A stretch of 64,000 nucleotides of DNA from Companilactobacillus alimentarius DSM 20249 (GTDB lineage Bacteria; Bacillota; Bacilli; Lactobacillales; Lactobacillaceae): assembly GCF_002849895.1 (NCBI RefSeq), contig NZ_CP018867.1, positions 1,302,001-1,366,000 on the forward strand, read 5' to 3'. Position numbers and translations under genes: made by a program. The notes beneath the pieces are model-generated. The model was given only the letters and a program-made list of their open reading frames with translations. It was not told the origin of the DNA and ran no database searches. This document shows positions 1 to 64,000 of this stretch, piece after piece. Every line of letters begins with the position of its first letter. Position 1 is the first letter of the stretch.

Positions 1-692
1 GTCATCAAGTCAAACTTTTCAAATTCTCTAGCTTTAACAAAATATTGTTCGATCTTGTCAGCAGTTAATTCCTTTGATTTAATTTTGACAACCTTAGGAT
101 CAGTCATGAATTTATCAGCAATCTTCATGATAGGTTTTGGCATTGTAGCTGAGAAAAGCAATGTTTGATGTTCATGAGGAACGTTTGAAAGGATATTTTC
201 AATATCTTCAACGAATCCCATATCTAGCATTTCATCAGCTTCGTCAAGTACAACAGTCTTGACATTGCCAAGTTTTAAGGTGTGACGGTTGATGTGGTCA
301 AGCATTCTTCCGGGAGTACCAACCACGATCTGAGGGTGATTCTTCAAGGCACGGATCTGTCTTCTAATATCTGATCCACCATAGACACATTGAACCTTAA
401 CCTTCTTGTCACTACCTAAGCGGTAAAGTTCTTCTTGTGTTTGAATAGCTAATTCTCTAGTTGGAGAGATAATCAATGCTTGAATGTTACTTGATTGAGT
501 ATCAACGGCATTTAAAATTGGTAAACCAAAGGCTGCCGTCTTTCCTGTACCAGTTTGAGCTTGTCCAATAACGTCATCACCAGTCATAACTAGTGGAATT
601 GTTTGGGCTTGGATAGGTGTTGTTTCCTCAAAGCCTGCTTCGTTAACGGCGCTCAGTAATCTGGGATCTAAATCTAATTCTTTAAATTTCAC
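1..692 (-). CDS. cshA: DEAD-box ATP-dependent RNA helicase (CshA-like), 3' end outside the window
   Basis: Only the N-terminal ~230 residues are present; the gene runs off the left edge. The RecA-like helicase domain 1 is clear: Walker A AQTGTGKT, motif Ia [12 protein letters not shown], Walker B DEAD followed by EMLDMGF, and SAT. Family members unwind RNA during ribosome assembly and mRNA decay with the degradosome. The start is a GTG at 692-690, preceded by GGAGG six bases away. murF lies just upstream on the same strand, a common order in lactobacilli. The name cshA rests on family and context; the C-terminal half needed to separate CshA from CshB is not visible. Confidence 0.9.
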
Positions 693-775
693 AAATGTCC
701 TCCATTTTTTAAAACACGATAAAATAACAATCTACCTACTCTACCACGTTTTATCCACAATCTCAATTGACACGA

Positions 776-2137
776 CTAAATTAGTTCATGTAAAACGCTT
801 TCTAAATGAATTCCATGACTGGCCTTTAATAAGATGGTGTCACTTGGTTGTAATTCTTGTTGCAAATTGCTTGTTAATTCACTCAGTTGATCTTTCCCAT
901 ACCAAAGAAGATTGCTTGAATTATATTTGTCGCTTAGTTTGTCACGCAAATACTTCATGTCATCGCCAACTAGATAAACTTTGGCAAAGTCTTTAGGATC
1001 AATGTGACTAGCTAGAGATTCATGCAATGATTTTGCAGCATCCCCGAGTTCGAGCATATCTCCTAAGACAATTATCTTTCGACCAGTCTTAATATCCTTG
1101 AGACTATGTAGTACTTCAATTGCTGCCGTAGGATTAGAGTTATAAACGTCGCTCAAAATATCAGCACCATTTTTAGCCTTCATCCATTCAGTTCTATTTG
1201 CAGTCACAAATAATTCTTGTAAAGCTTTTTGCATAGCTTCCGGTTTAATATGAGAGATTCGACCAACCAACATTGCTGCTAGAGCATTATTAACATTGTA
1301 TTCACCCATCATTGGAATCTCGAAATCAAGTTCTGGCCACAAATTAACTTTGAATTTAGTAGTTGTTTTACCAGGAACTATTTCAGTTGCATAAAGATCA
1401 TTGGAAGTGTGATTGCCGAACTTAAATTTAAGCTGATCTACTTTCTCAGCACGTTCTAACAATAATGGTTCATCTCCGTTATAAACAAAGGCGCCATCTT
1501 CATGCAGGTGATTTACGATTTCCATTTTGGCATCGGCAATTTTGTCTCTAGTACCAAAGAATTCGATGTGTGCTTCTCCAATCATGGTAATAACAGAAAT
1601 ATCTGGGCTAGCAATATTGCTTAAATGATCAATTTGACCAGGACGATCCATGCCCATTTCAACAACCAACACTTCTGTGTTAGTCGGCATATTTAAGATT
1701 GTGTATGGCACACCTATTTCATTATTGAAGTTTTGAGGTGTTTTAGCAACATTATTGCTTGTACTGAGAATTTTAGCAATCATATCCTTGGTAGTTGTTT
1801 TACCGTTGCTACCGGTCACGGCAATAACTCGTGGATTAACTTTTCTTAAATAATATTTGGCTAAAGTTTCAAACGCTTTTGAAACATCTTCAACTGTCAC
1901 ATATGGGATTTTGTTATTTGGAATATCATGGTCGTTTTGCCAAATAGTGGCGCTAACGCCATGCTCAATTGCACTGTTAATGAACTCATGCCCATCGCGC
2001 TCCCCTTGCAATGGGAAAAACAAATCTCCAGTTTTTGCCTTGCGACTGTCGAAACAAACCCCGGTTATTTCAACATCTGGTATATTTTCACTTTCGATTT
2101 TTAGTGCTGAGTAAACTTCCCTTAACTTCATCTTCAT
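776..2137 (-). CDS. murF: UDP-N-acetylmuramoyl-tripeptide--D-alanyl-D-alanine ligase
   Basis: Cytoplasmic Mur ligase that adds D-Ala-D-Ala to the UDP-MurNAc-tripeptide, the last soluble step of peptidoglycan precursor synthesis. At 453 aa it has the usual length. The ATP-binding loop TGSNGKTTT is at residues 108-116, followed by the Mur ligase central-domain signature with NFNNEIG and an EMGMD segment. An AAGGAAG site precedes two possible ATG codons (residues 1 and 3). It is followed by the helicase gene on the same strand after 83 bases and is divergent from the MFS gene at 2220. Confidence 0.95.
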   Translation of the reverse strand: MKMKLREVYSALKIESENIPDVEITGVCFDSRKAKTGDLFFPLQGERDGHEFINSAIEHGVSATIWQNDHDIPNNKIPYVTVEDVSKAFETLAKYYLRKVNPRVIAVTGSNGKTTTKDMIAKILSTSNNVAKTPQNFNNEIGVPYTILNMPTNTEVLVVEMGMDRPGQIDHLSNIASPDISVITMIGEAHIEFFGTRDKIADAKMEIVNHLHEDGAFVYNGDEPLLLERAEKVDQLKFKFGNHTSNDLYATEIVPGKTTTKFKVNLWPELDFEIPMMGEYNVNNALAAMLVGRISHIKPEAMQKALQELFVTANRTEWMKAKNGADILSDVYNSNPTAAIEVLHSLKDIKTGRKIIVLGDMLELGDAAKSLHESLASHIDPKDFAKVYLVGDDMKYLRDKLSDKYNSSNLLWYGKDQLSELTSNLQQELQPSDTILLKASHGIHLESVLHELI

Positions 2138-2219
2138 AAATAAACTTCCTTATTTGAAAAAATAATTTTATAAGATATAAACAAAAAAAGAGTATACTAA
2201 GATACTTAGAAAGGATTTG

Positions 2220-3458
2220 ATGTATATGGCATCTAGTACAAATGAGGTGCCTGAACCGAACAATTATTGGAAAAAGAATCTTATAGTCCTTTGGTTTAGT
2301 ACCTTTGTATCAGGTATTGGCTTTAGTATGATTACACCCTTTATGCCATTATACATTAACCAGTTAGGTAATTTCACAAAAAGTCAACTTGTGATTTGGA
2401 ACGGTATTGCCTTTTCATCAACCTTCTTGGTCATGGCGATCATCTCTCCAATTTGGGGTAAGATTGCTGATCGAAAAGGTCGAAAATTAATGCTGATCCG
2501 AGCTTCACTAGGTATGGCGATCGTTATTTTCCTACAGGCCTTTGTAACTGCTCCATGGCAATTAGTTGTTTTAAGACTCCTTCAAGGTGTCTTCTCTGGA
2601 TTCGTCAGTAATTCCAACACATTAATTGCTTCAACAGCTCCAAGATCTGAAAGTGGAAAAGCCTTGGGTACCCTAAATACCGGTGTTATTTCCGGTACGT
2701 TGTTAGGACCACTGGTTGGCGGTGTAATCGCACAGTATTTTGGTTATCGAATTCCATTCATGATAACCGGTTCATTACTTTTCATTGCCTTTATCTTAGT
2801 TACGATCTTTATTAAAGAAGATTTCAAACCGATTCCTAAGGGCGAGGAAGAATCAACCAAGGAAATTTTCCACAAGTTGAAAAATCCTAATTTGATTCTG
2901 GCGATGTTTGTTACAACTATGATTATTCAAACATCTAACAATTCTATCAACCCCATCATCAGTTTATACGTTAAGCAACTGATGCATAACTCCAGTCAGG
3001 TGACTTTAGTTGCGGGTGTAGTCGCCGCAATGCCGGGGATTGCTAATATCATCGCTGCACCAAGATTTGGTGCTCTAGGAGACAAGATTGGAACTGGAAA
3101 AATTCTAATTGGTGGTTTGATTTTTGCAATCTTAGTTTATATTCCACAAGCCTTTGTTACTAACGTTTGGCAATTGGCTGCCTTAAGATTTTTAGTTGGT
3201 GTCTCTGATGCCTGTCTAGTTCCGCAAGTTCAAACCATTTTGGCAAAGTATACTGATTCAAAATACACCGGACGAATCTTTGGTTACAATCAATCTTTCC
3301 AATCAGTCGGCAACGTCTGTGGACCACTTTGGGGTTCTTATATCACCAGCGCTTTAAGCTATTCAGCTGTCTTCATCAGTACCAGCGGTTTAGCATTGAT
3401 TAATTTCATTTGGGTCTTCACTCATTTAAAGTCACGGAAAAATAAAACTAAATTATAA
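2220..3458 (+). CDS. MFS multidrug-type efflux transporter (12 TM)
   Basis: About 412 aa with twelve predicted hydrophobic segments in two six-helix halves. The loop between helices 2 and 3 carries the MFS motif A variant GKIADRKGRK. The closest recognisable type is the drug:H+ antiporter group (PmrA/MdtG-like), so export of lipophilic compounds is the likely role; the substrate cannot be read from sequence. AAAGGA lies at 2210-2215, so ATG 2220 or ATG 2226 may be the real start; an upstream in-frame TTG at 2217 is less likely. A TATACT box at 2193-2198 may be its -10. Single-gene transcript, divergent from murF. Confidence 0.85.
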   Translation: MYMASSTNEVPEPNNYWKKNLIVLWFSTFVSGIGFSMITPFMPLYINQLGNFTKSQLVIWNGIAFSSTFLVMAIISPIWGKIADRKGRKLMLIRASLGMAIVIFLQAFVTAPWQLVVLRLLQGVFSGFVSNSNTLIASTAPRSESGKALGTLNTGVISGTLLGPLVGGVIAQYFGYRIPFMITGSLLFIAFILVTIFIKEDFKPIPKGEEESTKEIFHKLKNPNLILAMFVTTMIIQTSNNSINPIISLYVKQLMHNSSQVTLVAGVVAAMPGIANIIAAPRFGALGDKIGTGKILIGGLIFAILVYIPQAFVTNVWQLAALRFLVGVSDACLVPQVQTILAKYTDSKYTGRIFGYNQSFQSVGNVCGPLWGSYITSALSYSAVFISTSGLALINFIWVFTHLKSRKNKTKL

Positions 3459-3484
3459 AAATGCACTGAATCTGATTTCACTGC

Positions 3485-3518
3485 AAAAAAAAAAGCCATC
3501 CAATGGATGACTTTTTTT
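3485..3518 (-). terminator. Rho-independent terminator of rpmE2 (works on both strands)
   Basis: A hairpin (about seven pairs, one G-U on the minus strand) at 3495-3511 is flanked by A and T runs, directly after the rpmE2 stop codon. It faces the convergent MFS gene, so it may end both transcripts. Confidence 0.75.
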
Positions 3519-3765
3519 ATTTGTTGTCCAAACCATATTTCTTGTTGAAACGGTCGATACGTCCATCTGCTTGAGCAAACTTTTGTTTACCAGTGTAGAA
3601 AGGATGTGAATCTGATGAGATTTCAACACGAATTAATGGGTATTCTTTACCTTCGTAATCAGTTGTTTCTTGAGATTCAACAGTTGAACCAGCTAAGAAT
3701 TTCTTACCTGTTGATGAGTCCATGAAGACAACTTGATGGTAATCTGGGTGAATTCCTTGTTTCAT
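3517..3765 (-). CDS. rpmE2: 50S ribosomal protein bL31, type B (zinc-free paralogue)
   Basis: 82 aa, beginning [10 protein letters not shown] as in the bL31B family. It has no cysteine, so it lacks the CxxC zinc site of type A; such paralogues replace zinc-containing L31 under zinc limitation in Bacillus. I chose the inner ATG (3765) because AAAGGAG sits nine bases before it; the upstream ATG at 3786 would add seven residues (MAKERHR) that actually encode this binding site. Monocistronic with a terminator immediately after the stop. Confidence 0.92.
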
Positions 3766-3867
3766 TCTATGTCGCTCCTTTGCCATAAGTCCTTAACGGA
3801 AATATAGATTATAAATTACTAACAGTGTCTAATAATATCATGAGTTAGCCAATTATTCAATACAATT

Positions 3868-5316
3868 CTAATAATGTAAGTTGACTTTTACACTAGAAAC
3901 TGAATTGATTAAGTCAATATCGTGGTCAATCAACAGCATCGTTGGATGTTGTTTTTTTATTGCTTCGATAATTTGTTGCCGCGTGATGACGTCTAAATAA
4001 TTCAACGGTTCATCCCAGAAGTACAGATTAGCTTCTTCCGACAAGCTGACTGCCAAAGCCACTTTCCGACGTTGACCTTGACTCATCTGTTCTATTGGTT
4101 GTTCAAAGAGATAACGTTCAAAACCTAATTTACGTAAATTTGAAAAAACCAGTTCCGGTTCAATTTGTTTCTGTTTAGCCAATTGTCTGATTGTGCCTTG
4201 CAACTCATTATCCTGACGCAGATAGGAAATCTTTAGTCCCTTAGCCAATTGGATATCTCCACTCTGTTCAAAAAATTGAGATAACCCTAAAATATTTTTG
4301 ACAATTGAACTTTTTCCAATTCCATTGGGTCCCATAAGCGAAACAACCTGATTCACTTCTATTTTAAAATTAACTTGAGGGACCGTTATTCCCCCTTTTT
4401 TCAAAGATAATTCAACAACTTGTAGAAATATTTTAGGGTACTTTAATTCTTGATAATTAAACTTTAATTGCCCTTCGATCTCAATATTCTTCAATAAAGA
4501 CTGCTTCTCATTTACCGATTTATCAACTCGTTTCAGTACATGTTGTGCCTTTTTCATCATTTTTCTGGCAGTACTATCAGGATTAGCTTCTGATTCCAAT
4601 GCCCAATTTTTTCGTTCACTAGCCGTAACTTTTAAACGATTAATGTTTTTTTGCAACTGTCTTTTTTGAGATAATTCTCGTTCATCTTGACAATTCTTTT
4701 GCTGTTGCCAAGTATCAAAATTTCCTTTATAAATCGAAACTCCATTTCGATCAAGTGATATTACATGATTAATCACCAGATTTAAAAAACTTTTATCATG
4801 ACTTATAATTATAAATCCTTTTTTACCTTTTAAGTAATCGGCCACTGCTTTTCGACCTTCAATATCTAAATGATTTGTTGGTTCATCAATCAGTTGAAAA
4901 CCTGATTCATCAAGAAACAGAATAGCTAATAATACTTTAGTTTGTTCACCAGGACTTAATGTTGAAAATTCTTGTTGCAAAACATCCACATCAACTTGTA
5001 ATTTTTCTAGCTCAATTTCAATTTTCCAAAGATCATAATCTTCTAATTGAGCCAAATTTTTAATAACTTCAACAGTTGGAATATTCTTATCAATAATCGC
5101 CTGTGGATAATAATAAAAATTCAAATTAGAAACTATTTCTCCTGAAAAATTTAATTTTCCAATTATCATTTTTAGTAAGGTTGTCTTACCACGACCATTA
5201 CGTCCTATCAAACCTAGTTTCCACGACTCATCTATTTTTAAATTGATCTTATTGAAAAGATCTGTCGCCATTTGATCATATCTAAAACTAACATCTTTTA
5301 TTTGTATTGTTCCCAT
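3868..5316 (-). CDS. Lsa-type ABC-F ATPase, copy 1 (short interdomain linker)
   Basis: 482 aa with two ABC domains and no membrane segment, the ABC-F layout of ribosome-bound ATPases; Lsa/Vga-like members displace lincosamides, pleuromutilins and streptogramins A from the ribosome. Visible motifs: Walker A GRNGRGKTT and signature LSPGE with DEPTNHLD in domain 1; GPNGIGKSS, MSQGQ and DEPLNYLD in domain 2. Both catalytic Glu residues are present. The linker between the domains, the part that reaches the ribosomal tRNA/drug site, is about 16 residues shorter than in copy 2 at 5427-6923. Its last ~100 residues are virtually identical to copy 2. Start ATG with GGAGG ten bases upstream. Function in resistance is inferred. 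Confidence 0.85.
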   Translation of the reverse strand: MGTIQIKDVSFRYDQMATDLFNKINLKIDESWKLGLIGRNGRGKTTLLKMIIGKLNFSGEIVSNLNFYYYPQAIIDKNIPTVEVIKNLAQLEDYDLWKIEIELEKLQVDVDVLQQEFSTLSPGEQTKVLLAILFLDESGFQLIDEPTNHLDIEGRKAVADYLKGKKGFIIISHDKSFLNLVINHVISLDRNGVSIYKGNFDTWQQQKNCQDERELSQKRQLQKNINRLKVTASERKNWALESEANPDSTARKMMKKAQHVLKRVDKSVNEKQSLLKNIEIEGQLKFNYQELKYPKIFLQVVELSLKKGGITVPQVNFKIEVNQVVSLMGPNGIGKSSIVKNILGLSQFFEQSGDIQLAKGLKISYLRQDNELQGTIRQLAKQKQIEPELVFSNLRKLGFERYLFEQPIEQMSQGQRRKVALAVSLSEEANLYFWDEPLNYLDVITRQQIIEAIKKQHPTMLLIDHDIDLINSVSSVKVNLHY

Positions 5317-5332
5317 AAGAAAAATACCTCCG

Positions 5333-5361
5333 ATGTAGTCAAGAATTTATCTGGACTACAT
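5333..5361 (-). promoter_or_regulatory. Leader hairpin immediately before the ABC-F copy 1 ribosome binding site
   Basis: Perfect 8-base arms (ATGTAGTC / GACTACAT) separated by 13 bases lie directly upstream of the GGAGG at 5327-5331. A short upstream ORF starting at the ATG inside GGAAATGAAAGGG (about 5415) also fits in this 110-base gap. The arrangement may modulate translation, but no competing structure was found, so the role is open. Confidence 0.4.
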
Positions 5362-5426
5362 AAATTTATATGACGAATTAAAAAATTTCTTTCTCAATTT
5401 TAAAACTCCCTTTCATTTCCACATAA

Positions 5427-6923
5427 TCATTTACGTAGTTCAATCTTTTTACTAGAAACTGAATTGATTAAGTCAATATCATGGTCAATCAACAACATCG
5501 TTGGATGTTGTTTTTTTATTGCTTCGATAATTTGTTGCCGCGTGATGACGTCTAAATAATTCAGCGGTTCATCCCAGAAGTACAGATTAGCTTCTTCCGA
5601 CAAGCTGACTGCCAGAGCCACTTTCCGACGTTGACCTTGACTCATCTGTTCTATTGGTTGTTCAAAGAGATAACGTTCAAAACCTAATTTACGTAAATTT
5701 GAAAAAACCAGTTCCGGTTCAATTTGTTTTTGTGTTGATAACTGTCTAATAGTCCCCTTTAATTCATTATCTTGTCGCAAATAAGAAATCTTTAAATTAT
5801 TAGCCATCAAAATATTACCAGTCTGTGTAAAAGGTTGTGACAATCCCATAATTTGTCTAAAGATTGTCGTCTTACCAATTCCATTCGGTCCGACTAAAGA
5901 CACTACTTGATTGCATTTCACTTTAAAATTTACTTCTGGAGTCACAATATCCTCGTGTCTCAATTTTAAATTCTCCACTTGCACAAATATGTCAGGATGA
6001 TTTCTTTTTTCGTAATTTAATTCCAGTGGTGCTTCTATTTCGATGTTTTTCAACAAAGTTTTCTTTTCGTCAATTGCAGAATTAACACGCTTCTCAGCCG
6101 TCTTAGCTTTTTTCATCATTTTAGCAGCCTTGGTTCCGATAAAACCTTTATTAAGATGCACCTTTTCGTGATATTGTTTCCGATTCTTATGTGCTTCTGT
6201 TTGGCGTGACCAATTCTCACGTTTTACAGCAGTCTCATGCAAGCGATTGATATCCTTTTGCAATTGAACCTTTTCATTAACTTCATGTTGATTTTGTAAT
6301 TCCCACTGCTTTTGCCAAGTATCAAAATTTCCCTTGTACACCGCTACATCACTACGATCAATCGAAATGACATGGTCAATTACTGGATTTAAAAAGCTCT
6401 TATCATGGCTAATCACAATAAAACCTTTTTTCCCTTTGAGATATTCTGAAACAATCTTTCTACCTTCAACATCTAGATGATTGGTTGGTTCATCAATTAA
6501 TTGAAAACCTGATTCATCAACAAACAAAATTGCCAATAAAACTTTAGTTTTTTCACCTGGACTCAATGTTGAAAATTCTTGTTGCAAAATATCCACATCA
6601 ACTTGTAACTTCTCTAACTCAATTTCAATTTTCCAAAGGTCGTAATCTTCTAAATGTGCTAAATTCTTAACGACTTCAACGGTTGGAATATTTTTATCAA
6701 CAACCGTCTGTGGATAATAGTAAAAATTCAAATTGGAGATAATCTGACCTCGATACTGCAATTGGCCTAGCAACATTTTCATCAACGTTGTTTTCCCTCG
6801 ACCATTTCGACCGATTAAACCTAATTTCCAACTTTCATCGATTTTCAAATTCAAAGTATTAAATAAGTTATCCGCCATTTGGTCATATTTGAAACTGACA
6901 TTTTCTATTTGAATTGTTCCCAT
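5427..6923 (-). CDS. Lsa-type ABC-F ATPase, copy 2
   Basis: 498 aa, the typical length of Lsa-type ABC-F proteins. Two ABC domains with GRNGRGKTT, LSPGE and DEPTNHLD, then GPNGIGKTT, MSQGQ and DEPLNYLD; a full-length charged linker (around residues 230-275) lies between them. The start is ATG 6923, with GAGG nine bases upstream; the GTG at 6938 overlaps that binding site and is rejected. Its 3' 279 bases match copy 1 with only four mismatches, whereas the rest is clearly more diverged. The 5' leader holds a short ORF and a terminator/antiterminator pair, suggesting drug-induced expression. Confidence 0.87.
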   Translation of the reverse strand: MGTIQIENVSFKYDQMADNLFNTLNLKIDESWKLGLIGRNGRGKTTLMKMLLGQLQYRGQIISNLNFYYYPQTVVDKNIPTVEVVKNLAHLEDYDLWKIEIELEKLQVDVDILQQEFSTLSPGEKTKVLLAILFVDESGFQLIDEPTNHLDVEGRKIVSEYLKGKKGFIVISHDKSFLNPVIDHVISIDRSDVAVYKGNFDTWQKQWELQNQHEVNEKVQLQKDINRLHETAVKRENWSRQTEAHKNRKQYHEKVHLNKGFIGTKAAKMMKKAKTAEKRVNSAIDEKKTLLKNIEIEAPLELNYEKRNHPDIFVQVENLKLRHEDIVTPEVNFKVKCNQVVSLVGPNGIGKTTIFRQIMGLSQPFTQTGNILMANNLKISYLRQDNELKGTIRQLSTQKQIEPELVFSNLRKLGFERYLFEQPIEQMSQGQRRKVALAVSLSEEANLYFWDEPLNYLDVITRQQIIEAIKKQHPTMLLIDHDIDLINSVSSKKIELRK

Positions 6924-6975
6924 AGAACAACACCTCACTTAAGGTGTGTTGTGGATCGACTTTAATAAATTCGAC

Positions 6976-7002
6976 AAAAAAAGAGAACGCTAAACAGCGT
7001 TC
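6976..7002 (-). terminator. Intrinsic terminator in the leader of ABC-F copy 2 (attenuator)
   Basis: A perfect 7-bp stem (6985-6991 with 6996-7002, loop of 4) is followed on the minus strand by seven U (6982-6976). It lies about 50 bases before the ABC-F start and 170 bases after the murA stop. It could end murA transcripts, but the overlapping alternative hairpin and the short ORF point to attenuation. Confidence 0.7.
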
Positions 7003-7029
7003 CCTAGTTTACTTTTGGGAAGCACTGTT
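6993..7029 (-). promoter_or_regulatory. Candidate antiterminator hairpin competing with the terminator
   Basis: On the minus strand AACAG (7029-7025) can pair with CTGTT (6997-6993) and TTCCC (7021-7017) with GGGAA (7004-7000), with a 3x2 internal loop and a 12-base terminal loop. The downstream arm uses bases of the terminator stem, so both structures cannot exist together. The upstream arm lies inside the short ORF 7009-7062, so a translating ribosome would block it. Confidence 0.55.
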
Positions 7030-7062
7030 GAGAATTTCAAGCCGAGCCAAATTACACACCAT
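7009..7062 (-). CDS. Putative 17-codon leader peptide upstream of ABC-F copy 2
   Basis: ATG-GTG-TGT to TAA, 17 codons (MVCNLARLEILNSASQK). Codons 12-16 overlap the upstream arm of the antiterminator. There is no evident Shine-Dalgarno; AT-rich -10-like sequences (TATACA, TATAGA) lie just upstream, so the transcript may start very near the ATG. The arrangement fits ribosome-mediated attenuation, as known for several Gram-positive ABC-F and erm genes. The peptide itself is not recognised. Confidence 0.45.
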   Translation of the reverse strand: MVCNLARLEILNSASQK

Positions 7063-7174
7063 ATATTTCTATATTTGTATAATTTTTAACTCAAGCTTAT
7101 CTTCTCAACGGCGCACTTCCTCTCTTGTTTTAATCTATCTATAAAGCTACCAATTTAAATTCTTAAAGTCAAGG

Positions 7175-8449
7175 CTAAACCAAATCATCTTTGCCGATCA
7201 ATTTTACATCAGCGTTCAAGCAATGAAGTTTCCAAACAACTTGATCGTATCCACGTAAAATATTTTCAGCATGATCAATCACGGTTTGACCATCAGCCAA
7301 TAGTCCGGCAATCATCAAACAAGCTCCTGCTCTGATCTCTTCTGCTGTCACATTAGCGCCCTTTAATTTGGTACCGCCATGAACAAAAATCAGATCATTT
7401 TCGCTAGTGATATTAGCACCCATTTTTGTCAATTGAGCAATATGTTTTACTCGTTTTGGATAGATTGTATCAACGACCATTGCCTCACCACTAGCTTTCA
7501 TCAGTAATGGAGTAATTGGTTGTTGAAGATCTGTCGCAAAACCTGGATATGGCATTGTCTTAATATTAACGGCCTTTAGATTAGGAGAGGGTTTAACGAA
7601 GATACTATCTTCACCAACCTCTAAATTAACGCCCATTTCATCAAGCTTAGCTAAAAAGGCATCCAAATGTTCACTGATAATATTTTTCACCAAAATATCA
7701 CCACCATTAGCTGCAGCTAAACTCAAATAAGTTCCCGCTTCGATCCGGTCTGGAATAATAGTGTGGGCATTATTCGAACGAAGTGTCTCTACACCTTCAA
7801 TTCTAATAGTTTCTGTCCCTACACCACGAATGACTGCTCCCATGTTATTCAAAAATGTTGCTAAATCAATAATTTCTGGCTCCTTAGCAGCATTTTCAAT
7901 TATAGTTGTTCCCTTAGCCTTAACAGCTGCCAGAATAACATTAATTGTTGCCCCTACTGAAACCATATCTAAAAAGATTTTAGCTCCTTTAAGACCTTCT
8001 TCAGGAGTTGTAATAATGATTTGCCCATGTCTGTTCTCAACGTGTGCACCTAGTGCTTCAAATCCTTTGATATGTTGATCGATCGGACGTGGTCCAATAT
8101 CATCCCCACCGGGAAAACCAACAACTGCTTTACCAAAACGACCTAGCATTGCTCCCATAAAATAATATGAAGCTCTCAAGCTACTAACTTTTCCACTAGG
8201 TAATTCAGCAAAATGGATTTTTGTTGGATCAATTTTTAGTACATCATTATTCATTTCAGAAGTAACGTTCATATCTTTTAAAATTGAACGCAAATTTTTT
8301 ACATCTCTAATTTGTGGTACCGAATCTAACACTACAGGTGTCTCAGACAAAATGGCAGCTGGAATCAAAGCTACGGTACTATTCTTAGCTCCGCCAATTG
8401 TCACTTCACCTGATAATTTTTTCCCACCGTTGATTACAAGTTTTTGCAT
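7175..8449 (-). CDS. murA: UDP-N-acetylglucosamine 1-carboxyvinyltransferase (EPT family), Cys-to-Asp variant
   Basis: 424 aa; transfers enolpyruvate from PEP to UDP-GlcNAc, the first committed step of peptidoglycan synthesis. The family Lys is at residue 22 (GGAKNS). At the position of the catalytic Cys115 of E. coli (GGC-AIG) this enzyme reads GGD-DIG (Asp116, codon GAT). Asp at this site keeps activity but prevents fosfomycin alkylation in other bacteria. It follows pyrG with a 40-base gap, the usual rpoE-pyrG-murA order. Firmicutes often have a second murA (murZ) elsewhere; this one sits in the position commonly called murA2. Confidence 0.93.
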
Positions 8450-8489
8450 AAGCTTTTTCCTAACTATATTTAACTACTTCAAAAGAAGA

Positions 8490-10103
8490 TTACATATCTT
8501 CTTCTTTAAGACCTGAGGCTGCACCGATAAAGGCTTTGAACAAGCCTTCTGGTTTAGTTGGTCTTGACAAGAATTCTGGATGGTATTGAGCAGCGACGAA
8601 GAATTTATTTTCAGGAATTTCAATAACTTCAACCAAATGATTGTCTGGTGAAACACCTGAGAAGACTAATCCCAAGTCTTCAAATTGTTTACGATATTCA
8701 TTGTTAAATTCATATCTATGACGATGTCTCTCTTGAATAACTGATTGATTACCGTAAGCTGCTGCAGTCTTTGTACCTGGCTTTAGTTTACATGGATATG
8801 AGCCCAAACGTAAAGTACCGCCACGATCTTCAACATCTTTTTTATCTGCCATAATATCAATAATCTTATGAGCAGCATTTTCATCAATTTCACCAGTCGT
8901 AGCGTCTTTGATACCAGCTACATCTCTAGCAAATTCGATACTTGCCATTTGCATACCTAAACATAAACCAAGATATGGTACATCATGTTCACGAGCATAC
9001 TTGATTGAAGCAATCATACCTTCTAGACCACGGCTACCAAAACCACCGGGAACTAGAATTCCATCAGAATCTTTCAAGTAATCAGCCACATTATCTTCGT
9101 TGATCAAATCAGCTGAGATTTTCTCGATTTCTATTTCTGTATTATAAACGTATCCAGCGGAACGAAGAGCTTCTGTAACGGAAATGTAAGCATCTTGTAA
9201 TTTAGTATACTTACCAACCATTGTAATTTTAGTCTTATGCTTCAAATTATGTACACGGTCGACCAACTTATGCCAATCACCCATGTCAGCTTCTTTAGTA
9301 TCAAGATGCAAGTAACGGCAAACGATATCATCGAAGTTTTGTGCTTGCAAATTCAAAGGAACATCATAAAGTGAACTAGCATCACGGGATTCGATAACTG
9401 CTTCAGGATCAACATCACAAAATGATGCAATCTTGTCCTTCATGTTTTGTGGCATTGGAAGTTCAGTTCTAACAACCAAAATATTTGGTTGAATACCGAT
9501 ACCACGTAATTCCTTAACACTGTGTTGTGTTGGTTTTGTCTTCATTTCGCCAGCAGCCTTCAAGTAAGGCACTAGTGATGTATGAATATAAACAACGTTT
9601 TCAGAACCAACTTCAGCTTTCATTTGACGCAAAGCTTCAAGATATGGTTGTGATTCGATATCTCCAACAGTACCACCAACTTCAGTGATGATAACGTCTG
9701 AATCAGTTGTTGAAGCAGCACGCATGATCTTTTGTTTGATCATATCTGTAATATGTGGAATAACTTGAACAGTTGCACCGTTGTAATCTCCACGGCGTTC
9801 ACGACGAATAACTTCTGAATAGATTTTACCAGTTGTAACATTTGAGTACTTGTTCAAATCATTATCGATAAATCTTTCATAATGTCCAAGGTCAAGATCA
9901 GTTTCTGTACCATCGTTAGTAACAAAAACTTCACCGTGTTGGTATGGACTCATTGTTCCTGGGTCCACGTTGATATATGGATCGAACTTTTGCATTGTCA
10001 CCTTAAGGCCGCGATTTTTTAATAATCTTCCAAGGGATGCGGCAACGATTCCCTTACCTAATGATGAAACGACTCCACCTGTAATAAAAATGTATTTAGT
10101 CAT
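8490..10103 (-). CDS. pyrG: CTP synthase (glutamine-hydrolysing)
   Basis: 537 aa; converts UTP to CTP with ATP and glutamine. The N-terminal synthase domain opens with [16 protein letters not shown] and the C-terminal class I glutamine amidotransferase has the nucleophile motif GLCLGMQ and the HPEF histidine motif. The start is ATG 10103; the upstream GTG at 10115 coincides with the GGAGGAAG binding site. The 5' leader contains a terminator and a GGGCTC transcription start, as in CTP-regulated pyrG of Bacillus and Lactococcus. Confidence 0.96.
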
Positions 10104-10149
10104 AACTTCCTCCACATATTAATTCTAGGGATTTCTTACTCACAAAAAT

Positions 10150-10182
10150 AAAAAAGTCCCCTATTCAACATGAACAGGGAAC
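10150..10182 (-). terminator. pyrG leader attenuator hairpin
   Basis: Ten base pairs including G-U (10173-10182 with 10156-10165) followed by UUUUUU on the minus strand, located between rpoE and pyrG inside the pyrG leader. The 5' arm contains UUCCCU, to which a slipped poly-G 5' end could pair. It may also stop rpoE transcripts. Confidence 0.75.
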
Positions 10183-10207
10183 TTAAAGTTGTCTATCTAA
10201 TAGAGCC

Positions 10208-10244
10208 CGAACTATATAATACCGTGATATGTTCGAGTCGTCAA
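10208..10244 (-). promoter_or_regulatory. pyrG promoter with GGGCTC start
   Basis: TTGACG (10244-10239), a 17-base spacer and TATTAT (10221-10216); the expected start falls on GGGCTC at 10208-10203. In Bacillus subtilis pyrG, initiation at such a GGGC sequence leads to G-slippage when CTP is low, and the poly-G prevents termination. The matching layout here supports the same control. Confidence 0.75.
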
Positions 10245-10261
10245 ACTTTTAATTCGAATTT

Positions 10262-10903
10262 TTAATTATTTTCGTCATCGTCTTCGTCGTCATCATCTTC
10301 ATCGTCTTCGTCGAGATCGATGTCTTCATCATCATCATCCGCGTCAAATTCAGATAATTGACCTTCGATACCATCTTCTAGTCCATCATCATGAGCATCA
10401 TCGTCATCATCATCAACTGAAGTTATATCTGAATTAGTGAACTTCGATAGATCTGGTCCATTATCAGAACCATCACTGTCATCGTCATCATCCATATCAG
10501 AAACATCGAGATCGTTGTCATCATCATAATCAACAACATCGTCATCGTCATCATCGTCACTCAAGAAGGCATTAACCTTTTGAGCAGCCTTATGAGTATT
10601 TTCAGTACCATTATCCTCAGGATGATTTACTTCCTCATCAACTGAATCATATGGATACCATTTACGTAGTCCCCAAACATTTTCACCAAGTGAAAGAAAA
10701 CTACCATCATTATTCAAATCAGTATAAAATTGTGGAAGTGACTTCTTGACTTCTTCATCCGACTTGCCTAAGTAGTCTTGGATTTCATTAACGATGTCAG
10801 AGAAGTTCATAACTTCCTTCTTGTTCTCGTTAAGAATCTCATATGCAACCTCAATCAATGAGAGTTCGTCTTTATTTTGATCCTTGAATTTATCAAACTT
10901 CAA
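10262..10903 (-). CDS. rpoE: DNA-directed RNA polymerase subunit delta
   Basis: 213 aa. The N-terminal ~90 residues form the HARE-HTH-type delta domain (LSLIEVAYEIL, VWGLRKWYPYDS) and the C-terminal half is an almost pure Asp/Glu tail, the hallmark of the Firmicutes delta subunit, which speeds RNA polymerase recycling and affects start-site choice. Start is TTG 10903; AAAGGA lies upstream, and a 12-base palindrome (ACGTGTACACGT, 10904-10915) lies between it and the start codon. pyrG follows downstream. Confidence 0.94.
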   Translation of the reverse strand: MKFDKFKDQNKDELSLIEVAYEILNENKKEVMNFSDIVNEIQDYLGKSDEEVKKSLPQFYTDLNNDGSFLSLGENVWGLRKWYPYDSVDEEVNHPEDNGTENTHKAAQKVNAFLSDDDDDDDVVDYDDDNDLDVSDMDDDDDSDGSDNGPDLSKFTNSDITSVDDDDDDAHDDGLEDGIEGQLSEFDADDDDEDIDLDEDDEDDDDEDDDENN

Positions 10904-10949
10904 ACGTGTACACGTCCTTTCGCAGCGTCTTACTTATAATCATATCTAC

Positions 10950-11390
10950 CTATACGCCAAAAATCAATCTAAACTTGTAATTACCTATTACATTATTGTC
11001 GTAAACCAAGTCATAATCAATATTTATTTTTCCTGAAAGTGGTTTACTAACAATTTCTATCTGTGAATCCTTAGTAAAAGTATCTAAAGGCAAAACCCCA
11101 TATTCAGTTTCTAACTGTCCATTATTGTGCTTCTGATGTGTAAAATATAAAAGTGAAGAGAGATTAGTATCTTTGGCAACTCGTTTAACGTGAATCTCAC
11201 CATCTCCAGCAACCTTTACCAGAATAGATGCCTTAGCACCATTCTCTAGACTTTCATTAAATCTTAAGTAAATCGACTTGCCAATCTGGGTAAATTTTCC
11301 AGGTTCCGCAATTTTAGTCCTCGTCAAATTTCCCTCTTGAAAAGTTTCAATACTTAAGTTCACATTTATATCAATACTATTATTTTCCAA
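10950..11390 (-). CDS. DUF1934 (YwiB-like, calycin-type beta-barrel) protein
   Basis: 146 aa, mostly alternating beta-strand sequence, ending in the KFRLIFGV segment typical of DUF1934. Such genes commonly precede rpoE in lactobacilli and bacilli; no enzymatic function is established. The first usable start is a TTG at 11390 with AAGGA directly adjacent, which is too close, so the true start may be slightly downstream (for example an in-frame GTG). Divergent from the acyltransferase gene across 55 bases. Confidence 0.75.
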   Translation of the reverse strand: MENNSIDINVNLSIETFQEGNLTRTKIAEPGKFTQIGKSIYLRFNESLENGAKASILVKVAGDGEIHVKRVAKDTNLSSLLYFTHQKHNNGQLETEYGVLPLDTFTKDSQIEIVSKPLSGKINIDYDLVYDNNVIGNYKFRLIFGV

Positions 11391-11445
11391 TCCTTACCGC
11401 CTCTGCATGCTAAAATTATATTAATTAATTAAAAGAAGTGATTAA

Positions 11446-12258
11446 GTGAACAATTCTATTATATTATACGACCAAAAAATAAGCTCTAACAAGGATCTGC
11501 TTATTCCATTTTCAGATACTGGTGCCATTTTAAAATTTGTCTCCGAAAATAATCAACCTGTGATTCATTTTTGGGTCACACCACCGACAGTTATTTTAGG
11601 GATGCAGGACAAGCGTCTTAGTAATTTGACTGCTGGCTTAGACATGTTATCAGAAAAAAATTATTTATTCTACCTAAGAAATTCTGGAGGTCTTGGAGTT
11701 GTTACTGATTCAGGAATCCTCAATTTTACCATTTTCTTACCTGATAAAGATAATCTTTTAATTGACGATGCTTACGAAAAAATGTACACCGTTTTAAAAG
11801 AAAGTTTTTCTCCAAATATTCAGACTGGAGAAATCACCAATTCGTATTGTCCTGGAACCTTTGACTTGAGTATCAATCAGAAGAAATTTGCTGGTATCTC
11901 ACAGCGTCGTTCTGGCAATGCTGTGGCAATCATGGCCTATATTGGTATCAATGGCAACCAAAAGAATCGCAGCCAATTGATGAAAGACTTTTACGAGATC
12001 AGTAATTTCCCACCCTCAAAAAAAATTGAATATCCTAATATCGATCTTCACGTAATGGAAAACTTGGATCAACTATTGGGAATTAAATTAACACTAGATC
12101 AGGCTAAGCAAAGAATTCTCAAGACACTAGCTAAAAGTTATACTATCAATAAAAGCGACTTCTTTATTATCCAAAATTCCCAACCTTATCGAGACGCTTA
12201 TAATGCTACATTAAAAGATTTAATTAAAAGAAATCAAAAGCTATTGGAGGAAAAATAA
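11446..12258 (+). CDS. LipL/LplA-family lipoyl/octanoyl protein acyltransferase
   Basis: 270 aa, biotin/lipoate protein ligase fold. Motifs: RNSGGLGVVTDSGILNF (substrate loop) and SYCPGTFDLSINQKKFAGI, with Cys135 and Lys147. A cysteine in SYCPG is the thioester-forming nucleophile of Bacillus LipL, which moves octanoyl or lipoyl groups from GcvH to E2 subunits, so an amidotransferase role is more likely than ATP-dependent ligation. GTG start with a weak binding site. Overlaps the next gene by one base (TAATG), implying co-transcription. Confidence 0.78.
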   Translation: MNNSIILYDQKISSNKDLLIPFSDTGAILKFVSENNQPVIHFWVTPPTVILGMQDKRLSNLTAGLDMLSEKNYLFYLRNSGGLGVVTDSGILNFTIFLPDKDNLLIDDAYEKMYTVLKESFSPNIQTGEITNSYCPGTFDLSINQKKFAGISQRRSGNAVAIMAYIGINGNQKNRSQLMKDFYEISNFPPSKKIEYPNIDLHVMENLDQLLGIKLTLDQAKQRILKTLAKSYTINKSDFFIIQNSQPYRDAYNATLKDLIKRNQKLLEEK

Positions 12259-13598
12259 TGTCATACAATATTGAAATGTTACCACGTGAGAAAGTTTTCC
12301 GCGATCCAATTCATAATTATATCCACGTTCAACACAAGGTTATTTTAGATCTAATCAACACTAAAGAATTTCAACGTTTGCGTCGAGTTAAACAATTAGG
12401 AACTGCCTCATTCACTTTCCATGGTGCAGAACATTCCCGCTTTGGACACTGTATCGGAGTCTACGAAATCACACGTCAAATCTGCGACAACTTCAAACAA
12501 AATTATTCTTCCAAAACTCCTGGCGACGGTTTGTGGGACGACAACGAAAGAATCGTTGCCCTGTGTGCTGCATTGTTACACGATGTTGGTCATGGTCCTT
12601 ATTCGCACACCTTCGAACATATTTTTGACACTGATCATGAAATGTGGACTAGAAAAATTATTACCTCACCCGAAACTGAGATCAACCAAGTTTTACGTCA
12701 AGTCTCAGAAGATTTCCCGCAAAAAGTTGCTAGTGTCATTTCACATACTTATCCTAATCCCCAAGTCGTCCAAATGATCTCTAGTCAAATTGACGCTGAT
12801 CGGATGGATTATTTACTCCGTGACGCCTACTTTACCGGGACCAAGTATGGCATGTTTGATCTAACAAGGATCTTACGTGTAATGCGCCCTTATAAAAACG
12901 GAATTGCTTTTGACTACGATGGAATGCACGCGGTTGAAGACTATGTACTCAGCCGTTTTCAAATGTATCAACAAGTTTATTTCCACCCGGTTTCTCGTGG
13001 TATGGAGGTCGTTTTGACTAAACTTTTACAACGGGCCAAAGATCTCTACGAACACAACCATATGAATGGCTTTGAAATGCCTAATTTACTGATTCCTTTC
13101 TTTGAGAATAATGTTAATATCAATGATTATCTACAATTAGATGACGGCGTTTTGAATACTTACTTCACACTTTGGCAAAATTATCCCGATGAAATTCTTA
13201 AAGATTTATCTTACCGTTTCTTAGCCCGTAAACCCTTTAAGTCAGCCAAATATGATAAAAAGACTAAGCATTTATTGCCACAAATCGCCGACATCGTGGA
13301 AAGTGTCGGTTTCCAAAAGAAATACTACACTGCTACTAATACAAGTTACGACTTACCTTACGATGTTTACAATCCCAATTCCAACAAGAGTCGAACTCAA
13401 ATTGAGATCATGCAAGATGATGGTTCCTTAATCGAATTGTCAACTATCAGTCGATTAGTTAATGCTTTGACTGGTAAAATTTCTGGAGATGAACGTTTTT
13501 ACTTTCCTAAGTCCATGTTAATCAAACATGCTGACGATATTTTCAGCAATGAGTATGATAAATTCCAAGAACACATTCACAACGACAAAATAGTTTAA
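12258..13598 (+). CDS. HD-domain dNTP/nucleotide phosphohydrolase (YwfO-like)
   Basis: 446 aa. The HD metal-binding signature is present: His64, HDVGHG with His108-Asp109, and later DRMDYLLRDA. The length and the opening VFRDPIHNYIHV match the YwfO/EF1143 group, related to SAMHD1-type dNTP triphosphohydrolases. The role would be nucleotide-pool maintenance in the cytoplasm; the exact substrate is not evident. Translationally coupled to the acyltransferase gene. Confidence 0.82.
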   Translation: MSYNIEMLPREKVFRDPIHNYIHVQHKVILDLINTKEFQRLRRVKQLGTASFTFHGAEHSRFGHCIGVYEITRQICDNFKQNYSSKTPGDGLWDDNERIVALCAALLHDVGHGPYSHTFEHIFDTDHEMWTRKIITSPETEINQVLRQVSEDFPQKVASVISHTYPNPQVVQMISSQIDADRMDYLLRDAYFTGTKYGMFDLTRILRVMRPYKNGIAFDYDGMHAVEDYVLSRFQMYQQVYFHPVSRGMEVVLTKLLQRAKDLYEHNHMNGFEMPNLLIPFFENNVNINDYLQLDDGVLNTYFTLWQNYPDEILKDLSYRFLARKPFKSAKYDKKTKHLLPQIADIVESVGFQKKYYTATNTSYDLPYDVYNPNSNKSRTQIEIMQDDGSLIELSTISRLVNALTGKISGDERFYFPKSMLIKHADDIFSNEYDKFQEHIHNDKIV

Positions 13599-13600
13599 GA

Positions 13601-13614
13601 CTATAACGCTTTCA
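13601..13614 (+). promoter_or_regulatory. Weak cre-like site upstream of glpD
   Basis: CTATAACGCTTTCA matches the right half of the CcpA operator consensus well and the left half poorly. Carbon-catabolite control of glycerol-3-phosphate oxidation is common, so the position is plausible. Confidence 0.3.
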
Positions 13615-13729
13615 AATTTCCTAAAATTTTATTAAAATAAATGTGTATAACACAATATCATCACGTAATTCTTATTCAGCAAACTATGATCAGAAATCTA
13701 ATCATAACTGAGCGATTGGAGGGCGAAAC

Positions 13730-15421
13730 ATGAAAGAATTTTCTAATGAAACAAGGACCAAGAATCTTCAAGAAATGCAAGATAAAGAATTGGATCTCCT
13801 AGTTATCGGTGGCGGGATTACTGGTAGCGGCATTATTTTAGATGCTCAAAGCCGTCAGATTCAATCTGGTTTAATCGAAATGCGAGACTTTGCTTCAGGA
13901 ACTTCTAGTAGATCGACCAAATTAGTTCATGGTGGCTTGCGTTACTTAAAACAAGCTGCTATTAAGGAAGTCCATGAAGTCGGCAGTGAACGGGCAATTG
14001 TTTACAACAATGCACCACAAATCACAACACCACTAAAAATGATGTTGCCATTTTACGATGGCGGTACTTTTGGACCTTTCACTACAGCCATTGGCTTAGA
14101 CGTTTACGATCGACTTGCCGAGGTCAAACATTCCGAAAGAAAGTACATGTTAAATTCACGTGATACTTTAGAACGTGAACCCTATCTTAAATCTGAAAAT
14201 CTTAAGGGTGCCGGTGTTTATGTCGAGTATCGCACTGACGATGCTCGACTAACCTTAGAAGTTTTGAAAAAAGCTAATGACTTGGGAGCAAAAATTGCTA
14301 ACTACGTTAAAGCTACCGGATTGCTCTACGATCAAGGAAGAGTCTGTGGCGTTACTTTTAAAGATTCGATTACTGGAGAAATTGGCGAGATTCATGCTCG
14401 TAAAGTTGTCAACGCCTGTGGTCCTTGGGTCGATGAGATTAGAAAAATGGATGATTCTGATAAGGGTAAACATCTCCATTTGACCAAGGGCGTTCATTTA
14501 GTCATCGATCATGAAAAATTCCCCATTTCTAATTCAATTTACTTTGACACACCATTCCATGATGGCAGAATGATGTTCGCTATTCCCCGTGAAGGTAAAA
14601 CTTATATTGGAACTACCGATACTACCTGGGAGAAAGATCCAAAAGAACCAACTATTACTGCTATTGATGTGACTTATATTTTGGCAGCGGCTAATCAGAT
14701 GTTTGATCTACCAGAACACTTAACCCCAGATGATGTCGAAACTGGTTGGGCTGGCGTACGTCCCTTGATTCAAGAAGAAGGTAAATCTCCTTCAGAAATT
14801 TCTCGAAAAGACGAAATTTTCCAATCCACAAGTGGTCTCCTATCCATTGCCGGTGGCAAATTAACTGGTTATCGGAAAATGGCCGAGAAGATTGTCGATC
14901 GTGTTGCTGAACAGTTATCAGTTGAAACTAGTTATGAATTTCAATCTGCTCAAACTAAAGACTTGATTCTTGGCGGCGGCGATGTCGGTGGCGGAGAAAA
15001 TTGGATGGACTTCTTTGACGAAGCTGTCCATGATGGTATCACTAACTATGATTTAACTAGAACACAAGCCGAAAAATTGGTTCAAAGATATGGTTCTAAC
15101 GTTTCTGATATTTTTGAGCTTCTTCCCAGCACTAAGACAAAGGCCAGATTACCTAGAATTGATTGGGCTATGCTCAACTATGGTTTAGTAAATGAAATGG
15201 TTGAACATCCCATCGACTATTTATTACGTCGAAGCAGTCAAATGCTTTTTGATTTAAAGCATATGAAAACCATCAAAACTAACGTTATAGATTATATGGC
15301 TAAATACTTCAATTGGAGCGATGAAATTAAGAAGTCAATGACCGATGAAGTTAATCAAAAGTTGGCATTAACTGATTTGAGCGATATTAAAAAGAAATAC
15401 GCCCAATATATCAAACAATAA
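13730..15421 (+). CDS. glpD: Glycerol-3-phosphate dehydrogenase/oxidase (FAD)
   Basis: 563 aa flavoprotein that oxidises sn-glycerol-3-phosphate to DHAP. N-terminal FAD fold LLVIGGGITGSGI (about residues 22-34), SRSTKLVHGGLRYL, and a C-terminal DAO-C domain. It lacks room for the ~50-residue insert of streptococcal GlpO, so it is closer in size to GlpD; in a bacterium without quinones it may still use O2 and make H2O2. GGAGGGCG precedes the ATG. No glycerol facilitator or genuine glycerol kinase is adjacent. Confidence 0.9.
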   Translation: MKEFSNETRTKNLQEMQDKELDLLVIGGGITGSGIILDAQSRQIQSGLIEMRDFASGTSSRSTKLVHGGLRYLKQAAIKEVHEVGSERAIVYNNAPQITTPLKMMLPFYDGGTFGPFTTAIGLDVYDRLAEVKHSERKYMLNSRDTLEREPYLKSENLKGAGVYVEYRTDDARLTLEVLKKANDLGAKIANYVKATGLLYDQGRVCGVTFKDSITGEIGEIHARKVVNACGPWVDEIRKMDDSDKGKHLHLTKGVHLVIDHEKFPISNSIYFDTPFHDGRMMFAIPREGKTYIGTTDTTWEKDPKEPTITAIDVTYILAAANQMFDLPEHLTPDDVETGWAGVRPLIQEEGKSPSEISRKDEIFQSTSGLLSIAGGKLTGYRKMAEKIVDRVAEQLSVETSYEFQSAQTKDLILGGGDVGGGENWMDFFDEAVHDGITNYDLTRTQAEKLVQRYGSNVSDIFELLPSTKTKARLPRIDWAMLNYGLVNEMVEHPIDYLLRRSSQMLFDLKHMKTIKTNVIDYMAKYFNWSDEIKKSMTDEVNQKLALTDLSDIKKKYAQYIKQ

Positions 15422-15548
15422 TTATTAATTCATGCATCATTTATGTTAAAAATCAGCTAAATTTTTATGTCCCCTCTTTCAATTTTGAAAAAATATAGTA
15501 AAGTGAAGTCTGTACTTGTAAAAATCAATGAAGGAGAATTTGGCGAAA

Positions 15549-15959
15549 ATGTTTAAGGAATTCCAAGAATTCATTTCCCGTGGTAGTGTTGTTGACTTAG
15601 CCGTCGGTGTTATCGTTGGTGCCGCCTTCAATAGTTTGGTATCAGCGCTAACTACCTACATTTTAAATCCGCTAATTGGTCTCATTATTGGGCAAATTGA
15701 TTTATCAGATATGAAGTTCCAAGTTTTAGGTGCAAACTTCTTAATTGGTGACTTCATCAATGCCATAATCAATTTCCTAATCGTTATGTTCGTTGTCTTT
15801 GTAATCGTTAAAATGATGAACAAAATGCGTCGTGATGGTTCACGTAGTAAGTTTGATAAAAATGGTGACGAGATCCCCGATCCACAAACTGAATACTTAC
15901 AACAAATCCGTGATTTATTGAGATATCAACAAAGACATGACAATAATAATCGTTACTAG
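15549..15959 (+). CDS. mscL: Large-conductance mechanosensitive channel
   Basis: 136 aa with two membrane helices. The N-terminus MFKEFQEFISRGSVVDLAVGV is diagnostic for MscL, the pore that opens on hypo-osmotic shock. I start it at ATG 15549; the ATG at 15528 overlaps the AAGGAG binding site. Spacing to ATG 15549 is long (12), so a TTG at 15540 is possible. Followed by a strong bidirectional terminator. Confidence 0.93.
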   Translation: MFKEFQEFISRGSVVDLAVGVIVGAAFNSLVSALTTYILNPLIGLIIGQIDLSDMKFQVLGANFLIGDFINAIINFLIVMFVVFVIVKMMNKMRRDGSRSKFDKNGDEIPDPQTEYLQQIRDLLRYQQRHDNNNRY

Positions 15960-15980
15960 AAAATGAAGATAGCAAAATAA

Positions 15981-16026
15981 AATACCTGTGTTAATTGATG
16001 AAATCTCAATTAGTACAGGTATTTTT
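15981..16026. terminator. Bidirectional terminator between mscL and the oxidoreductase gene
   Basis: Arms AATACCTGT and ACAGGTATT enclose an inner AATTGA/TCAATT stem, flanked by A and T runs on the two sides. Serves mscL and the convergent gene at 16037. Confidence 0.85.
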
Positions 16027-16036
16027 CTATACTCTA

Positions 16037-17068
16037 TTATCTTAACGGTGTAACAACTTTCAAATCTAAAGCTTGCAAGAATCCACTCTTACCGTCGACT
16101 ACCATTGGTATAACATTGACACTTGGTGCAGCACTGGTTACATAACTCTCGTCCAGTGGCATCATACCATTGATACTGATATCCAAGGATTTTGGCATCC
16201 CTTCAATATGAATTTCATTATCAATCGCTGGAGTCTTAACCACATCGTCACAAATCTTATGCACATAGATCAAGCTAGCCTTAACTTCACCATTTACCAT
16301 GCCACTCATTGTAAATTTATGTCCACAAAGCGTTCCTTTCTTTACAAGTCCAAAAATTGGATGTAGGTCAACTGGTGCCGTATACCACTCATGATCAACC
16401 TTCATATCATCAAATTTGAAACCCAAACGTTCGCCCATTTCGTAAACTCCGGAAACGTAATAAGAAGCAATCCCTAATTTAAGTTTATCTTGAGGGAATT
16501 TATCTGGGTCCATGCCATAACCAAAGACTTTGACCCAACTAGAATAATTATGCTGGTCATCTTCTCCTGACTGAACTGTAATCTTATCAACTCGACCCAT
16601 CAAGCCTGACAAAACAATCGGGATATATGATGCATAAGCTCCTGGTAGTAATCCGGTTGGTAAGTATGAAACATTATTTTCTTTTGCCGTATCATTAATC
16701 ATTTTATATAAATCTGGCGTTGTTGCTTGGGAATAATAAATAGGCAAGGTTGTAATTACATTCTTCTTTGCCCTTAATACCTTGCAGATATCTTCTGCAC
16801 TAGGCGTGAAACCACCTTTTTTATCACGAACTAAAGGCGTGTAATCCAAAACTACATCAGCATCTAATTTAACTGCTTCTTCGATACTATCTGTTACAGT
16901 AATTCCTGTCTTTGGAAAATTAAAAATTTCACCAGCATCTCGACCAATTTTCTTTGGGTCTACGTCAACTGCTGCAACCAATTTCAACGATTGTTTTTCT
17001 TGAATCATTCTAATTGCTGCTCTACCAACATTCCCGAGACCCCAAACGATAATCTTATACTGTTTCAT
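16037..17068 (-). CDS. NAD(P)-dependent oxidoreductase with DapB-type fold, similar to 2,4-diaminopentanoate dehydrogenase
   Basis: 343 aa. The Rossmann motif WGLGNVGRAAIRM (residues ~9-21) and the layout of a dihydrodipicolinate reductase N-domain are clear. The overall length and C-terminal half resemble the 2,4-diaminopentanoate dehydrogenase (Ord) group rather than true DapB, which is ~260 aa. No ornithine- or lysine-fermentation genes are next to it, so its substrate is unknown. GGGGTGAT precedes the ATG. Confidence 0.65.
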   Translation of the reverse strand: MKQYKIIVWGLGNVGRAAIRMIQEKQSLKLVAAVDVDPKKIGRDAGEIFNFPKTGITVTDSIEEAVKLDADVVLDYTPLVRDKKGGFTPSAEDICKVLRAKKNVITTLPIYYSQATTPDLYKMINDTAKENNVSYLPTGLLPGAYASYIPIVLSGLMGRVDKITVQSGEDDQHNYSSWVKVFGYGMDPDKFPQDKLKLGIASYYVSGVYEMGERLGFKFDDMKVDHEWYTAPVDLHPIFGLVKKGTLCGHKFTMSGMVNGEVKASLIYVHKICDDVVKTPAIDNEIHIEGMPKSLDISINGMMPLDESYVTSAAPSVNVIPMVVDGKSGFLQALDLKVVTPLR

Positions 17069-17152
17069 TTTATCACCCCAACTGACCTTTACGGTCCTTT
17101 ATATTGCTCATGTTATCACGAGATGTTTAAACAATAAACTATTTAACCATAT

Positions 17153-17187
17153 AAAAAAGAGCCACTTTTTTAGAAGTGACTCTTTTT
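17153..17187 (-). terminator. Terminator of the glmU-prs operon
   Basis: Ten-base arms (17158-17167 and 17174-17183) around a short loop, with A and T runs on both sides, 24 bases after the prs stop. Confidence 0.8.
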
Positions 17188-17210
17188 CTAATTTACAACA
17201 TAAATATGCT

Positions 17211-18194
17211 TTATTTTGTCTTCTTTGATTGGAAACGTGTATCAAACAAAGGACTGACTGGTTCATTGTCATATACTCGTTTGATTGCTTCACCGATAAG
17301 TGGTCCAACGGAAACTTGAACCATCTTATCAATAATTTTTTCTTTAGGAAGATTGATTGAATCTGTTACGACTAAGGTCTTGATTGGTGATGCTTCAATT
17401 CTTTCAATAGCTGGACCAGAAAGAATTGGGTGTGTACAACATGCATAAACTTCAGTAGCACCGGCATCCATCAAAGCTTGTGAAGCTAGTGAGATTGTAC
17501 CAGCTGTATCAATCATGTCATCAATAATGATGGCGCGTTTGCCTTTAACATTACCAATAATATTCATAACTTCGGCAACATTGGCACGTGGTCTACGTTT
17601 ATCAATAATAGCGATTGGAGTCTTCAAGAATTCAGCCAATTTTCTAGCACGTGTTACACCACCATGATCAGGTGAAACAACTACAGCGCCTTCTTCAAGG
17701 TGGTTTGTTAGGAAGTAATCAGCTAACAAAGGAGCACCCATCAAATGATCAACTGGAATATCGAAGAATCCTTGAATTTGTGCAGCATGAAGGTCAAGTG
17801 CAAGTACACGATCAACACCGTCACGTTCCAACATATTAGCAACTAATTTAGCTGTAATAGGTTCACGTGAACGTGATTTACGATCTTGTCTAGCGTAGCC
17901 ATAATATGGAATTACGACATTGATCACACTAGCTGAAGCACGTCTTAGTGCATCAACCATGATCAACAATTCCATCAAATTATCATTAACAGGAGCTGAA
18001 GTTGATTGAATCAAGAAAACTTCGGCACCACGAATACTTTCTTCAATGTTAATTTGAATCTCGCCATCACTAAAACGTGTAACTGATGACTTTCCTAGTG
18101 GTACTCCAACGACCTTAGCAATTTTTTCTGCTAAAGGTTTGTTAGAATTCAATGCAAAAATTTTCATTCGTCGTTCATTATTTTGAAATGACAT
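17211..18194 (-). CDS. prs: Ribose-phosphate pyrophosphokinase
   Basis: 327 aa; makes PRPP from ribose 5-phosphate and ATP. Diagnostic strings include [32 protein letters not shown] and the PRPP loop [12 protein letters not shown]. An N-terminal extension of nine residues (MSFQNNERR) precedes the conserved MKIFALNS; the ATG at 18194 has GGGTG upstream. Directly downstream of glmU (15-base gap), the conserved Firmicutes pair. Confidence 0.96.
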
Positions 18195-18208
18195 TTAATT
18201 ATTCACCC

Positions 18209-19597
18209 TTATTTCCAATCTTCACTTTTTGATAGTGGTAATCTTTCCCAAAAATCTTCTTTATTAGTTTGTCTTTGACGTGCAATTGCCATCGCATGCT
18301 TTGGAATATCACTTGTGATAGTTGAACCAGCTGCAATAAATGAATGGTCAGCCATTTCTACTGGAGCAATAATATTTGAATTGCTACCGATAAATGAATG
18401 GTCACCAATATCACTGTGCCACTTCTTAACGCCATCATAGTTGACGAAAACAACTCCACAACCGACATTAATATCAGTTCCTAAAGTAGCATCACCAACA
18501 TAAGTTAGATGACCTACTTTAGTTCTATCACCGATTTTAGCATTTTTGATCTCACAGAAATTACCAATATGTACATCTCTGCCAATCTCAGCCTTAGGTC
18601 TAAGATGTGAATTAGGTCCAATATTACTACCCTTGTGCATCACAGCTTTTTCAATTGTTGAACTAATAACTTCAACATTGTCTTGAATCTCTGAATCAGA
18701 AATTCTTGAATCTGAACCAATCACACACTCAGAACCAATAGTTGTTTTTCCAAAAATCTTTACATTAGGTTCAATTACAGTATCATTGCCAATTTCAACA
18801 TCAACATCAATGTAAGTGTTGTCTGGATCAACAATCGTAACACCGTCACGCATATGATTTTCGTTGATTCTTCTTTGCATAATTTTTTCAGCTTGCGACA
18901 AAGCCACACGATCATTGACACCCAATGACTCGCTTAAGTCAGCCATTTCAAAGGCTGAAACTTTTTTACCTTGTTCTTTAAGCAATGAAATTACATCTGG
19001 CAAATAATATTCGCCTTGAGCATTATCATTGTTGACCTTATGTAAGTTTTCAAACAACAACTTATTGTCAAAACATAATACACCAGTATTAATTTCTTGA
19101 ATTTCTTGCTCACTCTTTGAAGCATCCTTTTGCTCAACAATTTTTTCAACATTGCCACCATTATCACGGACAATTCGTCCGTAACCAAATGGATTGTCGG
19201 CATGTGCTGTCAAAATAGTAACGGCAGCTGCTTCCTTTTCATGATAATCAAGTAAATTCTCAAAAGTTTCGGCGGTAAATAATGGCGTGTCACCATTAAC
19301 AATCAAGGTTATACCTTCCTTGCCACCCAAATCCTTTTCAGCTTGCATTACAGCATTGGCTGTACCTAACTGTTCTTCTTGCAAAGCATACTTAGTTCTG
19401 TCGCCAAGCAAATCTCTAACCTTATCAGCACCATTGCCAATAACAGTTTCAACAAAGTCAGGTTTAATTTTTTCAACTTGTGTCAAAACATGGTCGACCA
19501 TTGCTCTACCTGCAACAGGATGCAATACTTTGTATAGTCTCGACTTCATTCTTGTACCTTTTCCGGCAGCAAGAATTATTACATAACGATTCGACAT
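18209..19597 (-). CDS. glmU: Bifunctional GlmU: GlcNAc-1-P uridyltransferase / GlcN-1-P acetyltransferase
   Basis: 462 aa; makes UDP-GlcNAc for peptidoglycan and wall polymers. The N-terminal pyrophosphorylase domain begins with [14 protein letters not shown], and the C-terminal left-handed beta-helix is visible as hexapeptide repeats from about residue 260, including HLRPKAEIG and [16 protein letters not shown] precedes the ATG. Lies between purR and prs in one direction. Confidence 0.96.
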
Positions 19598-19671
19598 CAG
19601 AAACTCCCTTCAGTCATTCAAATATCCTTATATATAATAGCATTATTCCATATAACTGCTCAATCAAGAAT

Positions 19672-20514
19672 TTATTCAAAATAGCTAAAATCAGTATTTG
19701 TTAAATAATTTCCTGGTTCAACGTTCAAAATTCGATTTTTAGTATCAATTTTAGTTACCTTAAAGATTGATGTTACATCAGAATCGCCAAATTGACTGTT
19801 GATGTTAATATTTTCCGCAAAAACAGTGGCACCGACAAAGATTGCATTGAATTCAGAGATCAAACTACGCAATCCATTGATAGTTCCGCCACCCTTCATG
19901 AAATCATCAACTACTAGAACTCGTGAACCCTCTTCTAAACTACGCTTAGAAAGTTCCATCTTTTCTACTCGATCTGACGATCCGGAGGCATAATTAACGC
20001 TGATGGTTGATCCTTCAGTAATTTTAGAATCTCGACGGACAATCACAAACGGGATATTCAAGAAATTAGCCACACTTTGGGCAATCGGAATACCTTTAGT
20101 AGCAACAGTCATTACTACATCAATTGAACTTTGTGAATACTGTGTTGCAATCATTCGACCGACATTTCTTAATAATTCAGGATCAGCTAAAAGGTCTGTT
20201 AAGTACAAGTAACCTCCGGGTAGAATACGGTTGGGTTCAACTAACTTCTTAGAAGTCTCTTCGACAAATTCCGTAGCTTCTTTCTTAGAAATTCCTGGTG
20301 TAAAAATAACGCCACCGCCAGCTCCAGGTAGAGTCTCCAAAACTCCAATCCCTCTAATCATGAAGGTTCTTCTCAAGATTCCTAAATCCTCAGATATTGA
20401 TGACTTAGCTGATTCATAACGATCCGCAAAAAACGCTAAAGAAATCAGCGTATGTGGTCGTTCCAATAAATAGCGAGTCATATCAATTAAACGTTCGCTT
20501 CTTCGTGTTTTCAT
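19672..20514 (-). CDS. purR: Purine operon repressor PurR (Gram-positive type)
   Basis: 280 aa from ATG 20514 (MKTRRSERLIDMTRYLLERP), which has GGAGAA upstream; earlier in-frame codons lack a binding site. N-terminal winged helix followed by a phosphoribosyltransferase-like domain with the PRPP motif VLVVDDFMKGGGT. The family represses purine genes and responds to PRPP, made by prs two genes downstream. The IS element inserted 180 bases upstream separates it from veg. Confidence 0.93.
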   Translation of the reverse strand: MKTRRSERLIDMTRYLLERPHTLISLAFFADRYESAKSSISEDLGILRRTFMIRGIGVLETLPGAGGGVIFTPGISKKEATEFVEETSKKLVEPNRILPGGYLYLTDLLADPELLRNVGRMIATQYSQSSIDVVMTVATKGIPIAQSVANFLNIPFVIVRRDSKITEGSTISVNYASGSSDRVEKMELSKRSLEEGSRVLVVDDFMKGGGTINGLRSLISEFNAIFVGATVFAENININSQFGDSDVTSIFKVTKIDTKNRILNVEPGNYLTNTDFSYFE

Positions 20515-20667
20515 CTTTTTTTCTCCTAAAACGTATCTCTCTACAAGATTATAAAGCAAAACTATGAACAATTCATATTTTTTTGAATGTAAACCATATC
20601 ATTTTACTAAATTTATTGATAAAAATATAGTTTGAAACATAATTTTTAAAATTTAAGACTTATCCGC

Positions 20668-20690
20668 AAAAAAATATCCAATCACACTAT
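20668..20690. terminator. Left half of a terminator split by the IS element
   Basis: Bases 20669-20684 are the exact reverse complement of 22223-22238 (16 of 16). Without the insertion the two halves would form a 16-bp hairpin with a short loop and an A/T tail between veg and purR. The half ends with TAT, repeated at 22217-22219. Confidence 0.7.
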
Positions 20691-20717
20691 GTAAAGTGCT
20701 TCATAATTGTTAGACAA
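20691..20717 (+). repeat. Left terminal inverted repeat of the IS
   Basis: Pairs with 22190-22216. A GTTAGA/TCTAAC hairpin (20709-20727) overlaps its inner end, as often seen at IS ends, where it limits read-in expression. Confidence 0.8.
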
Positions 20718-20747
20718 GAAATCTAACAGTTATGGAGCGCTTTTTAT

Positions 20748-21281
20748 ATGGTTAAATACAGTTCAAAATTAAAGGCAGAGGTTGTTGGTGAATACCTCCA
20801 AGGTAGAACCAGCATGCAAAGTCTCTCAGAGAAACATAATTTACCTAAACGGCAAGTCAGTTTCTGGATTCAAAAATATCGCTTAAGCGGCGTAGACTCG
20901 CTTAAGCGAAAAAAAACTAAACGGAGCTTTTCAGCTGAATTTAAAATTGATGTGATAAACTACTATCAAACTCATGATGAAACTTTAGCTGAAGTATCCG
21001 CCAGATTTGATGTTAACAAGTGTCAGATTAGTTCCTGGAGAACGGCATTCAATAAACATGGCATAGAAGCCTTGAAGTCTCATCCGAAAGGCAGAAAATC
21101 CAAAGTGAAAAATGATAAAAAGAAATTACGTCATTTAATAAACAAGAATGAATTAGATCAACTTCGCGAGGAACTCGCAAAGAAGAATCAAGAATTATAT
21201 GACACAAAGTTGGAGAATGATATTTTAAAAAAATCAATGACCCTGTTCGGAACTTCAAAGGACGCAAAAAAACACAAATAG
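20748..21281 (+). CDS. IS3-family transposase OrfA
   Basis: 177 aa with two helix-turn-helix units (LSEKHNLPKRQVSFWIQKY and VSARFDVNKCQISSWRTAF) and a C-terminal heptad coiled coil (LDQLREELAKKNQELYDTKL). It binds the IS ends and, after -1 frameshifting in the A7 run at 21266-21272, supplies the N-terminus of the OrfAB transposase. Two HTH units are typical of the IS150 subgroup. Confidence 0.9.
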   Translation: MVKYSSKLKAEVVGEYLQGRTSMQSLSEKHNLPKRQVSFWIQKYRLSGVDSLKRKKTKRSFSAEFKIDVINYYQTHDETLAEVSARFDVNKCQISSWRTAFNKHGIEALKSHPKGRKSKVKNDKKKLRHLINKNELDQLREELAKKNQELYDTKLENDILKKSMTLFGTSKDAKKHK

Positions 21282-22177
21282 TTGATCAGATCAGGGTAGA
21301 ACAAGAGTCTCTTCCAAAAGCAGAACGGTATAAGATAGGCGATATTCTTAAGGCCATTGGACTTAAAAAGGCCACTTACCATGATGAGCGTAAACGTATC
21401 AAAAATCATGTAGATAAGTACAAAGATATAAAAACTGAAATATTAAAAATTACTGAAAGTGGAAAATGTCGTGGACGCCTAACCTACGGTTATCGTCGCG
21501 TACAAGAAGGATTAATTAAACTAGATATTCACATAGCAGATGCCGTAGCTCGTCGCTTGATGAATGAGTTAAATGTTCAAGTAAATCTTTATAATCGTCA
21601 TAAAAATGGAAAGTATTCCTCATATAAAGGAACTGTTGGAAAGGTCGCACACAACATTTTACATCAACAGTTTAATGAAACTGAGCCCTTTAAAGTCCTG
21701 CATACAGATGTCACACAAGTTCGTTTAAGGGATAACGAATGGGCTTATGTTTCCGCAATTACCGACGAGGCAAGCAAAGAAGTTCTAGCGTTCCAAGTAA
21801 GTAATAGTCCCAATAGTAAATTAATTATGGATACATTAAATGAATTAACGACAGTTATACCTAAAGGAAGCAACCCAGTGATACATTCAGATCAAGGCTG
21901 GCATTATCAACTAAATTATTATACTGATAGGCTTTCTGAAGATGGATTTATACAGAGCATGTCTCGCAAAGGAAATTGTCTCGACAATGCGCCAATCGAA
22001 AGTTTCTTTCATCTATTCAAAACAGAATGTCTCAATGGATTTCCACCTTGTAAAGATATGAAAGAATTTAGGAAACTTTCTAAGGAGTACGTCGATTGGT
22101 TTAACAATCGACGCATCTCAAGAAAAACAAAAGGCATGACTCCCCGCGAATACAGGGAACATGCCTTATCAGCTTAA
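21266..22177 (+). CDS. IS3-family transposase OrfB (catalytic part, -1 frame)
   Basis: Open without stops in the -1 frame from the A7 slippery run to 22177. An HTH_21-like region with LTYGYRRV precedes the rve integrase core. Catalytic residues: Asp in LHTDVT, Asp in HSDQGWHY and Glu in NAPIESFF, so the DDE triad is intact. An internal ATG at 21557 would give only a shorter product; the functional protein is expected to be the OrfAB fusion. Confidence 0.87.
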   Translation, partial: KKTQIVDQIRVEQESLPKAERYKIGDILKAIGLKKATYHDERKRIKNHVDKYKDIKTEILKITESGKCRGRLTYGYRRVQEGLIKLDIHIADAVARRLMNELNVQVNLYNRHKNGKYSSYKGTVGKVAHNILHQQFNETEPFKVLHTDVTQVRLRDNEWAYVSAITDEASKEVLAFQVSNSPNSKLIMDTLNELTTVIPKGSNPVIHSDQGWHYQLNYYTDRLSEDGFIQSMSRKGNCLDNAPIESFFHLFKTECLNGFPPCKDMKEFRKLSKEYVDWFNNRRISRKTKGMTPREYREHALSA

Positions 22178-22189
22178 CAATATTCAATT

Positions 22190-22216
22190 TTGTCTAACTT
22201 TTGTGTTGCACTTTAC
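22190..22216 (-). repeat. Right terminal inverted repeat of the IS
   Basis: Counterpart of 20691-20717; followed directly by the TAT duplicate at 22217-22219. Confidence 0.8.
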
Positions 22217-22238
22217 TATGCATGATTGGATATTTTTT
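22217..22238. terminator. Right half of the split terminator
   Basis: TGATTGGATATTTTTT at 22223-22238 mirrors 20669-20684. With its partner moved 1.5 kb away it can no longer form the original hairpin for veg. Confidence 0.65.
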
Positions 22239-22294
22239 ATTATCGAGCTTGTTCTTTTTATATAGGACTGTACGAGTCCACTAACGAGTTCTTA

Positions 22295-22576
22295 TTATTC
22301 AGCTTCGGCTTCAGAATCTGTTTCAGCTTCGGCCTCGGGTTCACTATCAAAGTGAATATCAATTGACTTTGTTAATAGATCGGCATAGCTATAGGAAACT
22401 CTTTCAAATGAATTTTCATTTTGATCCAAATCTACAACAAAGACTGAATGAAACGTTTCTGATAAAGTTCCGCGACGGCGGATAACTTTCTTACGACCTG
22501 CTTGTGCAACAATAGTCAAATTCTCACCTAAGTGTGAATCTAAACGACTCTTGATTGTCTTCAATGATGTTGGCAT
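22295..22576 (-). CDS. veg: Veg family protein (DUF1021)
   Basis: 93 aa; starts MPTSLKTIKSRLDSHLGENL, the Veg signature, with the basic GRKKVIRRRG strand. In Bacillus subtilis Veg stimulates biofilm matrix genes. The C-terminus carries an acidic tail of alternating Glu/Ala not needed for the core fold. Start ATG 22576; its AAGGAG site is inside a 7-bp hairpin. Upstream rsmA and rnmV keep the conserved rnmV-rsmA-veg order. Confidence 0.92.
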   Translation of the reverse strand: MPTSLKTIKSRLDSHLGENLTIVAQAGRKKVIRRRGTLSETFHSVFVVDLDQNENSFERVSYSYADLLTKSIDIHFDSEPEAEAETDSEAEAE

Positions 22577-22584
22577 TATAATAA

Positions 22585-22601
22585 TCACTCCTTAGGAGTG
22601 A
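22585..22601 (-). promoter_or_regulatory. Hairpin covering the veg ribosome binding site
   Basis: On the minus strand TCACTCC-TAA-GGAGTGA forms a perfect 7-bp stem that includes the GGAG of the Shine-Dalgarno, 8 bases before the ATG. It could lower or regulate translation of veg. Confidence 0.5.
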
Positions 22602-22651
22602 AATTTTACCACGTTTTATTGAAAATTTCAAGAATTTAATTCATTGATTAG

Positions 22652-23533
22652 TTAATTATTTTTAAATTCTTCAGTCATCTTTTTGAACTGATCAATGGAG
22701 ACCTGCTCTGCACGGGCATTTTCAGCAATTCCACATTTTTCAAAAATCGTCTTAATCTTTTCACGATTTTCATCAGTTCGACCTTGCCAATTCAACAAAT
22801 TGTTCATTAAACTCTTTCGCTTGTGAGCAAAAGCTGAGCGAACGACTTTGTTGAAAAAGACTGGATCAGCAATATCAATTTTATCCTTTGGCAGCCGATC
22901 CAAAACAGCTACGGCCGAATCAACTTTGGGACGAGGAATAAATGAATTGCGACCAACGATTCGATCAATTCGTGCATTCATTTGTGTTTGAACGGCAATT
23001 GTTAAAGAACCGTACTCGCGATGTCCCGGATTCGCTGTTACCCGCTGTGCCACTTCTTTTTGCATCATCAAAACCAATGATTGGAATGGATAATCGCTAT
23101 TGATCAAGTTCAACATGATTGGCGTAGTGATGTAATAAGGCAAATTGGCGACAACTTTAATTGTCTTACCTTCCAAATCATGATCTTGTACGAATTTATC
23201 TAAATCCACTTTTAAAATATCTTGATTAATGACTTCAATATTATCGTAATACTGTAAAGTATCAGCCAAAATAGGAATCAAATTCTCATCAATTTCAAAA
23301 GCATAAACTTTCTTCGCCACTTGTGCTAACTTCTCTGTTAAGGCTCCAATACCAGGACCAATCTCAATTGCTATTTCATCAGACTTTAAGCCACTGGCAT
23401 CAACAATTTCATCCAAAACTTTTTCATTCGTTAAAAAATTTTGTCCTAAACTTTTTTTAGCACGTAATTTATATTTACGCATGATGTCATTGGTACGAAT
23501 AGGATCAGCGATGCTTAATCTATTTTGTGTCAT
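22652..23533 (-). CDS. rsmA: 16S rRNA (adenine1518-N6/adenine1519-N6)-dimethyltransferase
   Basis: 293 aa from ATG 23533. The SAM-binding motif EIGPGIGALT and the catalytic NLPYYITTPI motif identify KsgA/RsmA, which dimethylates two adjacent adenines near the 3' end of 16S rRNA. AAGGAAG lies upstream; the start overlaps the end of rnmV by 14 bases, a sign of translational coupling. Confidence 0.96.
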   Translation of the reverse strand: MTQNRLSIADPIRTNDIMRKYKLRAKKSLGQNFLTNEKVLDEIVDASGLKSDEIAIEIGPGIGALTEKLAQVAKKVYAFEIDENLIPILADTLQYYDNIEVINQDILKVDLDKFVQDHDLEGKTIKVVANLPYYITTPIMLNLINSDYPFQSLVLMMQKEVAQRVTANPGHREYGSLTIAVQTQMNARIDRIVGRNSFIPRPKVDSAVAVLDRLPKDKIDIADPVFFNKVVRSAFAHKRKSLMNNLLNWQGRTDENREKIKTIFEKCGIAENARAEQVSIDQFKKMTEEFKNN

Positions 23534-24098
23534 GGGTACTTCCTTTATCAAATTTTTTAACAGTCGTGACTAAATCTTGTGGTGCTATTTGAAACATATT
23601 AAGTCGACTTAGAAATTGTTTAGCATTCGTATAGCCAATTTTTAACTCTGAACCAACAAATAGCCTCCGTTGGTGTGAATCAGTTTGACCGACCAATCCT
23701 AAATCAACCATATCGTCATAGTCATAATTTTCAAAATTGTTTTCAGTTCTCGTATAAACTGCCTGTAATGCAGACTTAATATCTTCGTCCTTAGCATGTT
23801 CAATACCCAAACTGCCGTCGCTTTTTTTAGGAACTGCTTGTGAACGTGGTAAAAAGGCTTGTTTTGCATTAGGCACAGCTTTTTGAATGATTGTTCGCAA
23901 ACGATTGCCGTTAAAATCTGGGTCAGTGAAGATTATTACGCCTCGTTTTTCTTGAGCAATCTTGATATGTTCTATTGTTTCAGCATTCAGAGCTGAACCA
24001 GTTGTTTCAATCGTATCGACATCGTCACCAAAACAATCTTTTAAACGATTCGTATCAGATTTTCCTTCAACAACTATAATTTCTTTTATTTTTTTCAT
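23520..24098 (-). CDS. rnmV: Ribonuclease M5 (5S rRNA maturation)
   Basis: 192 aa with an N-terminal Toprim domain (VEGKSDTNRLK, IIFTDPDFNGNRLR) as in RNase M5, which trims 5S rRNA precursors bound to L18. Lies between tatD (two-base gap) and rsmA (overlap), the conserved Firmicutes cluster tatD-rnmV-rsmA. Confidence 0.95.
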   Translation of the reverse strand: MKKIKEIIVVEGKSDTNRLKDCFGDDVDTIETTGSALNAETIEHIKIAQEKRGVIIFTDPDFNGNRLRTIIQKAVPNAKQAFLPRSQAVPKKSDGSLGIEHAKDEDIKSALQAVYTRTENNFENYDYDDMVDLGLVGQTDSHQRRLFVGSELKIGYTNAKQFLSRLNMFQIAPQDLVTTVKKFDKGSTHDTK

Positions 24099-24100
24099 AA

Positions 24101-24861
24101 TTATAAATTGTACACTTTGTGAGCATTCTTAAATGTCGCACTAGCCACTTCACTAGGAGCGATATCCTTGTACTTAGCAATCGCGTCAACGACATATCTC
24201 GTATAGGCTGGTTGATTAGCGTGACCACGATATGGCTCAGGAGTGAGATATGGCGCGTCAGTTTCAACCAATAAACGATCCAATGGCGTATTCTTAGCAG
24301 ACTCATGAACTTCCGGTGCATTCTTGAACGAAACGACACCACTGTATGAGATCCATAATCCTAAGTCTAAGAACTTATTGAGCCAATCAACATCTCCATT
24401 AAAACTATGCAAAATAATTCCTGATTTAGACATATCATGATCTTTCAAAATTTGATACATATCTTCAAAGGCATCACGACAATGAATCGAAACGGGCATA
24501 TTGTACTGCTTAGCAACATCTAATTGTTGAATCAAAACTTTTTGTTGAATCTTAGGATCAGGATCTTCTTCCCAATGATAATCCAAACCAATCTCACCAA
24601 TTCCTACAACCTCAGGTAATTTGATCTGATTAACTAATTGTTCTTCGTTGTATTCCTTGGCAAATTCTGGATGCCAACCGACCACAGCATGTAGCGGTTG
24701 ATAGTTTTGAGCTAAACGGATAGCTTCAAGATTGAAGGCTTCATTAGAACCAATGATAGCCATCTCTACAACGTCCAATTCTTTCGCATTATCAATAAAT
24801 TGCTGTGTCTTCCCTACAAAAGCCTCATCGTTTAAATGTGTGTGCGTATCAAATATTTTCA

Positions 24862-24862
<1 letters not shown>
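24101..24862 (-). CDS. tatD: TatD-family metal-dependent deoxyribonuclease
   Basis: 253 aa TIM-barrel hydrolase. FDTHTHLND supplies the first metal-binding histidines; VVGIGEIGLDYHW, PVSIHCRDAF and LVETDAPYLTPEP supply the other ligands. Probably a 3'-5' DNase/RNase for DNA repair. Its ATG overlaps the metG stop (TAATG), so the two are coupled. Confidence 0.93.
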
Positions 24863-26928
<2,066 letters not shown>

Positions 26929-27642
26929 TTATATTTGTGAAAAAACGTTCGTTGCGTCATCGTCAATTGCTAAAATCGACGAATCGATATTTAGATCTTC
27001 TTTATTAATTACGACCAATTTAGCTTGTGGTGAACTGTATTCTAATAATCCTGCAAAAGGATAAACCTTAAAACTTGTTCCTACAACAACTAATAAATCA
27101 GCCTTTTGGACCATTAATGCGGCATTTTGAAAGTTCTTAGGATTAATATTTTCGCCATACAAAACAGTCGTTCCCGGGCGAATAATCCCATTATCTTTGT
27201 GATGCCGATAATCCTTCAAGTATTCTTTATAATCAAATTGCTTTCCACAAGTTAAGCAGTGAATGTCATCGTATAAATTACCATGAAATTCAACCACATT
27301 TTCAGCTCCAGCTTTGGTATGCAATTTATCAACGTTTTGAGTGACAATAGCACCCTTTTGATTGCTGATCTGAGCCATTTTTTGATGAATGATATTCGGT
27401 TGTGCATCTGGAAAATACATGTTTTGGACAACAAAGTCATGAAAAATATCGGGATGTTTGAGCAAGTTGTCATGACTCAACATATATTCAGGTGGAAAAT
27501 TATAGTTCTTTCGCTTATACAATCCATTTTTGGAACGATAATCGGGAATCCCTGATGGCACGGAAACACCTGCACCAGTTAGAAAAGTTACAAAATTAGC
27601 TTGCTTAAGTAATTCCTTTAACTCCTCAATTTTTTCTTGCAC
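26929..27642 (-). CDS. Sirtuin, NAD-dependent protein deacylase
   Basis: 237 aa. NAD-binding GAGVSVPSGIPDYRS (residues ~23-37), TQNVDKLH, and catalytic His120 in VEFHGNLYDD. The zinc module keeps only the first Cys pair (C129, C132); where the second pair is expected the sequence reads RHHKDNGIIRPG, so metal binding is doubtful. GTG start with AGGAGG. Twelve bases downstream of the HExxH gene, so probably co-transcribed. Confidence 0.88.
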   Translation of the reverse strand: MQEKIEELKELLKQANFVTFLTGAGVSVPSGIPDYRSKNGLYKRKNYNFPPEYMLSHDNLLKHPDIFHDFVVQNMYFPDAQPNIIHQKMAQISNQKGAIVTQNVDKLHTKAGAENVVEFHGNLYDDIHCLTCGKQFDYKEYLKDYRHHKDNGIIRPGTTVLYGENINPKNFQNAALMVQKADLLVVVGTSFKVYPFAGLLEYSSPQAKLVVINKEDLNIDSSILAIDDDATNVFSQI

Positions 27643-27653
27643 GATAATTCCTC

Positions 27654-28610
27654 CTATCTGATTAAATACTTAACTCCTTCTTCTTTAAACACATCGGAAA
27701 TTTGATATTGATAGAAAGCCTTGTAAAACTCAGGTGTCACTTTATCAGGATTAATGTCCAATGTCGTGACGCTTTGACTATCATTGAGTCCCAATAAGAC
27801 GAAAGCATCTTTACCCGTAGCACGATTCTTAAACGAAGAATGCTTAACTTGGTAAACCTGATTCAATGACAATCTCAACTGACGCTTAGATAATACTGGT
27901 GTGATGTTCAAGAATTCGTGGAAGCCTAAGCCCTCATAGCCACTATATAAAATGATTTCATTGTAAGAATCCAAAGCATTTACCAGAGCTCGTCTAAAGT
28001 GAAAGGCATCTGACAAATCATTTTCTTCAGCAATTTTGACTAAATTATTGGCATATTTGAATGACTTAGGAAATTCCTCTTGCCACTTCTGATCATTAGC
28101 ATGATTGCTAAAAATGATCCCATCAAATATAATCAGAGTCCGATAAAAACGCATATTAGCAATATCCAACTCCACTTTAGGATGCAAGGCAGCTTCAATT
28201 CCCTTGAGGTACTCCGCTTTGATCTCATCTGTATAAGTCCCATCAGCTTGTTGATCACGCATAACTGAAAAATGCTCAAGTGTCTCAAAAACTGAATTTG
28301 CTACTGCCAGAATTCGACCATCATAATCTTGCTTGCCAGATGTCACGGCACAAGAAATGCTTGGCTCATCTGATAATTCCAAAGCAATATGATATAACTC
28401 GTGAGCTAAGACAAATGTTTTATACTTCTCATTTGTGATCACCACCTGAATATCTTGTCCTTTAATCTGATGACTGGCTTGATCTAAGGTTAAGAACTCA
28501 TGGTCAGAGTAATCAGAATATATCTTTATTTTCTTATTATATTGTTGCTCAATTTTTTGTACCTGTTCTACAATATTTGTAGATAGATCATTATTATCTA
28601 TTTGTTTCAT
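27654..28610 (-). CDS. Uncharacterised protein with an HExxH motif
   Basis: 318 aa, soluble. VLAHELYHIALEL (HExxH at residues 70-74) looks like a zinc peptidase helix of the ImmA/IrrE type, but the rest is not one I recognise with certainty; lactobacillar homologues have been labelled IpaB/EvcA family, a name without tested function. Later segments are mixed alpha/beta without transmembrane stretches. GAGGTG precedes the ATG; likely operon partner of the sirtuin. Divergent from the PEBP gene across 32 bases. Confidence 0.5.
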   Translation of the reverse strand: MKQIDNNDLSTNIVEQVQKIEQQYNKKIKIYSDYSDHEFLTLDQASHQIKGQDIQVVITNEKYKTFVLAHELYHIALELSDEPSISCAVTSGKQDYDGRILAVANSVFETLEHFSVMRDQQADGTYTDEIKAEYLKGIEAALHPKVELDIANMRFYRTLIIFDGIIFSNHANDQKWQEEFPKSFKYANNLVKIAEENDLSDAFHFRRALVNALDSYNEIILYSGYEGLGFHEFLNITPVLSKRQLRLSLNQVYQVKHSSFKNRATGKDAFVLLGLNDSQSVTTLDINPDKVTPEFYKAFYQYQISDVFKEEGVKYLIR

Positions 28611-28642
28611 TTACTGCACCTCATTCAAAGGAGATTTTATAT

Positions 28643-29149
28643 ATGGATATTAAAGTATCATTACCAAATAATTTATTACCAGATAAGTTTGGCAAATATG
28701 CTGCTCCAGAAGATATAAAAAATGGGAAACCTATTATCAGTTTCCCAATTCAATTATCTAATCTTCCGGCAGAGACAAAGACTATTGCTTTGACTTTTAC
28801 TGATCCCGATTCAATTCCAGTTTGTGGTTTCGAATGGATCCATTGGACAGCAGCAAACATCCCAAGTTCTCAGTTAGAGATACCCGAGAATTTCAGTCAG
28901 CTCGCTAAAAGTCCGATCGTTCAAGGAAAGAACAGTTCGGCTAGTCCACTAGTTGATGGTCCCAAAGATGTACCGACAGGCTACAATGGACCAAATCCAC
29001 CAGATCAAACCCATGATTACGTTCTTAGGGTATTTGCTCTGGATGATAATCTTAATTTGGAAAATGGTTTCTGGATGAATGAATTATTACACAAGATGAA
29101 TGGTCATGTCCTAAGTTCTGCTCAACAGATCATTCCTAGTCGTGCTTAA
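28643..29149 (+). CDS. YbhB/YbcL-type PEBP (Raf kinase inhibitor-like) protein
   Basis: 168 aa. Opening strands IALTFTDPDSIPVCGFEWIHW and the GYNGPNPPDQTHDYVLRVFALD ligand-site signature identify the phosphatidylethanolamine-binding fold. Bacterial members bind small anions or lipids; precise role unknown. AAAGGAG is eight bases before the ATG. Its stop codon overlaps the convergent ppx/gppA stop. Confidence 0.88.
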   Translation: MDIKVSLPNNLLPDKFGKYAAPEDIKNGKPIISFPIQLSNLPAETKTIALTFTDPDSIPVCGFEWIHWTAANIPSSQLEIPENFSQLAKSPIVQGKNSSASPLVDGPKDVPTGYNGPNPPDQTHDYVLRVFALDDNLNLENGFWMNELLHKMNGHVLSSAQQIIPSRA

Positions 29150-30087
29150 TCCGATTCTTTTAAATGCATTTTATGAAAAAAGTTAAAGACATAACCTTCT
29201 CTAACACCGAAATTCGAAAAACGAATCTCGGTAGAGGGGGTCTTTTTTATTATTTCAGAAATTATCAGTATGCCACCCAAAATAACTTCATACCTACCGT
29301 CACTTAATTCCTTAATATGACTGCGCTTTTCCATCGACGAATGAATCAATTGATTAAATAATCCATCGATTTGATCCACGGTAATAACTGAGTTATGAAG
29401 CGTCTTCTTTTTCTTGTTTTCACGATTCAAAATGCTTGTAACAGCCCTTAAAGTCCCACCTAAACCGACGAAGGTAGCATCTGCCCCCATCCAATTCAAA
29501 TGGTCGAGTCGGTCGTTAATAGCTCTTTTAGCTGCTTTTAATTGTTCACTTTTTATTGGATCACTAGCTAAATACAAATCCGAAATTGAAATGGCACCGA
29601 TTGGAATACTCAACCCGTGTTTTAAACGGCCCTTTTTGGCTAAACTAATCTCACTGCTACCACCACCGACATCGACGATTAAAGCATCTTTGATCCGCAT
29701 CGTGCTCCTCACAGCAACATAATCATAATAAGCTTCTTCTTGCTCATTGATAATCTCCAGTTGCAGACCAGTTTCTTTCAAAACTGCAAAGATCAACTGC
29801 TCTTGATTCTTAGCCATTCGCACAGCTGCTGTAGCGATTAAACTAGTTCGGTCTACGTGATACCTTTCAATTCGAGTTTGAAATTTCTTTAGAACAGCAA
29901 TAGTCTCTTCAATTTGTTCATTGGTCAATAAACGACTCTGCGCGATTGATTTTCCCAACCGTACAGGTTCCCGCCAACGATCTAAAGTTTTAAAACGATT
30001 CTTTTTTGAAGATCGATACACTGATGTTCTAATGGAGTTAGATCCAATTTCAATAACTGCTAACTTCAAATTTACATCACATCCCAT
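29146..30087 (-). CDS. Exopolyphosphatase / pppGpp phosphatase family (Ppx/GppA)
   Basis: 313 aa ASKHA-fold phosphatase. Phosphate loops: AVIEIGSNSIRTSVYR near the N-terminus and LIVDVGGGSSEISL. It has only the two-domain core, without the C-terminal HD domain of E. coli Ppx, so it is a short Ppx1-like form acting on polyphosphate or pppGpp. The start is uncertain: ATG 30087 lacks a clear binding site and a TTG at 30069 is possible. Confidence 0.85.
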   Translation of the reverse strand: MGCDVNLKLAVIEIGSNSIRTSVYRSSKKNRFKTLDRWREPVRLGKSIAQSRLLTNEQIEETIAVLKKFQTRIERYHVDRTSLIATAAVRMAKNQEQLIFAVLKETGLQLEIINEQEEAYYDYVAVRSTMRIKDALIVDVGGGSSEISLAKKGRLKHGLSIPIGAISISDLYLASDPIKSEQLKAAKRAINDRLDHLNWMGADATFVGLGGTLRAVTSILNRENKKKKTLHNSVITVDQIDGLFNQLIHSSMEKRSHIKELSDGRYEVILGGILIISEIIKKTPSTEIRFSNFGVREGYVFNFFHKMHLKESD

Positions 30088-30099
30088 TGTATCAATTAT

Positions 30100-30132
30100 A
30101 TAAAAAAATAGACCTACATAGTAGACCTATTT
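30100..30132 (-). terminator. Terminator of the fetAB operon
   Basis: Twelve-base arms (30106-30117 and 30121-30132, two G-U pairs) followed by a U run on the minus strand, just after fetB. Confidence 0.75.
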
Positions 30133-30140
30133 TCACAAAG

Positions 30141-30914
30141 CTAAGAAATTAATTCATTTCTTAATTGTTTTCGTTCATTAAAGAATTGTTTATACCCTAG
30201 ATAACAGGAAATAATCGAACCAATACTAGTTGATCCCAAAAGCATAAAAGTAATCATAATCTGATATTTAATTGCCTTTACAGGGTCAACTCCCGCAAAA
30301 ATCAATCCTGACATCATTCCCGGTAAACTGACTAGTCCTAACGTCTTAATCGAATCAATCGTCGGTTGCATGCCACTTTTGATACTATCTCGTAAAATAT
30401 CGAGTGACGCCAATTTAATATCAGCTCCCAAAGCTAATTTCTCCAAAACTTGTTGGTGTCGATCGGTAAATGTCTGCATCATATTCCGATAGCACAAGCC
30501 GATTGCCACCATGATATTGCTAGCAATCATTCCTGTAACGGGGACGATTTGTTCGGGAATGAATTTAATTGAACCGGTCCACACCAAAATTACTAAGGTA
30601 AAGGTAGTACCGACAGCAATGGCCAACAATGAAATCAAAAAAGCCTTAGGAATACCGTTTCCACGCTTACCTGCATTCCACGATGCATTGACCACAATAA
30701 TAATGAAACAAGCTAAGGTCAGCCAAATATCGTTAGTTTTGATGACGAACTTCAAAATATATCCAACGATTGCCAATTGGATAATAGCTCGTATAACGCC
30801 AATAAAAATAGCTTTATCAATGTGTAACTTTTCAATGTAACCAATTACCAATGCAACTAAAACTAAAACAAACCCTAAGGCCAAAGTAGAATTAGATACT
30901 GTTAAATTAGTCAT
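30141..30914 (-). CDS. fetB: FetB-type ABC transporter permease (YbbM/UPF0014)
   Basis: 257 aa, about seven hydrophobic segments. The cytoplasmic stretch GLVSLPGMMSGLIFAGVDP is characteristic of the FetB/YbbM family, which with FetA exports iron and aids oxidative-stress resistance in E. coli. Overlaps fetA by four bases (ATGA). Metal specificity here is inferred from the family. Confidence 0.85.
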   Translation of the reverse strand: MTNLTVSNSTLALGFVLVLVALVIGYIEKLHIDKAIFIGVIRAIIQLAIVGYILKFVIKTNDIWLTLACFIIIVVNASWNAGKRGNGIPKAFLISLLAIAVGTTFTLVILVWTGSIKFIPEQIVPVTGMIASNIMVAIGLCYRNMMQTFTDRHQQVLEKLALGADIKLASLDILRDSIKSGMQPTIDSIKTLGLVSLPGMMSGLIFAGVDPVKAIKYQIMITFMLLGSTSIGSIISCYLGYKQFFNERKQLRNELIS

Positions 30915-31552
30915 GAAATTACCTCCCCGTTTTTTATCGTAATTTTATCATGGGATGCCGAAATCTCTGATTCATCATGTGTGACCCGTAGAATCGTTAA
31001 ACCTTGCTGATTAAACTCTTGTAACATTTTATGAACGATCCGTTTGTTTTCCACATCTAATCCAGCTGTTACTTCATCAGTTATCAACACCTCTGGTGGA
31101 AAAAGTAAATTCCTGATCAAAGCAATTCTTTGTTTTTCCCCACCAGAGACATCGTTGACGCTCTTATCAATGTAACTAGCATCTAAATTGACCATTTTTA
31201 AATAATCAATGACCTTTTCCTCATCAAAATTACTATTTCGCACTTCAAAAGGAAATTCCAAATTATCACGAATACTTTTCCCAAATAAGGTTGGCTGTTG
31301 AAAAGCATAAGAGACTCGTTGACGGTAATTAGTCGGTTCATAAGTCTCAATTTTTTTGCCGTCAAATCTTACCTCGCCACTAGTAGCTGTAATCATTGAC
31401 GCCAATATTCTCATAAGGGTACTCTTGCCACTACCTGAGGGACCGACAAAAGTTACATATTTACCTTTTTCAATTTCTAAATTAATATCTTTTAAAATCT
31501 TCTTATCACCGACCTGATAAGACAGATTTTTCACTTCAAAAATCTTTTCCAC
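30911..31552 (-). CDS. fetA: FetA-type ABC transporter ATP-binding protein
   Basis: 213 aa single ABC domain: Walker A GPSGSGKST, signature VSGGEKQR and Walker B VLITDEVTAGLD. Partner of fetB by overlap. GTG start at 31552. No recognisable metal-responsive operator was found in the 170 bases upstream. Confidence 0.86.
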   Translation of the reverse strand: MEKIFEVKNLSYQVGDKKILKDINLEIEKGKYVTFVGPSGSGKSTLMRILASMITATSGEVRFDGKKIETYEPTNYRQRVSYAFQQPTLFGKSIRDNLEFPFEVRNSNFDEEKVIDYLKMVNLDASYIDKSVNDVSGGEKQRIALIRNLLFPPEVLITDEVTAGLDVENKRIVHKMLQEFNQQGLTILRVTHDESEISASHDKITIKNGEVIS

Positions 31553-31646
31553 AATCTCTCACCTCTTAACTATTTTTCTCCACTAAAATAATTATCAATG
31601 CCAATGCATCTTACACCTAATAATTTGCTTGCAAAATTCAATTCAC

Positions 31647-31708
31647 AAAAAAAGACTATTCTCTATAGAATATACTAGATACTACAATTCTAAGGAATAG
31701 TCATTTTT
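31647..31708 (-). terminator. Terminator of the marR-MFS-DUF4811 operon
   Basis: Arms GACTATTC (31654-31661) and GAATAGTC (31695-31702) enclose a second TAGAAT/ATTCTA stem; an A run before and a T run after allow function in either direction. Confidence 0.75.
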
Positions 31709-31720
31709 ATTAAATCTATT

Positions 31721-32446
31721 TTATTTCTTTACTTCTTGAATCAACTTAGCTTGCGCTTCAGCTTGAAATTCTTTTTGAGCTTGTTTAGCAATCTTTTTTT
31801 GTTCAGCTGAACTCATTGAAGAATTGGCTTGCATAGCCTTTGTTACTGCGGCTTGAACGTAAGCTGCCCCTTCTTTTTTCATCTGAGCTTTAAAAGTTTT
31901 GCTGCTCATTTTCTTTTGAAGTTGTTTAGCTTGAGTAGTTGTTAGAACTAACCAATCGCTACCAACCTTAAAAGTATTTGTTTGTTTAACAAATTCTTTA
32001 TTATTGTCGGAAATACCAAACAAGAATGAGTAGAAACCATTCTTATATTCCCAACGAGTTGTCTTTTGCTCTAAGGTTGCAGCTGAGTAGTTACCAGTCT
32101 TGACAACGTTTTTAACATGAACATTTGCCTTAGTTGTCTTAGGCTTTTTAGCATTTGCTGTTTCTGGTGTCCGATAAACATAAACGTTCTCTTTACCGCT
32201 AGTACCTAATTTCTTCTCTAACAACAAATTAGAACCTTTTTGAGCTGATTGAATTTGATAAGTAGTCTTATTAGTTACTTGCTCCATTCCAAAATGATTG
32301 TATTCATTTGAAATCAACAAAACCAAACTGATGATGAACAAAGCGATAAACGTAAAAGATAGTGAATAACCAACTTTTTTATTCTTTAAAAAGACAGCGA
32401 AGAAATAAGCTAATCCTGCAAAAATTAAAATGGAAATTAAAATCAT
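31721..32446 (-). CDS. DUF4811 membrane-anchored protein
   Basis: 241 aa; two N-terminal membrane helices (residues ~1-20 and 26-46), then an extracellular-type region ending in a Lys/Gln/Ala-rich helix (AEQKKIAKQAQKEFQAEAQ). DUF4811 proteins follow DHA2-family pumps in lactobacilli; they may assist the transporter, but no function is shown. Its ATG overlaps the MFS stop (ATGA). Confidence 0.75.
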   Translation of the reverse strand: MILISILIFAGLAYFFAVFLKNKKVGYSLSFTFIALFIISLVLLISNEYNHFGMEQVTNKTTYQIQSAQKGSNLLLEKKLGTSGKENVYVYRTPETANAKKPKTTKANVHVKNVVKTGNYSAATLEQKTTRWEYKNGFYSFLFGISDNNKEFVKQTNTFKVGSDWLVLTTTQAKQLQKKMSSKTFKAQMKKEGAAYVQAAVTKAMQANSSMSSAEQKKIAKQAQKEFQAEAQAKLIQEVKK

Positions 32447-33948
32447 TATTCTTCACCTGCCAATTTAGTTTTCTTCAATTGATCAGTATCAATTGCTTGA
32501 GACTTGGAACTATTATTGACCAAGAATGTGATGAAGAAACCAATCAAACAGAAAACAATTGCTACAGCAAAGGCAGCGTGATAACCGCTCAAAGTAGAAT
32601 CATAGAACTTCTCTTGATAAGCCAATGGCGAAGCCTTTAGAAGTGATTGTCCTGGTTTCAAATTGTTTGTTACGTTAGTCAAGACACTGATCAAAATAGC
32701 AGTACCCATAGAACTAAATACTTGTCTAACAGTATTATTAACGGCTGTACCATGACTCATTAAGTTGAATGGCAAAGCATTCATACCATCAGTTGTAACA
32801 GGCATTAAGACCATAGAAATACCAAACATACGGATCATGTAAAGGATAACGATATCAAGAATTGGCGTGCTCTTTGTCAAGAACAAGAATGGAATTGTAC
32901 CAGCAGTTAACAAGAACATTCCCATACGTGCCAAATCTTTTGGTCCATACTTATCAAAAGCATTACCAGTAATTGGACTCATGACACCAATCATCAAAGC
33001 TCCTGGTAGTAATGTTAAACCAGAATGGAAAGCGGACATTCCTTTAACGATTTGAAGATAAAGTGGCAATACCATTTCAACACCGACCATAGCCATATTA
33101 GTAACTGATGACAAAGCGGCGGCAGTAGCGAACTTCTTTTCTTTGAAGACACGCAATTCCAAGAATGGTTTCTCCATATGCAATTGACGGAAACCAAATA
33201 AGAGAATAAAGATAATTCCCACAACAATTGTTCCGATAACAGTCATTGAACCCCAACCGTCATCACCAACTGATGAGAAGCCATACAAAATAGCCCCAAA
33301 TCCAAGTGTTGATTCAATCAATGAAAGAACATCAAGTTTTGTACGATGAGTTTGAATAACTGGACGCATGAAGAAAAAGGCTAAGATCAAAACGATCACA
33401 ACGATAGGAATGATCATACCGAAAAGTTGTCTCCATGATGAGTTGTCAATGATGAAACCTGAAAGTGCAGGTCCGATGGCTGGAGCAAGTCCAATAACCA
33501 ATCCACCTAATCCCATGGCAGCACCACGTTTATTAGCTGGGAAAATTGATAGCATAACGACTTGCATCAATGGCATAGTAATACCAACACCAACCGCTTG
33601 AATCAAACGCCCTGCTAAAATAGTTCCAAAGTTTGGAGCTGTAAAACACATAATTGTACCGACTAAGAAAGTCGACATTGCGATAATATACAAAATTTTT
33701 GTACTGAAATTGTTACTTAACCAAGCAGTAACAGGAATCATAATACCGTTAACCATTAAGAAACCAGTTGTCAACCACTGAACATCAGAAGTTGTAACGC
33801 TGAATTCTTTCATTAAGGTTGGAAAGGCGGTAGTCAAAATTGTACCGTTTAAGACAGTACAGAATGTACCAACAAGAAGTACTAAAACCAAAAGATTACG
33901 GTTAAAGGGCTTCCCGTGAGCATCCACGATTGCTTCATTATTCGCCAT
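32446..33948 (-). CDS. DHA2-family MFS drug exporter (14 TM, LmrB/EmrB-like)
   Basis: 500 aa with fourteen predicted helices. The antiporter motif C is seen in GLVIGLAPAIGPALSGFIID; the N-terminus carries GTILTTAFPTLMKEF. Family members expel lincomycin, puromycin or organic toxins by proton exchange. The gene is between a MarR regulator (26-base gap) and DUF4811, forming a self-regulated efflux operon. Confidence 0.9.
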   Translation of the reverse strand: MANNEAIVDAHGKPFNRNLLVLVLLVGTFCTVLNGTILTTAFPTLMKEFSVTTSDVQWLTTGFLMVNGIMIPVTAWLSNNFSTKILYIIAMSTFLVGTIMCFTAPNFGTILAGRLIQAVGVGITMPLMQVVMLSIFPANKRGAAMGLGGLVIGLAPAIGPALSGFIIDNSSWRQLFGMIIPIVVIVLILAFFFMRPVIQTHRTKLDVLSLIESTLGFGAILYGFSSVGDDGWGSMTVIGTIVVGIIFILLFGFRQLHMEKPFLELRVFKEKKFATAAALSSVTNMAMVGVEMVLPLYLQIVKGMSAFHSGLTLLPGALMIGVMSPITGNAFDKYGPKDLARMGMFLLTAGTIPFLFLTKSTPILDIVILYMIRMFGISMVLMPVTTDGMNALPFNLMSHGTAVNNTVRQVFSSMGTAILISVLTNVTNNLKPGQSLLKASPLAYQEKFYDSTLSGYHAAFAVAIVFCLIGFFITFLVNNSSKSQAIDTDQLKKTKLAGEE

Positions 33949-33973
33949 AATAACAAAAATCCTCTTCTCTATT

Positions 33974-34411
33974 TTATTTAGAATCTATCTCAATATTGTC
34001 TAAATTATCATAGACCTTAATCAAGATACCTTCTAATTCTGTTTGTTCCTCAGAAGTTATGCCTTTAAAAATTTCACCATTACTCTTTTGAAAAGCTTTG
34101 CGAACTTCCCCGTAAAGCTTCAAGCCTGCGTCAGTAATGGTAACAATTTTCTTACGACGATTATTCGGATCAGCATGCCGGGATACAAATCCGCGATCCT
34201 CAAGTTTTTTTAATGAACGAGCAATACTTGCTCCATCGAATAAGGTGATCTCACCGATTTTATCTTGACTAATTTCTTGATGTTTATAAACAATGGCTAA
34301 AAGGATACTTTCAAAAGCATTCAAATCCTCTTTTTTTAAATAACTTGCAGCTATTCGCTTTTTAACCATGGTGTATCGCATCACGAAACCAATCAAATTA
34401 TAATCGTCCAT
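33974..34411 (-). CDS. MarR-family transcriptional regulator
   Basis: 145 aa winged helix-turn-helix: SQDKIGEITLFDGASIARSLKKLEDRGFVSR and the wing DPNNRRKKIVTITDAG. First gene of the efflux operon, so probably a repressor of it relieved by pump substrates. It lies downstream of trpS (34540) on the same strand but behind a terminator. Confidence 0.9.
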   Translation of the reverse strand: MDDYNLIGFVMRYTMVKKRIAASYLKKEDLNAFESILLAIVYKHQEISQDKIGEITLFDGASIARSLKKLEDRGFVSRHADPNNRRKKIVTITDAGLKLYGEVRKAFQKSNGEIFKGITSEEQTELEGILIKVYDNLDNIEIDSK

Positions 34412-34455
34412 TAACCCACCTCATTTTTTTCAAAAAAAACTTTAATTTTTTAGAA

Positions 34456-34508
34456 CAAAAAACATGCTACACCCGACTCTTGATAAAATAAAGAGTTAAG
34501 CATAGCAT
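34456..34508 (-). terminator. Terminator of trpS
   Basis: ATGCTA (34464-34469) pairs with TAGCAT (34503-34508) with an inner ACTCTT/AAGAGT stem; a U run follows on the minus strand. Confidence 0.75.
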
Positions 34509-34539
34509 TTTTCTGTAAAAACGTTTTTATTTTCAGAAA

Positions 34540-35556
34540 TTAATCAAAATAGTTAACGCCAATAGCCTTTCTAACCTTAGATAAAGTTTGGTTGGCAACA
34601 ACATTAGCATTGTCACTACCCTTTTTCAAAATATCATAAACGCCAGGGATATCTTTTTCATACTCAGCACGACGATTACGAATAGGTTCAAGAATTTCTT
34701 GTAAAACATCATTCAAATAACGTTTTACTTTGACGTCACCCAAACCACCGGCTTGATATTGCTCTTTCAATTCAGCGACCTTGTCCTTATCTGTAGCAAA
34801 GGCATCAAGATATGTGAAAACCGTATTGCCCTCTATTTTACCAGGATCTTGTACGTGAACGTGATCGGGGTCAGTATACATGGACATTACTTTCTTAGTG
34901 ACTTCATCAGCTGAATCTGATAGGTAAATACAATTGCCCAAAGACTTGCTCATCTTGGCGTTACCATCAATTCCGGGCAATCTACCTTGTCCCTTAGGTG
35001 GGAAATAACCCTCTGGTTCTACCAAAGTGTCAACATCGTATGTATTATTAAAGGTACGAACGATTTCACGAGCTTGTTCCATCATAGGTTCTTGATCATC
35101 GCCAACTGGTACTGTATCGGCCTTAAAAGCTGTAATATCAGCAGTTTGACTAACTGGGTATGTTAAGAAGCCAGCTGGAATGCTTTGACCAAAACTCTTT
35201 TGCTTGATTTCAGTCTTAACAGTAGGATTTCTTTCCAAACGAGATACAGTTACAAGGTCAAGGTAGTACATTGTCAATTCATTCAAAGCAGGAATCTGTG
35301 ATTGAACTAAAATATTAGTTTTAGAAGGATCGATACCTACAGAAAGGTAATCAAGGGCCACTTGAATCAAACTGTCACGCACTTTTTTAGGATCGCGAGC
35401 ATTATCTGTCAAAGCCTGCATATCAGCGATCATGATAAACATTTTGTACCTACCCTCATTTTGTAACTTCACACGATTCTTCAATGAACCTAAATAATGA
35501 CCAATGTGTAACTTACCTGTAGGACGGTCACCTGTTAAAATTGTATTTGTTTTCAT
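34540..35556 (-). CDS. trpS: Tryptophanyl-tRNA synthetase
   Basis: 338 aa class I synthetase: TGDRPTGKLHIGHYLGSL (HIGH) and KMSKSLGN (KMSKS). Preceded by a T-box leader whose specifier is TGG, which agrees with the product. Monocistronic; helD is divergent. Confidence 0.96.
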   Translation of the reverse strand: MKTNTILTGDRPTGKLHIGHYLGSLKNRVKLQNEGRYKMFIMIADMQALTDNARDPKKVRDSLIQVALDYLSVGIDPSKTNILVQSQIPALNELTMYYLDLVTVSRLERNPTVKTEIKQKSFGQSIPAGFLTYPVSQTADITAFKADTVPVGDDQEPMMEQAREIVRTFNNTYDVDTLVEPEGYFPPKGQGRLPGIDGNAKMSKSLGNCIYLSDSADEVTKKVMSMYTDPDHVHVQDPGKIEGNTVFTYLDAFATDKDKVAELKEQYQAGGLGDVKVKRYLNDVLQEILEPIRNRRAEYEKDIPGVYDILKKGSDNANVVANQTLSKVRKAIGVNYFD

Positions 35557-35599
35557 AGCTTTTCCTCCTGAATTTTATCAAAGCAAGTATTTGAAGTAT

Positions 35600-35807
35600 A
35601 AAAAAAGCGCCTATTGTATTACAATAGGACGCTTGCACGTGGTACCACCTGTTTTGTAGAATTTATCTACCACTCTCGGCTTTAAAGTTGCCACCTTTAC
35701 CCATTTCCTAAAACAAGGTCGATAACTTTCTCAGCCATGAAGTTATTCTCTGAACCAACTTACTTGAATTAGTACTCAAAAATGCTTATGCTTTAATATA
35801 CTCTAAT
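35600..35807 (-). ncRNA. T-box riboswitch (tRNA-Trp) of trpS
   Basis: The conserved antiterminator AGGTGGTACCACG is at 35650-35638 and the terminator hairpin with a U run at 35634-35600. In stem I an AGTA, a CAGAGA bulge and, on the 3' strand, GAAA-TGG-G (TGG at 35703-35701) reproduce the loop-E/specifier arrangement of known T-boxes; TGG is the Trp codon. The leader is compact, about 200 bases from the predicted start. Confidence 0.92.
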
Positions 35808-35814
35808 TGCTATT

Positions 35815-35843
35815 AGCATAGTTAAAAAACAACAAATTGTCAA
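35815..35843 (-). promoter_or_regulatory. trpS promoter
   Basis: TTGACA (35843-35838), 17-base spacer, TATGCT (35820-35815). It overlaps the region just before helD, whose start is 17 bases away on the other strand. Confidence 0.75.
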
Positions 35844-35859
35844 CGCGAGGTATTTTTTT

Positions 35860-38133
35860 ATGACGATTAATCAATCAAAAGCAGCAGAACAAAAACGAGT
35901 TAATGAAGTCGCTGAAAAAATTAACGACAAAATTGAACGTGTCGATCAAAATATCGACCAGGCCCATAAAGAAACCAGTCGTATTGAACGTAACTATGGC
36001 GAAAACACCAAAGTCAATACCACTGAAGTCGATGACCAAATGGAAACTAACGCTTCTGTTCAACAACAGAAACAATTAGTTGCCTTAGCCGTCGAGAATG
36101 AAAACATTTTAAATTCAAATAGATTAAAACTAGAAAATTTAAAAGGATCACCTTATTTTGGAAGAATCGACATTGTCGAAGACGGTGAAGAAGACACCCT
36201 TTATATTGGAACCTCAACGCTTCAAGATGATGATGGTGAATTCTTAATTTATGATTGGCGAGCTCCAATTTCTGGTATTTATTACAATGGGATGCTTGGA
36301 AAAGTTACTTATCCTACTCCCAATGGCAAAGCCGAAGTTGATCTCAAGAAAAAACGCCAATTTCAAATTGTTCACAACAAGATCAGAAATATGTTCGATA
36401 CTAACGAAACCGTTGGTGACGAAATCCTCCAATCTGTTCTAGGCGAATATAGCGATGAGTATATGAAAAATATTGTCGCTACGATTCAGCATGAACAAAA
36501 TACTATCATTCGTGACACCAGATCAGACGTTCTCTTAGTTCAAGGGGTTGCGGGTTCTGGTAAGACATCCGCTATTTTGCAACGAGTAGCCTACTTGCTC
36601 TATCACAGTCGTTCAACTATGAATGCTGATAATATCGTCTTATTTTCACCTAATAAATTATTTAGCAATTATATTTCCGAAGTTTTGCCTAGTTTAGGTG
36701 AACGCAACATGCGTCAAGTCACTCTCAATGAATTCATTTCCTTAAGATTAACCGGCATTCAAGTCGAGACCCTCTTTGAGCGTTACGAAAAAGACGAACG
36801 CAATCTGCCTGAAACAACCGTTAAGATGCGTCTATATAAGGAAAGCGGCGCTTTCTTGGATAAATTAGAACAACTGGAAAATGACAATCCCAATCACACC
36901 CCATATTTTGAGGACGTTATCTTCGAAGGTAAACCATTCTTCACGCGTGATGAGATTATGGCAATTTACCAACATATCAATTCTGCCTATCGTATTCCTG
37001 ATCGCTTCTTGAGAACTAAGAATGCCCTTATCAAGCGTCTCCAAAAGCGTATTCACGACGATCGTAACGAAGACTGGGTCCAAGACGAGATTGATAACCT
37101 TTCTGACGAGGATTTCCAACAAATAATTACTGATCACAATATTGAGGAATTGACTAATCAAAGGGAAATCATTGCTGAGGAATTCTTACGTGACCGCTAT
37201 GCTCCAATCTATAACGCCTTGATTAATAATTATTTCTTTAATCCATACAAGGAATATTTATATTTGCTCAACGAAATGCCACAAGATCTAGTTTCTGACA
37301 GTGTTTGGCAAACAATGATTGAAGCTATCGACCACCAAGTCGAAGCCCACAAGCTTAATCTAAGTGACTCAATTGCGGTACTTTATTTACGCGATTTTCT
37401 TACGGAAAGTGGTGTCAACCACTCTATCCAACACATTTTCATTGATGAGGTTCAAGACTACACTATGGCTCAATTGAAATACATCTCCCATGCCTTTCCT
37501 AATGCTAAGATGACTCTTTTAGGAGATCGTGCCCAAGACGTTCTTACTAGTTCATATCGTAAAAACGACTTAGTAACTGAGGTCAACGAATTGTTCAAAA
37601 ACAAGCGCATTACAACTATCACTTTGAATCAGAGCTATCGTTCAACTGCTGAAATCACTAACTTTGCCAAGAAACTATTACCTAATGGCGATGAGGTCAA
37701 GGCTTTTTCTCGTCAAGGCGAAGATCCAGTTATCAAGGTATTTGACGACCAAAACTACTATCAAGGCCTAAAAGATACTGCTAAGGAACTGAACAAGAAG
37801 TATGAAACAGTCGCTATCCTAGCTCGTAACCGTGCTCAGGCAGATCAGATCTACGCCCATTTCAGTGACGAATCCATTGTGACTTTAGTTGACGCTGATT
37901 TTCGTTCCATCCCTAAGGGAATCCTGATTTTACCGATTTATTTAGCCAAGGGATTGGAATTCGACGCTGTTATCGGTCATGATATTTCCGCCAAAAATTA
38001 TCCAGATGATCGTAGCATTGATGTTTTGTACACAATCTGTACTCGAGCAATGCACAGCTTGACTCTTTGTGTTGATAATAAAGTGTCGCCACTCTTGCAG
38101 GAGGAACCACAAGAATTAATTTCAGAATACTAG
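35860..38133 (+). CDS. helD: HelD-type RNA polymerase recycling ATPase (UvrD-like superfamily 1)
   Basis: 757 aa. An N-terminal coiled-coil arm (residues ~5-95) is followed by DWRAPIS and Walker A GVAGSGKTSAILQR (229-242), IFIDEVQDYT (Walker B), LNQSYRSTAEI and a C-terminal AKGLEFDAVIG motif. HelD binds RNA polymerase, pries it from DNA and recycles it. Fits the Gram-positive HelD length. Single gene between the divergent trpS leader and a strong terminator. Confidence 0.9.
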   Translation: MTINQSKAAEQKRVNEVAEKINDKIERVDQNIDQAHKETSRIERNYGENTKVNTTEVDDQMETNASVQQQKQLVALAVENENILNSNRLKLENLKGSPYFGRIDIVEDGEEDTLYIGTSTLQDDDGEFLIYDWRAPISGIYYNGMLGKVTYPTPNGKAEVDLKKKRQFQIVHNKIRNMFDTNETVGDEILQSVLGEYSDEYMKNIVATIQHEQNTIIRDTRSDVLLVQGVAGSGKTSAILQRVAYLLYHSRSTMNADNIVLFSPNKLFSNYISEVLPSLGERNMRQVTLNEFISLRLTGIQVETLFERYEKDERNLPETTVKMRLYKESGAFLDKLEQLENDNPNHTPYFEDVIFEGKPFFTRDEIMAIYQHINSAYRIPDRFLRTKNALIKRLQKRIHDDRNEDWVQDEIDNLSDEDFQQIITDHNIEELTNQREIIAEEFLRDRYAPIYNALINNYFFNPYKEYLYLLNEMPQDLVSDSVWQTMIEAIDHQVEAHKLNLSDSIAVLYLRDFLTESGVNHSIQHIFIDEVQDYTMAQLKYISHAFPNAKMTLLGDRAQDVLTSSYRKNDLVTEVNELFKNKRITTITLNQSYRSTAEITNFAKKLLPNGDEVKAFSRQGEDPVIKVFDDQNYYQGLKDTAKELNKKYETVAILARNRAQADQIYAHFSDESIVTLVDADFRSIPKGILILPIYLAKGLEFDAVIGHDISAKNYPDDRSIDVLYTICTRAMHSLTLCVDNKVSPLLQEEPQELISEY

Positions 38134-38147
38134 ATTTCACATAAAAC

Positions 38148-38190
38148 AATAGGGTCAGGTAATTGTATTTAATTACCTGACCCTATTTGT
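38148..38190. terminator. Bidirectional terminator between helD and the membrane protein gene
   Basis: Perfect 17-bp arms (38148-38164 and 38171-38187) with a six-base loop; flanking A and T runs. Confidence 0.88.
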
Positions 38191-38198
38191 CTTAATAT

Positions 38199-38864
38199 TT
38201 AAATTATAATTGTACCGATAGCAGCACTGATCATTGCTACAAAAATGGCCATTTTTTCATCTTTGGTGTACAAATATGTCAGTGCATAACACCAACCCAA
38301 AGCCATCATCATTAAGAATTGTAAAAATGATCCCGGCAAACTGATTAAACCAGCAATAATTCCACTAAAAATAATTCCCATGACGGCGCTATAAGCTGAA
38401 CTTTCTCTGAAGAAATAATTGAAGAAAAATCCAGTTTGAACCAACTGTTGTTGCACGGCTATGACAAAGACATTTGCCACCATGTTGAAAACAAACACTT
38501 TCTGGTCAGAACTAACGACGTCGTCATTTTGAAAACTAGGTAATTTACCAGTCACTTGCAAATAACTGACCATAATTCTTAATAGACAAGCCATAATAAT
38601 CATCAAACTAATAAAGCCAATATTTGATACTAATGAATAGGCAAAACCATCAGCCGTATCTGAAAATGATTTCTCTTCACGAACATACTTTCTAATCATT
38701 AGAAACAAAGTTACAAGTCCAATGATAAAAAAGATGATAACAATCGGGACACTCAAACCCTTTTGTGAGGCAGCATGATTTTTCAGTATTAACGTAACGA
38801 TAGAAAATACGATCCATATTAAGTATCTAACAAAATCGGTTCCAGGGGATTCTCCTACGCGCAT
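38199..38864 (-). CDS. Integral membrane protein, possibly CPBP-like, function unknown
   Basis: About 221 aa with six or seven hydrophobic helices. The pattern of a late QQQLVQTGFFFNYFFRESS loop followed by three helices recalls CPBP intramembrane proteases (Abi family), but the EExxxR and HxxxN catalytic motifs are not present, so protease activity is unlikely. GGAAG precedes ATG 38864; a TTG at 38879 overlaps that site. Confidence 0.55.
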   Translation of the reverse strand: MRVGESPGTDFVRYLIWIVFSIVTLILKNHAASQKGLSVPIVIIFFIIGLVTLFLMIRKYVREEKSFSDTADGFAYSLVSNIGFISLMIIMACLLRIMVSYLQVTGKLPSFQNDDVVSSDQKVFVFNMVANVFVIAVQQQLVQTGFFFNYFFRESSAYSAVMGIIFSGIIAGLISLPGSFLQFLMMMALGWCYALTYLYTKDEKMAIFVAMISAAIGTIII

Positions 38865-38977
38865 AATAAATTCTTCCAATCAATAATTTTACTTTGTCAT
38901 TATATCATACGCTAATACTTCATTTTAGGGGCGTTTTACATTATTATTGAGAGAGTTATTCATGGGGGATTTATTTT

Positions 38978-40051
38978 ATGTACAAAAAGCAGCGTATCTT
39001 TTATCTAGACTTTATTCGCGTTATCGCCATTTTATTAGTCATCTTCATTCACGTCTCAACTGTTGATACAGTGAAGCACATCGGAACTACTGACTGGCAA
39101 ATCATCAAAATGTTAAATTATTTTGCCCACATCAGTGTCCCTATTTTTTTTATGATTTCAGGGGCATTAATTCTTAATAGTCCAAGAACTCTATCCTTAA
39201 AATATACTTGGCAAAAGCGTATTCCACGAGTGTTGATTCCCTTTATACTTTGGTCAGTAATTATTCCTACTGTAGTTTATCAATCCTCCAATCAATTATC
39301 ATCACCTGCTTATTGGAGAAGTTTAAAATTCATGCTCAGCAAACCGACTTCACCAATTCTCTGGTTCATGTATCCTTTGATTGGAATTTATATTTTATCC
39401 CCCGCTCTAAAAACCTTTGTGGATAATGCCAGTATGAAAATGTTAACTTACATTACTGGTGTTTGGTTAGTCACCTGTTCTTTATTGCCATCTCTCAACG
39501 TCATGATGGGTAAAGATATGAAACACGTCTTTCAACTATCCCCTGTCGCAAGTTTTATGTTGATTGGAGGTTTCGTAGGGTATTATTTATTAGGATATCT
39601 TCTTAGTAAGATTGATCCCCGTAAAATCAGTGCTTGGGCGTTGTTGACACTTTTTATTGGAATCGGTACTTTCGGAAATTTCTTCTCTGAATCGGTTCCT
39701 AAAACCTTTGATGTCAACAATAGTTACTATGTCACATCACTGTTTATTCCTATCATGTCAATTTCAGCATTCATTCTCCTCCAAAAGTGGGGTATGAATA
39801 TCAAATCTCATAAAACTATTAGTTTCTTCGAATCCTTTTCACCATTAGTTTTTGGAATTTACTTAATTCACAATCTTATCGTATTTTTCATTGAGCCTTG
39901 GTTTATGAAGAATATTGATATAAAGGGCATTCCTGCAACATTCTTACGTTATTTTACAGTTGTTATTATTTCCAGCTTGATAATTTGGCTGTTGAGTCTG
40001 ATACCTGGAATCAATTACTTACTCACTGGACATACACGTAACAAAAAATAG
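38978..40051 (+). CDS. Membrane acyltransferase 3 family protein
   Basis: 357 aa, about ten transmembrane helices. The opening YLDFIRVIAILLVIFIHVST with its conserved R and H is the acyltransferase-3 signature (OafA/WecH-like), which O-acetylates cell-surface polysaccharides or glycolipids. The acceptor is unknown; no polysaccharide cluster adjoins it. GGGGGA upstream of the ATG. Confidence 0.85.
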   Translation: MYKKQRIFYLDFIRVIAILLVIFIHVSTVDTVKHIGTTDWQIIKMLNYFAHISVPIFFMISGALILNSPRTLSLKYTWQKRIPRVLIPFILWSVIIPTVVYQSSNQLSSPAYWRSLKFMLSKPTSPILWFMYPLIGIYILSPALKTFVDNASMKMLTYITGVWLVTCSLLPSLNVMMGKDMKHVFQLSPVASFMLIGGFVGYYLLGYLLSKIDPRKISAWALLTLFIGIGTFGNFFSESVPKTFDVNNSYYVTSLFIPIMSISAFILLQKWGMNIKSHKTISFFESFSPLVFGIYLIHNLIVFFIEPWFMKNIDIKGIPATFLRYFTVVIISSLIIWLLSLIPGINYLLTGHTRNKK

Positions 40052-40057
40052 TTCTAA

Positions 40058-40109
40058 AAAGCGTCCTTAAGCTTTGATTATCCTATCAAAGTCTAAGGGC
40101 GCTTTATTT
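40058..40109. terminator. Bidirectional terminator between the acyltransferase and surface-protein genes
   Basis: Long hairpin 40058-40078 with 40085-40105 (one bulge), flanked by A and T runs. Confidence 0.85.
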
Positions 40110-40116
40110 GTTTATT

Positions 40117-42027
40117 CTAATCCTTTTTGATCTTAATCTCTTTTAATAAAAAACCCAAAGCAATTAAGATAATACCTGTTATTGTTGCTAAAATTCCAGA
40201 AGTAGCTCCAGTTTGTGGTAAAGAACCAGCTTCATTTGTTGTCTTCAAATCAGGTGTTTGTGATTCATCTTCATCCTTACCAACTGCCTGAGATAAAATC
40301 CCTTCATCCAAGTTGCTGTCAGTTTGTTCATCTTTGTTGTTGTCTGAACCATCGGTAATTAGATTTTGGTCGTCATTGTCATTTTCATCTGATTCATTTG
40401 CTTCGTCAGAATCATCATCTTTATCAGTATCAGGTTCTGTTGTGCTGCCACCGTTATCTTCGTTATTGTCTGTATCTGGTGTTTCAGAATCTGAATCTCC
40501 GCCATTGTCTTCGTTATCGCCAGTACCTGGTGTCTCGGAGTTTGAATCTTCACCATTATCTTCGTTATTATCAGTATCTGGTGTTTCGGAGTTTGAATCC
40601 TCATCATTGTCTTCGTTATTATCAGTATCTGGTGTCTCGGAGTTTGAATCCTCATCATTATCTTCAAGATCACCATCAGGCTCAATATCTTCTTCCTCTT
40701 CATCATCAGGATCGTCAATATTTGAGCCATTATTTTCATCAGTATATTCGGGCAACTCAGCCTCACCAGGAATTGTCACAGGTCTTTCAAACTCTGTTTC
40801 TTGTGGGGTATCATCCTGTAGGTCCCATCTGTGGGTCTCTGCATTTACATTGACTTTATCAGCCACAATATTACCATCAAGATTTTGATTAACATTTATT
40901 GTTGCCTTAGGAGCTAAAACGCTTCCTTGAAATGCTCTATCAATATCTATTTCTCCGTCATATAAATTACCGGCAGTTGTACTATCATAAAAATTCCACA
41001 ACAGATGATTATCATCGAAGTAATCAGTCTCTTGATTTGGACGTTCCGTATTGTCCTGCCCGTCACCATTATTAAAAATCAATTTAATTTGAGAATTAAC
41101 CGTATATTTCTCTTGCCCTTTAGTATCGACATTTATAATGACGCTGGTTGCAGCATCGTTATTGGCAGACAAACCGTAAATGGTCAACGGTGTCCCTGAA
41201 GTCAATACATCTGCGTCCAAATTGATGACAATTTGATTATCCTCATTAGGTTGATAATTATCTAAGTTAATTACACGCTGGTTTTGATCTGGGAAATTAC
41301 TGTTATTAATAGTCGTCGTTGGGGCAGTATTAGCCAAAGCTGTTGATTTGTTATCTAATACATTAAAATAATGTGCAAAATCAATATATTTATTGCCATT
41401 TTTATCTTGATACGTCTCATCTTTTGTCAAATGATCAATGTTAGTTCCATCTACAACAGTTCTATTCGTATTTGAAACATCCACATTATTATTTTCGCCA
41501 AAAACGACCTTATTTGTCCTATCGGCAGTCCCTTGAACAAAAGAACTACTTGCAATAGTATTATGATTTTGAACATAGGAAACATCCTTATTCAAATATC
41601 CTTCGCCAATACTAGTCCCAAAATTAACATGTCCATTCAAAGTACCTACAGCCAAATTACCATTGGTATGGGCATTCAACGTTGCTTCATTAGCGAAGAT
41701 ATGAAAATTGGAAGCATACCCTAAGCGATTAGAAGCTTCATTTGTAAAATCATCACTGACTTGACCACCATCTTGTACATCGGGATTTTCCGTTCTAGAT
41801 GTATTGTTTTGTTGAGCTTGAGTTGTTTGACTCTGGTTAGCACTTGTTTGATTACTTGTAGAAGTGCTTTGAATTGAGGCTACTTGATTATTAGTACTTT
41901 GGGTAGTAACTGTTGTGCTATCAGAAGTATCATCAGCACTAACCGTTGTGGCACTTATCCCCGTTAGAACCACTGCACTGATTGCCACACATGATAATGC
42001 CCAATTTTTTCCCTTTTTCATTGACAT
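40117..42027 (-). CDS. LPXTG surface protein with choice-of-anchor A adhesive domain
   Basis: 636 aa. Signal peptide (residues ~1-31, ending VSA-DD), a Ser/Thr/Asn/Gln-rich stalk to ~85, a choice-of-anchor A domain (~90-405: NFHIFANEATLNAHTNGNLA and GSVLAPKATINVNQNLDGNI), four 17-aa acidic repeats (456-523), and a sorting signal LPQTG at 603-607 followed by a membrane helix and KIKKD. Sortase would link it to peptidoglycan; adhesion is inferred. It lies alone between terminators, under an unusually AT-rich 5' region. Confidence 0.88.
   Translation of the reverse strand: MSMKKGKNWALSCVAISAVVLTGISATTVSADDTSDSTTVTTQSTNNQVASIQSTSTSNQTSANQSQTTQAQQNNTSRTENPDVQDGGQVSDDFTNEASNRLGYASNFHIFANEATLNAHTNGNLAVGTLNGHVNFGTSIGEGYLNKDVSYVQNHNTIASSSFVQGTADRTNKVVFGENNNVDVSNTNRTVVDGTNIDHLTKDETYQDKNGNKYIDFAHYFNVLDNKSTALANTAPTTTINNSNFPDQNQRVINLDNYQPNEDNQIVINLDADVLTSGTPLTIYGLSANNDAATSVIINVDTKGQEKYTVNSQIKLIFNNGDGQDNTERPNQETDYFDDNHLLWNFYDSTTAGNLYDGEIDIDRAFQGSVLAPKATINVNQNLDGNIVADKVNVNAETHRWDLQDDTPQETEFERPVTIPGEAELPEYTDENNGSNIDDPDDEEEEDIEPDGDLEDNDEDSNSETPDTDNNEDNDEDSNSETPDTDNNEDNGEDSNSETPGTGDNEDNGGDSDSETPDTDNNEDNGGSTTEPDTDKDDDSDEANESDENDNDDQNLITDGSDNNKDEQTDSNLDEGILSQAVGKDEDESQTPDLKTTNEAGSLPQTGATSGILATITGIILIALGFLLKEIKIKKD
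40459..40662 (-). repeat. Four tandem 51-bp repeats coding 17-aa acidic units
   Basis: Units of the form DNxEDSNSETPDTDNNE in the wall-spanning region of the surface protein. Differences between units are few, consistent with repeat expansion; copy number may vary between strains. Confidence 0.85.
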
Positions 42028-42195
42028 AATTAACTAAATCTCCCTATCTAAAATTTAGAATAATTATTATTATCCAATAATTATAGTAATAATTACATTT
42101 AAGCAAATTATTGCTCTACTATAATTTATTGTCAAATTACGATTTAAATATTGCACAACGATTTTACGAAAGTTTTTCTAAAATATTACAATAAG

Positions 42196-42246
42196 CAAAA
42201 AGCACAATTTAAAAATCTGATAATAATCGGACTTTTGAATTGTACT
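42196..42246 (-). terminator. Probable terminator of degV in the 330-base gap before the surface gene
   Basis: Two 21-base arms (42201-42221, 42226-42246) differ only at four transition positions that can form G-U pairs, and UUUUU follows on the minus strand. The remainder of the gap 42028-42357 is AT-rich and holds the surface-gene promoter; nothing else was recognised. Confidence 0.65.
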
Positions 42247-42357
42247 TTCAGTTTATTGGCTAATTTATTTAATAAAAATAATATCAAAATGATAAATGAT
42301 AGCAAAAAAATAGTTTTATTGATAATTAAATTTAAATCTAAGTTAAATTTCTGTATC

Positions 42358-43227
42358 TTACTTTCTATTTTCAGTTCCCATAACAAAAACAGCCACACAA
42401 CCAAACCCAGTATGGCTTGAAATTGTCATACCGATTGGATTTATTTGTACATCGGCGTTACTGACTCTATTTAAAATATGTTGCTTAACAAAATCGGCTG
42501 CTTCCCAGTCACCACTAGTTGTGATAATAATAGGTTGGTCCAAATCGTTCTTCATTGCTGAGACTACCTTTTCAGCTAAAGTTATCAAAGACCGTTTTCG
42601 AGTTCTAATTTTAGAAACGAATCGCAACTTGCCGCTTGGATCAACATCTAACAACGGCTTAACCTTGAGTAAAGTTCCCAAAGTTGCTGACGCGCGTGAA
42701 ATTCTGCCACCGTGATAGAGATATGTCAGGTTATCAACCGTAAACCATTGTTGCAAACGAAGTTTATTTTGATCAAACCACTTTACTAACTCATCTAAAC
42801 TGGCGCCGGATTTTTGCAATCGCACGGCCTCCAAAACCAAACGGCCTTCACCACCACTGGCTGCCAAGGTATCAACGATTCGAATATGTGCGTGGGGATT
42901 ATCCTCTAAAATAATTTCACGAGCTTGTCTGGCACTGGACATCGACCCACTCAACCCACCGGAGAATCCAACATAGACAATCGGAATATCTTTTTCAACA
43001 TATTTCTTGAAAAATTCAGTGTACTCGCCAATATTGACTTGGGTAGTTGTTGGTAAAACACCTGCCTTAATCTGTTCATAAAATTTAGTTAGTGGATAAC
43101 TTTTTCCGAAGTCATTAACTAACTCTTGTCCTTCAATTTCTGTATGAAAATAAATTGCGTCAACATTATTAGTCTTTAAAAATTCAACCGGTAGATCACA
43201 TTCTGAATCTGTTATTATCCGATACAT
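42358..43227 (-). CDS. DegV-family fatty-acid binding protein
   Basis: 289 aa from ATG 43227 (MYRIITDSECDLP), which has GGGGGT upstream; in-frame codons further up encode an unlikely Tyr/Asn-rich extension. Family motifs: TDSECDLP, TTTQVNIGEY, GFSGGLSGSMSSA and LYHGGRIS. DegV/FakB proteins hold a fatty acid for phosphorylation by FakA; no fakA is adjacent. Confidence 0.9.
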   Translation of the reverse strand: MYRIITDSECDLPVEFLKTNNVDAIYFHTEIEGQELVNDFGKSYPLTKFYEQIKAGVLPTTTQVNIGEYTEFFKKYVEKDIPIVYVGFSGGLSGSMSSARQAREIILEDNPHAHIRIVDTLAASGGEGRLVLEAVRLQKSGASLDELVKWFDQNKLRLQQWFTVDNLTYLYHGGRISRASATLGTLLKVKPLLDVDPSGKLRFVSKIRTRKRSLITLAEKVVSAMKNDLDQPIIITTSGDWEAADFVKQHILNRVSNADVQINPIGMTISSHTGFGCVAVFVMGTENRK

Positions 43228-43541
43228 TTCTATACCCCCGTTATGATTCTTCTCATAATAATAGCATTTATTATTATAATGTAAACTATATAATCTAGTT
43301 TTTAAAACTAGGTGGTTAATCACATTAATAGTTGAAATAATCCTACAAATATTTATAAATAACCATTCATCAATATTATAATACATAATTATTTTTTCTA
43401 GTCACTTATCACCTTTTAAAAACTGCCTCAATTCCCACCTACAAATCTAATTAATTTATTTAATATTCATCTGGGTTTAAAATTAAATTGTGAATTATTT
43501 TACTAAGGGAAATAAAATTTCAATAAAGGAGATAAATAATA
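43228..43541. other. AT-rich intergenic region with a 17-base palindrome
   Basis: No gene. CTAGTTTT-T-AAAACTAG at 43295-43311 is a perfect odd palindrome 70 bases upstream of degV and may be an operator. The right end contains the promoter region and the AAAGGAG site of the gene at 43542. Confidence 0.4.
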
Positions 43542-43823
43542 ATGAAGGCAACCAAGGCATTGTGGGGGTTATTTCTATTTATTATGAGTTTATTTATTAT
43601 AGGAGGAGTTTTATTTAGCAAGGAAATGTTGCCATATACTATTATATTTTTAGTAATAGCTGCTTTAATTTTATTTGGTATATATAAATTTGCTGGAAAT
43701 ATTTTTAACAAGACATTCGACAAAACTAAAGATCTAATAGACTCAAAGAATAACAACAACGGTTCTTTGAGAGCACAATATCGTAGAGAGAAACAAAATA
43801 ATTCTAATTTGAGACATAGATAA
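43542..43823 (+). CDS. Small two-helix membrane protein, unknown
   Basis: 93 aa: hydrophobic segments at residues ~6-25 and ~30-50, then an Asn/Arg/Lys-rich cytoplasmic tail (NNNNGSLRAQYRREKQNN). AAAGGAG precedes the ATG and a terminator follows, so it is a real monocistronic gene. I do not recognise the family. Confidence 0.7.
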   Translation: MKATKALWGLFLFIMSLFIIGGVLFSKEMLPYTIIFLVIAALILFGIYKFAGNIFNKTFDKTKDLIDSKNNNNGSLRAQYRREKQNNSNLRHR

Positions 43824-43856
43824 TATTTGTAATAATGCAATAATAACAAATCTCGT

Positions 43857-43888
43857 ACCTTCTTTAACCGCTAAGAAGGTATTTTTTT
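43857..43888 (+). terminator. Terminator of the small membrane protein gene
   Basis: ACCTTCTT (43857-43864) pairs with AAGAAGGT (43873-43880), followed by seven T. Confidence 0.85.
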
Positions 43889-43905
43889 CGGTTCAACAGC
43901 TGTGC

Positions 43906-43994
43906 GTGCAAAAACATTATTAAATCAACGTTTATAAGCATTTGTTTTGCACATGTGCATTTTGCACATTTTCCAAAAAGCTCTCCGTGCAAAA
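43906..43994. repeat. Cluster of four GTGCAAAA boxes around a 12-base palindrome
   Basis: GTGCAAAA occurs forward at 43906 and 43987 and reversed at 43945 and 43960; TGCACATGTGCA (43948-43959) is a perfect palindrome between the reversed pair. No ORF covers it. It may be an operator cluster or part of an RNA; no target gene is evident. Confidence 0.55.
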
Positions 43995-44044
43995 TAAAAT
44001 CAAAGTCCTTTGACTTTTTATGATATTCTTAGAATTTTAAAAAA

Positions 44045-44089
44045 TAAAAAAAACACCTAAACGCTGTTATATCAGCACTTAGATGTTTT
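44045..44089 (-). terminator. Terminator of the tRNA-Thr gene
   Basis: Long interrupted hairpin (44051-44089) with a strong U run on the minus strand, 37 bases after the tRNA 3' end. Confidence 0.8.
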
Positions 44090-44125
44090 GATTTTTATAA
44101 TTGATGTTCTTTGATGTTCTTAAAA

Positions 44126-44199
44126 AGCCGTCTATCGGATTTGAACCGATGACCTCCACCTTACCATGGTGGCGCTCTACCTATCTGAGCTAAGACGGC
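44126..44199 (-). tRNA. tRNA-Thr (anticodon GGT)
   Basis: A full cloverleaf: acceptor GCCGTCT/AGACGGC, D arm GCTC/GAGC, anticodon arm CCACC/GGTGG with loop ATGGTAA (anticodon GGT at 44165-44163), and T arm ATCGG-TTCGAAT-CCGAT. The discriminator base is U and the CCA end is not encoded. Confidence 0.95.
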
Positions 44200-44251
44200 A
44201 ATACATCTCCTACATTCTATCAAATTTGTCTCGTGTAGAAAATGCTTTTAC

Positions 44252-44773
44252 TTAAAATGCTTCGATAATTTCTGCAATTCCAGTAGCAAAGAAGAAGAAG
44301 GCTAACATGAAGACGATAAAGCCTCCAGCTAATACTGGATTAAACAACAAGATTATCGCAAACAAAAGATTCAAACATGCTAAAATCACAATCAGAATAT
44401 AATATTTTCTACCAAAAAAATGATAGAAACGTGACGTAAATATTTGAAAGATTGCATCCAACAGGAACCAAATGGCAAACATATAAACAATAAATACGAC
44501 ACCTACTTGAATATGTGAAATAAAAATAATTCCAATAATAATATCAATAATAGCTGTAAAAATCGTCCAGCCGCTTCTGACTCCTAAAACTCTCGTCATC
44601 TGTGAACCGAACCATAATTGGTAAACTCCTCTAATAATCACAAAAAATCCGAATATTACAGCAATTGTAGATAAGCTCTTCAATGGATACCAAGTTACTA
44701 AATAGCCTGCATACAAAGAAACCAATCCAACAATGAATCCAAACCAGTCAAATCGCTTTTTAGGATCGACCAT
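44252..44773 (-). CDS. DUF308/HdeD-like membrane protein
   Basis: 173 aa from ATG 44773, placed seven bases after a GGGGGG site. Six short transmembrane helices in three pairs, the usual HdeD/DUF308 pattern, with GFFVIIRGVYQLWFG and FFFATGIAEIIEAF. HdeD is tied to acid resistance in E. coli; function here unknown. Divergent from the DtxR-family regulator. Confidence 0.8.
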   Translation of the reverse strand: MVDPKKRFDWFGFIVGLVSLYAGYLVTWYPLKSLSTIAVIFGFFVIIRGVYQLWFGSQMTRVLGVRSGWTIFTAIIDIIIGIIFISHIQVGVVFIVYMFAIWFLLDAIFQIFTSRFYHFFGRKYYILIVILACLNLLFAIILLFNPVLAGGFIVFMLAFFFFATGIAEIIEAF

Positions 44774-44844
44774 AATCATTCCCCCCCTTGTTTTTTCAGT
44801 AATAATTTTAACATTAAGAGTTATCAAAGTTGAGTAATATGCGC

Positions 44845-44873
44845 TATAATAGAAAGGCTAATAATATTATTAG
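44845..44873 (+). promoter_or_regulatory. -10 box and palindromic operator of the DtxR-family gene
   Basis: TATAAT at 44845-44850 is followed after seven bases by the perfect 16-base palindrome CTAATAATATTATTAG (44858-44873) overlapping the expected start site. DtxR/MntR boxes are AT-rich palindromes with TTAGG/CCTAA-like ends, so this is a candidate autoregulatory site. Confidence 0.5.
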
Positions 44874-44894
44874 GCTAAACGAAAGGTTGTAAAA

Positions 44895-45545
44895 TTGTCC
44901 CCTAACAAAGAAAACTATCTAAAAACTATATACGAACTAAATTATGATTTCACTAAAATCACCAATAAGCGTATCTCTGAAATCATGAATGTCTCCGCAC
45001 CTTCGGTCACAGAAATGTTGAATTCTTTATCGAGCGAAGGATATTTGACACACACGCCATACAATAAAATTGTTCTAACTCCTAAGGGTAATAAAGTCTC
45101 CGAAAAGTTAGTTAGAACACATAGACTTTGGGAAGTCTTCCTACATGAATGTTTGAAATACCCAGTTGATAACGTTCATCACAACGCTGACGCCTTGGAA
45201 CATGCTTCAGATGATGGTTTAATTGACCATCTAAATGATTTTTTGGATCATCCCCAACGTTGTCCTCACGGTGGAATTATCCCCGGTAATGGTCAGGGAG
45301 AAACTGATGCTGATGACAAATTGCTCAGTATGATTCCTGACAATACTAAGGTCCAGATCGTCAGAGTTTCTGATAATTATGACTTTCTACAATATTTTGG
45401 TAGTTTGAATCTAGAAATTGATGATACAATTGAAGTTCTCAAACATGAAAAATTTGATAATTCCTTAGTTGTAAAAAAAGAAGATGGTACCAAATTAACT
45501 ATCGGCGCTAAAGCAATTGATTATATTTTCGTCGAATTAAGATAA
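44895..45545 (+). CDS. DtxR/MntR-family metal-dependent regulator
   Basis: 216 aa. N-terminal winged helix (RISEIMNVSAPSVTEMLNSL), a dimerisation domain with metal ligands (HRLWEVFLHECL, HHNADALEHA, HPQRCPHG) and a C-terminal FeoA/SH3-like domain. It would repress metal uptake when Mn or Fe is plentiful; Mn is likeliest in lactobacilli. TTG start, GAAAGG eight bases before. No mntH or metal ABC gene is adjacent. Confidence 0.88.
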   Translation: MSPNKENYLKTIYELNYDFTKITNKRISEIMNVSAPSVTEMLNSLSSEGYLTHTPYNKIVLTPKGNKVSEKLVRTHRLWEVFLHECLKYPVDNVHHNADALEHASDDGLIDHLNDFLDHPQRCPHGGIIPGNGQGETDADDKLLSMIPDNTKVQIVRVSDNYDFLQYFGSLNLEIDDTIEVLKHEKFDNSLVVKKEDGTKLTIGAKAIDYIFVELR

Positions 45546-45565
45546 TTACATTTAAACCCCAAAAA

Positions 45566-45606
45566 GAGCCAAGTAATCAAAAAGATGATTACTTGGCTCT
45601 TTTTTG
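45566..45606. terminator. Terminator after the DtxR-family gene
   Basis: Thirteen-base arms beginning GAGCCAAGTAATC, short A-rich loop and T6; an A run on the left lets it serve the convergent DUF975 gene too. Confidence 0.85.
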
Positions 45607-45630
45607 ACTCGAAAAATGAACTTGTTATTT

Positions 45631-46431
45631 TCAGTTCTTATTCTGAGATTTCAAATTATTTTGTAAAACTTTTTGATAGAACGTCGCCATCACCAATTGC
45701 TCGTATGGTTGCAACCAAATTGATAACAATTCATGCGTCAATGCATTCAGAATTTCCCAGAAGAAAAACTCTAAACAGATGGAAAAGTAAGTCCATTTAT
45801 AGCCACGCATTAAAATTGTACTGCGACTGAAACTAGAAAATGCTATTCGTAAATTCCATTTTCCCTGCACGGCAACGTCATCTTTAAAAATTAAAAAAGA
45901 CTGAGAAAAGATAACCAAAAACCAGATTCCTGGAATTATATAAAGCATAAAACCAGCTTCTAAAAATAATCCCAATAACGCCGTTATGAGCAACAGTGGA
46001 AAGAAATATCTTCCCGTGAAAGCTTGCAAGCTATCCTTCAAAGCATTGATTTGATAATCGGGATTACGTATTTTGTCTACCAAAGTATAAGAAATCCCCG
46101 CACAAATCATGACAAAGAAGAAAAAGAATGCATAGATAATGACATTACTTTCAGGTGTCAAACTCAACATGTATTGTGCCGCTGAACTAGGATCATTAGC
46201 CATACTTGTTGATATTTCTGACAGGCGACGGCTAGCCTGCTCTGGATCAGCTAAATTAACATTAATATTAGCCATCCAACTCGTATAAATTTTCATTCCA
46301 AAATATACTGCTAAGAACCTTAAGAGAATCGGAATAATATTAAGGGCAACATTTCCCTTAATATCTTTAAAAAAAGCCCGATGAGCGTCTCTTCTTACTT
46401 CCAAAGCAGATATTCGATTGTTAGTATTCAT
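45631..46431 (-). CDS. DUF975 integral membrane protein
   Basis: 266 aa; six membrane segments with the DUF975 pattern (AHRAFFKDIKGN near the N-terminus and IPGIWFLVIFSQSFLIFKDD). Function unknown. Start set at ATG 46431, six bases after GAGGG; an ATG at 46437 abuts the binding site. Confidence 0.78.
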   Translation of the reverse strand: MNTNNRISALEVRRDAHRAFFKDIKGNVALNIIPILLRFLAVYFGMKIYTSWMANINVNLADPEQASRRLSEISTSMANDPSSAAQYMLSLTPESNVIIYAFFFFFVMICAGISYTLVDKIRNPDYQINALKDSLQAFTGRYFFPLLLITALLGLFLEAGFMLYIIPGIWFLVIFSQSFLIFKDDVAVQGKWNLRIAFSSFSRSTILMRGYKWTYFSICLEFFFWEILNALTHELLSIWLQPYEQLVMATFYQKVLQNNLKSQNKN

Positions 46432-46487
46432 CGACATCCCTCACATTAATAACGCCATTATAACAAAGATGAACTCACTAAACTAAT

Positions 46488-47420
46488 TTACTTAATCGTA
46501 ATCGGAGCTTTATTCGTTTGTACTACCAACAAGTTCTTGGCATCAGTTCTATTTTGATAACTGTTGCCATACTTCTTATCAAAGTATCTAACATAACCAT
46601 TATTAGAAGTTAAATTCAAACCATCAACTGTCAAACTGCTTCCATTGAAATGACCCGATCCAAATATTTTGAATTCATTTCGATTCATCATAGTAGTCTT
46701 GGAGACACTAATCTTACTATGATTTGCCAAAGATTTTATCGTATCCAAATTAGAGTGTTTAATACTCAAATCTGAATCATCTAAATTAAAATGAGATTTT
46801 AAAATAGTTGCATTGGTTGCATTGATATCAGAATGCGCATTGGCAACCAAATTAGCATTGGTGATTTTAGTATTCTTTATATCAAAAACAGCATCATAGA
46901 TATTCATCTTATCAATATTTTTAATCGTGGCATCAGTCAAATACAAATTCGAATCATAATCTAAATCTTTGGCTGATTTAACTAAATTATTAACCGTTAC
47001 GTCACTTATCTTGATATCACCACCCGCTACGCGCAGATTAACATTATTAAGGGACTCGTTCATTGGAATCGTAATCGTTATATTATCATTTTCAAGAACG
47101 CCAACACCAATCATTCCCTTTTTCTTTTGACCCATAACAGTCAAAGTATCATTTTTGATTTTGTATGTAGGAGCGGAAGACTTCTCACTATTGATACGAA
47201 CTTTATAACGGTCCCCTAGACGAATATTTACATTGGCATCGTTTCCCTCCACATAGACATTTTTAAATTTATCTAACGGATAAGTTTCATCGACTCTTTG
47301 TACTACCTTAAAACCGTGTTCCCAGGTAACTGATTTATTACCACCCATAATGAAACCACCGAGTAGCAATAATCCACCTATTATCAGTAGATAAAAACCG
47401 GTAACAAAATACTTACGCAT
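46488..47420 (-). CDS. DUF4097 beta-helix-like cell-envelope protein (LiaG-type)
   Basis: 310 aa; one N-terminal membrane anchor (residues ~5-25), then an extracellular region of repeated short beta-strands rich in Asn/Asp, as in DUF4097 adhesin-like/LiaG proteins. Overlaps the DUF1700 gene by eight bases. The PadR-DUF1700-DUF4097 trio is a common Firmicutes envelope-stress module. Confidence 0.82.
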   Translation of the reverse strand: MRKYFVTGFYLLIIGGLLLLGGFIMGGNKSVTWEHGFKVVQRVDETYPLDKFKNVYVEGNDANVNIRLGDRYKVRINSEKSSAPTYKIKNDTLTVMGQKKKGMIGVGVLENDNITITIPMNESLNNVNLRVAGGDIKISDVTVNNLVKSAKDLDYDSNLYLTDATIKNIDKMNIYDAVFDIKNTKITNANLVANAHSDINATNATILKSHFNLDDSDLSIKHSNLDTIKSLANHSKISVSKTTMMNRNEFKIFGSGHFNGSSLTVDGLNLTSNNGYVRYFDKKYGNSYQNRTDAKNLLVVQTNKAPITIK

Positions 47421-48075
47421 TCTTCTTCTCCCCCTTTATTGGAGTCTTTCTACCGTAGAGTAACTTCTTACCCAACCAACGGAAGAAGATGACAATTACG
47501 CTAAAGAACCACTTGAACAGCGCGATAATTATTGGAATCAAAAAGAAATCGATCCCTAAAATCACCAATCCAACACCTAGATAGAAAACAGTTGTGGCAA
47601 ATGATTGAAAAATAACTGAAAATCCCATGAAAATGGCACCGATCCCACCTATTACTGAAGCAGCTACTAAGAAAAGAAACGACAAAACTAAAAATATTCC
47701 TAAAGCAACAGTCAACGCAAGCATTAATATCACTACAAAAGCAATCGGCAAGGCAATTGGGGATGCCATCAAGGCTAAAATCACCAAACCAATCATCGCT
47801 ATGTTCTTTTTAAAACGCTCATTATTCGTTAGACGGCCATCATTGACATGCTGATAGTTCTCTTCGGACATTTTGATGGAATAATCTGCTAAAACTTTTC
47901 TTGCTAAATTTTTAGGCGTTCCCAATTTATTGATAATTGCATCCGAACTGGTTAACTTAGCATCGGTCAAATATTCTTGATAGAATTCAACGACGTCGTT
48001 TTGTTCGGATTCACTCAATTGATGTAAATATATCTTAAATTCATCAATGTAAGAATCTATTGCTCTATTACTCAT
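47413..48075 (-). CDS. DUF1700 (HAAS-domain) membrane protein
   Basis: 220 aa. A cytoplasmic HAAS domain (IDEFKIYLHQLSESEQND to ~80) is followed by four to five helices. HAAS domains occur with PadR regulators and are thought to transmit membrane signals. Overlaps both neighbours by eight bases, so the three genes form one translationally coupled operon. Confidence 0.85.
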   Translation of the reverse strand: MSNRAIDSYIDEFKIYLHQLSESEQNDVVEFYQEYLTDAKLTSSDAIINKLGTPKNLARKVLADYSIKMSEENYQHVNDGRLTNNERFKKNIAMIGLVILALMASPIALPIAFVVILMLALTVALGIFLVLSFLFLVAASVIGGIGAIFMGFSVIFQSFATTVFYLGVGLVILGIDFFLIPIIIALFKWFFSVIVIFFRWLGKKLLYGRKTPIKGEKKNA

Positions 48076-48382
48076 TATTCCCCTCCAAAATTTTGTCAGT
48101 AGCGCTCTTTAATTCCTGCCAATTCTTTTTGATTTGTTCCAGCTGCTCTTCACCTAGTCGAGTAATCTTATAATACCGACGATTACGCCCTTCATAGGCT
48201 TCGTCATAAGTACTCAGCCAACCTTCTTTTTTCAAGCGTCGTAAAATGGGATACATCGTCGATTCAGAAATTGGAAAAACCTTCTGAACTTCTCTAGTAA
48301 TTGCGTACCCATAATAATCTTCTCTTGTCAGCAGGGCTAAAACAGAACCTTCAAGAATCTCAGTTGATACTTGAATCGCCAT
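48068..48382 (-). CDS. PadR-family transcriptional regulator
   Basis: 104 aa winged helix: LEGSVLALLTREDYYGYAI at the start and ESTMYPILRRLKKEGWL as recognition part. First gene of the envelope operon, probably its autorepressor. The upstream gap contains an AT-rich stretch with TTATACTATACGACGTATAA-like dyad elements around 48399-48420 that could be the PadR operator. Confidence 0.88.
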   Translation of the reverse strand: MAIQVSTEILEGSVLALLTREDYYGYAITREVQKVFPISESTMYPILRRLKKEGWLSTYDEAYEGRNRRYYKITRLGEEQLEQIKKNWQELKSATDKILEGNNE

Positions 48383-48482
48383 ATTGTTCCCTCGTTCCTA
48401 CTATACTATACGACGTATAATATCATTTAATTAACAATATGCTTTAATTAATAGTATAAGTCAATTCTAGAAATAAAAATGC

Positions 48483-48511
48483 TTGACAATAAACTCTCTA
48501 GGAAGTAAGAT
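48483..48511 (+). promoter_or_regulatory. Promoter of the amino-acid ABC transporter operon
   Basis: TTGACA (48483-48488), 17-base spacer, TAAGAT (48506-48511). Predicted start near 48518, giving a leader of about 410 bases. Confidence 0.8.
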
Positions 48512-48544
48512 AATTTCAACATTTTAAAACAAATATAAAAAACG

Positions 48545-48785
48545 ACGACAGAAGAGTAATTGAGTAAACTAGTCCAGAGAGTCAACGTTGGTGCGAGTTG
48601 TCCTAGTCCTTAATGAAACACATCTGTAAGTTGAATGATTGAAAAACAGTAGATCATTTCGGTAGCACCGTTACAGCTGAAGTTATTGTAACTTCATGAG
48701 TCTAATATTGTGAGATATTAGAAACCAGAGGTGGTACCGCGAATATTCGCCCTCTTGATCTTTTGAGATCAAGAGGGCGTTTTTT
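48545..48785 (+). ncRNA. T-box riboswitch, specifier CAC (His), first terminator unit
   Basis: Stem I shows AGTA (48555-48558), CAGAGAG, the distal loop GGTGCGA and, on the 3' strand, GAAA-CAC-A with CAC at 48619-48621, in the position occupied by the specifier in glyQS leaders. Stem III is at 48701-48722, the antiterminator AGGTGGTACCGCG at 48729-48741, and a terminator hairpin with T run at 48748-48785. A histidine codon fits a HisJ-type transporter, but the UGGU of the antiterminator does not match the C73 expected for tRNA-His, so the specificity is not certain. Confidence 0.85.
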
Positions 48786-48810
48786 ATTTTCAGTATCTTT
48801 TATTTACAAT

Positions 48811-48905
48811 GACTTCTTGAGGTTAATATCGTGAGGTATTAACGAACTAAGGTGGAACCACGTGAAAACGTCCTTTAGCAATAATTGCTAAGGGACGTTT
48901 TTTTT
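48811..48905 (+). promoter_or_regulatory. Second T-box antiterminator/terminator unit without stem I
   Basis: Contains a stem III copy (48822-48829 with 48836-48843), the T-box core AAGGTGGAACCACG (48849-48862) and a 14-bp terminator (48867-48880 with 48886-48899) followed by T8. Bases from about 48812 are similar to the first unit from about 48692. No stem I or specifier fits in the ~30 bases before it. The acceptor-pairing bases are UGGA, versus UGGU in the first unit. Confidence 0.8.
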
Positions 48906-48928
48906 ATATTTGAAAAGGGGAAGAAATT

Positions 48929-49582
48929 ATGATCAATTATATTTTTGAAATTTTACCATCGCTTCTCAGCGGTACCGTTATGACTTTGAAAATCTTCTTT
49001 TGGACTTTGATCTGTTCATTGCCACTAGGAATATTAGTATCACTAGGACGCAGTTCTAAATTCAAACCATTGAGTTGGATTATCTCATTTTATATCTGGG
49101 TTATGCGTGGAACTCCATTACTTCTACAACTGATTTTCGTTTTCTACGGACTACCTAATATGCCCTTTGCCCATATTGTTTTTGAAAGATATGATGCGGC
49201 CCTCTTCGCTTTTATCCTCAATTACACTGCTTATTTTGCCGAGATTTTCCGTGGTGGCTTTGGAACTGTCAGCACTGGACAATTCGAGGGCGCTAAAGTT
49301 TTAGGACTAAATTATTGGCAAACAATTCGTAAAATAATCATTCCACAAGTTGTTAAGATTGTCCTACCTTCAATTGGTAACGAAGTTATTAACTTAGTTA
49401 AAGATTCATCTTTGGTTTATGTAATTGGTCTAGGGGATCTCTTAAGAGCTGGAAATATTGCCAGTTCCCGTGACGTTACCTTATTACCACTAGTTTTAGT
49501 GGGTATCATCTATCTACTGTTAACTTTGATCTGCACTTGGATCTTAAAAATCTTAGAAAAGCGCTTTAGTTATTACCGTTAG
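48929..49582 (+). CDS. Polar amino-acid ABC transporter permease (HisM/GlnP type)
   Basis: 217 aa with five helices; the EAA-type loop is seen in EGAKVLGLNYWQTIRKIIIPQ, which contacts the ATPase. Start ATG after GGGGAAG. First gene of a three-gene operon controlled by the T-box leader; histidine is the predicted substrate from the specifier. Confidence 0.88.
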   Translation: MINYIFEILPSLLSGTVMTLKIFFWTLICSLPLGILVSLGRSSKFKPLSWIISFYIWVMRGTPLLLQLIFVFYGLPNMPFAHIVFERYDAALFAFILNYTAYFAEIFRGGFGTVSTGQFEGAKVLGLNYWQTIRKIIIPQVVKIVLPSIGNEVINLVKDSSLVYVIGLGDLLRAGNIASSRDVTLLPLVLVGIIYLLLTLICTWILKILEKRFSYYR

Positions 49583-49593
49583 GAGAGAGAATT

Positions 49594-50232
49594 ATGTTGA
49601 AATTAACAAATATCACAAAAAGTTTTGATGGCAAAACCATTCTTGATAATTTAAATTTAGAAGTCAAAGATAATTCAATTTTAAGTATCGTGGGTCCCAG
49701 TGGTGCTGGTAAAACAACCCTCTTACGTTGTATTGCAGGACTAGAAAGAGTCGATTCAGGAACTTTTTCTTTAAATAATCAACCATTCGATCCTTATGAT
49801 GAATCAGTCAAAGAACGGGTCATTGGCGTCGTCTTCCAAGATTTCAATCTTTTCCCTCATCTGTCAGTCATGGAAAACATTTCTTTAGCACCAAAATTGG
49901 TCCTAAAACAAGATCAAACTACCGTTCAAAATAACGTCAATAACCTGTTGGAACAATTAGGACTCACTTCTTTAAAAAATCAATATCCGTTCGAACTATC
50001 AGGTGGACAAAAACAACGAGTTGCCATTGCGAGAGCTTTGGCTATGCAACCACAAATACTCTGCTACGATGAACCAACTTCCGCACTCGATCCTAGTTTG
50101 CGTGACACCGTGGCTCAAGTTATCCTTGATTTGAAAAAAACTGGCATTACACAAATTGTCATTACTCATGATCCTGATTTTGCTAAAAAAATTGCCGATC
50201 AATTGCTCGAAGTTAAACCGTTAAACGATTAG
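49594..50232 (+). CDS. Polar amino-acid ABC transporter ATP-binding protein
   Basis: 212 aa: Walker A GPSGAGKTTLL, Q-loop VFQDFNLFPH, signature LSGGQKQR and Walker B ILCYDEPTSALDP. About 30 residues shorter at the C-terminus than typical GlnQ. Eleven bases after the permease gene. Confidence 0.9.
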   Translation: MLKLTNITKSFDGKTILDNLNLEVKDNSILSIVGPSGAGKTTLLRCIAGLERVDSGTFSLNNQPFDPYDESVKERVIGVVFQDFNLFPHLSVMENISLAPKLVLKQDQTTVQNNVNNLLEQLGLTSLKNQYPFELSGGQKQRVAIARALAMQPQILCYDEPTSALDPSLRDTVAQVILDLKKTGITQIVITHDPDFAKKIADQLLEVKPLND

Positions 50233-50251
50233 TCTCAGGGGGATTAATAAT

Positions 50252-51106
50252 ATGAAGAAAAAAATTTTAATATTTATCGCACTATTATTCTTTGCCTTGG
50301 GATTGACCGGTTGCAGCAGCAATCAAAAGTCGGTCGCTCAACAAGCTAATACTGCTGATACTTGGTCACACATCAAAAAACGCGGTCGAGTTATTATCGG
50401 TTTAGACGATACTTTCGTGCCAATGGGCTTTCGACAAAAAGATGGCAAGCTTGTCGGTTTCGATATTGATTTAGCCAAAGCAGTTTTCAAACAGTACGGT
50501 ATCAAAGCTGACTTTCAGCCTATTGATTGGAATATGAAAGAAACTGAACTTAGAAACCAGACAATTGATCTAATCTGGAATGGTTATACGATTACACCAG
50601 CTAGAGAAAAACAATTAGCCTTCTCACGTCCTTATATGGCTAACCGTCAAGTTCTAGTAACTAAGACTTCAGAGAAAATCAATTCCTTCAAAGGTATGCA
50701 GAATAAAACCTTAGGAGTTCAAACCAGTTCTTCTGGTGCCAGTTTGCTGGACGAACATCCCACAATGTTAAAAAATTACATCAAGAATAAAACGCCAGTC
50801 CTCTATGATTCCTTTAATAATGCTTTAATGGACCTAGATGACAATCGGATTCAAGGACTCTTGATTGATAGTGTCTACGCTGGTTACTATATTAGTAAAG
50901 AAAAAGATCCCGATTCATACAACACGACCCGCGGCGGTTTCAGTGGTGAAGACTTTGCCGTTGGTATGCGTAAAGGCGACAAAACTCTCAAGAAAAAAAT
51001 TGACACCGGATTGCAACATTTATCTAACACTGGTGAGTTACAAAAAATTAGTCAAAAGTGGTTTGGTAATTCTGACAATATTCTAATAAAACCAAATAAT
51101 AAGTAA
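50252..51106 (+). CDS. Amino-acid ABC transporter substrate-binding lipoprotein
   Basis: 284 aa. Lipoprotein signal peptide with lipobox LTGC (Cys at ~21). SBP-bac-3 fold: GLDDTFVPMGFRQKDGKLVGFDIDLA-type opening and IDLIWNGYT. Binds an amino acid outside the membrane for the permease. The sequence alone does not fix the ligand. Confidence 0.9.
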   Translation: MKKKILIFIALLFFALGLTGCSSNQKSVAQQANTADTWSHIKKRGRVIIGLDDTFVPMGFRQKDGKLVGFDIDLAKAVFKQYGIKADFQPIDWNMKETELRNQTIDLIWNGYTITPAREKQLAFSRPYMANRQVLVTKTSEKINSFKGMQNKTLGVQTSSSGASLLDEHPTMLKNYIKNKTPVLYDSFNNALMDLDDNRIQGLLIDSVYAGYYISKEKDPDSYNTTRGGFSGEDFAVGMRKGDKTLKKKIDTGLQHLSNTGELQKISQKWFGNSDNILIKPNNK

Positions 51107-51173
51107 AAAGCATCCATTTAGAAGTCCAAACGATTTTTGAAATCGGTGAGACTTAATAAATAGATGCCTTTTT
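51105..51173. terminator. Long bidirectional terminator hairpin
   Basis: Outer arms 51107-51120 and 51157-51170 enclose an inner GAAGTC/GACTT and CGATTT/AAATCG stem, flanked by A and T runs. Ends the transporter operon and the convergent ADP-ribosylglycohydrolase gene. Confidence 0.82.
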
Positions 51174-52104
51174 ATTTTGCTTCTATTTTGGCAAACGGAT
51201 CAATAATCCCCTGCAATAAGGGTAAATTTTGTAATTGACCGACCCAATTTGAATCAACTCGATCAGACAAATACTGGCAGCTAGCCATTGTTCCTGCAAT
51301 ACTAGCAATCGTATCTGTATCCTCTCCTAAATTGACCGCTAAAATAATTGCTTCATTGATTGATTTAGAATTCAAAACAGTCCAAACTACTGCTAATAAA
51401 GTATCTACCACATAACCAGTCGATTTGATATTATCGCGACTACGATCCTTAAATCCTGGCTGAAAAATAGCTTGATAATAATCGAATTCTTTCCATTCAA
51501 TCGCATCAACAGCTCCACGAAATTCATTGGGTAAAACTTGTAAAGTATCGGTAAGATTTTTTCCATTTAATAAACTGTGTAATATTTCTAAATAAATATA
51601 ACTGGCCATAATTGCTCGAGGATGACGATGGGTCAAAGTTGTATAATTCTTTGTTAAAGCTAATCTCTTTTTCAAATCAGATTCATTTCTCAAATCAATT
51701 GCTAGTGGTGCCAGACGCATGAGAGCACCATTGCCGTTTGCAAATTCACTCGGATCACCACATTCAAGTGCTGGATAATGATTTATTGACCAATTTCGAA
51801 TCGCTTTAGCACACGTTTGTCCAATCCCAAAGGCTATATTATTAGGCGTGAATTGATTGTCATACATGTACTCTTCAAATTTCTGCATTAATTGTTCATA
51901 ATCTCCGCCTTCAACCAAATTACTCATTAAGGGTAATGTAAAGGAAGTATCATCCGACCAACTACCCGCTGGTTGTTCCCAAGTACCGCCACTTTCCATC
52001 GTATCGACATAATAAGAATCCCGTTTAGCAAACTCAAACGGAACACCAATGGCATCTCCCACGATTCCTGAATATAAAATATTTTTAATCTGAGCAATAT
52101 TCAC
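51172..52104 (-). CDS. ADP-ribosylglycohydrolase family protein (DraG-like)
   Basis: 310 aa all-helical fold. Metal-binding motifs SWSDDTSFTLPLM near residues 48-60 and GEDTDTIASIAG near the C-terminus. The family removes ADP-ribose from proteins or small molecules. No partner ADP-ribosyltransferase was seen in the window; a sirtuin is 24 kb away. CGGAGAT precedes the ATG. Confidence 0.85.
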   Translation of the reverse strand: MNIAQIKNILYSGIVGDAIGVPFEFAKRDSYYVDTMESGGTWEQPAGSWSDDTSFTLPLMSNLVEGGDYEQLMQKFEEYMYDNQFTPNNIAFGIGQTCAKAIRNWSINHYPALECGDPSEFANGNGALMRLAPLAIDLRNESDLKKRLALTKNYTTLTHRHPRAIMASYIYLEILHSLLNGKNLTDTLQVLPNEFRGAVDAIEWKEFDYYQAIFQPGFKDRSRDNIKSTGYVVDTLLAVVWTVLNSKSINEAIILAVNLGEDTDTIASIAGTMASCQYLSDRVDSNWVGQLQNLPLLQGIIDPFAKIEAK

Positions 52105-52120
52105 ATTATCATCTCCGTGA

Positions 52121-52152
52121 AAAAAACTGAGGCCAAATTCTCAGCCTCAGTT
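52121..52152 (-). terminator. Terminator between the 33-aa gene and the ADP-ribosylglycohydrolase gene
   Basis: Nine-base perfect arms (52125-52133 and 52144-52152) followed by U6 on the minus strand, only ~17 bases before the downstream start codon. It most simply ends the small gene at 52202. Confidence 0.75.
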
Positions 52153-52201
52153 ATTAAATATTTTTATCGAGATTATCTATCCCATCTATAGCACGTTGTC
52201 C

Positions 52202-52303
52202 CTAGAAGATCAACAAAATAAAGGCCAGAAATATGCCAAACATTGCCAGCCAACTGACTTTTTTCTTATCTTCATGAATTTTTCGCAATCCATTTTTATT
52301 CAT
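52202..52303 (-). CDS. Small single-helix membrane peptide (33 aa)
   Basis: ATG 52303 to TAG 52202: a Lys-rich N-terminus (MNKNGLRKIHEDKKK) followed by one hydrophobic helix (WLAMFGIFLAFILLIF). GGAGG is ten bases upstream, and two earlier in-frame ATGs are too close to it. A terminator follows 50 bases later. Size and pattern resemble small DUF4044-like peptides of lactobacilli, but the family is not certain. Confidence 0.6.
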   Translation of the reverse strand: MNKNGLRKIHEDKKKVSWLAMFGIFLAFILLIF

Positions 52304-52516
52304 AAGCATCATTCCTCCGTGCCAACTTCGTTATATCATCTAAATTTGTTTATGAAAAGGCTTTTTAATAAAATTTATTAATTAAATTTCCCCTAATCCT
52401 TTTAATTTAAACTATATTTTAACCCTAAATAATGTAAACTCAACATTATTTTTCATGTATTAAAGAAATATTTAGTATAATTGGTACATAAACATAAAGG
52501 AGCAACATTTTTAACC

Positions 52517-52990
52517 ATGGAAAAGAAGAATCGAGTATACCTTGCCGGACCTTTTTTCAGTGAAAATCAAATTAAACGCTTAGACGAAATTCAAGCCCTA
52601 TTAGAAAAGAACTCTACTATTGGAGATATTTTTAGACCTGGGAAGCATGAATACACCGCTGCCGAATTTGGTTCACTCGAATGGCAAACCGCCGTTTATA
52701 AACACGATATAAACAACATTAATATTTCCGATGTAGTAGTCGCAATGTTAGACTATAAATTGGAAGAAAAAGAAATGGAACCAGATTCCGGAACCATGTG
52801 GGAATGTGGCTATGCAGTGGCTAACAACATTCCAGTTATTGGAGTTAGAAATAATTCTGATGAGCCATTAAATCTCATGCTAGCCGGAAGCTTAACTGCC
52901 TTTTTCAATGGTCATGACAGCATTCAAAAAATTAAGGACTACGACTTCAATTCATTGATGACCAGATATGAAAATGTCAAGGTACTGTAG
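52517..52990 (+). CDS. Nucleoside 2-deoxyribosyltransferase
   Basis: 157 aa, the length of the Lactobacillus leichmannii enzyme. Opening VYLAGPFF and GTMWECGYAVANNIPVI with the catalytic Glu in WECGYA; VAMLDYKLEEKEMEPDSG precedes it. Exchanges bases between deoxynucleosides in purine/pyrimidine salvage. ATG 52517 is the family-like start, although AAAGGAG is 14 bases upstream. Nine bases before the TetR gene. Confidence 0.88.
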   Translation: MEKKNRVYLAGPFFSENQIKRLDEIQALLEKNSTIGDIFRPGKHEYTAAEFGSLEWQTAVYKHDINNINISDVVVAMLDYKLEEKEMEPDSGTMWECGYAVANNIPVIGVRNNSDEPLNLMLAGSLTAFFNGHDSIQKIKDYDFNSLMTRYENVKVL

Positions 52991-52999
52991 GAGGACACC

Positions 53000-53554
53000 A
53001 TGTCACAAGTAACCCAACGAACCGAAAAATCAATTATAACTGCTATGATTTCTTTATTACAAAAGAAACCTTTTGAGAAAATCACGGTTGGTGACATATG
53101 TGACGAGGCCCTGATCAACCACAGCACTTTCTACCGTTATTTCAGTGACAAGTATGCGTTATTACATGCCGTTTTCTCCTATCTACTAGACGACTTGCTT
53201 AACAACACTACCAATTCCAAAACCATCGTTACCCAGATTGCCGACTTTATGGAAAAGAACAGCAAGTTCATGCATCACATTTCACCGCAGTATCAAACAA
53301 AAGCTAACCTTTATCCTGAATTTAGAAGTATTTTACGCGATATTGTTAAAACCAAAAGTAAGGACCCTAACAGTCAAAATGATCCTTTAATTAAGATGAT
53401 CACCGAATCAGATACCCCCGAATTAATGATTAGCTTCATCGTCGGTGGTTTGATTGGACTAGTTGAATACTTGGAAGACAATGACTTTAATGTTTCTTAT
53501 GATAAGTTTATAGAGTTCGCCGGAAATTTCTTCAGCCAATGGGGCAAAGGATAA
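53000..53554 (+). CDS. TetR-family transcriptional regulator
   Basis: 184 aa. N-terminal HTH (KITVGDICDEALINHSTFYRYFSDKYAL) followed by a helical ligand domain. TAGGAGG lies seven bases before the ATG. Co-transcribed with the deoxyribosyltransferase; the regulated genes are unknown. Confidence 0.88.
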   Translation: MSQVTQRTEKSIITAMISLLQKKPFEKITVGDICDEALINHSTFYRYFSDKYALLHAVFSYLLDDLLNNTTNSKTIVTQIADFMEKNSKFMHHISPQYQTKANLYPEFRSILRDIVKTKSKDPNSQNDPLIKMITESDTPELMISFIVGGLIGLVEYLEDNDFNVSYDKFIEFAGNFFSQWGKG

Positions 53555-53604
53555 AATTATTTTTATCTCATAACCATTTATACAATAAAATCTAATTAAC
53601 AATC

Positions 53605-53639
53605 GAGGATCCTGTCACGCATTTGGCACGATCCTTTTT
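53605..53639 (+). terminator. Terminator after the TetR gene
   Basis: AGGATC pairs with GATCCT around an inner TGTC/GGCA stem; T5 follows. Confidence 0.75.
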
Positions 53640-53677
53640 CTGATATAAAATGTAATTTGCTACTATTAAAAGAGATA

Positions 53678-53859
53678 ATGATGCAAACATCTTCGTCAAA
53701 AAAGTATTTTTTAATAAGCATGATGCTCGTAGCTGCCAAGTCCTACCCTGTTTGGATTTCTTCAAACCATTTCTAATTCTTGGAGTCTAATAATTGCTAT
53801 CCGTATTATTGACGACCTCAGGAATCTTCATCGCTAATCACAAACCTATTACAGAATAA
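53678..53859 (+). pseudogene. Possible remnant of an MFS (CynX/NimT-like) transporter
   Basis: From ATG 53678 the frame reads MMQTSSSKKYFLISMMLVAA then stops after 32 codons; another frame ends as LLSVLLTTSGIFIANHKPITE with TAA at 53857. The first piece resembles helix 1 of CynX-type MFS proteins and the second a final helix and tail. This suggests a gene reduced to its two ends by deletion. Short pieces only, so the identification is weak. The rest of the 315-base gap 53555-53869 holds the terminator above and the HAD gene binding site. Confidence 0.35.
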
Positions 53860-53869
53860 GGAGTTTATC

Positions 53870-54520
53870 ATGAAATATATATTTTTCGATTTCGATGGCA
53901 CAATTGCCAACACCAAACTAGGTACCGTTAAAGCCTTAGCTTATATGGCTCAAACTTTAAAACTAGACGACCTTGGACCTGACACTTATCAGAAGTTCAT
54001 TGGACCAGCTATTACCGAAAGTCTGGGAAAGTTTTACCCTGATTTACCCAAATCACGCTACCAGGAAGCTATCGATGCTTATGATGCCTACTATAAAACT
54101 GAAGGGCTCTATCAATTAACGCTTTATCCACAAATTGAAGATGTTCTGGCAGCTTTAAAAGATGACGGATACCAATTATATATTTCTTCAGCCAAAGTTG
54201 AATCATTGATAAAGAAATTAATCACTCACTTAAATTTAGACGACTACTTCACTGGTCTTTACGGCGCTTCTGAAGATGAAATAACACGTTCTTCTAAAGA
54301 AGATATTTTAAAATATGCCTTAGAAAATGCCCAAGCCAAAAAGGATGAATCAATCATTATCGGCGATCGTGCTACTGATATTATCGGTGGCATTAAAAAT
54401 AATATCCATACATTGGGAATAACTTATGGCTTTGGTAGCTTTCAAGAATTGCGTGAAGCCGGGGCTGAATCAATCTTAGAAGACCCCACTGAATTGCCTT
54501 CTGAAATTAGGTCATTTTAA
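53870..54520 (+). CDS. HAD-superfamily phosphatase (phosphoglycolate phosphatase-like)
   Basis: 216 aa. Motif I FFDFDGTIANT, motif II ISSAK, motif III lysine region and motif IV IIGDRATDIIGG. Resembles the PGP/PpaX/Gph-like group; the substrate is not defined. AAGGAG is seven bases before the ATG. Confidence 0.88.
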   Translation: MKYIFFDFDGTIANTKLGTVKALAYMAQTLKLDDLGPDTYQKFIGPAITESLGKFYPDLPKSRYQEAIDAYDAYYKTEGLYQLTLYPQIEDVLAALKDDGYQLYISSAKVESLIKKLITHLNLDDYFTGLYGASEDEITRSSKEDILKYALENAQAKKDESIIIGDRATDIIGGIKNNIHTLGITYGFGSFQELREAGAESILEDPTELPSEIRSF

Positions 54521-54643
54521 TTTAGAAAAAAAATCACTTTCCCCTTGCTATGAAACGGGTTCGATAGAATATCATAATAGATGTAGAGAGTAAGACATGT
54601 CGATACTACTTCGTTAATAATTTTTAACAAAGGAGATCATATT

Positions 54644-55096
54644 ATGCTATTCAAAATATTTAGAAAAAATCACACAACCGCAGATATTAAATTAGAAGAT
54701 AACAATCAATTAGGTGCTTTGAAGTTGGCTGCTCAAAAGACTGCCGAAGAATTCAACCTTGACAGTCAAAGCGTTCAAAGTAGTTTATTTGCTAGTGCTG
54801 CACAGGATCCTACTATCTTGGAAAATCGGGTTGCCTACATGTTTGTCACAAGCGATAAAAAACATAAGGCACATACTATGACTTTAACCTTCAAGGAGCC
54901 TGTTGCTTGGGGAAATGATAAAATTCCCGTTGACTACTTAATTGTTGGTGTTTTGCCTGATGGCAGTAGTCCAGATGATATCGACCACTTGAATCAAAAA
55001 ATCAGTAGTAAAATTTCTGAAAATTCCGATAAATTGGACGAAATCAGATTCAATGACACTGAATTAAACAAATTGAACCAATCATTTACTGAATAA
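54644..55096 (+). CDS. Degenerate PTS EIIA (fructose/Ntr type)-like protein
   Basis: 150 aa. The stretch TLTFKEPVAWGNDKIPVDYL and the following GVLPDG...DHLNQKI match the second half of the EIIA fructose/nitrogen fold. The phospho-acceptor histidine expected in VAIPH is Phe67 (VAYMF), so phosphotransfer is not possible. It stands alone, with AAAGGAG upstream and a terminator downstream; it may be a ligand-sensing or regulatory relative. Confidence 0.6.
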   Translation: MLFKIFRKNHTTADIKLEDNNQLGALKLAAQKTAEEFNLDSQSVQSSLFASAAQDPTILENRVAYMFVTSDKKHKAHTMTLTFKEPVAWGNDKIPVDYLIVGVLPDGSSPDDIDHLNQKISSKISENSDKLDEIRFNDTELNKLNQSFTE

Positions 55097-55115
55097 TTGT
55101 TGTCATCAAATACAT

Positions 55116-55163
55116 AAAAAAAATTCGATACTAGATTTCCTCAAATCTGTACCGAATTTTTTT
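55116..55163. terminator. Bidirectional terminator between the EIIA-like and arylsulfotransferase genes
   Basis: Arms 55119-55138 and 55142-55161 with minor mismatches and flanking A and T runs. Confidence 0.83.
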
Positions 55164-55184
55164 ATAGAATTTTATAAAATACTG

Positions 55185-56831
55185 CTACTTATTAACATCG
55201 AAAGTATATCCACTTGGATAAAATTCTAAGCGATAAGCCCGATAGACATAAGCTTTAGATGAAGCATTTTTAATTGTTACATTAAAGACTTGATTATTAT
55301 CTTTGTCAACTTCAATAATATTACTTTCTTTACCATTATTCTTAAATCCGAAATCAATCAATGTATTGCCATTGCTTTCACGTTCGGCATAACCAATGAT
55401 ATTAGTAAAATTACCCTTACCTAAAGATTTTCCATAAGCCCAAGTTTGGTCAATGGTCATCTTCTTAGTATTGATATGATACTGAACGGCTTGCGAATAC
55501 TTACCAGAAGTCTTCTTGTTACCATTAGTTACATCAATATTATTGTCATAAAGAATAATATTCTCACCATTTTTATCTTTACTCAATTGATAAAGTCCGT
55601 GTTGTCCTCCGGTAATCGTAGTACCCTTCGTTGGAGTCAAAAGCTTACTACGATATTTCTTCGGCCAGCTAGACTTAGACTTACCACTGTAAATCCAAAT
55701 AATTTTATTAGTCTTATAATTTAATTTCATGATCATATCTTGATTACGACCGGAAATCATAATTGTATTATCAGTCTTATCGTAATCCACCGCATTTTGA
55801 TGGAACCAATCAATCTTGCCATCGGAACCCTTCTTATAGTTCTTATACATTGAACTAGGTAAGAGTTTCTTCAAATCAATCACTTTGACAATTTTACCAG
55901 TTTTATGCGAAATTTGAACCATGACATCTTCCTTATACTTGGAACCGTCATTTACTGTTGCTAGAATATCTTTATTCGGCAATTCTAATAAATCATGATG
56001 AATAACCGTTGTTTCATCTTTGGCATTACCACTATCGTTTGATTTAACCTTACTATTAAAGCTATATTCCTGATAAACTCGACCCATGACATCTGTTTCA
56101 ATCAGATCATTATAAACGGATGAATCAACGTTCTTTTTGGTCAAAATAAGTAAGTGACCATTATCAGTCTGTTCAATCGTATGTTGTGAATAATTGGTAG
56201 AATACCATCTGACATTTCCATCAGCATCAATTGCGAATGGTTCTTTAGTCGTTCGATTGATCAGAGTCAATTTGTTTTGACCAATATCCATCTTATCCTT
56301 ATCATTTTTAGAAACCACAATTTTAGCATTGGCGATATACTTAGGAAGAGCCCCCGTCTTTAACGTCAATTCTTTCGTATCAGTCGTACCATCCTTATAA
56401 GTCACGGTTATAGTAATAGTATTATTATCGTCAGCATATAACCCTGCTACAGGTACTTGATGCGTCTTGTGATAACCCTTAACTGAATTTGTGACACTAG
56501 TATTAGCAGTCTTTCCAGCTACAGTATAACTAACTTTTGCTTCCTTATTAGTCTTGAAAATAACCAAAGCTGTTAATGGTGAATCCTTATATGGATTAAC
56601 TTTCGTATAGGGATTCTCCAAAGTATAGGCTTTATTCTTAGTAACTTTCTGATATTCTTTCGTTAGATCCTTTTGTTCATTTTCCCTAGTAGAGATTAAT
56701 TTTGAACCAATGTTCTTTTTAATCTGGGCCGTAGACAAAGTCTGAGCATCATCAGATTTACTAGAACACCCCACCAGTATAAACAATACAAAGGGAATTA
56801 ACGCAAGTAAAAAAAACTTTTTCCTCCTCAT
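55185..56831 (-). CDS. Arylsulfotransferase (ASST) family lipoprotein
   Basis: 548 aa from ATG 56831 with AAGGAG upstream. Signal peptide with lipobox LVGC (Cys at ~22), an N-terminal Ig-like region (~75-170), then a beta-propeller with family strings IHHDLLELPNKDILATVND, DWFHQNAVDYD and MISGRNQDMIMKLNYK. ASST moves sulfate between phenolic compounds; conserved His residues of the propeller are present (IHHDLL, FHQNAV, GGQHGL). Surface-exposed. Upstream dyad 56881-56903 may control it. Confidence 0.83.
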   Translation of the reverse strand: MRRKKFFLLALIPFVLFILVGCSSKSDDAQTLSTAQIKKNIGSKLISTRENEQKDLTKEYQKVTKNKAYTLENPYTKVNPYKDSPLTALVIFKTNKEAKVSYTVAGKTANTSVTNSVKGYHKTHQVPVAGLYADDNNTITITVTYKDGTTDTKELTLKTGALPKYIANAKIVVSKNDKDKMDIGQNKLTLINRTTKEPFAIDADGNVRWYSTNYSQHTIEQTDNGHLLILTKKNVDSSVYNDLIETDVMGRVYQEYSFNSKVKSNDSGNAKDETTVIHHDLLELPNKDILATVNDGSKYKEDVMVQISHKTGKIVKVIDLKKLLPSSMYKNYKKGSDGKIDWFHQNAVDYDKTDNTIMISGRNQDMIMKLNYKTNKIIWIYSGKSKSSWPKKYRSKLLTPTKGTTITGGQHGLYQLSKDKNGENIILYDNNIDVTNGNKKTSGKYSQAVQYHINTKKMTIDQTWAYGKSLGKGNFTNIIGYAERESNGNTLIDFGFKNNGKESNIIEVDKDNNQVFNVTIKNASSKAYVYRAYRLEFYPSGYTFDVNK

Positions 56832-56880
56832 AGACAACTCCTTAATTTTTCGATTCTCAACTGTTATATTATATGGCAAA

Positions 56881-56903
56881 AATGTTGACATTTCGTCAAC
56901 ATT
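56881..56903. promoter_or_regulatory. Perfect 9-bp inverted repeat upstream of the arylsulfotransferase gene
   Basis: AATGTTGAC-N5-GTCAACATT. It contains TTGAC sequences and sits about 10 bases before a TATAAT-like box in the minus direction, consistent with a repressor operator across the -35 region. Confidence 0.5.
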
Positions 56904-57098
56904 CTTTGAATTTTTTATGAACTTTTTAATTTTTCCTTAATCTAAAAAAGAAAATCAAGCAATTTATCTTGAAACAATTATCTCAGTTATATCGGCATCA
57001 AACTAATCTTTTCAATTTATCTTAGCGATGGACCTATAATTTTACTAAGAAGATTATTATAATAGTTATTATAAAGTTTAATTAAAGGGGTGCTTAAG

Positions 57099-57482
57099 AT
57101 GACAGAAATTTCATCAGACGACTATTTTGAAATTGTTAAAAAAGTTTGGGCAACTGGCAAATTCAAAGATATGGGCGTTACCACTGGAAAAAAATATATT
57201 CAAATGTACGATGAATTCATGCGCAACGTTGGTAGTGGTCAAATTACAGAAATTGAAGAAAAGTTCCATCCTGATGACTGTACGTTAATCGCCTCAAACG
57301 ATGTTGATAAGGGACAAATGGTTATCATGTGTTCTCAAGAAAAAGATGGTAAAACTTATCTTGAAACATTTTCAGCTATAACCGATGTAGATTTTACAAA
57401 GATGAATCCCGTTGAGAGCACCTTTTATCATGAGATGATTCAGGCTGATACTCAAAAACGAATTAAAGAAATCGAGAAATAG
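57099..57482 (+). CDS. Hypothetical cytoplasmic protein (127 aa)
   Basis: From ATG 57099, with AGGGG eight bases upstream. Alpha/beta protein without membrane segments or known motifs (MTEISSDDYFEIVKKVWATG; two cysteines). Monocistronic, preceded by an AT-rich promoter region and followed by a strong terminator. Not recognised. Confidence 0.65.
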   Translation: MTEISSDDYFEIVKKVWATGKFKDMGVTTGKKYIQMYDEFMRNVGSGQITEIEEKFHPDDCTLIASNDVDKGQMVIMCSQEKDGKTYLETFSAITDVDFTKMNPVESTFYHEMIQADTQKRIKEIEK

Positions 57483-57483
57483 A

Positions 57484-57528
57484 AAAACGATTCAAACATA
57501 CTTAAAAATATGTTTGAATCGTTTTTTT
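57484..57528. terminator. Bidirectional terminator between the 127-aa gene and the FGGY kinase
   Basis: Perfect 17-bp arms (57484-57500 and 57509-57525), overlapping the kinase stop codon. Confidence 0.88.
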
Positions 57529-59002
57529 ATACATTGATTAGAGAAATTGCATTATGCCATCCCTGTACCTTTTTTGTACAATCAAGCAAATTCATTTTTG
57601 AATTGAATGTTTGATATTCTACGGCTTCTCCAATAGTTTTTTCATTATAGATTCCTAATTGCAGTCCAGCTAAGAATACTGACCCCAGCACACTTAACTC
57701 TTCAACATTAGGAATTTTTAATTGTGCTTGTAACAAATCACTTTGAAATTGCATCAAATAATTATTAGCGGTTGCCCCACCATCGACTTTCAAAGATTTA
57801 ATTTGGCAACTGGTATCCTTTTTCATCAATTGCAAGACATCATTTATTTGATAAGCAATACTTTCCAGTCCAGCTTTAACAACTTCATTTTTTCTTGTTT
57901 TCCGTGTCATCCCAGTTATTGTACCAGTCGCATTATCATTCCAATATGGAGCTCCCAAACCTGTAAATGCCGGAATCAAATAAGTTTTGTCATCCTTATT
58001 AGCACGATAGGCCATCTCCTCAGTCTCTGCACTGTGTTCAATTAACCCCAAATCATCTTTTAACCATTTGATAACTGCACCTGAATAATTAATATTTCCC
58101 TCTAAAACATACGTAGGCTTTCCATTAATTTGCCAAGCAACAGAAGTCATCAGGCGATTCTTCGATCTGACTGGATCAGAACCAACATTCATCATAATTG
58201 ACGATCCTGTTCCATAAGTTGATTTAACATCGCCGAAATTAATACATCTTTGTCCAAACAAAGCTGCTTGGGAATCTCCCATCACGCCATAAATTGGAAT
58301 CTTATGATTTAAAATTCCTTCAAAATCAGTCATGCCAAATTGATCATTAGAATCAACAATCTGAGCTAAATATGATTTCTTCAAATTAAAAATCTTCAAT
58401 AAATCATTATCCCAATCTCCTGTCTCTAAATTCATCAATTGGGTTCTGGAAGCATTAGAAGGTTCTGTTTTAAAATTTCCACCTTTTGTTAATTGATAAA
58501 TCAACCAGCTATCAATTGTCCCTAGGCAGAGATCTCCTTTTTCGGAAGCAATTTTTACTTCGGAAACATTTTCCAACAACCAAGTAAATTTAGCAGCAGT
58601 GAAATAGGGTGACAGGGGCATACCAGTTTTTTGATATACTGTTTTCAAAACGCCAGTCTTTCCAATCCGTTCACAAATCTCCTTTGCTCGTGAACACTGC
58701 CAAACGACTGACTCTGACAATGGCTTACCAGTTGACTTAGACCACGCGGCGGCGGTCTCTCTTTGATTGGTAATCCCTAGACCAACAATCTTCTTAGAAT
58801 CAACTTTCGGATCGTCCAAAAGTTTTCTAATTAAAAATAATATATTTTGATAAATTTCTCGTAAATCATGACTCACCCAACCTTGTTTACTGATGATTTG
58901 ATGATGACTGCGCGTTAGTTTCCTTAGAATCTGACCATCTTGATCAACTAAAACAACCTTTGTACCTTGTGTACTCTGATCAATTCCTAATAAGTATTTC
59001 AT
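57527..59002 (-). CDS. FGGY-family carbohydrate kinase (glycerol-kinase-like)
   Basis: 491 aa, from ATG 59002 (MKYLLGIDQSTQGTK) nine bases after GAGGTG; the GTG at 59014 is in the binding site. FGGY fold: phosphate loop GIDQSTQGTK, ITNQRET, GDSQAALFGQ, STYGTGSS and the C-terminal VDGGATANNYLMQFQSD. It resembles GlpK, but the GlpK substrate motif WQDRR is WQCSR here, so the substrate is probably a ketose or polyol other than glycerol. Last gene of a transketolase operon (18-base gap). Confidence 0.82.
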   Translation of the reverse strand: MKYLLGIDQSTQGTKVVLVDQDGQILRKLTRSHHQIISKQGWVSHDLREIYQNILFLIRKLLDDPKVDSKKIVGLGITNQRETAAAWSKSTGKPLSESVVWQCSRAKEICERIGKTGVLKTVYQKTGMPLSPYFTAAKFTWLLENVSEVKIASEKGDLCLGTIDSWLIYQLTKGGNFKTEPSNASRTQLMNLETGDWDNDLLKIFNLKKSYLAQIVDSNDQFGMTDFEGILNHKIPIYGVMGDSQAALFGQRCINFGDVKSTYGTGSSIMMNVGSDPVRSKNRLMTSVAWQINGKPTYVLEGNINYSGAVIKWLKDDLGLIEHSAETEEMAYRANKDDKTYLIPAFTGLGAPYWNDNATGTITGMTRKTRKNEVVKAGLESIAYQINDVLQLMKKDTSCQIKSLKVDGGATANNYLMQFQSDLLQAQLKIPNVEELSVLGSVFLAGLQLGIYNEKTIGEAVEYQTFNSKMNLLDCTKKVQGWHNAISLINV

Positions 59003-59020
59003 AATAAAATTCACCTCAAA

Positions 59021-59965
59021 TTAAGAAATTGATTTTTGAACGTTCTTAGCAATGCCTGAACCATCAAGTCCATAATAGCCAAAGACTTCATCCTGTGTTC
59101 CGGCAATTGCCGGTTCATCAGGAAAACCTAAGATATGTAGCTTGGCATTACCATTAGTAGCCACTACTTCAGCTACAGCTGAGCCAATTCCGTTATAAAT
59201 ACTGTGTTCTTCAATTGTATAAATATCAGAAAATTCATTACTGATTTGAGCCAATAAATTTGCATCTAATGGCTTCAAACTTACTAAATCAATAACGGTT
59301 GCCTTGATGCCTTCTTTAGCCAATAGATCAACAGCTTTTAAGGCTTCAGGTACTGTTTCACCCATTGCTACTAAAGCCACATCTTTGCCATTTCTTAAGA
59401 CATTAGCTTTGCCCGGTTTTACAAAAGCTTCTTCTGGTGTGGAATAACAATTGCTTAGAGCTTTTTTACCAATTCTAATATAGGCTGGTTTATCAGATTT
59501 AACTAAATACTTAAATAAGCCAATTGTTTGATACTGATCGCAGGGCATATAAATTTCCAAATTAGGGATAGCTCTAGTAATTGCTAAATCTTGAAGAGAA
59601 TGGTGAGTACTGCCAAGAACACTGTATGAGTTTCCACCACTGATTCCGAGCAATTTAACATTCGTGTTGGAATAAGAAACATCCACTTTGACCTGCTCGA
59701 TACTTCTCATGGTCAAGAATGCTGCCGGTGAAACTGCAAAGGGACGCTTGCCACTATGAGCCAATCCAGCACTGATCGTAACTAGATCTTGTTCAGCAAT
59801 ACCTACTTCCACAATTTGTTTAGGAAGTTCATTAGCAAAAGGAACTAAGGAACCAGAGCCTCTGGAATCACTGGTTAAGACGGTAATATCAGAATCCTTT
59901 TTTCCAGCATCTATTAATTGTTCACAAATAACTTCTCCAACTTTTCGTGCATTTTCTTCTGACAT
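59021..59965 (-). CDS. Transketolase-like, C-terminal subunit
   Basis: 314 aa: pyrimidine-binding domain and C-terminal transketolase domain (VEVGIAEQDLVTISAGLA with the catalytic Glu; LVSLKPLD). Pairs with the N-terminal subunit just upstream; the genes overlap by one base. Split transketolases occur in specific sugar pathways (for example apulose-4-phosphate transketolase AptAB) as well as in general pentose metabolism. Confidence 0.85.
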   Translation of the reverse strand: MSEENARKVGEVICEQLIDAGKKDSDITVLTSDSRGSGSLVPFANELPKQIVEVGIAEQDLVTISAGLAHSGKRPFAVSPAAFLTMRSIEQVKVDVSYSNTNVKLLGISGGNSYSVLGSTHHSLQDLAITRAIPNLEIYMPCDQYQTIGLFKYLVKSDKPAYIRIGKKALSNCYSTPEEAFVKPGKANVLRNGKDVALVAMGETVPEALKAVDLLAKEGIKATVIDLVSLKPLDANLLAQISNEFSDIYTIEEHSIYNGIGSAVAEVVATNGNAKLHILGFPDEPAIAGTQDEVFGYYGLDGSGIAKNVQKSIS

Positions 59966-60789
59966 TATTTTCTGTCCTCCAATTCCTGATTAAATACTGC
60001 CAAGGCTTCTTCATATTGTTCTTTAGTTGGAACCTTATGATGCCATTCCACTTTATTCTCAGCGAACGAAACACCACGACCTTTAATAGTATCGGCTAAA
60101 ATCAAAGTTGGTTTGTGCAAGACTGGTTTCAAATCAAATGCAGCGACTAATTGTGACATATCATTGCCATCAATTTCGACAACATTCCAGCCAAAGGCTT
60201 CATATTTAGCTTTCAGCGGTTCGCTATTCATGACATCCTTCGTTTTGCCAGTAATTTGTAAACCATTATGATCAATAATGGCAGTCAAATTATCTAAATT
60301 GAAATTACCTGCAGCCATTGCGGCTTCCCAAACTGATCCCTCAGCTTGTTCACCATCGCCCATCAAAACATAAGTATGATAATCTTTGTCATCCATCTTA
60401 GCGGCTTTAGCAATTCCGACACTTAAAGCTAAACCATGCCCAAGAGAACCCGTATTCATTTCAATTCCATTCACATGATTATTAGGATGACCAATATATG
60501 CTGATTTGAATTGTGAATATGTTAGTAGATCACTCTTGGGAAAGTATCCGCGGTCAGCTAAAACGTTCAATAATATTTCTACCGCATGACCTTTGGATTG
60601 AATATATCTGTCACGATTTGCACTTTTAAAAGATTCTGGCGACTGATTCAAAACTTTATAGTAGAGAGCAACTAAAATATCGGTACAAGATAAATCTGAA
60701 CCAGTATGGCCGGTTTTAGCACGATAAATCATTTCCCAAGTTGCTTTTCTCATTTCAATAGCCTTTTTCTCTAATTGTTCGACTTCCAT
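59965..60789 (-). CDS. Transketolase-like, N-terminal (ThDP-binding) subunit
   Basis: 274 aa. ThDP motif GDGEQAEGSVWEAAMAAGNFNLDN-type (only parts quoted: GDGEQAEGS, NLDNLTAIIDHNGLQ) and TGSLGHGLA. Transfers two-carbon units with its partner. GGAGAAAT precedes the ATG. First gene of tktN-tktC-FGGY; divergent from the isomerase at 61079 across 289 bases. Confidence 0.86.
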   Translation of the reverse strand: MEVEQLEKKAIEMRKATWEMIYRAKTGHTGSDLSCTDILVALYYKVLNQSPESFKSANRDRYIQSKGHAVEILLNVLADRGYFPKSDLLTYSQFKSAYIGHPNNHVNGIEMNTGSLGHGLALSVGIAKAAKMDDKDYHTYVLMGDGEQAEGSVWEAAMAAGNFNLDNLTAIIDHNGLQITGKTKDVMNSEPLKAKYEAFGWNVVEIDGNDMSQLVAAFDLKPVLHKPTLILADTIKGRGVSFAENKVEWHHKVPTKEQYEEALAVFNQELEDRK

Positions 60790-60815
60790 AAAAATTTCTC
60801 CTTACAATTGATTTC

Positions 60816-60829
60816 AGTAATCGCTTTCA
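60816..60829 (-). promoter_or_regulatory. cre-like site before the transketolase operon
   Basis: AGTAATCGCTTTCA fits TGNAANCGNTNNCA except for the first base. CcpA repression of the operon is predicted. Confidence 0.55.
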
Positions 60830-60831
60830 AA

Positions 60832-60879
60832 ATTTATACTAAACTGTTTAGCTAAATTTTTCAATAGTTTAGTATAAAT
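60832..60879. promoter_or_regulatory. 14-bp inverted repeat operator
   Basis: ATTTATACTAAACT (60832-60845) is exactly mirrored at 60866-60879, separated by 20 bases. Probably bound by a dimeric regulator or two dimers controlling the divergent genes. Confidence 0.6.
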
Positions 60880-60907
60880 ATGAAGCTATCAAATATATTA
60901 ATATTCT

Positions 60908-61025
60908 TAGTTTATAAGCATAATTACTATTACATAGGCGATTCTTCGATTATCATTAATTTAAGTTTAGCAAATTAAGTTTAATAAACTATTGAATTAA
61001 GTTCTTATCAGCTTTATAGTTTACC
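60908..61025. repeat. Further AGTTTA boxes in the divergent promoter region
   Basis: TAGTTTATAA at 60908, AAGTTTAG at 60963, the perfect palindrome AGTTTAATAAACT at 60978-60990, and ATAGTTTAC at 61017-61025 repeat the core of the operator at 60832-60879. Confidence 0.5.
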
Positions 61026-61027
61026 TA

Positions 61028-61042
61028 TGGAAACGATTTCCA
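61028..61042 (+). promoter_or_regulatory. cre-like palindrome before the isomerase gene
   Basis: TGGAAACGATTTCCA is a 15-base palindrome close to the CcpA/LacI operator consensus, 36 bases before the start codon. Confidence 0.6.
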
Positions 61043-61078
61043 GATAATTAATTTATTAAATTAAAGGAGTAATTATTT

Positions 61079-62464
61079 ATGAGTGTAGATAAAATTAAAC
61101 TAGGTTTTGCTCCAACAAGAAGAAACATCTTCTCTGCTGATGCTGCAATCGAATATGCTGATTACACACGTAAGAAATTAGATGAATTAGGGGTCGATTA
61201 TGTTGATATTAAAGATGTTAACGATGATGGACTACTTTACGATGATAATGGTATGAATAAAATTGCCGATAAATTTCAAAATGCTCACATTGATGGATTG
61301 TTCCTAGCCAATGAAAATTTTGGAACTGAATATGAATGTGCTCGTCTTGCCAAGAAATTAAATGTGCCTGTTTTACTTTGGGGACCTAAAGATGAAGCCC
61401 CAGCGGCTGATGGTTCACGTTTGAGAGATACCCAATGTGGTTTGTTTGCTATTGGTAAAGTTTTACGTCGTTTCCAAATTCCCTTCACTTATGTAAAGAA
61501 CTGTGATCTTGATGACCCGGCTTTCGAACAAGGTGTGCGTGATTTCATTAAAGTTTGCAACGTCGTTAAGACTTTTAAGAACACTAGAATTCTTCAAATT
61601 GGACCTCGTCCCTTTGACTTCTGGAGCACAATGGTCAATGAAGGCGAACTGTTAGAGAAATTCAATATTTCCCTTTCACCCATTCCTTTAACTGAATTGG
61701 TTGAGAAGATCCATGAAGTTGTCGACAAGAAAGATCCTGAAATTGTTGAATCAGAAAATACTTTAAAAGAAATTGCCGACGTTAAAATTTCTGATAAAGA
61801 TTTACAAATGGTTGCTGCACTTAAAGTTGCTATCAAAAAACTAGCCAAAGACTATGGCTGCAATTCTGCTGCTATCCAGTGTTGGACTGCACTTCAAGAT
61901 GAAGGACTTCCTGTAACTTGTGAAACTGATATTCATGGTGTCATCTCTGAGTTGTTGGTTGAAGCAGCTACTTTAGGCGATCACCGTGCTATCTTTGCCG
62001 ATGTTAACTGTCGTCACCCAGATAATCCCAATGGTGAACTGTTACAACATTTAGGAGTATTTCCATTCTCAACCGCCAAGAACAAACCGACTTTGCCTAA
62101 ATCTCACTTTGTCTTCGACTATCCAGGGTCCGTTGGTTTCCAAGCTCAAGATGGTAACTACACCCTTTGCCGCTTTGACGGCGATAATGGCAAATACTCA
62201 ATGTTAATGGGAAATGCAAAAACTTGTGCTGGCCCATATGAACAAGGAACTTATATCTGGTTACAATTTGCTAACCTCAACCGTTTTGAAACAAAATTAG
62301 TTTATGGTCCATATATTCATCACATGGCAGCAGTCCGTGATGATGTTGTGCCTGTTCTCTATGAAGCATGTAAATATTTAGGAGTTACTCCTGATTTCTA
62401 TGATCCAATTGAAGATGATGTTAAAGCCTATCTTCGTGGTGATAGTTCTTCAATTCTTAAATAA
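61079..62464 (+). CDS. L-fucose/L-arabinose isomerase-family protein
   Basis: 461 aa. The N-terminal half has the FucI/AraA domain layout (LGFAPTRRNIFSADAAIEYA, NAHIDGLFLANENFG); Glu and His residues fit metal ligands (TETDIHGV-like CETDIHGVISELL and DVNCRHPD). It would interconvert an aldose and a ketose. AAAGGAG precedes the ATG. Divergent from the kinase/transketolase operon and expected to act with it; a D-arabinose, L-fucose-like or D-apiose substrate is possible. Confidence 0.75.
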   Translation: MSVDKIKLGFAPTRRNIFSADAAIEYADYTRKKLDELGVDYVDIKDVNDDGLLYDDNGMNKIADKFQNAHIDGLFLANENFGTEYECARLAKKLNVPVLLWGPKDEAPAADGSRLRDTQCGLFAIGKVLRRFQIPFTYVKNCDLDDPAFEQGVRDFIKVCNVVKTFKNTRILQIGPRPFDFWSTMVNEGELLEKFNISLSPIPLTELVEKIHEVVDKKDPEIVESENTLKEIADVKISDKDLQMVAALKVAIKKLAKDYGCNSAAIQCWTALQDEGLPVTCETDIHGVISELLVEAATLGDHRAIFADVNCRHPDNPNGELLQHLGVFPFSTAKNKPTLPKSHFVFDYPGSVGFQAQDGNYTLCRFDGDNGKYSMLMGNAKTCAGPYEQGTYIWLQFANLNRFETKLVYGPYIHHMAAVRDDVVPVLYEACKYLGVTPDFYDPIEDDVKAYLRGDSSSILK

Positions 62465-62485
62465 TCTGAATACAAAAATGTATAA

Positions 62486-62527
62486 AAAAAGCGGCGTATT
62501 TTCGTTTTGAAAATACACCGCTTTTTT
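62486..62527. terminator. Bidirectional terminator between the isomerase gene and the GH1 pseudogene
   Basis: Eighteen-base arms (62486-62503 and 62509-62526, one mismatch) with A and T runs. Confidence 0.87.
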
Positions 62528-62533
62528 ATAATC

Positions 62534-63812
<1,279 letters not shown>

Positions 63813-63849
63813 TCAAATTCACCTCAAATTATATTTTATAATACTAATT

Positions 63850-63862
63850 GTAACCGTTTTAC
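63850..63862. promoter_or_regulatory. LacI/CcpA-type operator between bgl and the regulator
   Basis: GTAACCGTTTTAC has GTAA/TTAC arms around a CG centre, the usual shape of LacI-family operators, in the gap shared by the GH1 pseudogene and the LacI-type gene. Confidence 0.5.
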
Positions 63863-63955
63863 TAAACAAATGATATTGTTTTATATAAAAAGTTCGGAAT
63901 TCTTTGCATTATTATTTTTAATTTAGTATTATTTTAGATGATAGGAGGTCACGTC

Positions 63956-64000
63956 ATGACTGTAAAAATGGATGACATCGCTCGCCTCGCCAACGTTTCA
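63956..64000 (+). CDS. LacI-family transcriptional regulator, N-terminal 15 codons only
   Basis: ATG 63956 after ATAGGAGG; MTVKMDDIARLANVS matches the first helix of the LacI DNA-binding domain. The rest lies beyond the window. Divergent from the GH1 pseudogene, which it probably regulated. Confidence 0.85.
   Translation, partial: MTVKMDDIARLANVS

Follow-up and report, generated by a model that had tools for sequence, protein, structure and literature searches.

Vitreschak et al. reportedly announced, in the abstract of a 2008 study, a class of T-box with duplicated terminator-antiterminator elements. Partly doubled T-boxes have been described, as a sequence-only reading of the present locus had noted; a 2020 review names them "partially tandem" and calls their mode of action unknown (PMC7583486). 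For histidine genes, a survey built on the Rfam model assigned most his regulatory regions one T-box only, described tandem T-boxes ahead of the transporter in five species of Enterococcus, and gave hisYZX as a His T-box target in Lactobacillales; the idea that double T-boxes sharpen the response is repeated there (PMC9413887).

The leader studied here lies in a 64,000-nucleotide stretch (the window, whose first letter is position 1) of the 2.4-Mb genome of Companilactobacillus alimentarius DSM 20249. Judged from its sequence, it is a histidine-specific, partially tandem T-box, in which one stem I/II is followed by two consecutive discriminator/terminator units.

Architecture and specificity of the leader

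The Rfam check proposed in the sequence-only reading returned one full T-box call (RF00230) at 48536-48757, with 114.1 bits against a gathering score of 93 and model positions 1-219 covered, and no second stem I was found. Unit 2 received no Rfam call at the gathering threshold. Scanned separately, 48770-48930 matched only positions 104-219 of the 219 in the model (31.4 bits, E of 9e-6, 5'-cut), that is, its 3' half without stem I. A search of both strands of 48400-48940 yielded two terminator-like hairpins, compared with a mean of 0.4 in shuffled sequences, and the two units aligned with each other at a score of 68, against 44 or less in 500 shuffles. Because only 24 nt, the U-tract counted, separate the end of the terminator-1 stem (48779) from the strand designated a'2 (48804), there is no space for a second stem I.

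Unit 2 taken alone is thus not a complete T-box, its own stem I being absent, nor is the leader a fully tandem T-box, having no second stem I and a spacing of 121 nt between the cores of units 1 and 2. With one stem I and two discriminator/terminator units, it belongs to the partially tandem T-boxes. The arrangement originally read from the letters, one stem I before two stem III/antiterminator/terminator units, was borne out by the full and partial Rfam matches, the hairpins and the folds, and its coordinates were correct (Table 1).

Table 1. Features of the leader and the downstream operon, in window coordinates
Feature	Position	Strand	Evidence
Promoter-like TTGACA-17-TAAGAT	48483..48511	+	consensus scan, 10/12 matches; weak evidence
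T-box stem I (sole one)	48542..48631	+	Rfam RF00230 alignment; approximate borders
Specifier CAC (His) within GAA-A-CAC-ATCTG	48619..48621	+	sequence
Stem II	48634..48659	+	Rfam alignment; approximate borders
Stem IIA/B pseudoknot region	48660..48678	+	IIA by Rfam alignment; 3' pseudoknot strand read from sequence
Strand a, partner a'1 locally or a'2 long-range	48679..48691	+	fold, energy and covariation tests
Strand a'1 of local linker hairpin 48678-48685/48689-48696	48689..48696	+	fold; hairpin -6.3 kcal/mol
Stem III, unit 1	48701..48722	+	fold
T-box core, unit 1, AGGTGGTACCGCG, part of antiterminator 1	48729..48741	+	sequence, Rfam
Terminator 1: 14-bp stem 48748-48779, then U-tract	48748..48790	+	hairpin scan, fold
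Strand a'2, 13 pairs to strand a including one G-U	48804..48816	+	-15.7 kcal/mol; covariation
Stem III, unit 2	48822..48843	+	fold, z -4.7
T-box core, unit 2, AGGTGGAACCACG, part of antiterminator 2	48850..48862	+	sequence, partial Rfam-model match
Terminator 2: stem 48864-48902 plus U-tract	48864..48906	+	hairpin scan, fold
Polar amino-acid ABC transporter permease, hisY-type by context	48929..49582	+	NCBIfam HEQRo_perm_3TM above cut-off
ABC transporter ATP-binding protein	49594..50232	+	25 families shown, all below curated cut-offs: general kind only
Amino-acid-binding lipoprotein	50252..51106	+	15 families, all below curated cut-offs: general kind only

The promoter-like site is one of 5 in the scanned region, where shuffled sequences gave a mean of 2.6, so it counts as weak evidence. 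The downstream operon is probably of the hisYZX type, for histidine uptake; the histidine specificity of the transporter rests on the his survey (PMC9413887).

The specifier CAC fits the host tRNA-His (anticodon GTG), which ARAGORN found among the 15 of 30 tRNA loci scanned. The motif GAA-N(1-2)-CAC-R was matched by a regular expression in 98 of the 115 distinct two-unit leaders described below. The tRNA-His gene (L104, 2343-2417) was read as having C73 opposite G-1 and no encoded CCA end. The variable base of UGGN is U in unit 1 and A in unit 2 and does not match this C73. Since TBDB leaves the base-73 match out for His, where C73 can be paired (PMC7778990), the mismatch was not taken as defining. 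Across leaders the variable base rarely fits C73, being G in 1 of 121 (unit 1) and 6 of 121 (unit 2). A threonine specifier, ACA, one base further on, with which UGGA would fit U73, was considered and rejected: CAC followed by a purine agrees with the geometry and the C rule in the review (PMC7583486), and the operon is already reported as a His T-box target in the survey (PMC9413887). The idea that unit 2 is tuned to a different tRNA through its discriminator base is likewise unsupported, as N varies in both units.

Three further features lie in the window: a tRNA-Thr gene (anticodon GGT) at 44126-44199 on the minus strand, about 4 kb upstream of the leader; a T-box match at 35622-35796, also on the minus strand, which at 49.2 bits is below the gathering score; and, just past the operon at 51172-52104 (minus strand), a gene for an ADP-ribosylglycohydrolase-like protein (Tri1/DRAG family models, below curated cut-offs).

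Distribution of the two-unit layout

The permease was matched in 216 of 295 genomes of the order (E <= 1e-40), and the closest relatives at the locus were other Companilactobacillus, with permeases 89-96% identical (L021-L045). A search for the same layout in related species, as the earlier reading had suggested, found two cores 101-129 nt apart upstream of the permease in 79 of 80 relatives; the 80th (L071) had only 94 bases upstream, too short to judge. These 79 include Companilactobacillus, Lentilactobacillus, Limosilactobacillus, Levilactobacillus, Lactobacillus, Pediococcus and Furfurilactobacillus.

A second set of 80 further leaders was drawn from the places listed in the order-wide permease search. 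Parsed by regular expression, 41 of them had two cores 80-170 nt apart, six being identical to first-set leaders; they include a second family label (f3) and one leader of a third (f9). Nine had a wider core spacing of 175-402 nt, and the remaining 30 had one core, none, or cores that the expression missed. Fifteen of the 39 unparsed leaders were read by eye. Two of these (L147 and L163) had two units missed by the core expression and were left out of the counts, which are therefore lower bounds. In L153 (label f1g2), with cores 175 nt apart, unit 2 seemingly has, by eye, its own IIA/B-like segment and linker hairpin, without space for a second stem I; this leader is possibly an intermediate between the full and partial tandem forms. 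In L188, which has a single core, the downstream stretch is still a'2-like by eye, as if unit 2 had been lost.

The window, the 79 relatives and the 41 further leaders gave 121 parsed two-unit leaders, 115 of them distinct. A hairpin with a U-run was present at both units in all 121. An antiterminator helix, counted when at least 5 of 6 pairs formed and it overlapped the terminator, was found in 115 of 121 at unit 1 and in 108 of 121 at unit 2. A strict two-core pattern was matched in 19 of 198 genomes of the order sample; the looser reading gave more, since departures from this pattern are common among the cores. In the same genome as the window there were 20 T-box model matches, five over the cut-off; by regular expression, 16 had one core, three had none (L001, L006 and L020), and only the His leader had two.

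The internal duplication seen in the sequence-only reading stands insofar as the two units are related. It is not a local event: with the layout present in 79 of 80 relatives and 41 of 80 further leaders, a recent, genome-specific duplication was rejected. On these sequence comparisons, the two-unit layout is old and common to several genera and a second family label.

Two alternative partners for strand a

The local hairpin a:a'1 lies between the IIA/B pseudoknot and stem III-1. Strand a'2 directly precedes stem III-2, just as a'1 precedes stem III-1, and is complementary to the same strand a. This complementarity is kept despite changed letters, as in Lactobacillus (GGTTGATTAT with ATAATCAACC), Furfurilactobacillus (GGAGTTTATAAAC with GTTTATAAACTCC) and label f1g6 (GTGGTTGAAAAACG with CGTTTTTCAACCAC). 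For 73 unique leaders of the 80, the mean a:a'2 energy was -16.0 kcal/mol, compared with -6.1 kcal/mol when strands were swapped between genera and -5.3 kcal/mol when they were shuffled; the badly anchored L038 and L070 were kept in this mean.

The difference persisted when one leader was taken per genus label (25 labels after merging, the merge of f1g4 with Limosilactobacillus being a guess). Strand a paired with its own a'2 at -14.1 kcal/mol and off the diagonal at -5.7 kcal/mol, and none of 20,000 permutations was as low, the lowest reaching -8.7 kcal/mol. The own a'2 ranked first in 20 of the 25 labels; f3g27 ranked 10th and f9g49 17th, at least partly because the fixed windows cut strands.

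Covariation was examined in a register of 12 pairs anchored on stem III-2, with the strand-a offset chosen from six. Of 121 leaders tried, 119 could be anchored (L150 and L169 could not), leaving 82 unique ones. Standard pairs filled 89.6% of this register, against a mean of 66.8% and a maximum of 70.4% in refitted shuffles and 35-48% in slides. Both sides had changed in 271 cells (shuffle mean 163, maximum 195); extra pair types, numbering 47, were not above shuffles (mean 44.5, maximum 49). At each of pairs 7-12, positions that in the window fall within the local hairpin's loop or past it, five or six kinds of standard pair occurred. Among the 16 unique Companilactobacillus leaders, four have A-T instead of T-A at pair 8, and one has C-G instead of A-T at pair 7.

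In 98 of 115 distinct leaders (104 of 121 with duplicates included), no site of the transcript paired better with strand a than a'2; another site outscored it in the other 17, which counts against the mechanism proposed below. The long-range helix was stronger than the local hairpin in all 115, with means of -16.8 and -6.2 kcal/mol, the loop cost not being counted. Conservation of the a:a'2 pairing by covariation is thus well supported by sequence comparison.

Strand a'2 as a plain copy of a'1 is an insufficient account, since a'2 also covaries with the loop positions (pairs 7-12). Part of the complementarity could have been inherited, with a'2 descending from a'1, which leaves the pairing of the loop positions unexplained. 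The a:a'2 helix extends into the loop of the local a:a'1 hairpin in the manner of a toehold.

By modelling, a:a'1 and a:a'2 are predicted to exclude each other. When each of the 115 distinct leaders was cut short after terminator 1, its minimum-energy fold had a:a'1 in 93 cases; with the transcript extended to just short of core 2, a:a'2 was present in 86, and 71 leaders gave both results. At full length, a:a'2 was predicted in only 73, a:a'1 in 33 and neither in 9. As the folds leave out tRNA, pseudoknots and kinetics, these counts describe possibility and not behavior.

A candidate hand-off mechanism and related systems

According to the 2020 review, stem III and the antiterminator form one charging sensor, and the pseudoknot is suggested to position purines ahead of stem III (PMC7583486). 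In the leader modelled here, a:a' would be the link between this sensor and the pseudoknot. Comparison supports the possibility of both pairings, the a:a'2 covariation, the overlap of terminator and antiterminator and the single stem I. From these, we consider it probable that a'2 displaces a'1 and that one tRNA goes through two successive tests. In the first step, strand a would pair with a'1 while unit 1 is synthesized, so that stem III-1 and antiterminator 1 are offered to the 3' end of the tRNA; a charged tRNA would lead to a stop at terminator 1 and an uncharged one to read-through. In the second, a'2 would emerge after read-through, nucleate on the loop of a:a'1 and displace a'1. Unit 1 would then be looped out and unit 2 docked at the same point relative to stem I/II; terminator 1 may at this stage form without harm, which would release the tRNA end to meet antiterminator 2. 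In the third, antiterminator 2, set against terminator 2, would probe the 3' end of this tRNA once more; only a tRNA that passed both tests would allow expression of the transporter. Such a series gate would multiply leak-through down and add a delay, in a proofreading-like manner, and a sharper off-state or steeper response can fairly be expected of it. Displacement, the order of events, reuse of one tRNA and the physiological gain are the parts that we infer.

Active displacement may be either a necessity or the weak point of this hand-off. In a single-molecule study of glyQS, the tRNA stayed fully bound for long periods, and only about 10% of traces went back to the state bound by the anticodon alone (PMC6197855). 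By analogy, the tRNA end may not leave unit 1 unaided, and spontaneous release would be disfavored.

Two terminators in series might also work without any hand-off, if a tRNA bound to stem I reached both antiterminators through flexible RNA and a:a'2 merely compacted or protected the read-through RNA. One stem I with two discriminators is in principle enough for a series gate, and a:a'1 is still predicted in 33 of the 115 distinct full-length leaders. We nevertheless regard this as unlikely, given that a:a'2 covaries across genera and family labels and that the placement of a'2 before stem III-2, mirroring that of a'1 before stem III-1, suggests a positioning role.

It is less probable still that unit 2 is a tRNA-independent, fail-safe terminator that limits leak-through, its antiterminator core being a relic. 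Core 2 is indeed more variable than core 1 (e.g., AGGTGGAAACACG and AGGTGGCACAGCG), and the antiterminator helix is the rarer one in unit 2 (108 against 115 of 121). However, a relic should decay, whereas stem III-2, the core-2 UGG and the antiterminator segment over terminator 2 are conserved between genera, and a terminator opened by nothing would hold the operon permanently low.

Least credible is the binding of a second, independent tRNA (or another tRNA species) to unit 2 without codon recognition: unit 2 has the stem III and antiterminator that the review calls necessary and sufficient to sense aminoacylation, and the two units carry different variable UGGN bases in this leader (U, then A) as well as in others, but this base rarely fits C73 in either unit and so says little about specificity, tRNA identity is assigned in the same review to stem I (PMC7583486), which unit 2 does not have, and a:a'2 would be left unexplained.

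The sequence-only reading had offered either one specifier hairpin controlling two terminators or a second unit working without codon recognition. The evidence favors the former, given that a strand retained in unit 2 covaries with, and can pair to, the segment beside stem I/II; the long-range helix itself had been missed.

Outside the class, a similar layout recurred. Two cores 98-128 nt apart were found in 29 of 398 sampled phylum genomes, including that of the window, the other 28 all lying outside the class; the strict pattern found no three cores in series in the 398. Loci were obtained for 29 (L232-L260) of the 31 such places besides that of the window. Six downstream frames were tested by their first 60 residues: L246 matched the anthranilate synthase component I N-terminal region above the cut-off, L249 matched DAHP synthetase just below it, and the other four gave no match. 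Many of these leaders have a strand of the CCCGTACC type ahead of each stem III, its partner being GGTATCGG downstream of the pseudoknot; in L253, L256 and L259 this strand's second copy extends into the first hairpin's loop, as in the window. For 19 representatives, the mean self energy was -21.4 kcal/mol, against a permuted mean of -14.9 kcal/mol, with none of 20,000 permutations as low. The own a'2 ranked among the first five of 29 in 18 leaders and sixth or lower in 11 (25th in L238, 21st in L246 and 17th in L244), and in a cruder test it beat the best of 50 shuffles in only 7 of 29; the fixed windows may take in part of terminator 1 (e.g., in L232). We lean, if only slightly, toward a phylum-wide generalization in which partially tandem T-boxes for several amino acids use toehold strand exchange: the second a' copy would capture strand a, and the sensor with its tRNA would pass from discriminator 1 to discriminator 2, so that one tRNA is tested for charging twice in a row.

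These out-of-class leaders are among the systems closest to the one described here. Many share the second a'-like strand before the second stem III. They differ in the genes that follow (among the six tested, a DAHP-synthase-like and an anthranilate-synthase N-terminal match) and often have a common GGTATCGG/CCCGTACC linker core, so that their covariation falls mostly in the loop part. Before the same operon, single T-boxes (L174, L179 and L212) share the target gene family and have only one core by regular expression; L174 and L179 also have CAC in the specifier region and a local linker hairpin before stem III, as here, but on reading have no second unit. Eight widely spaced leaders of this operon (L175, L177, L178, L180, L191, L204, L207 and L208) have cores 256-402 nt apart and are presumably fully tandem T-boxes, this spacing fitting a second stem I, of which there is none here. 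The Enterococcus tandem T-boxes likewise place two cores before the operon (PMC9413887). The single-T-box picture in that survey needs qualification, as the Rfam model misses unit 2 of the present leader at threshold.

The layout itself is already known. The exchange helix is apparently undescribed: no description was found in the accessible portions of the open-licence literature, including PMC2494555, PMC9413887, PMC7778990, PMC7583486, PMC12452182, PMC11477304, PMC2965389, PMC6197855 and PMC8704770, and the main text of PMC12452182, on contiguous riboswitches, has no mention of "partial" or "histidine". The present leader thus shares with the described partially tandem T-boxes one stem I followed by two discriminator/terminator units, and differs from their account in the part of the review available (PMC7583486) by the covarying helix, predicted to form as either a:a'1 or a:a'2, and by the hand-off that it implies. 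This helix provides a concrete, testable mechanism and a sequence rule by which leaders of this kind can be recognized, as well as a naturally occurring case in which one riboswitch sensor may pass between two expression platforms.
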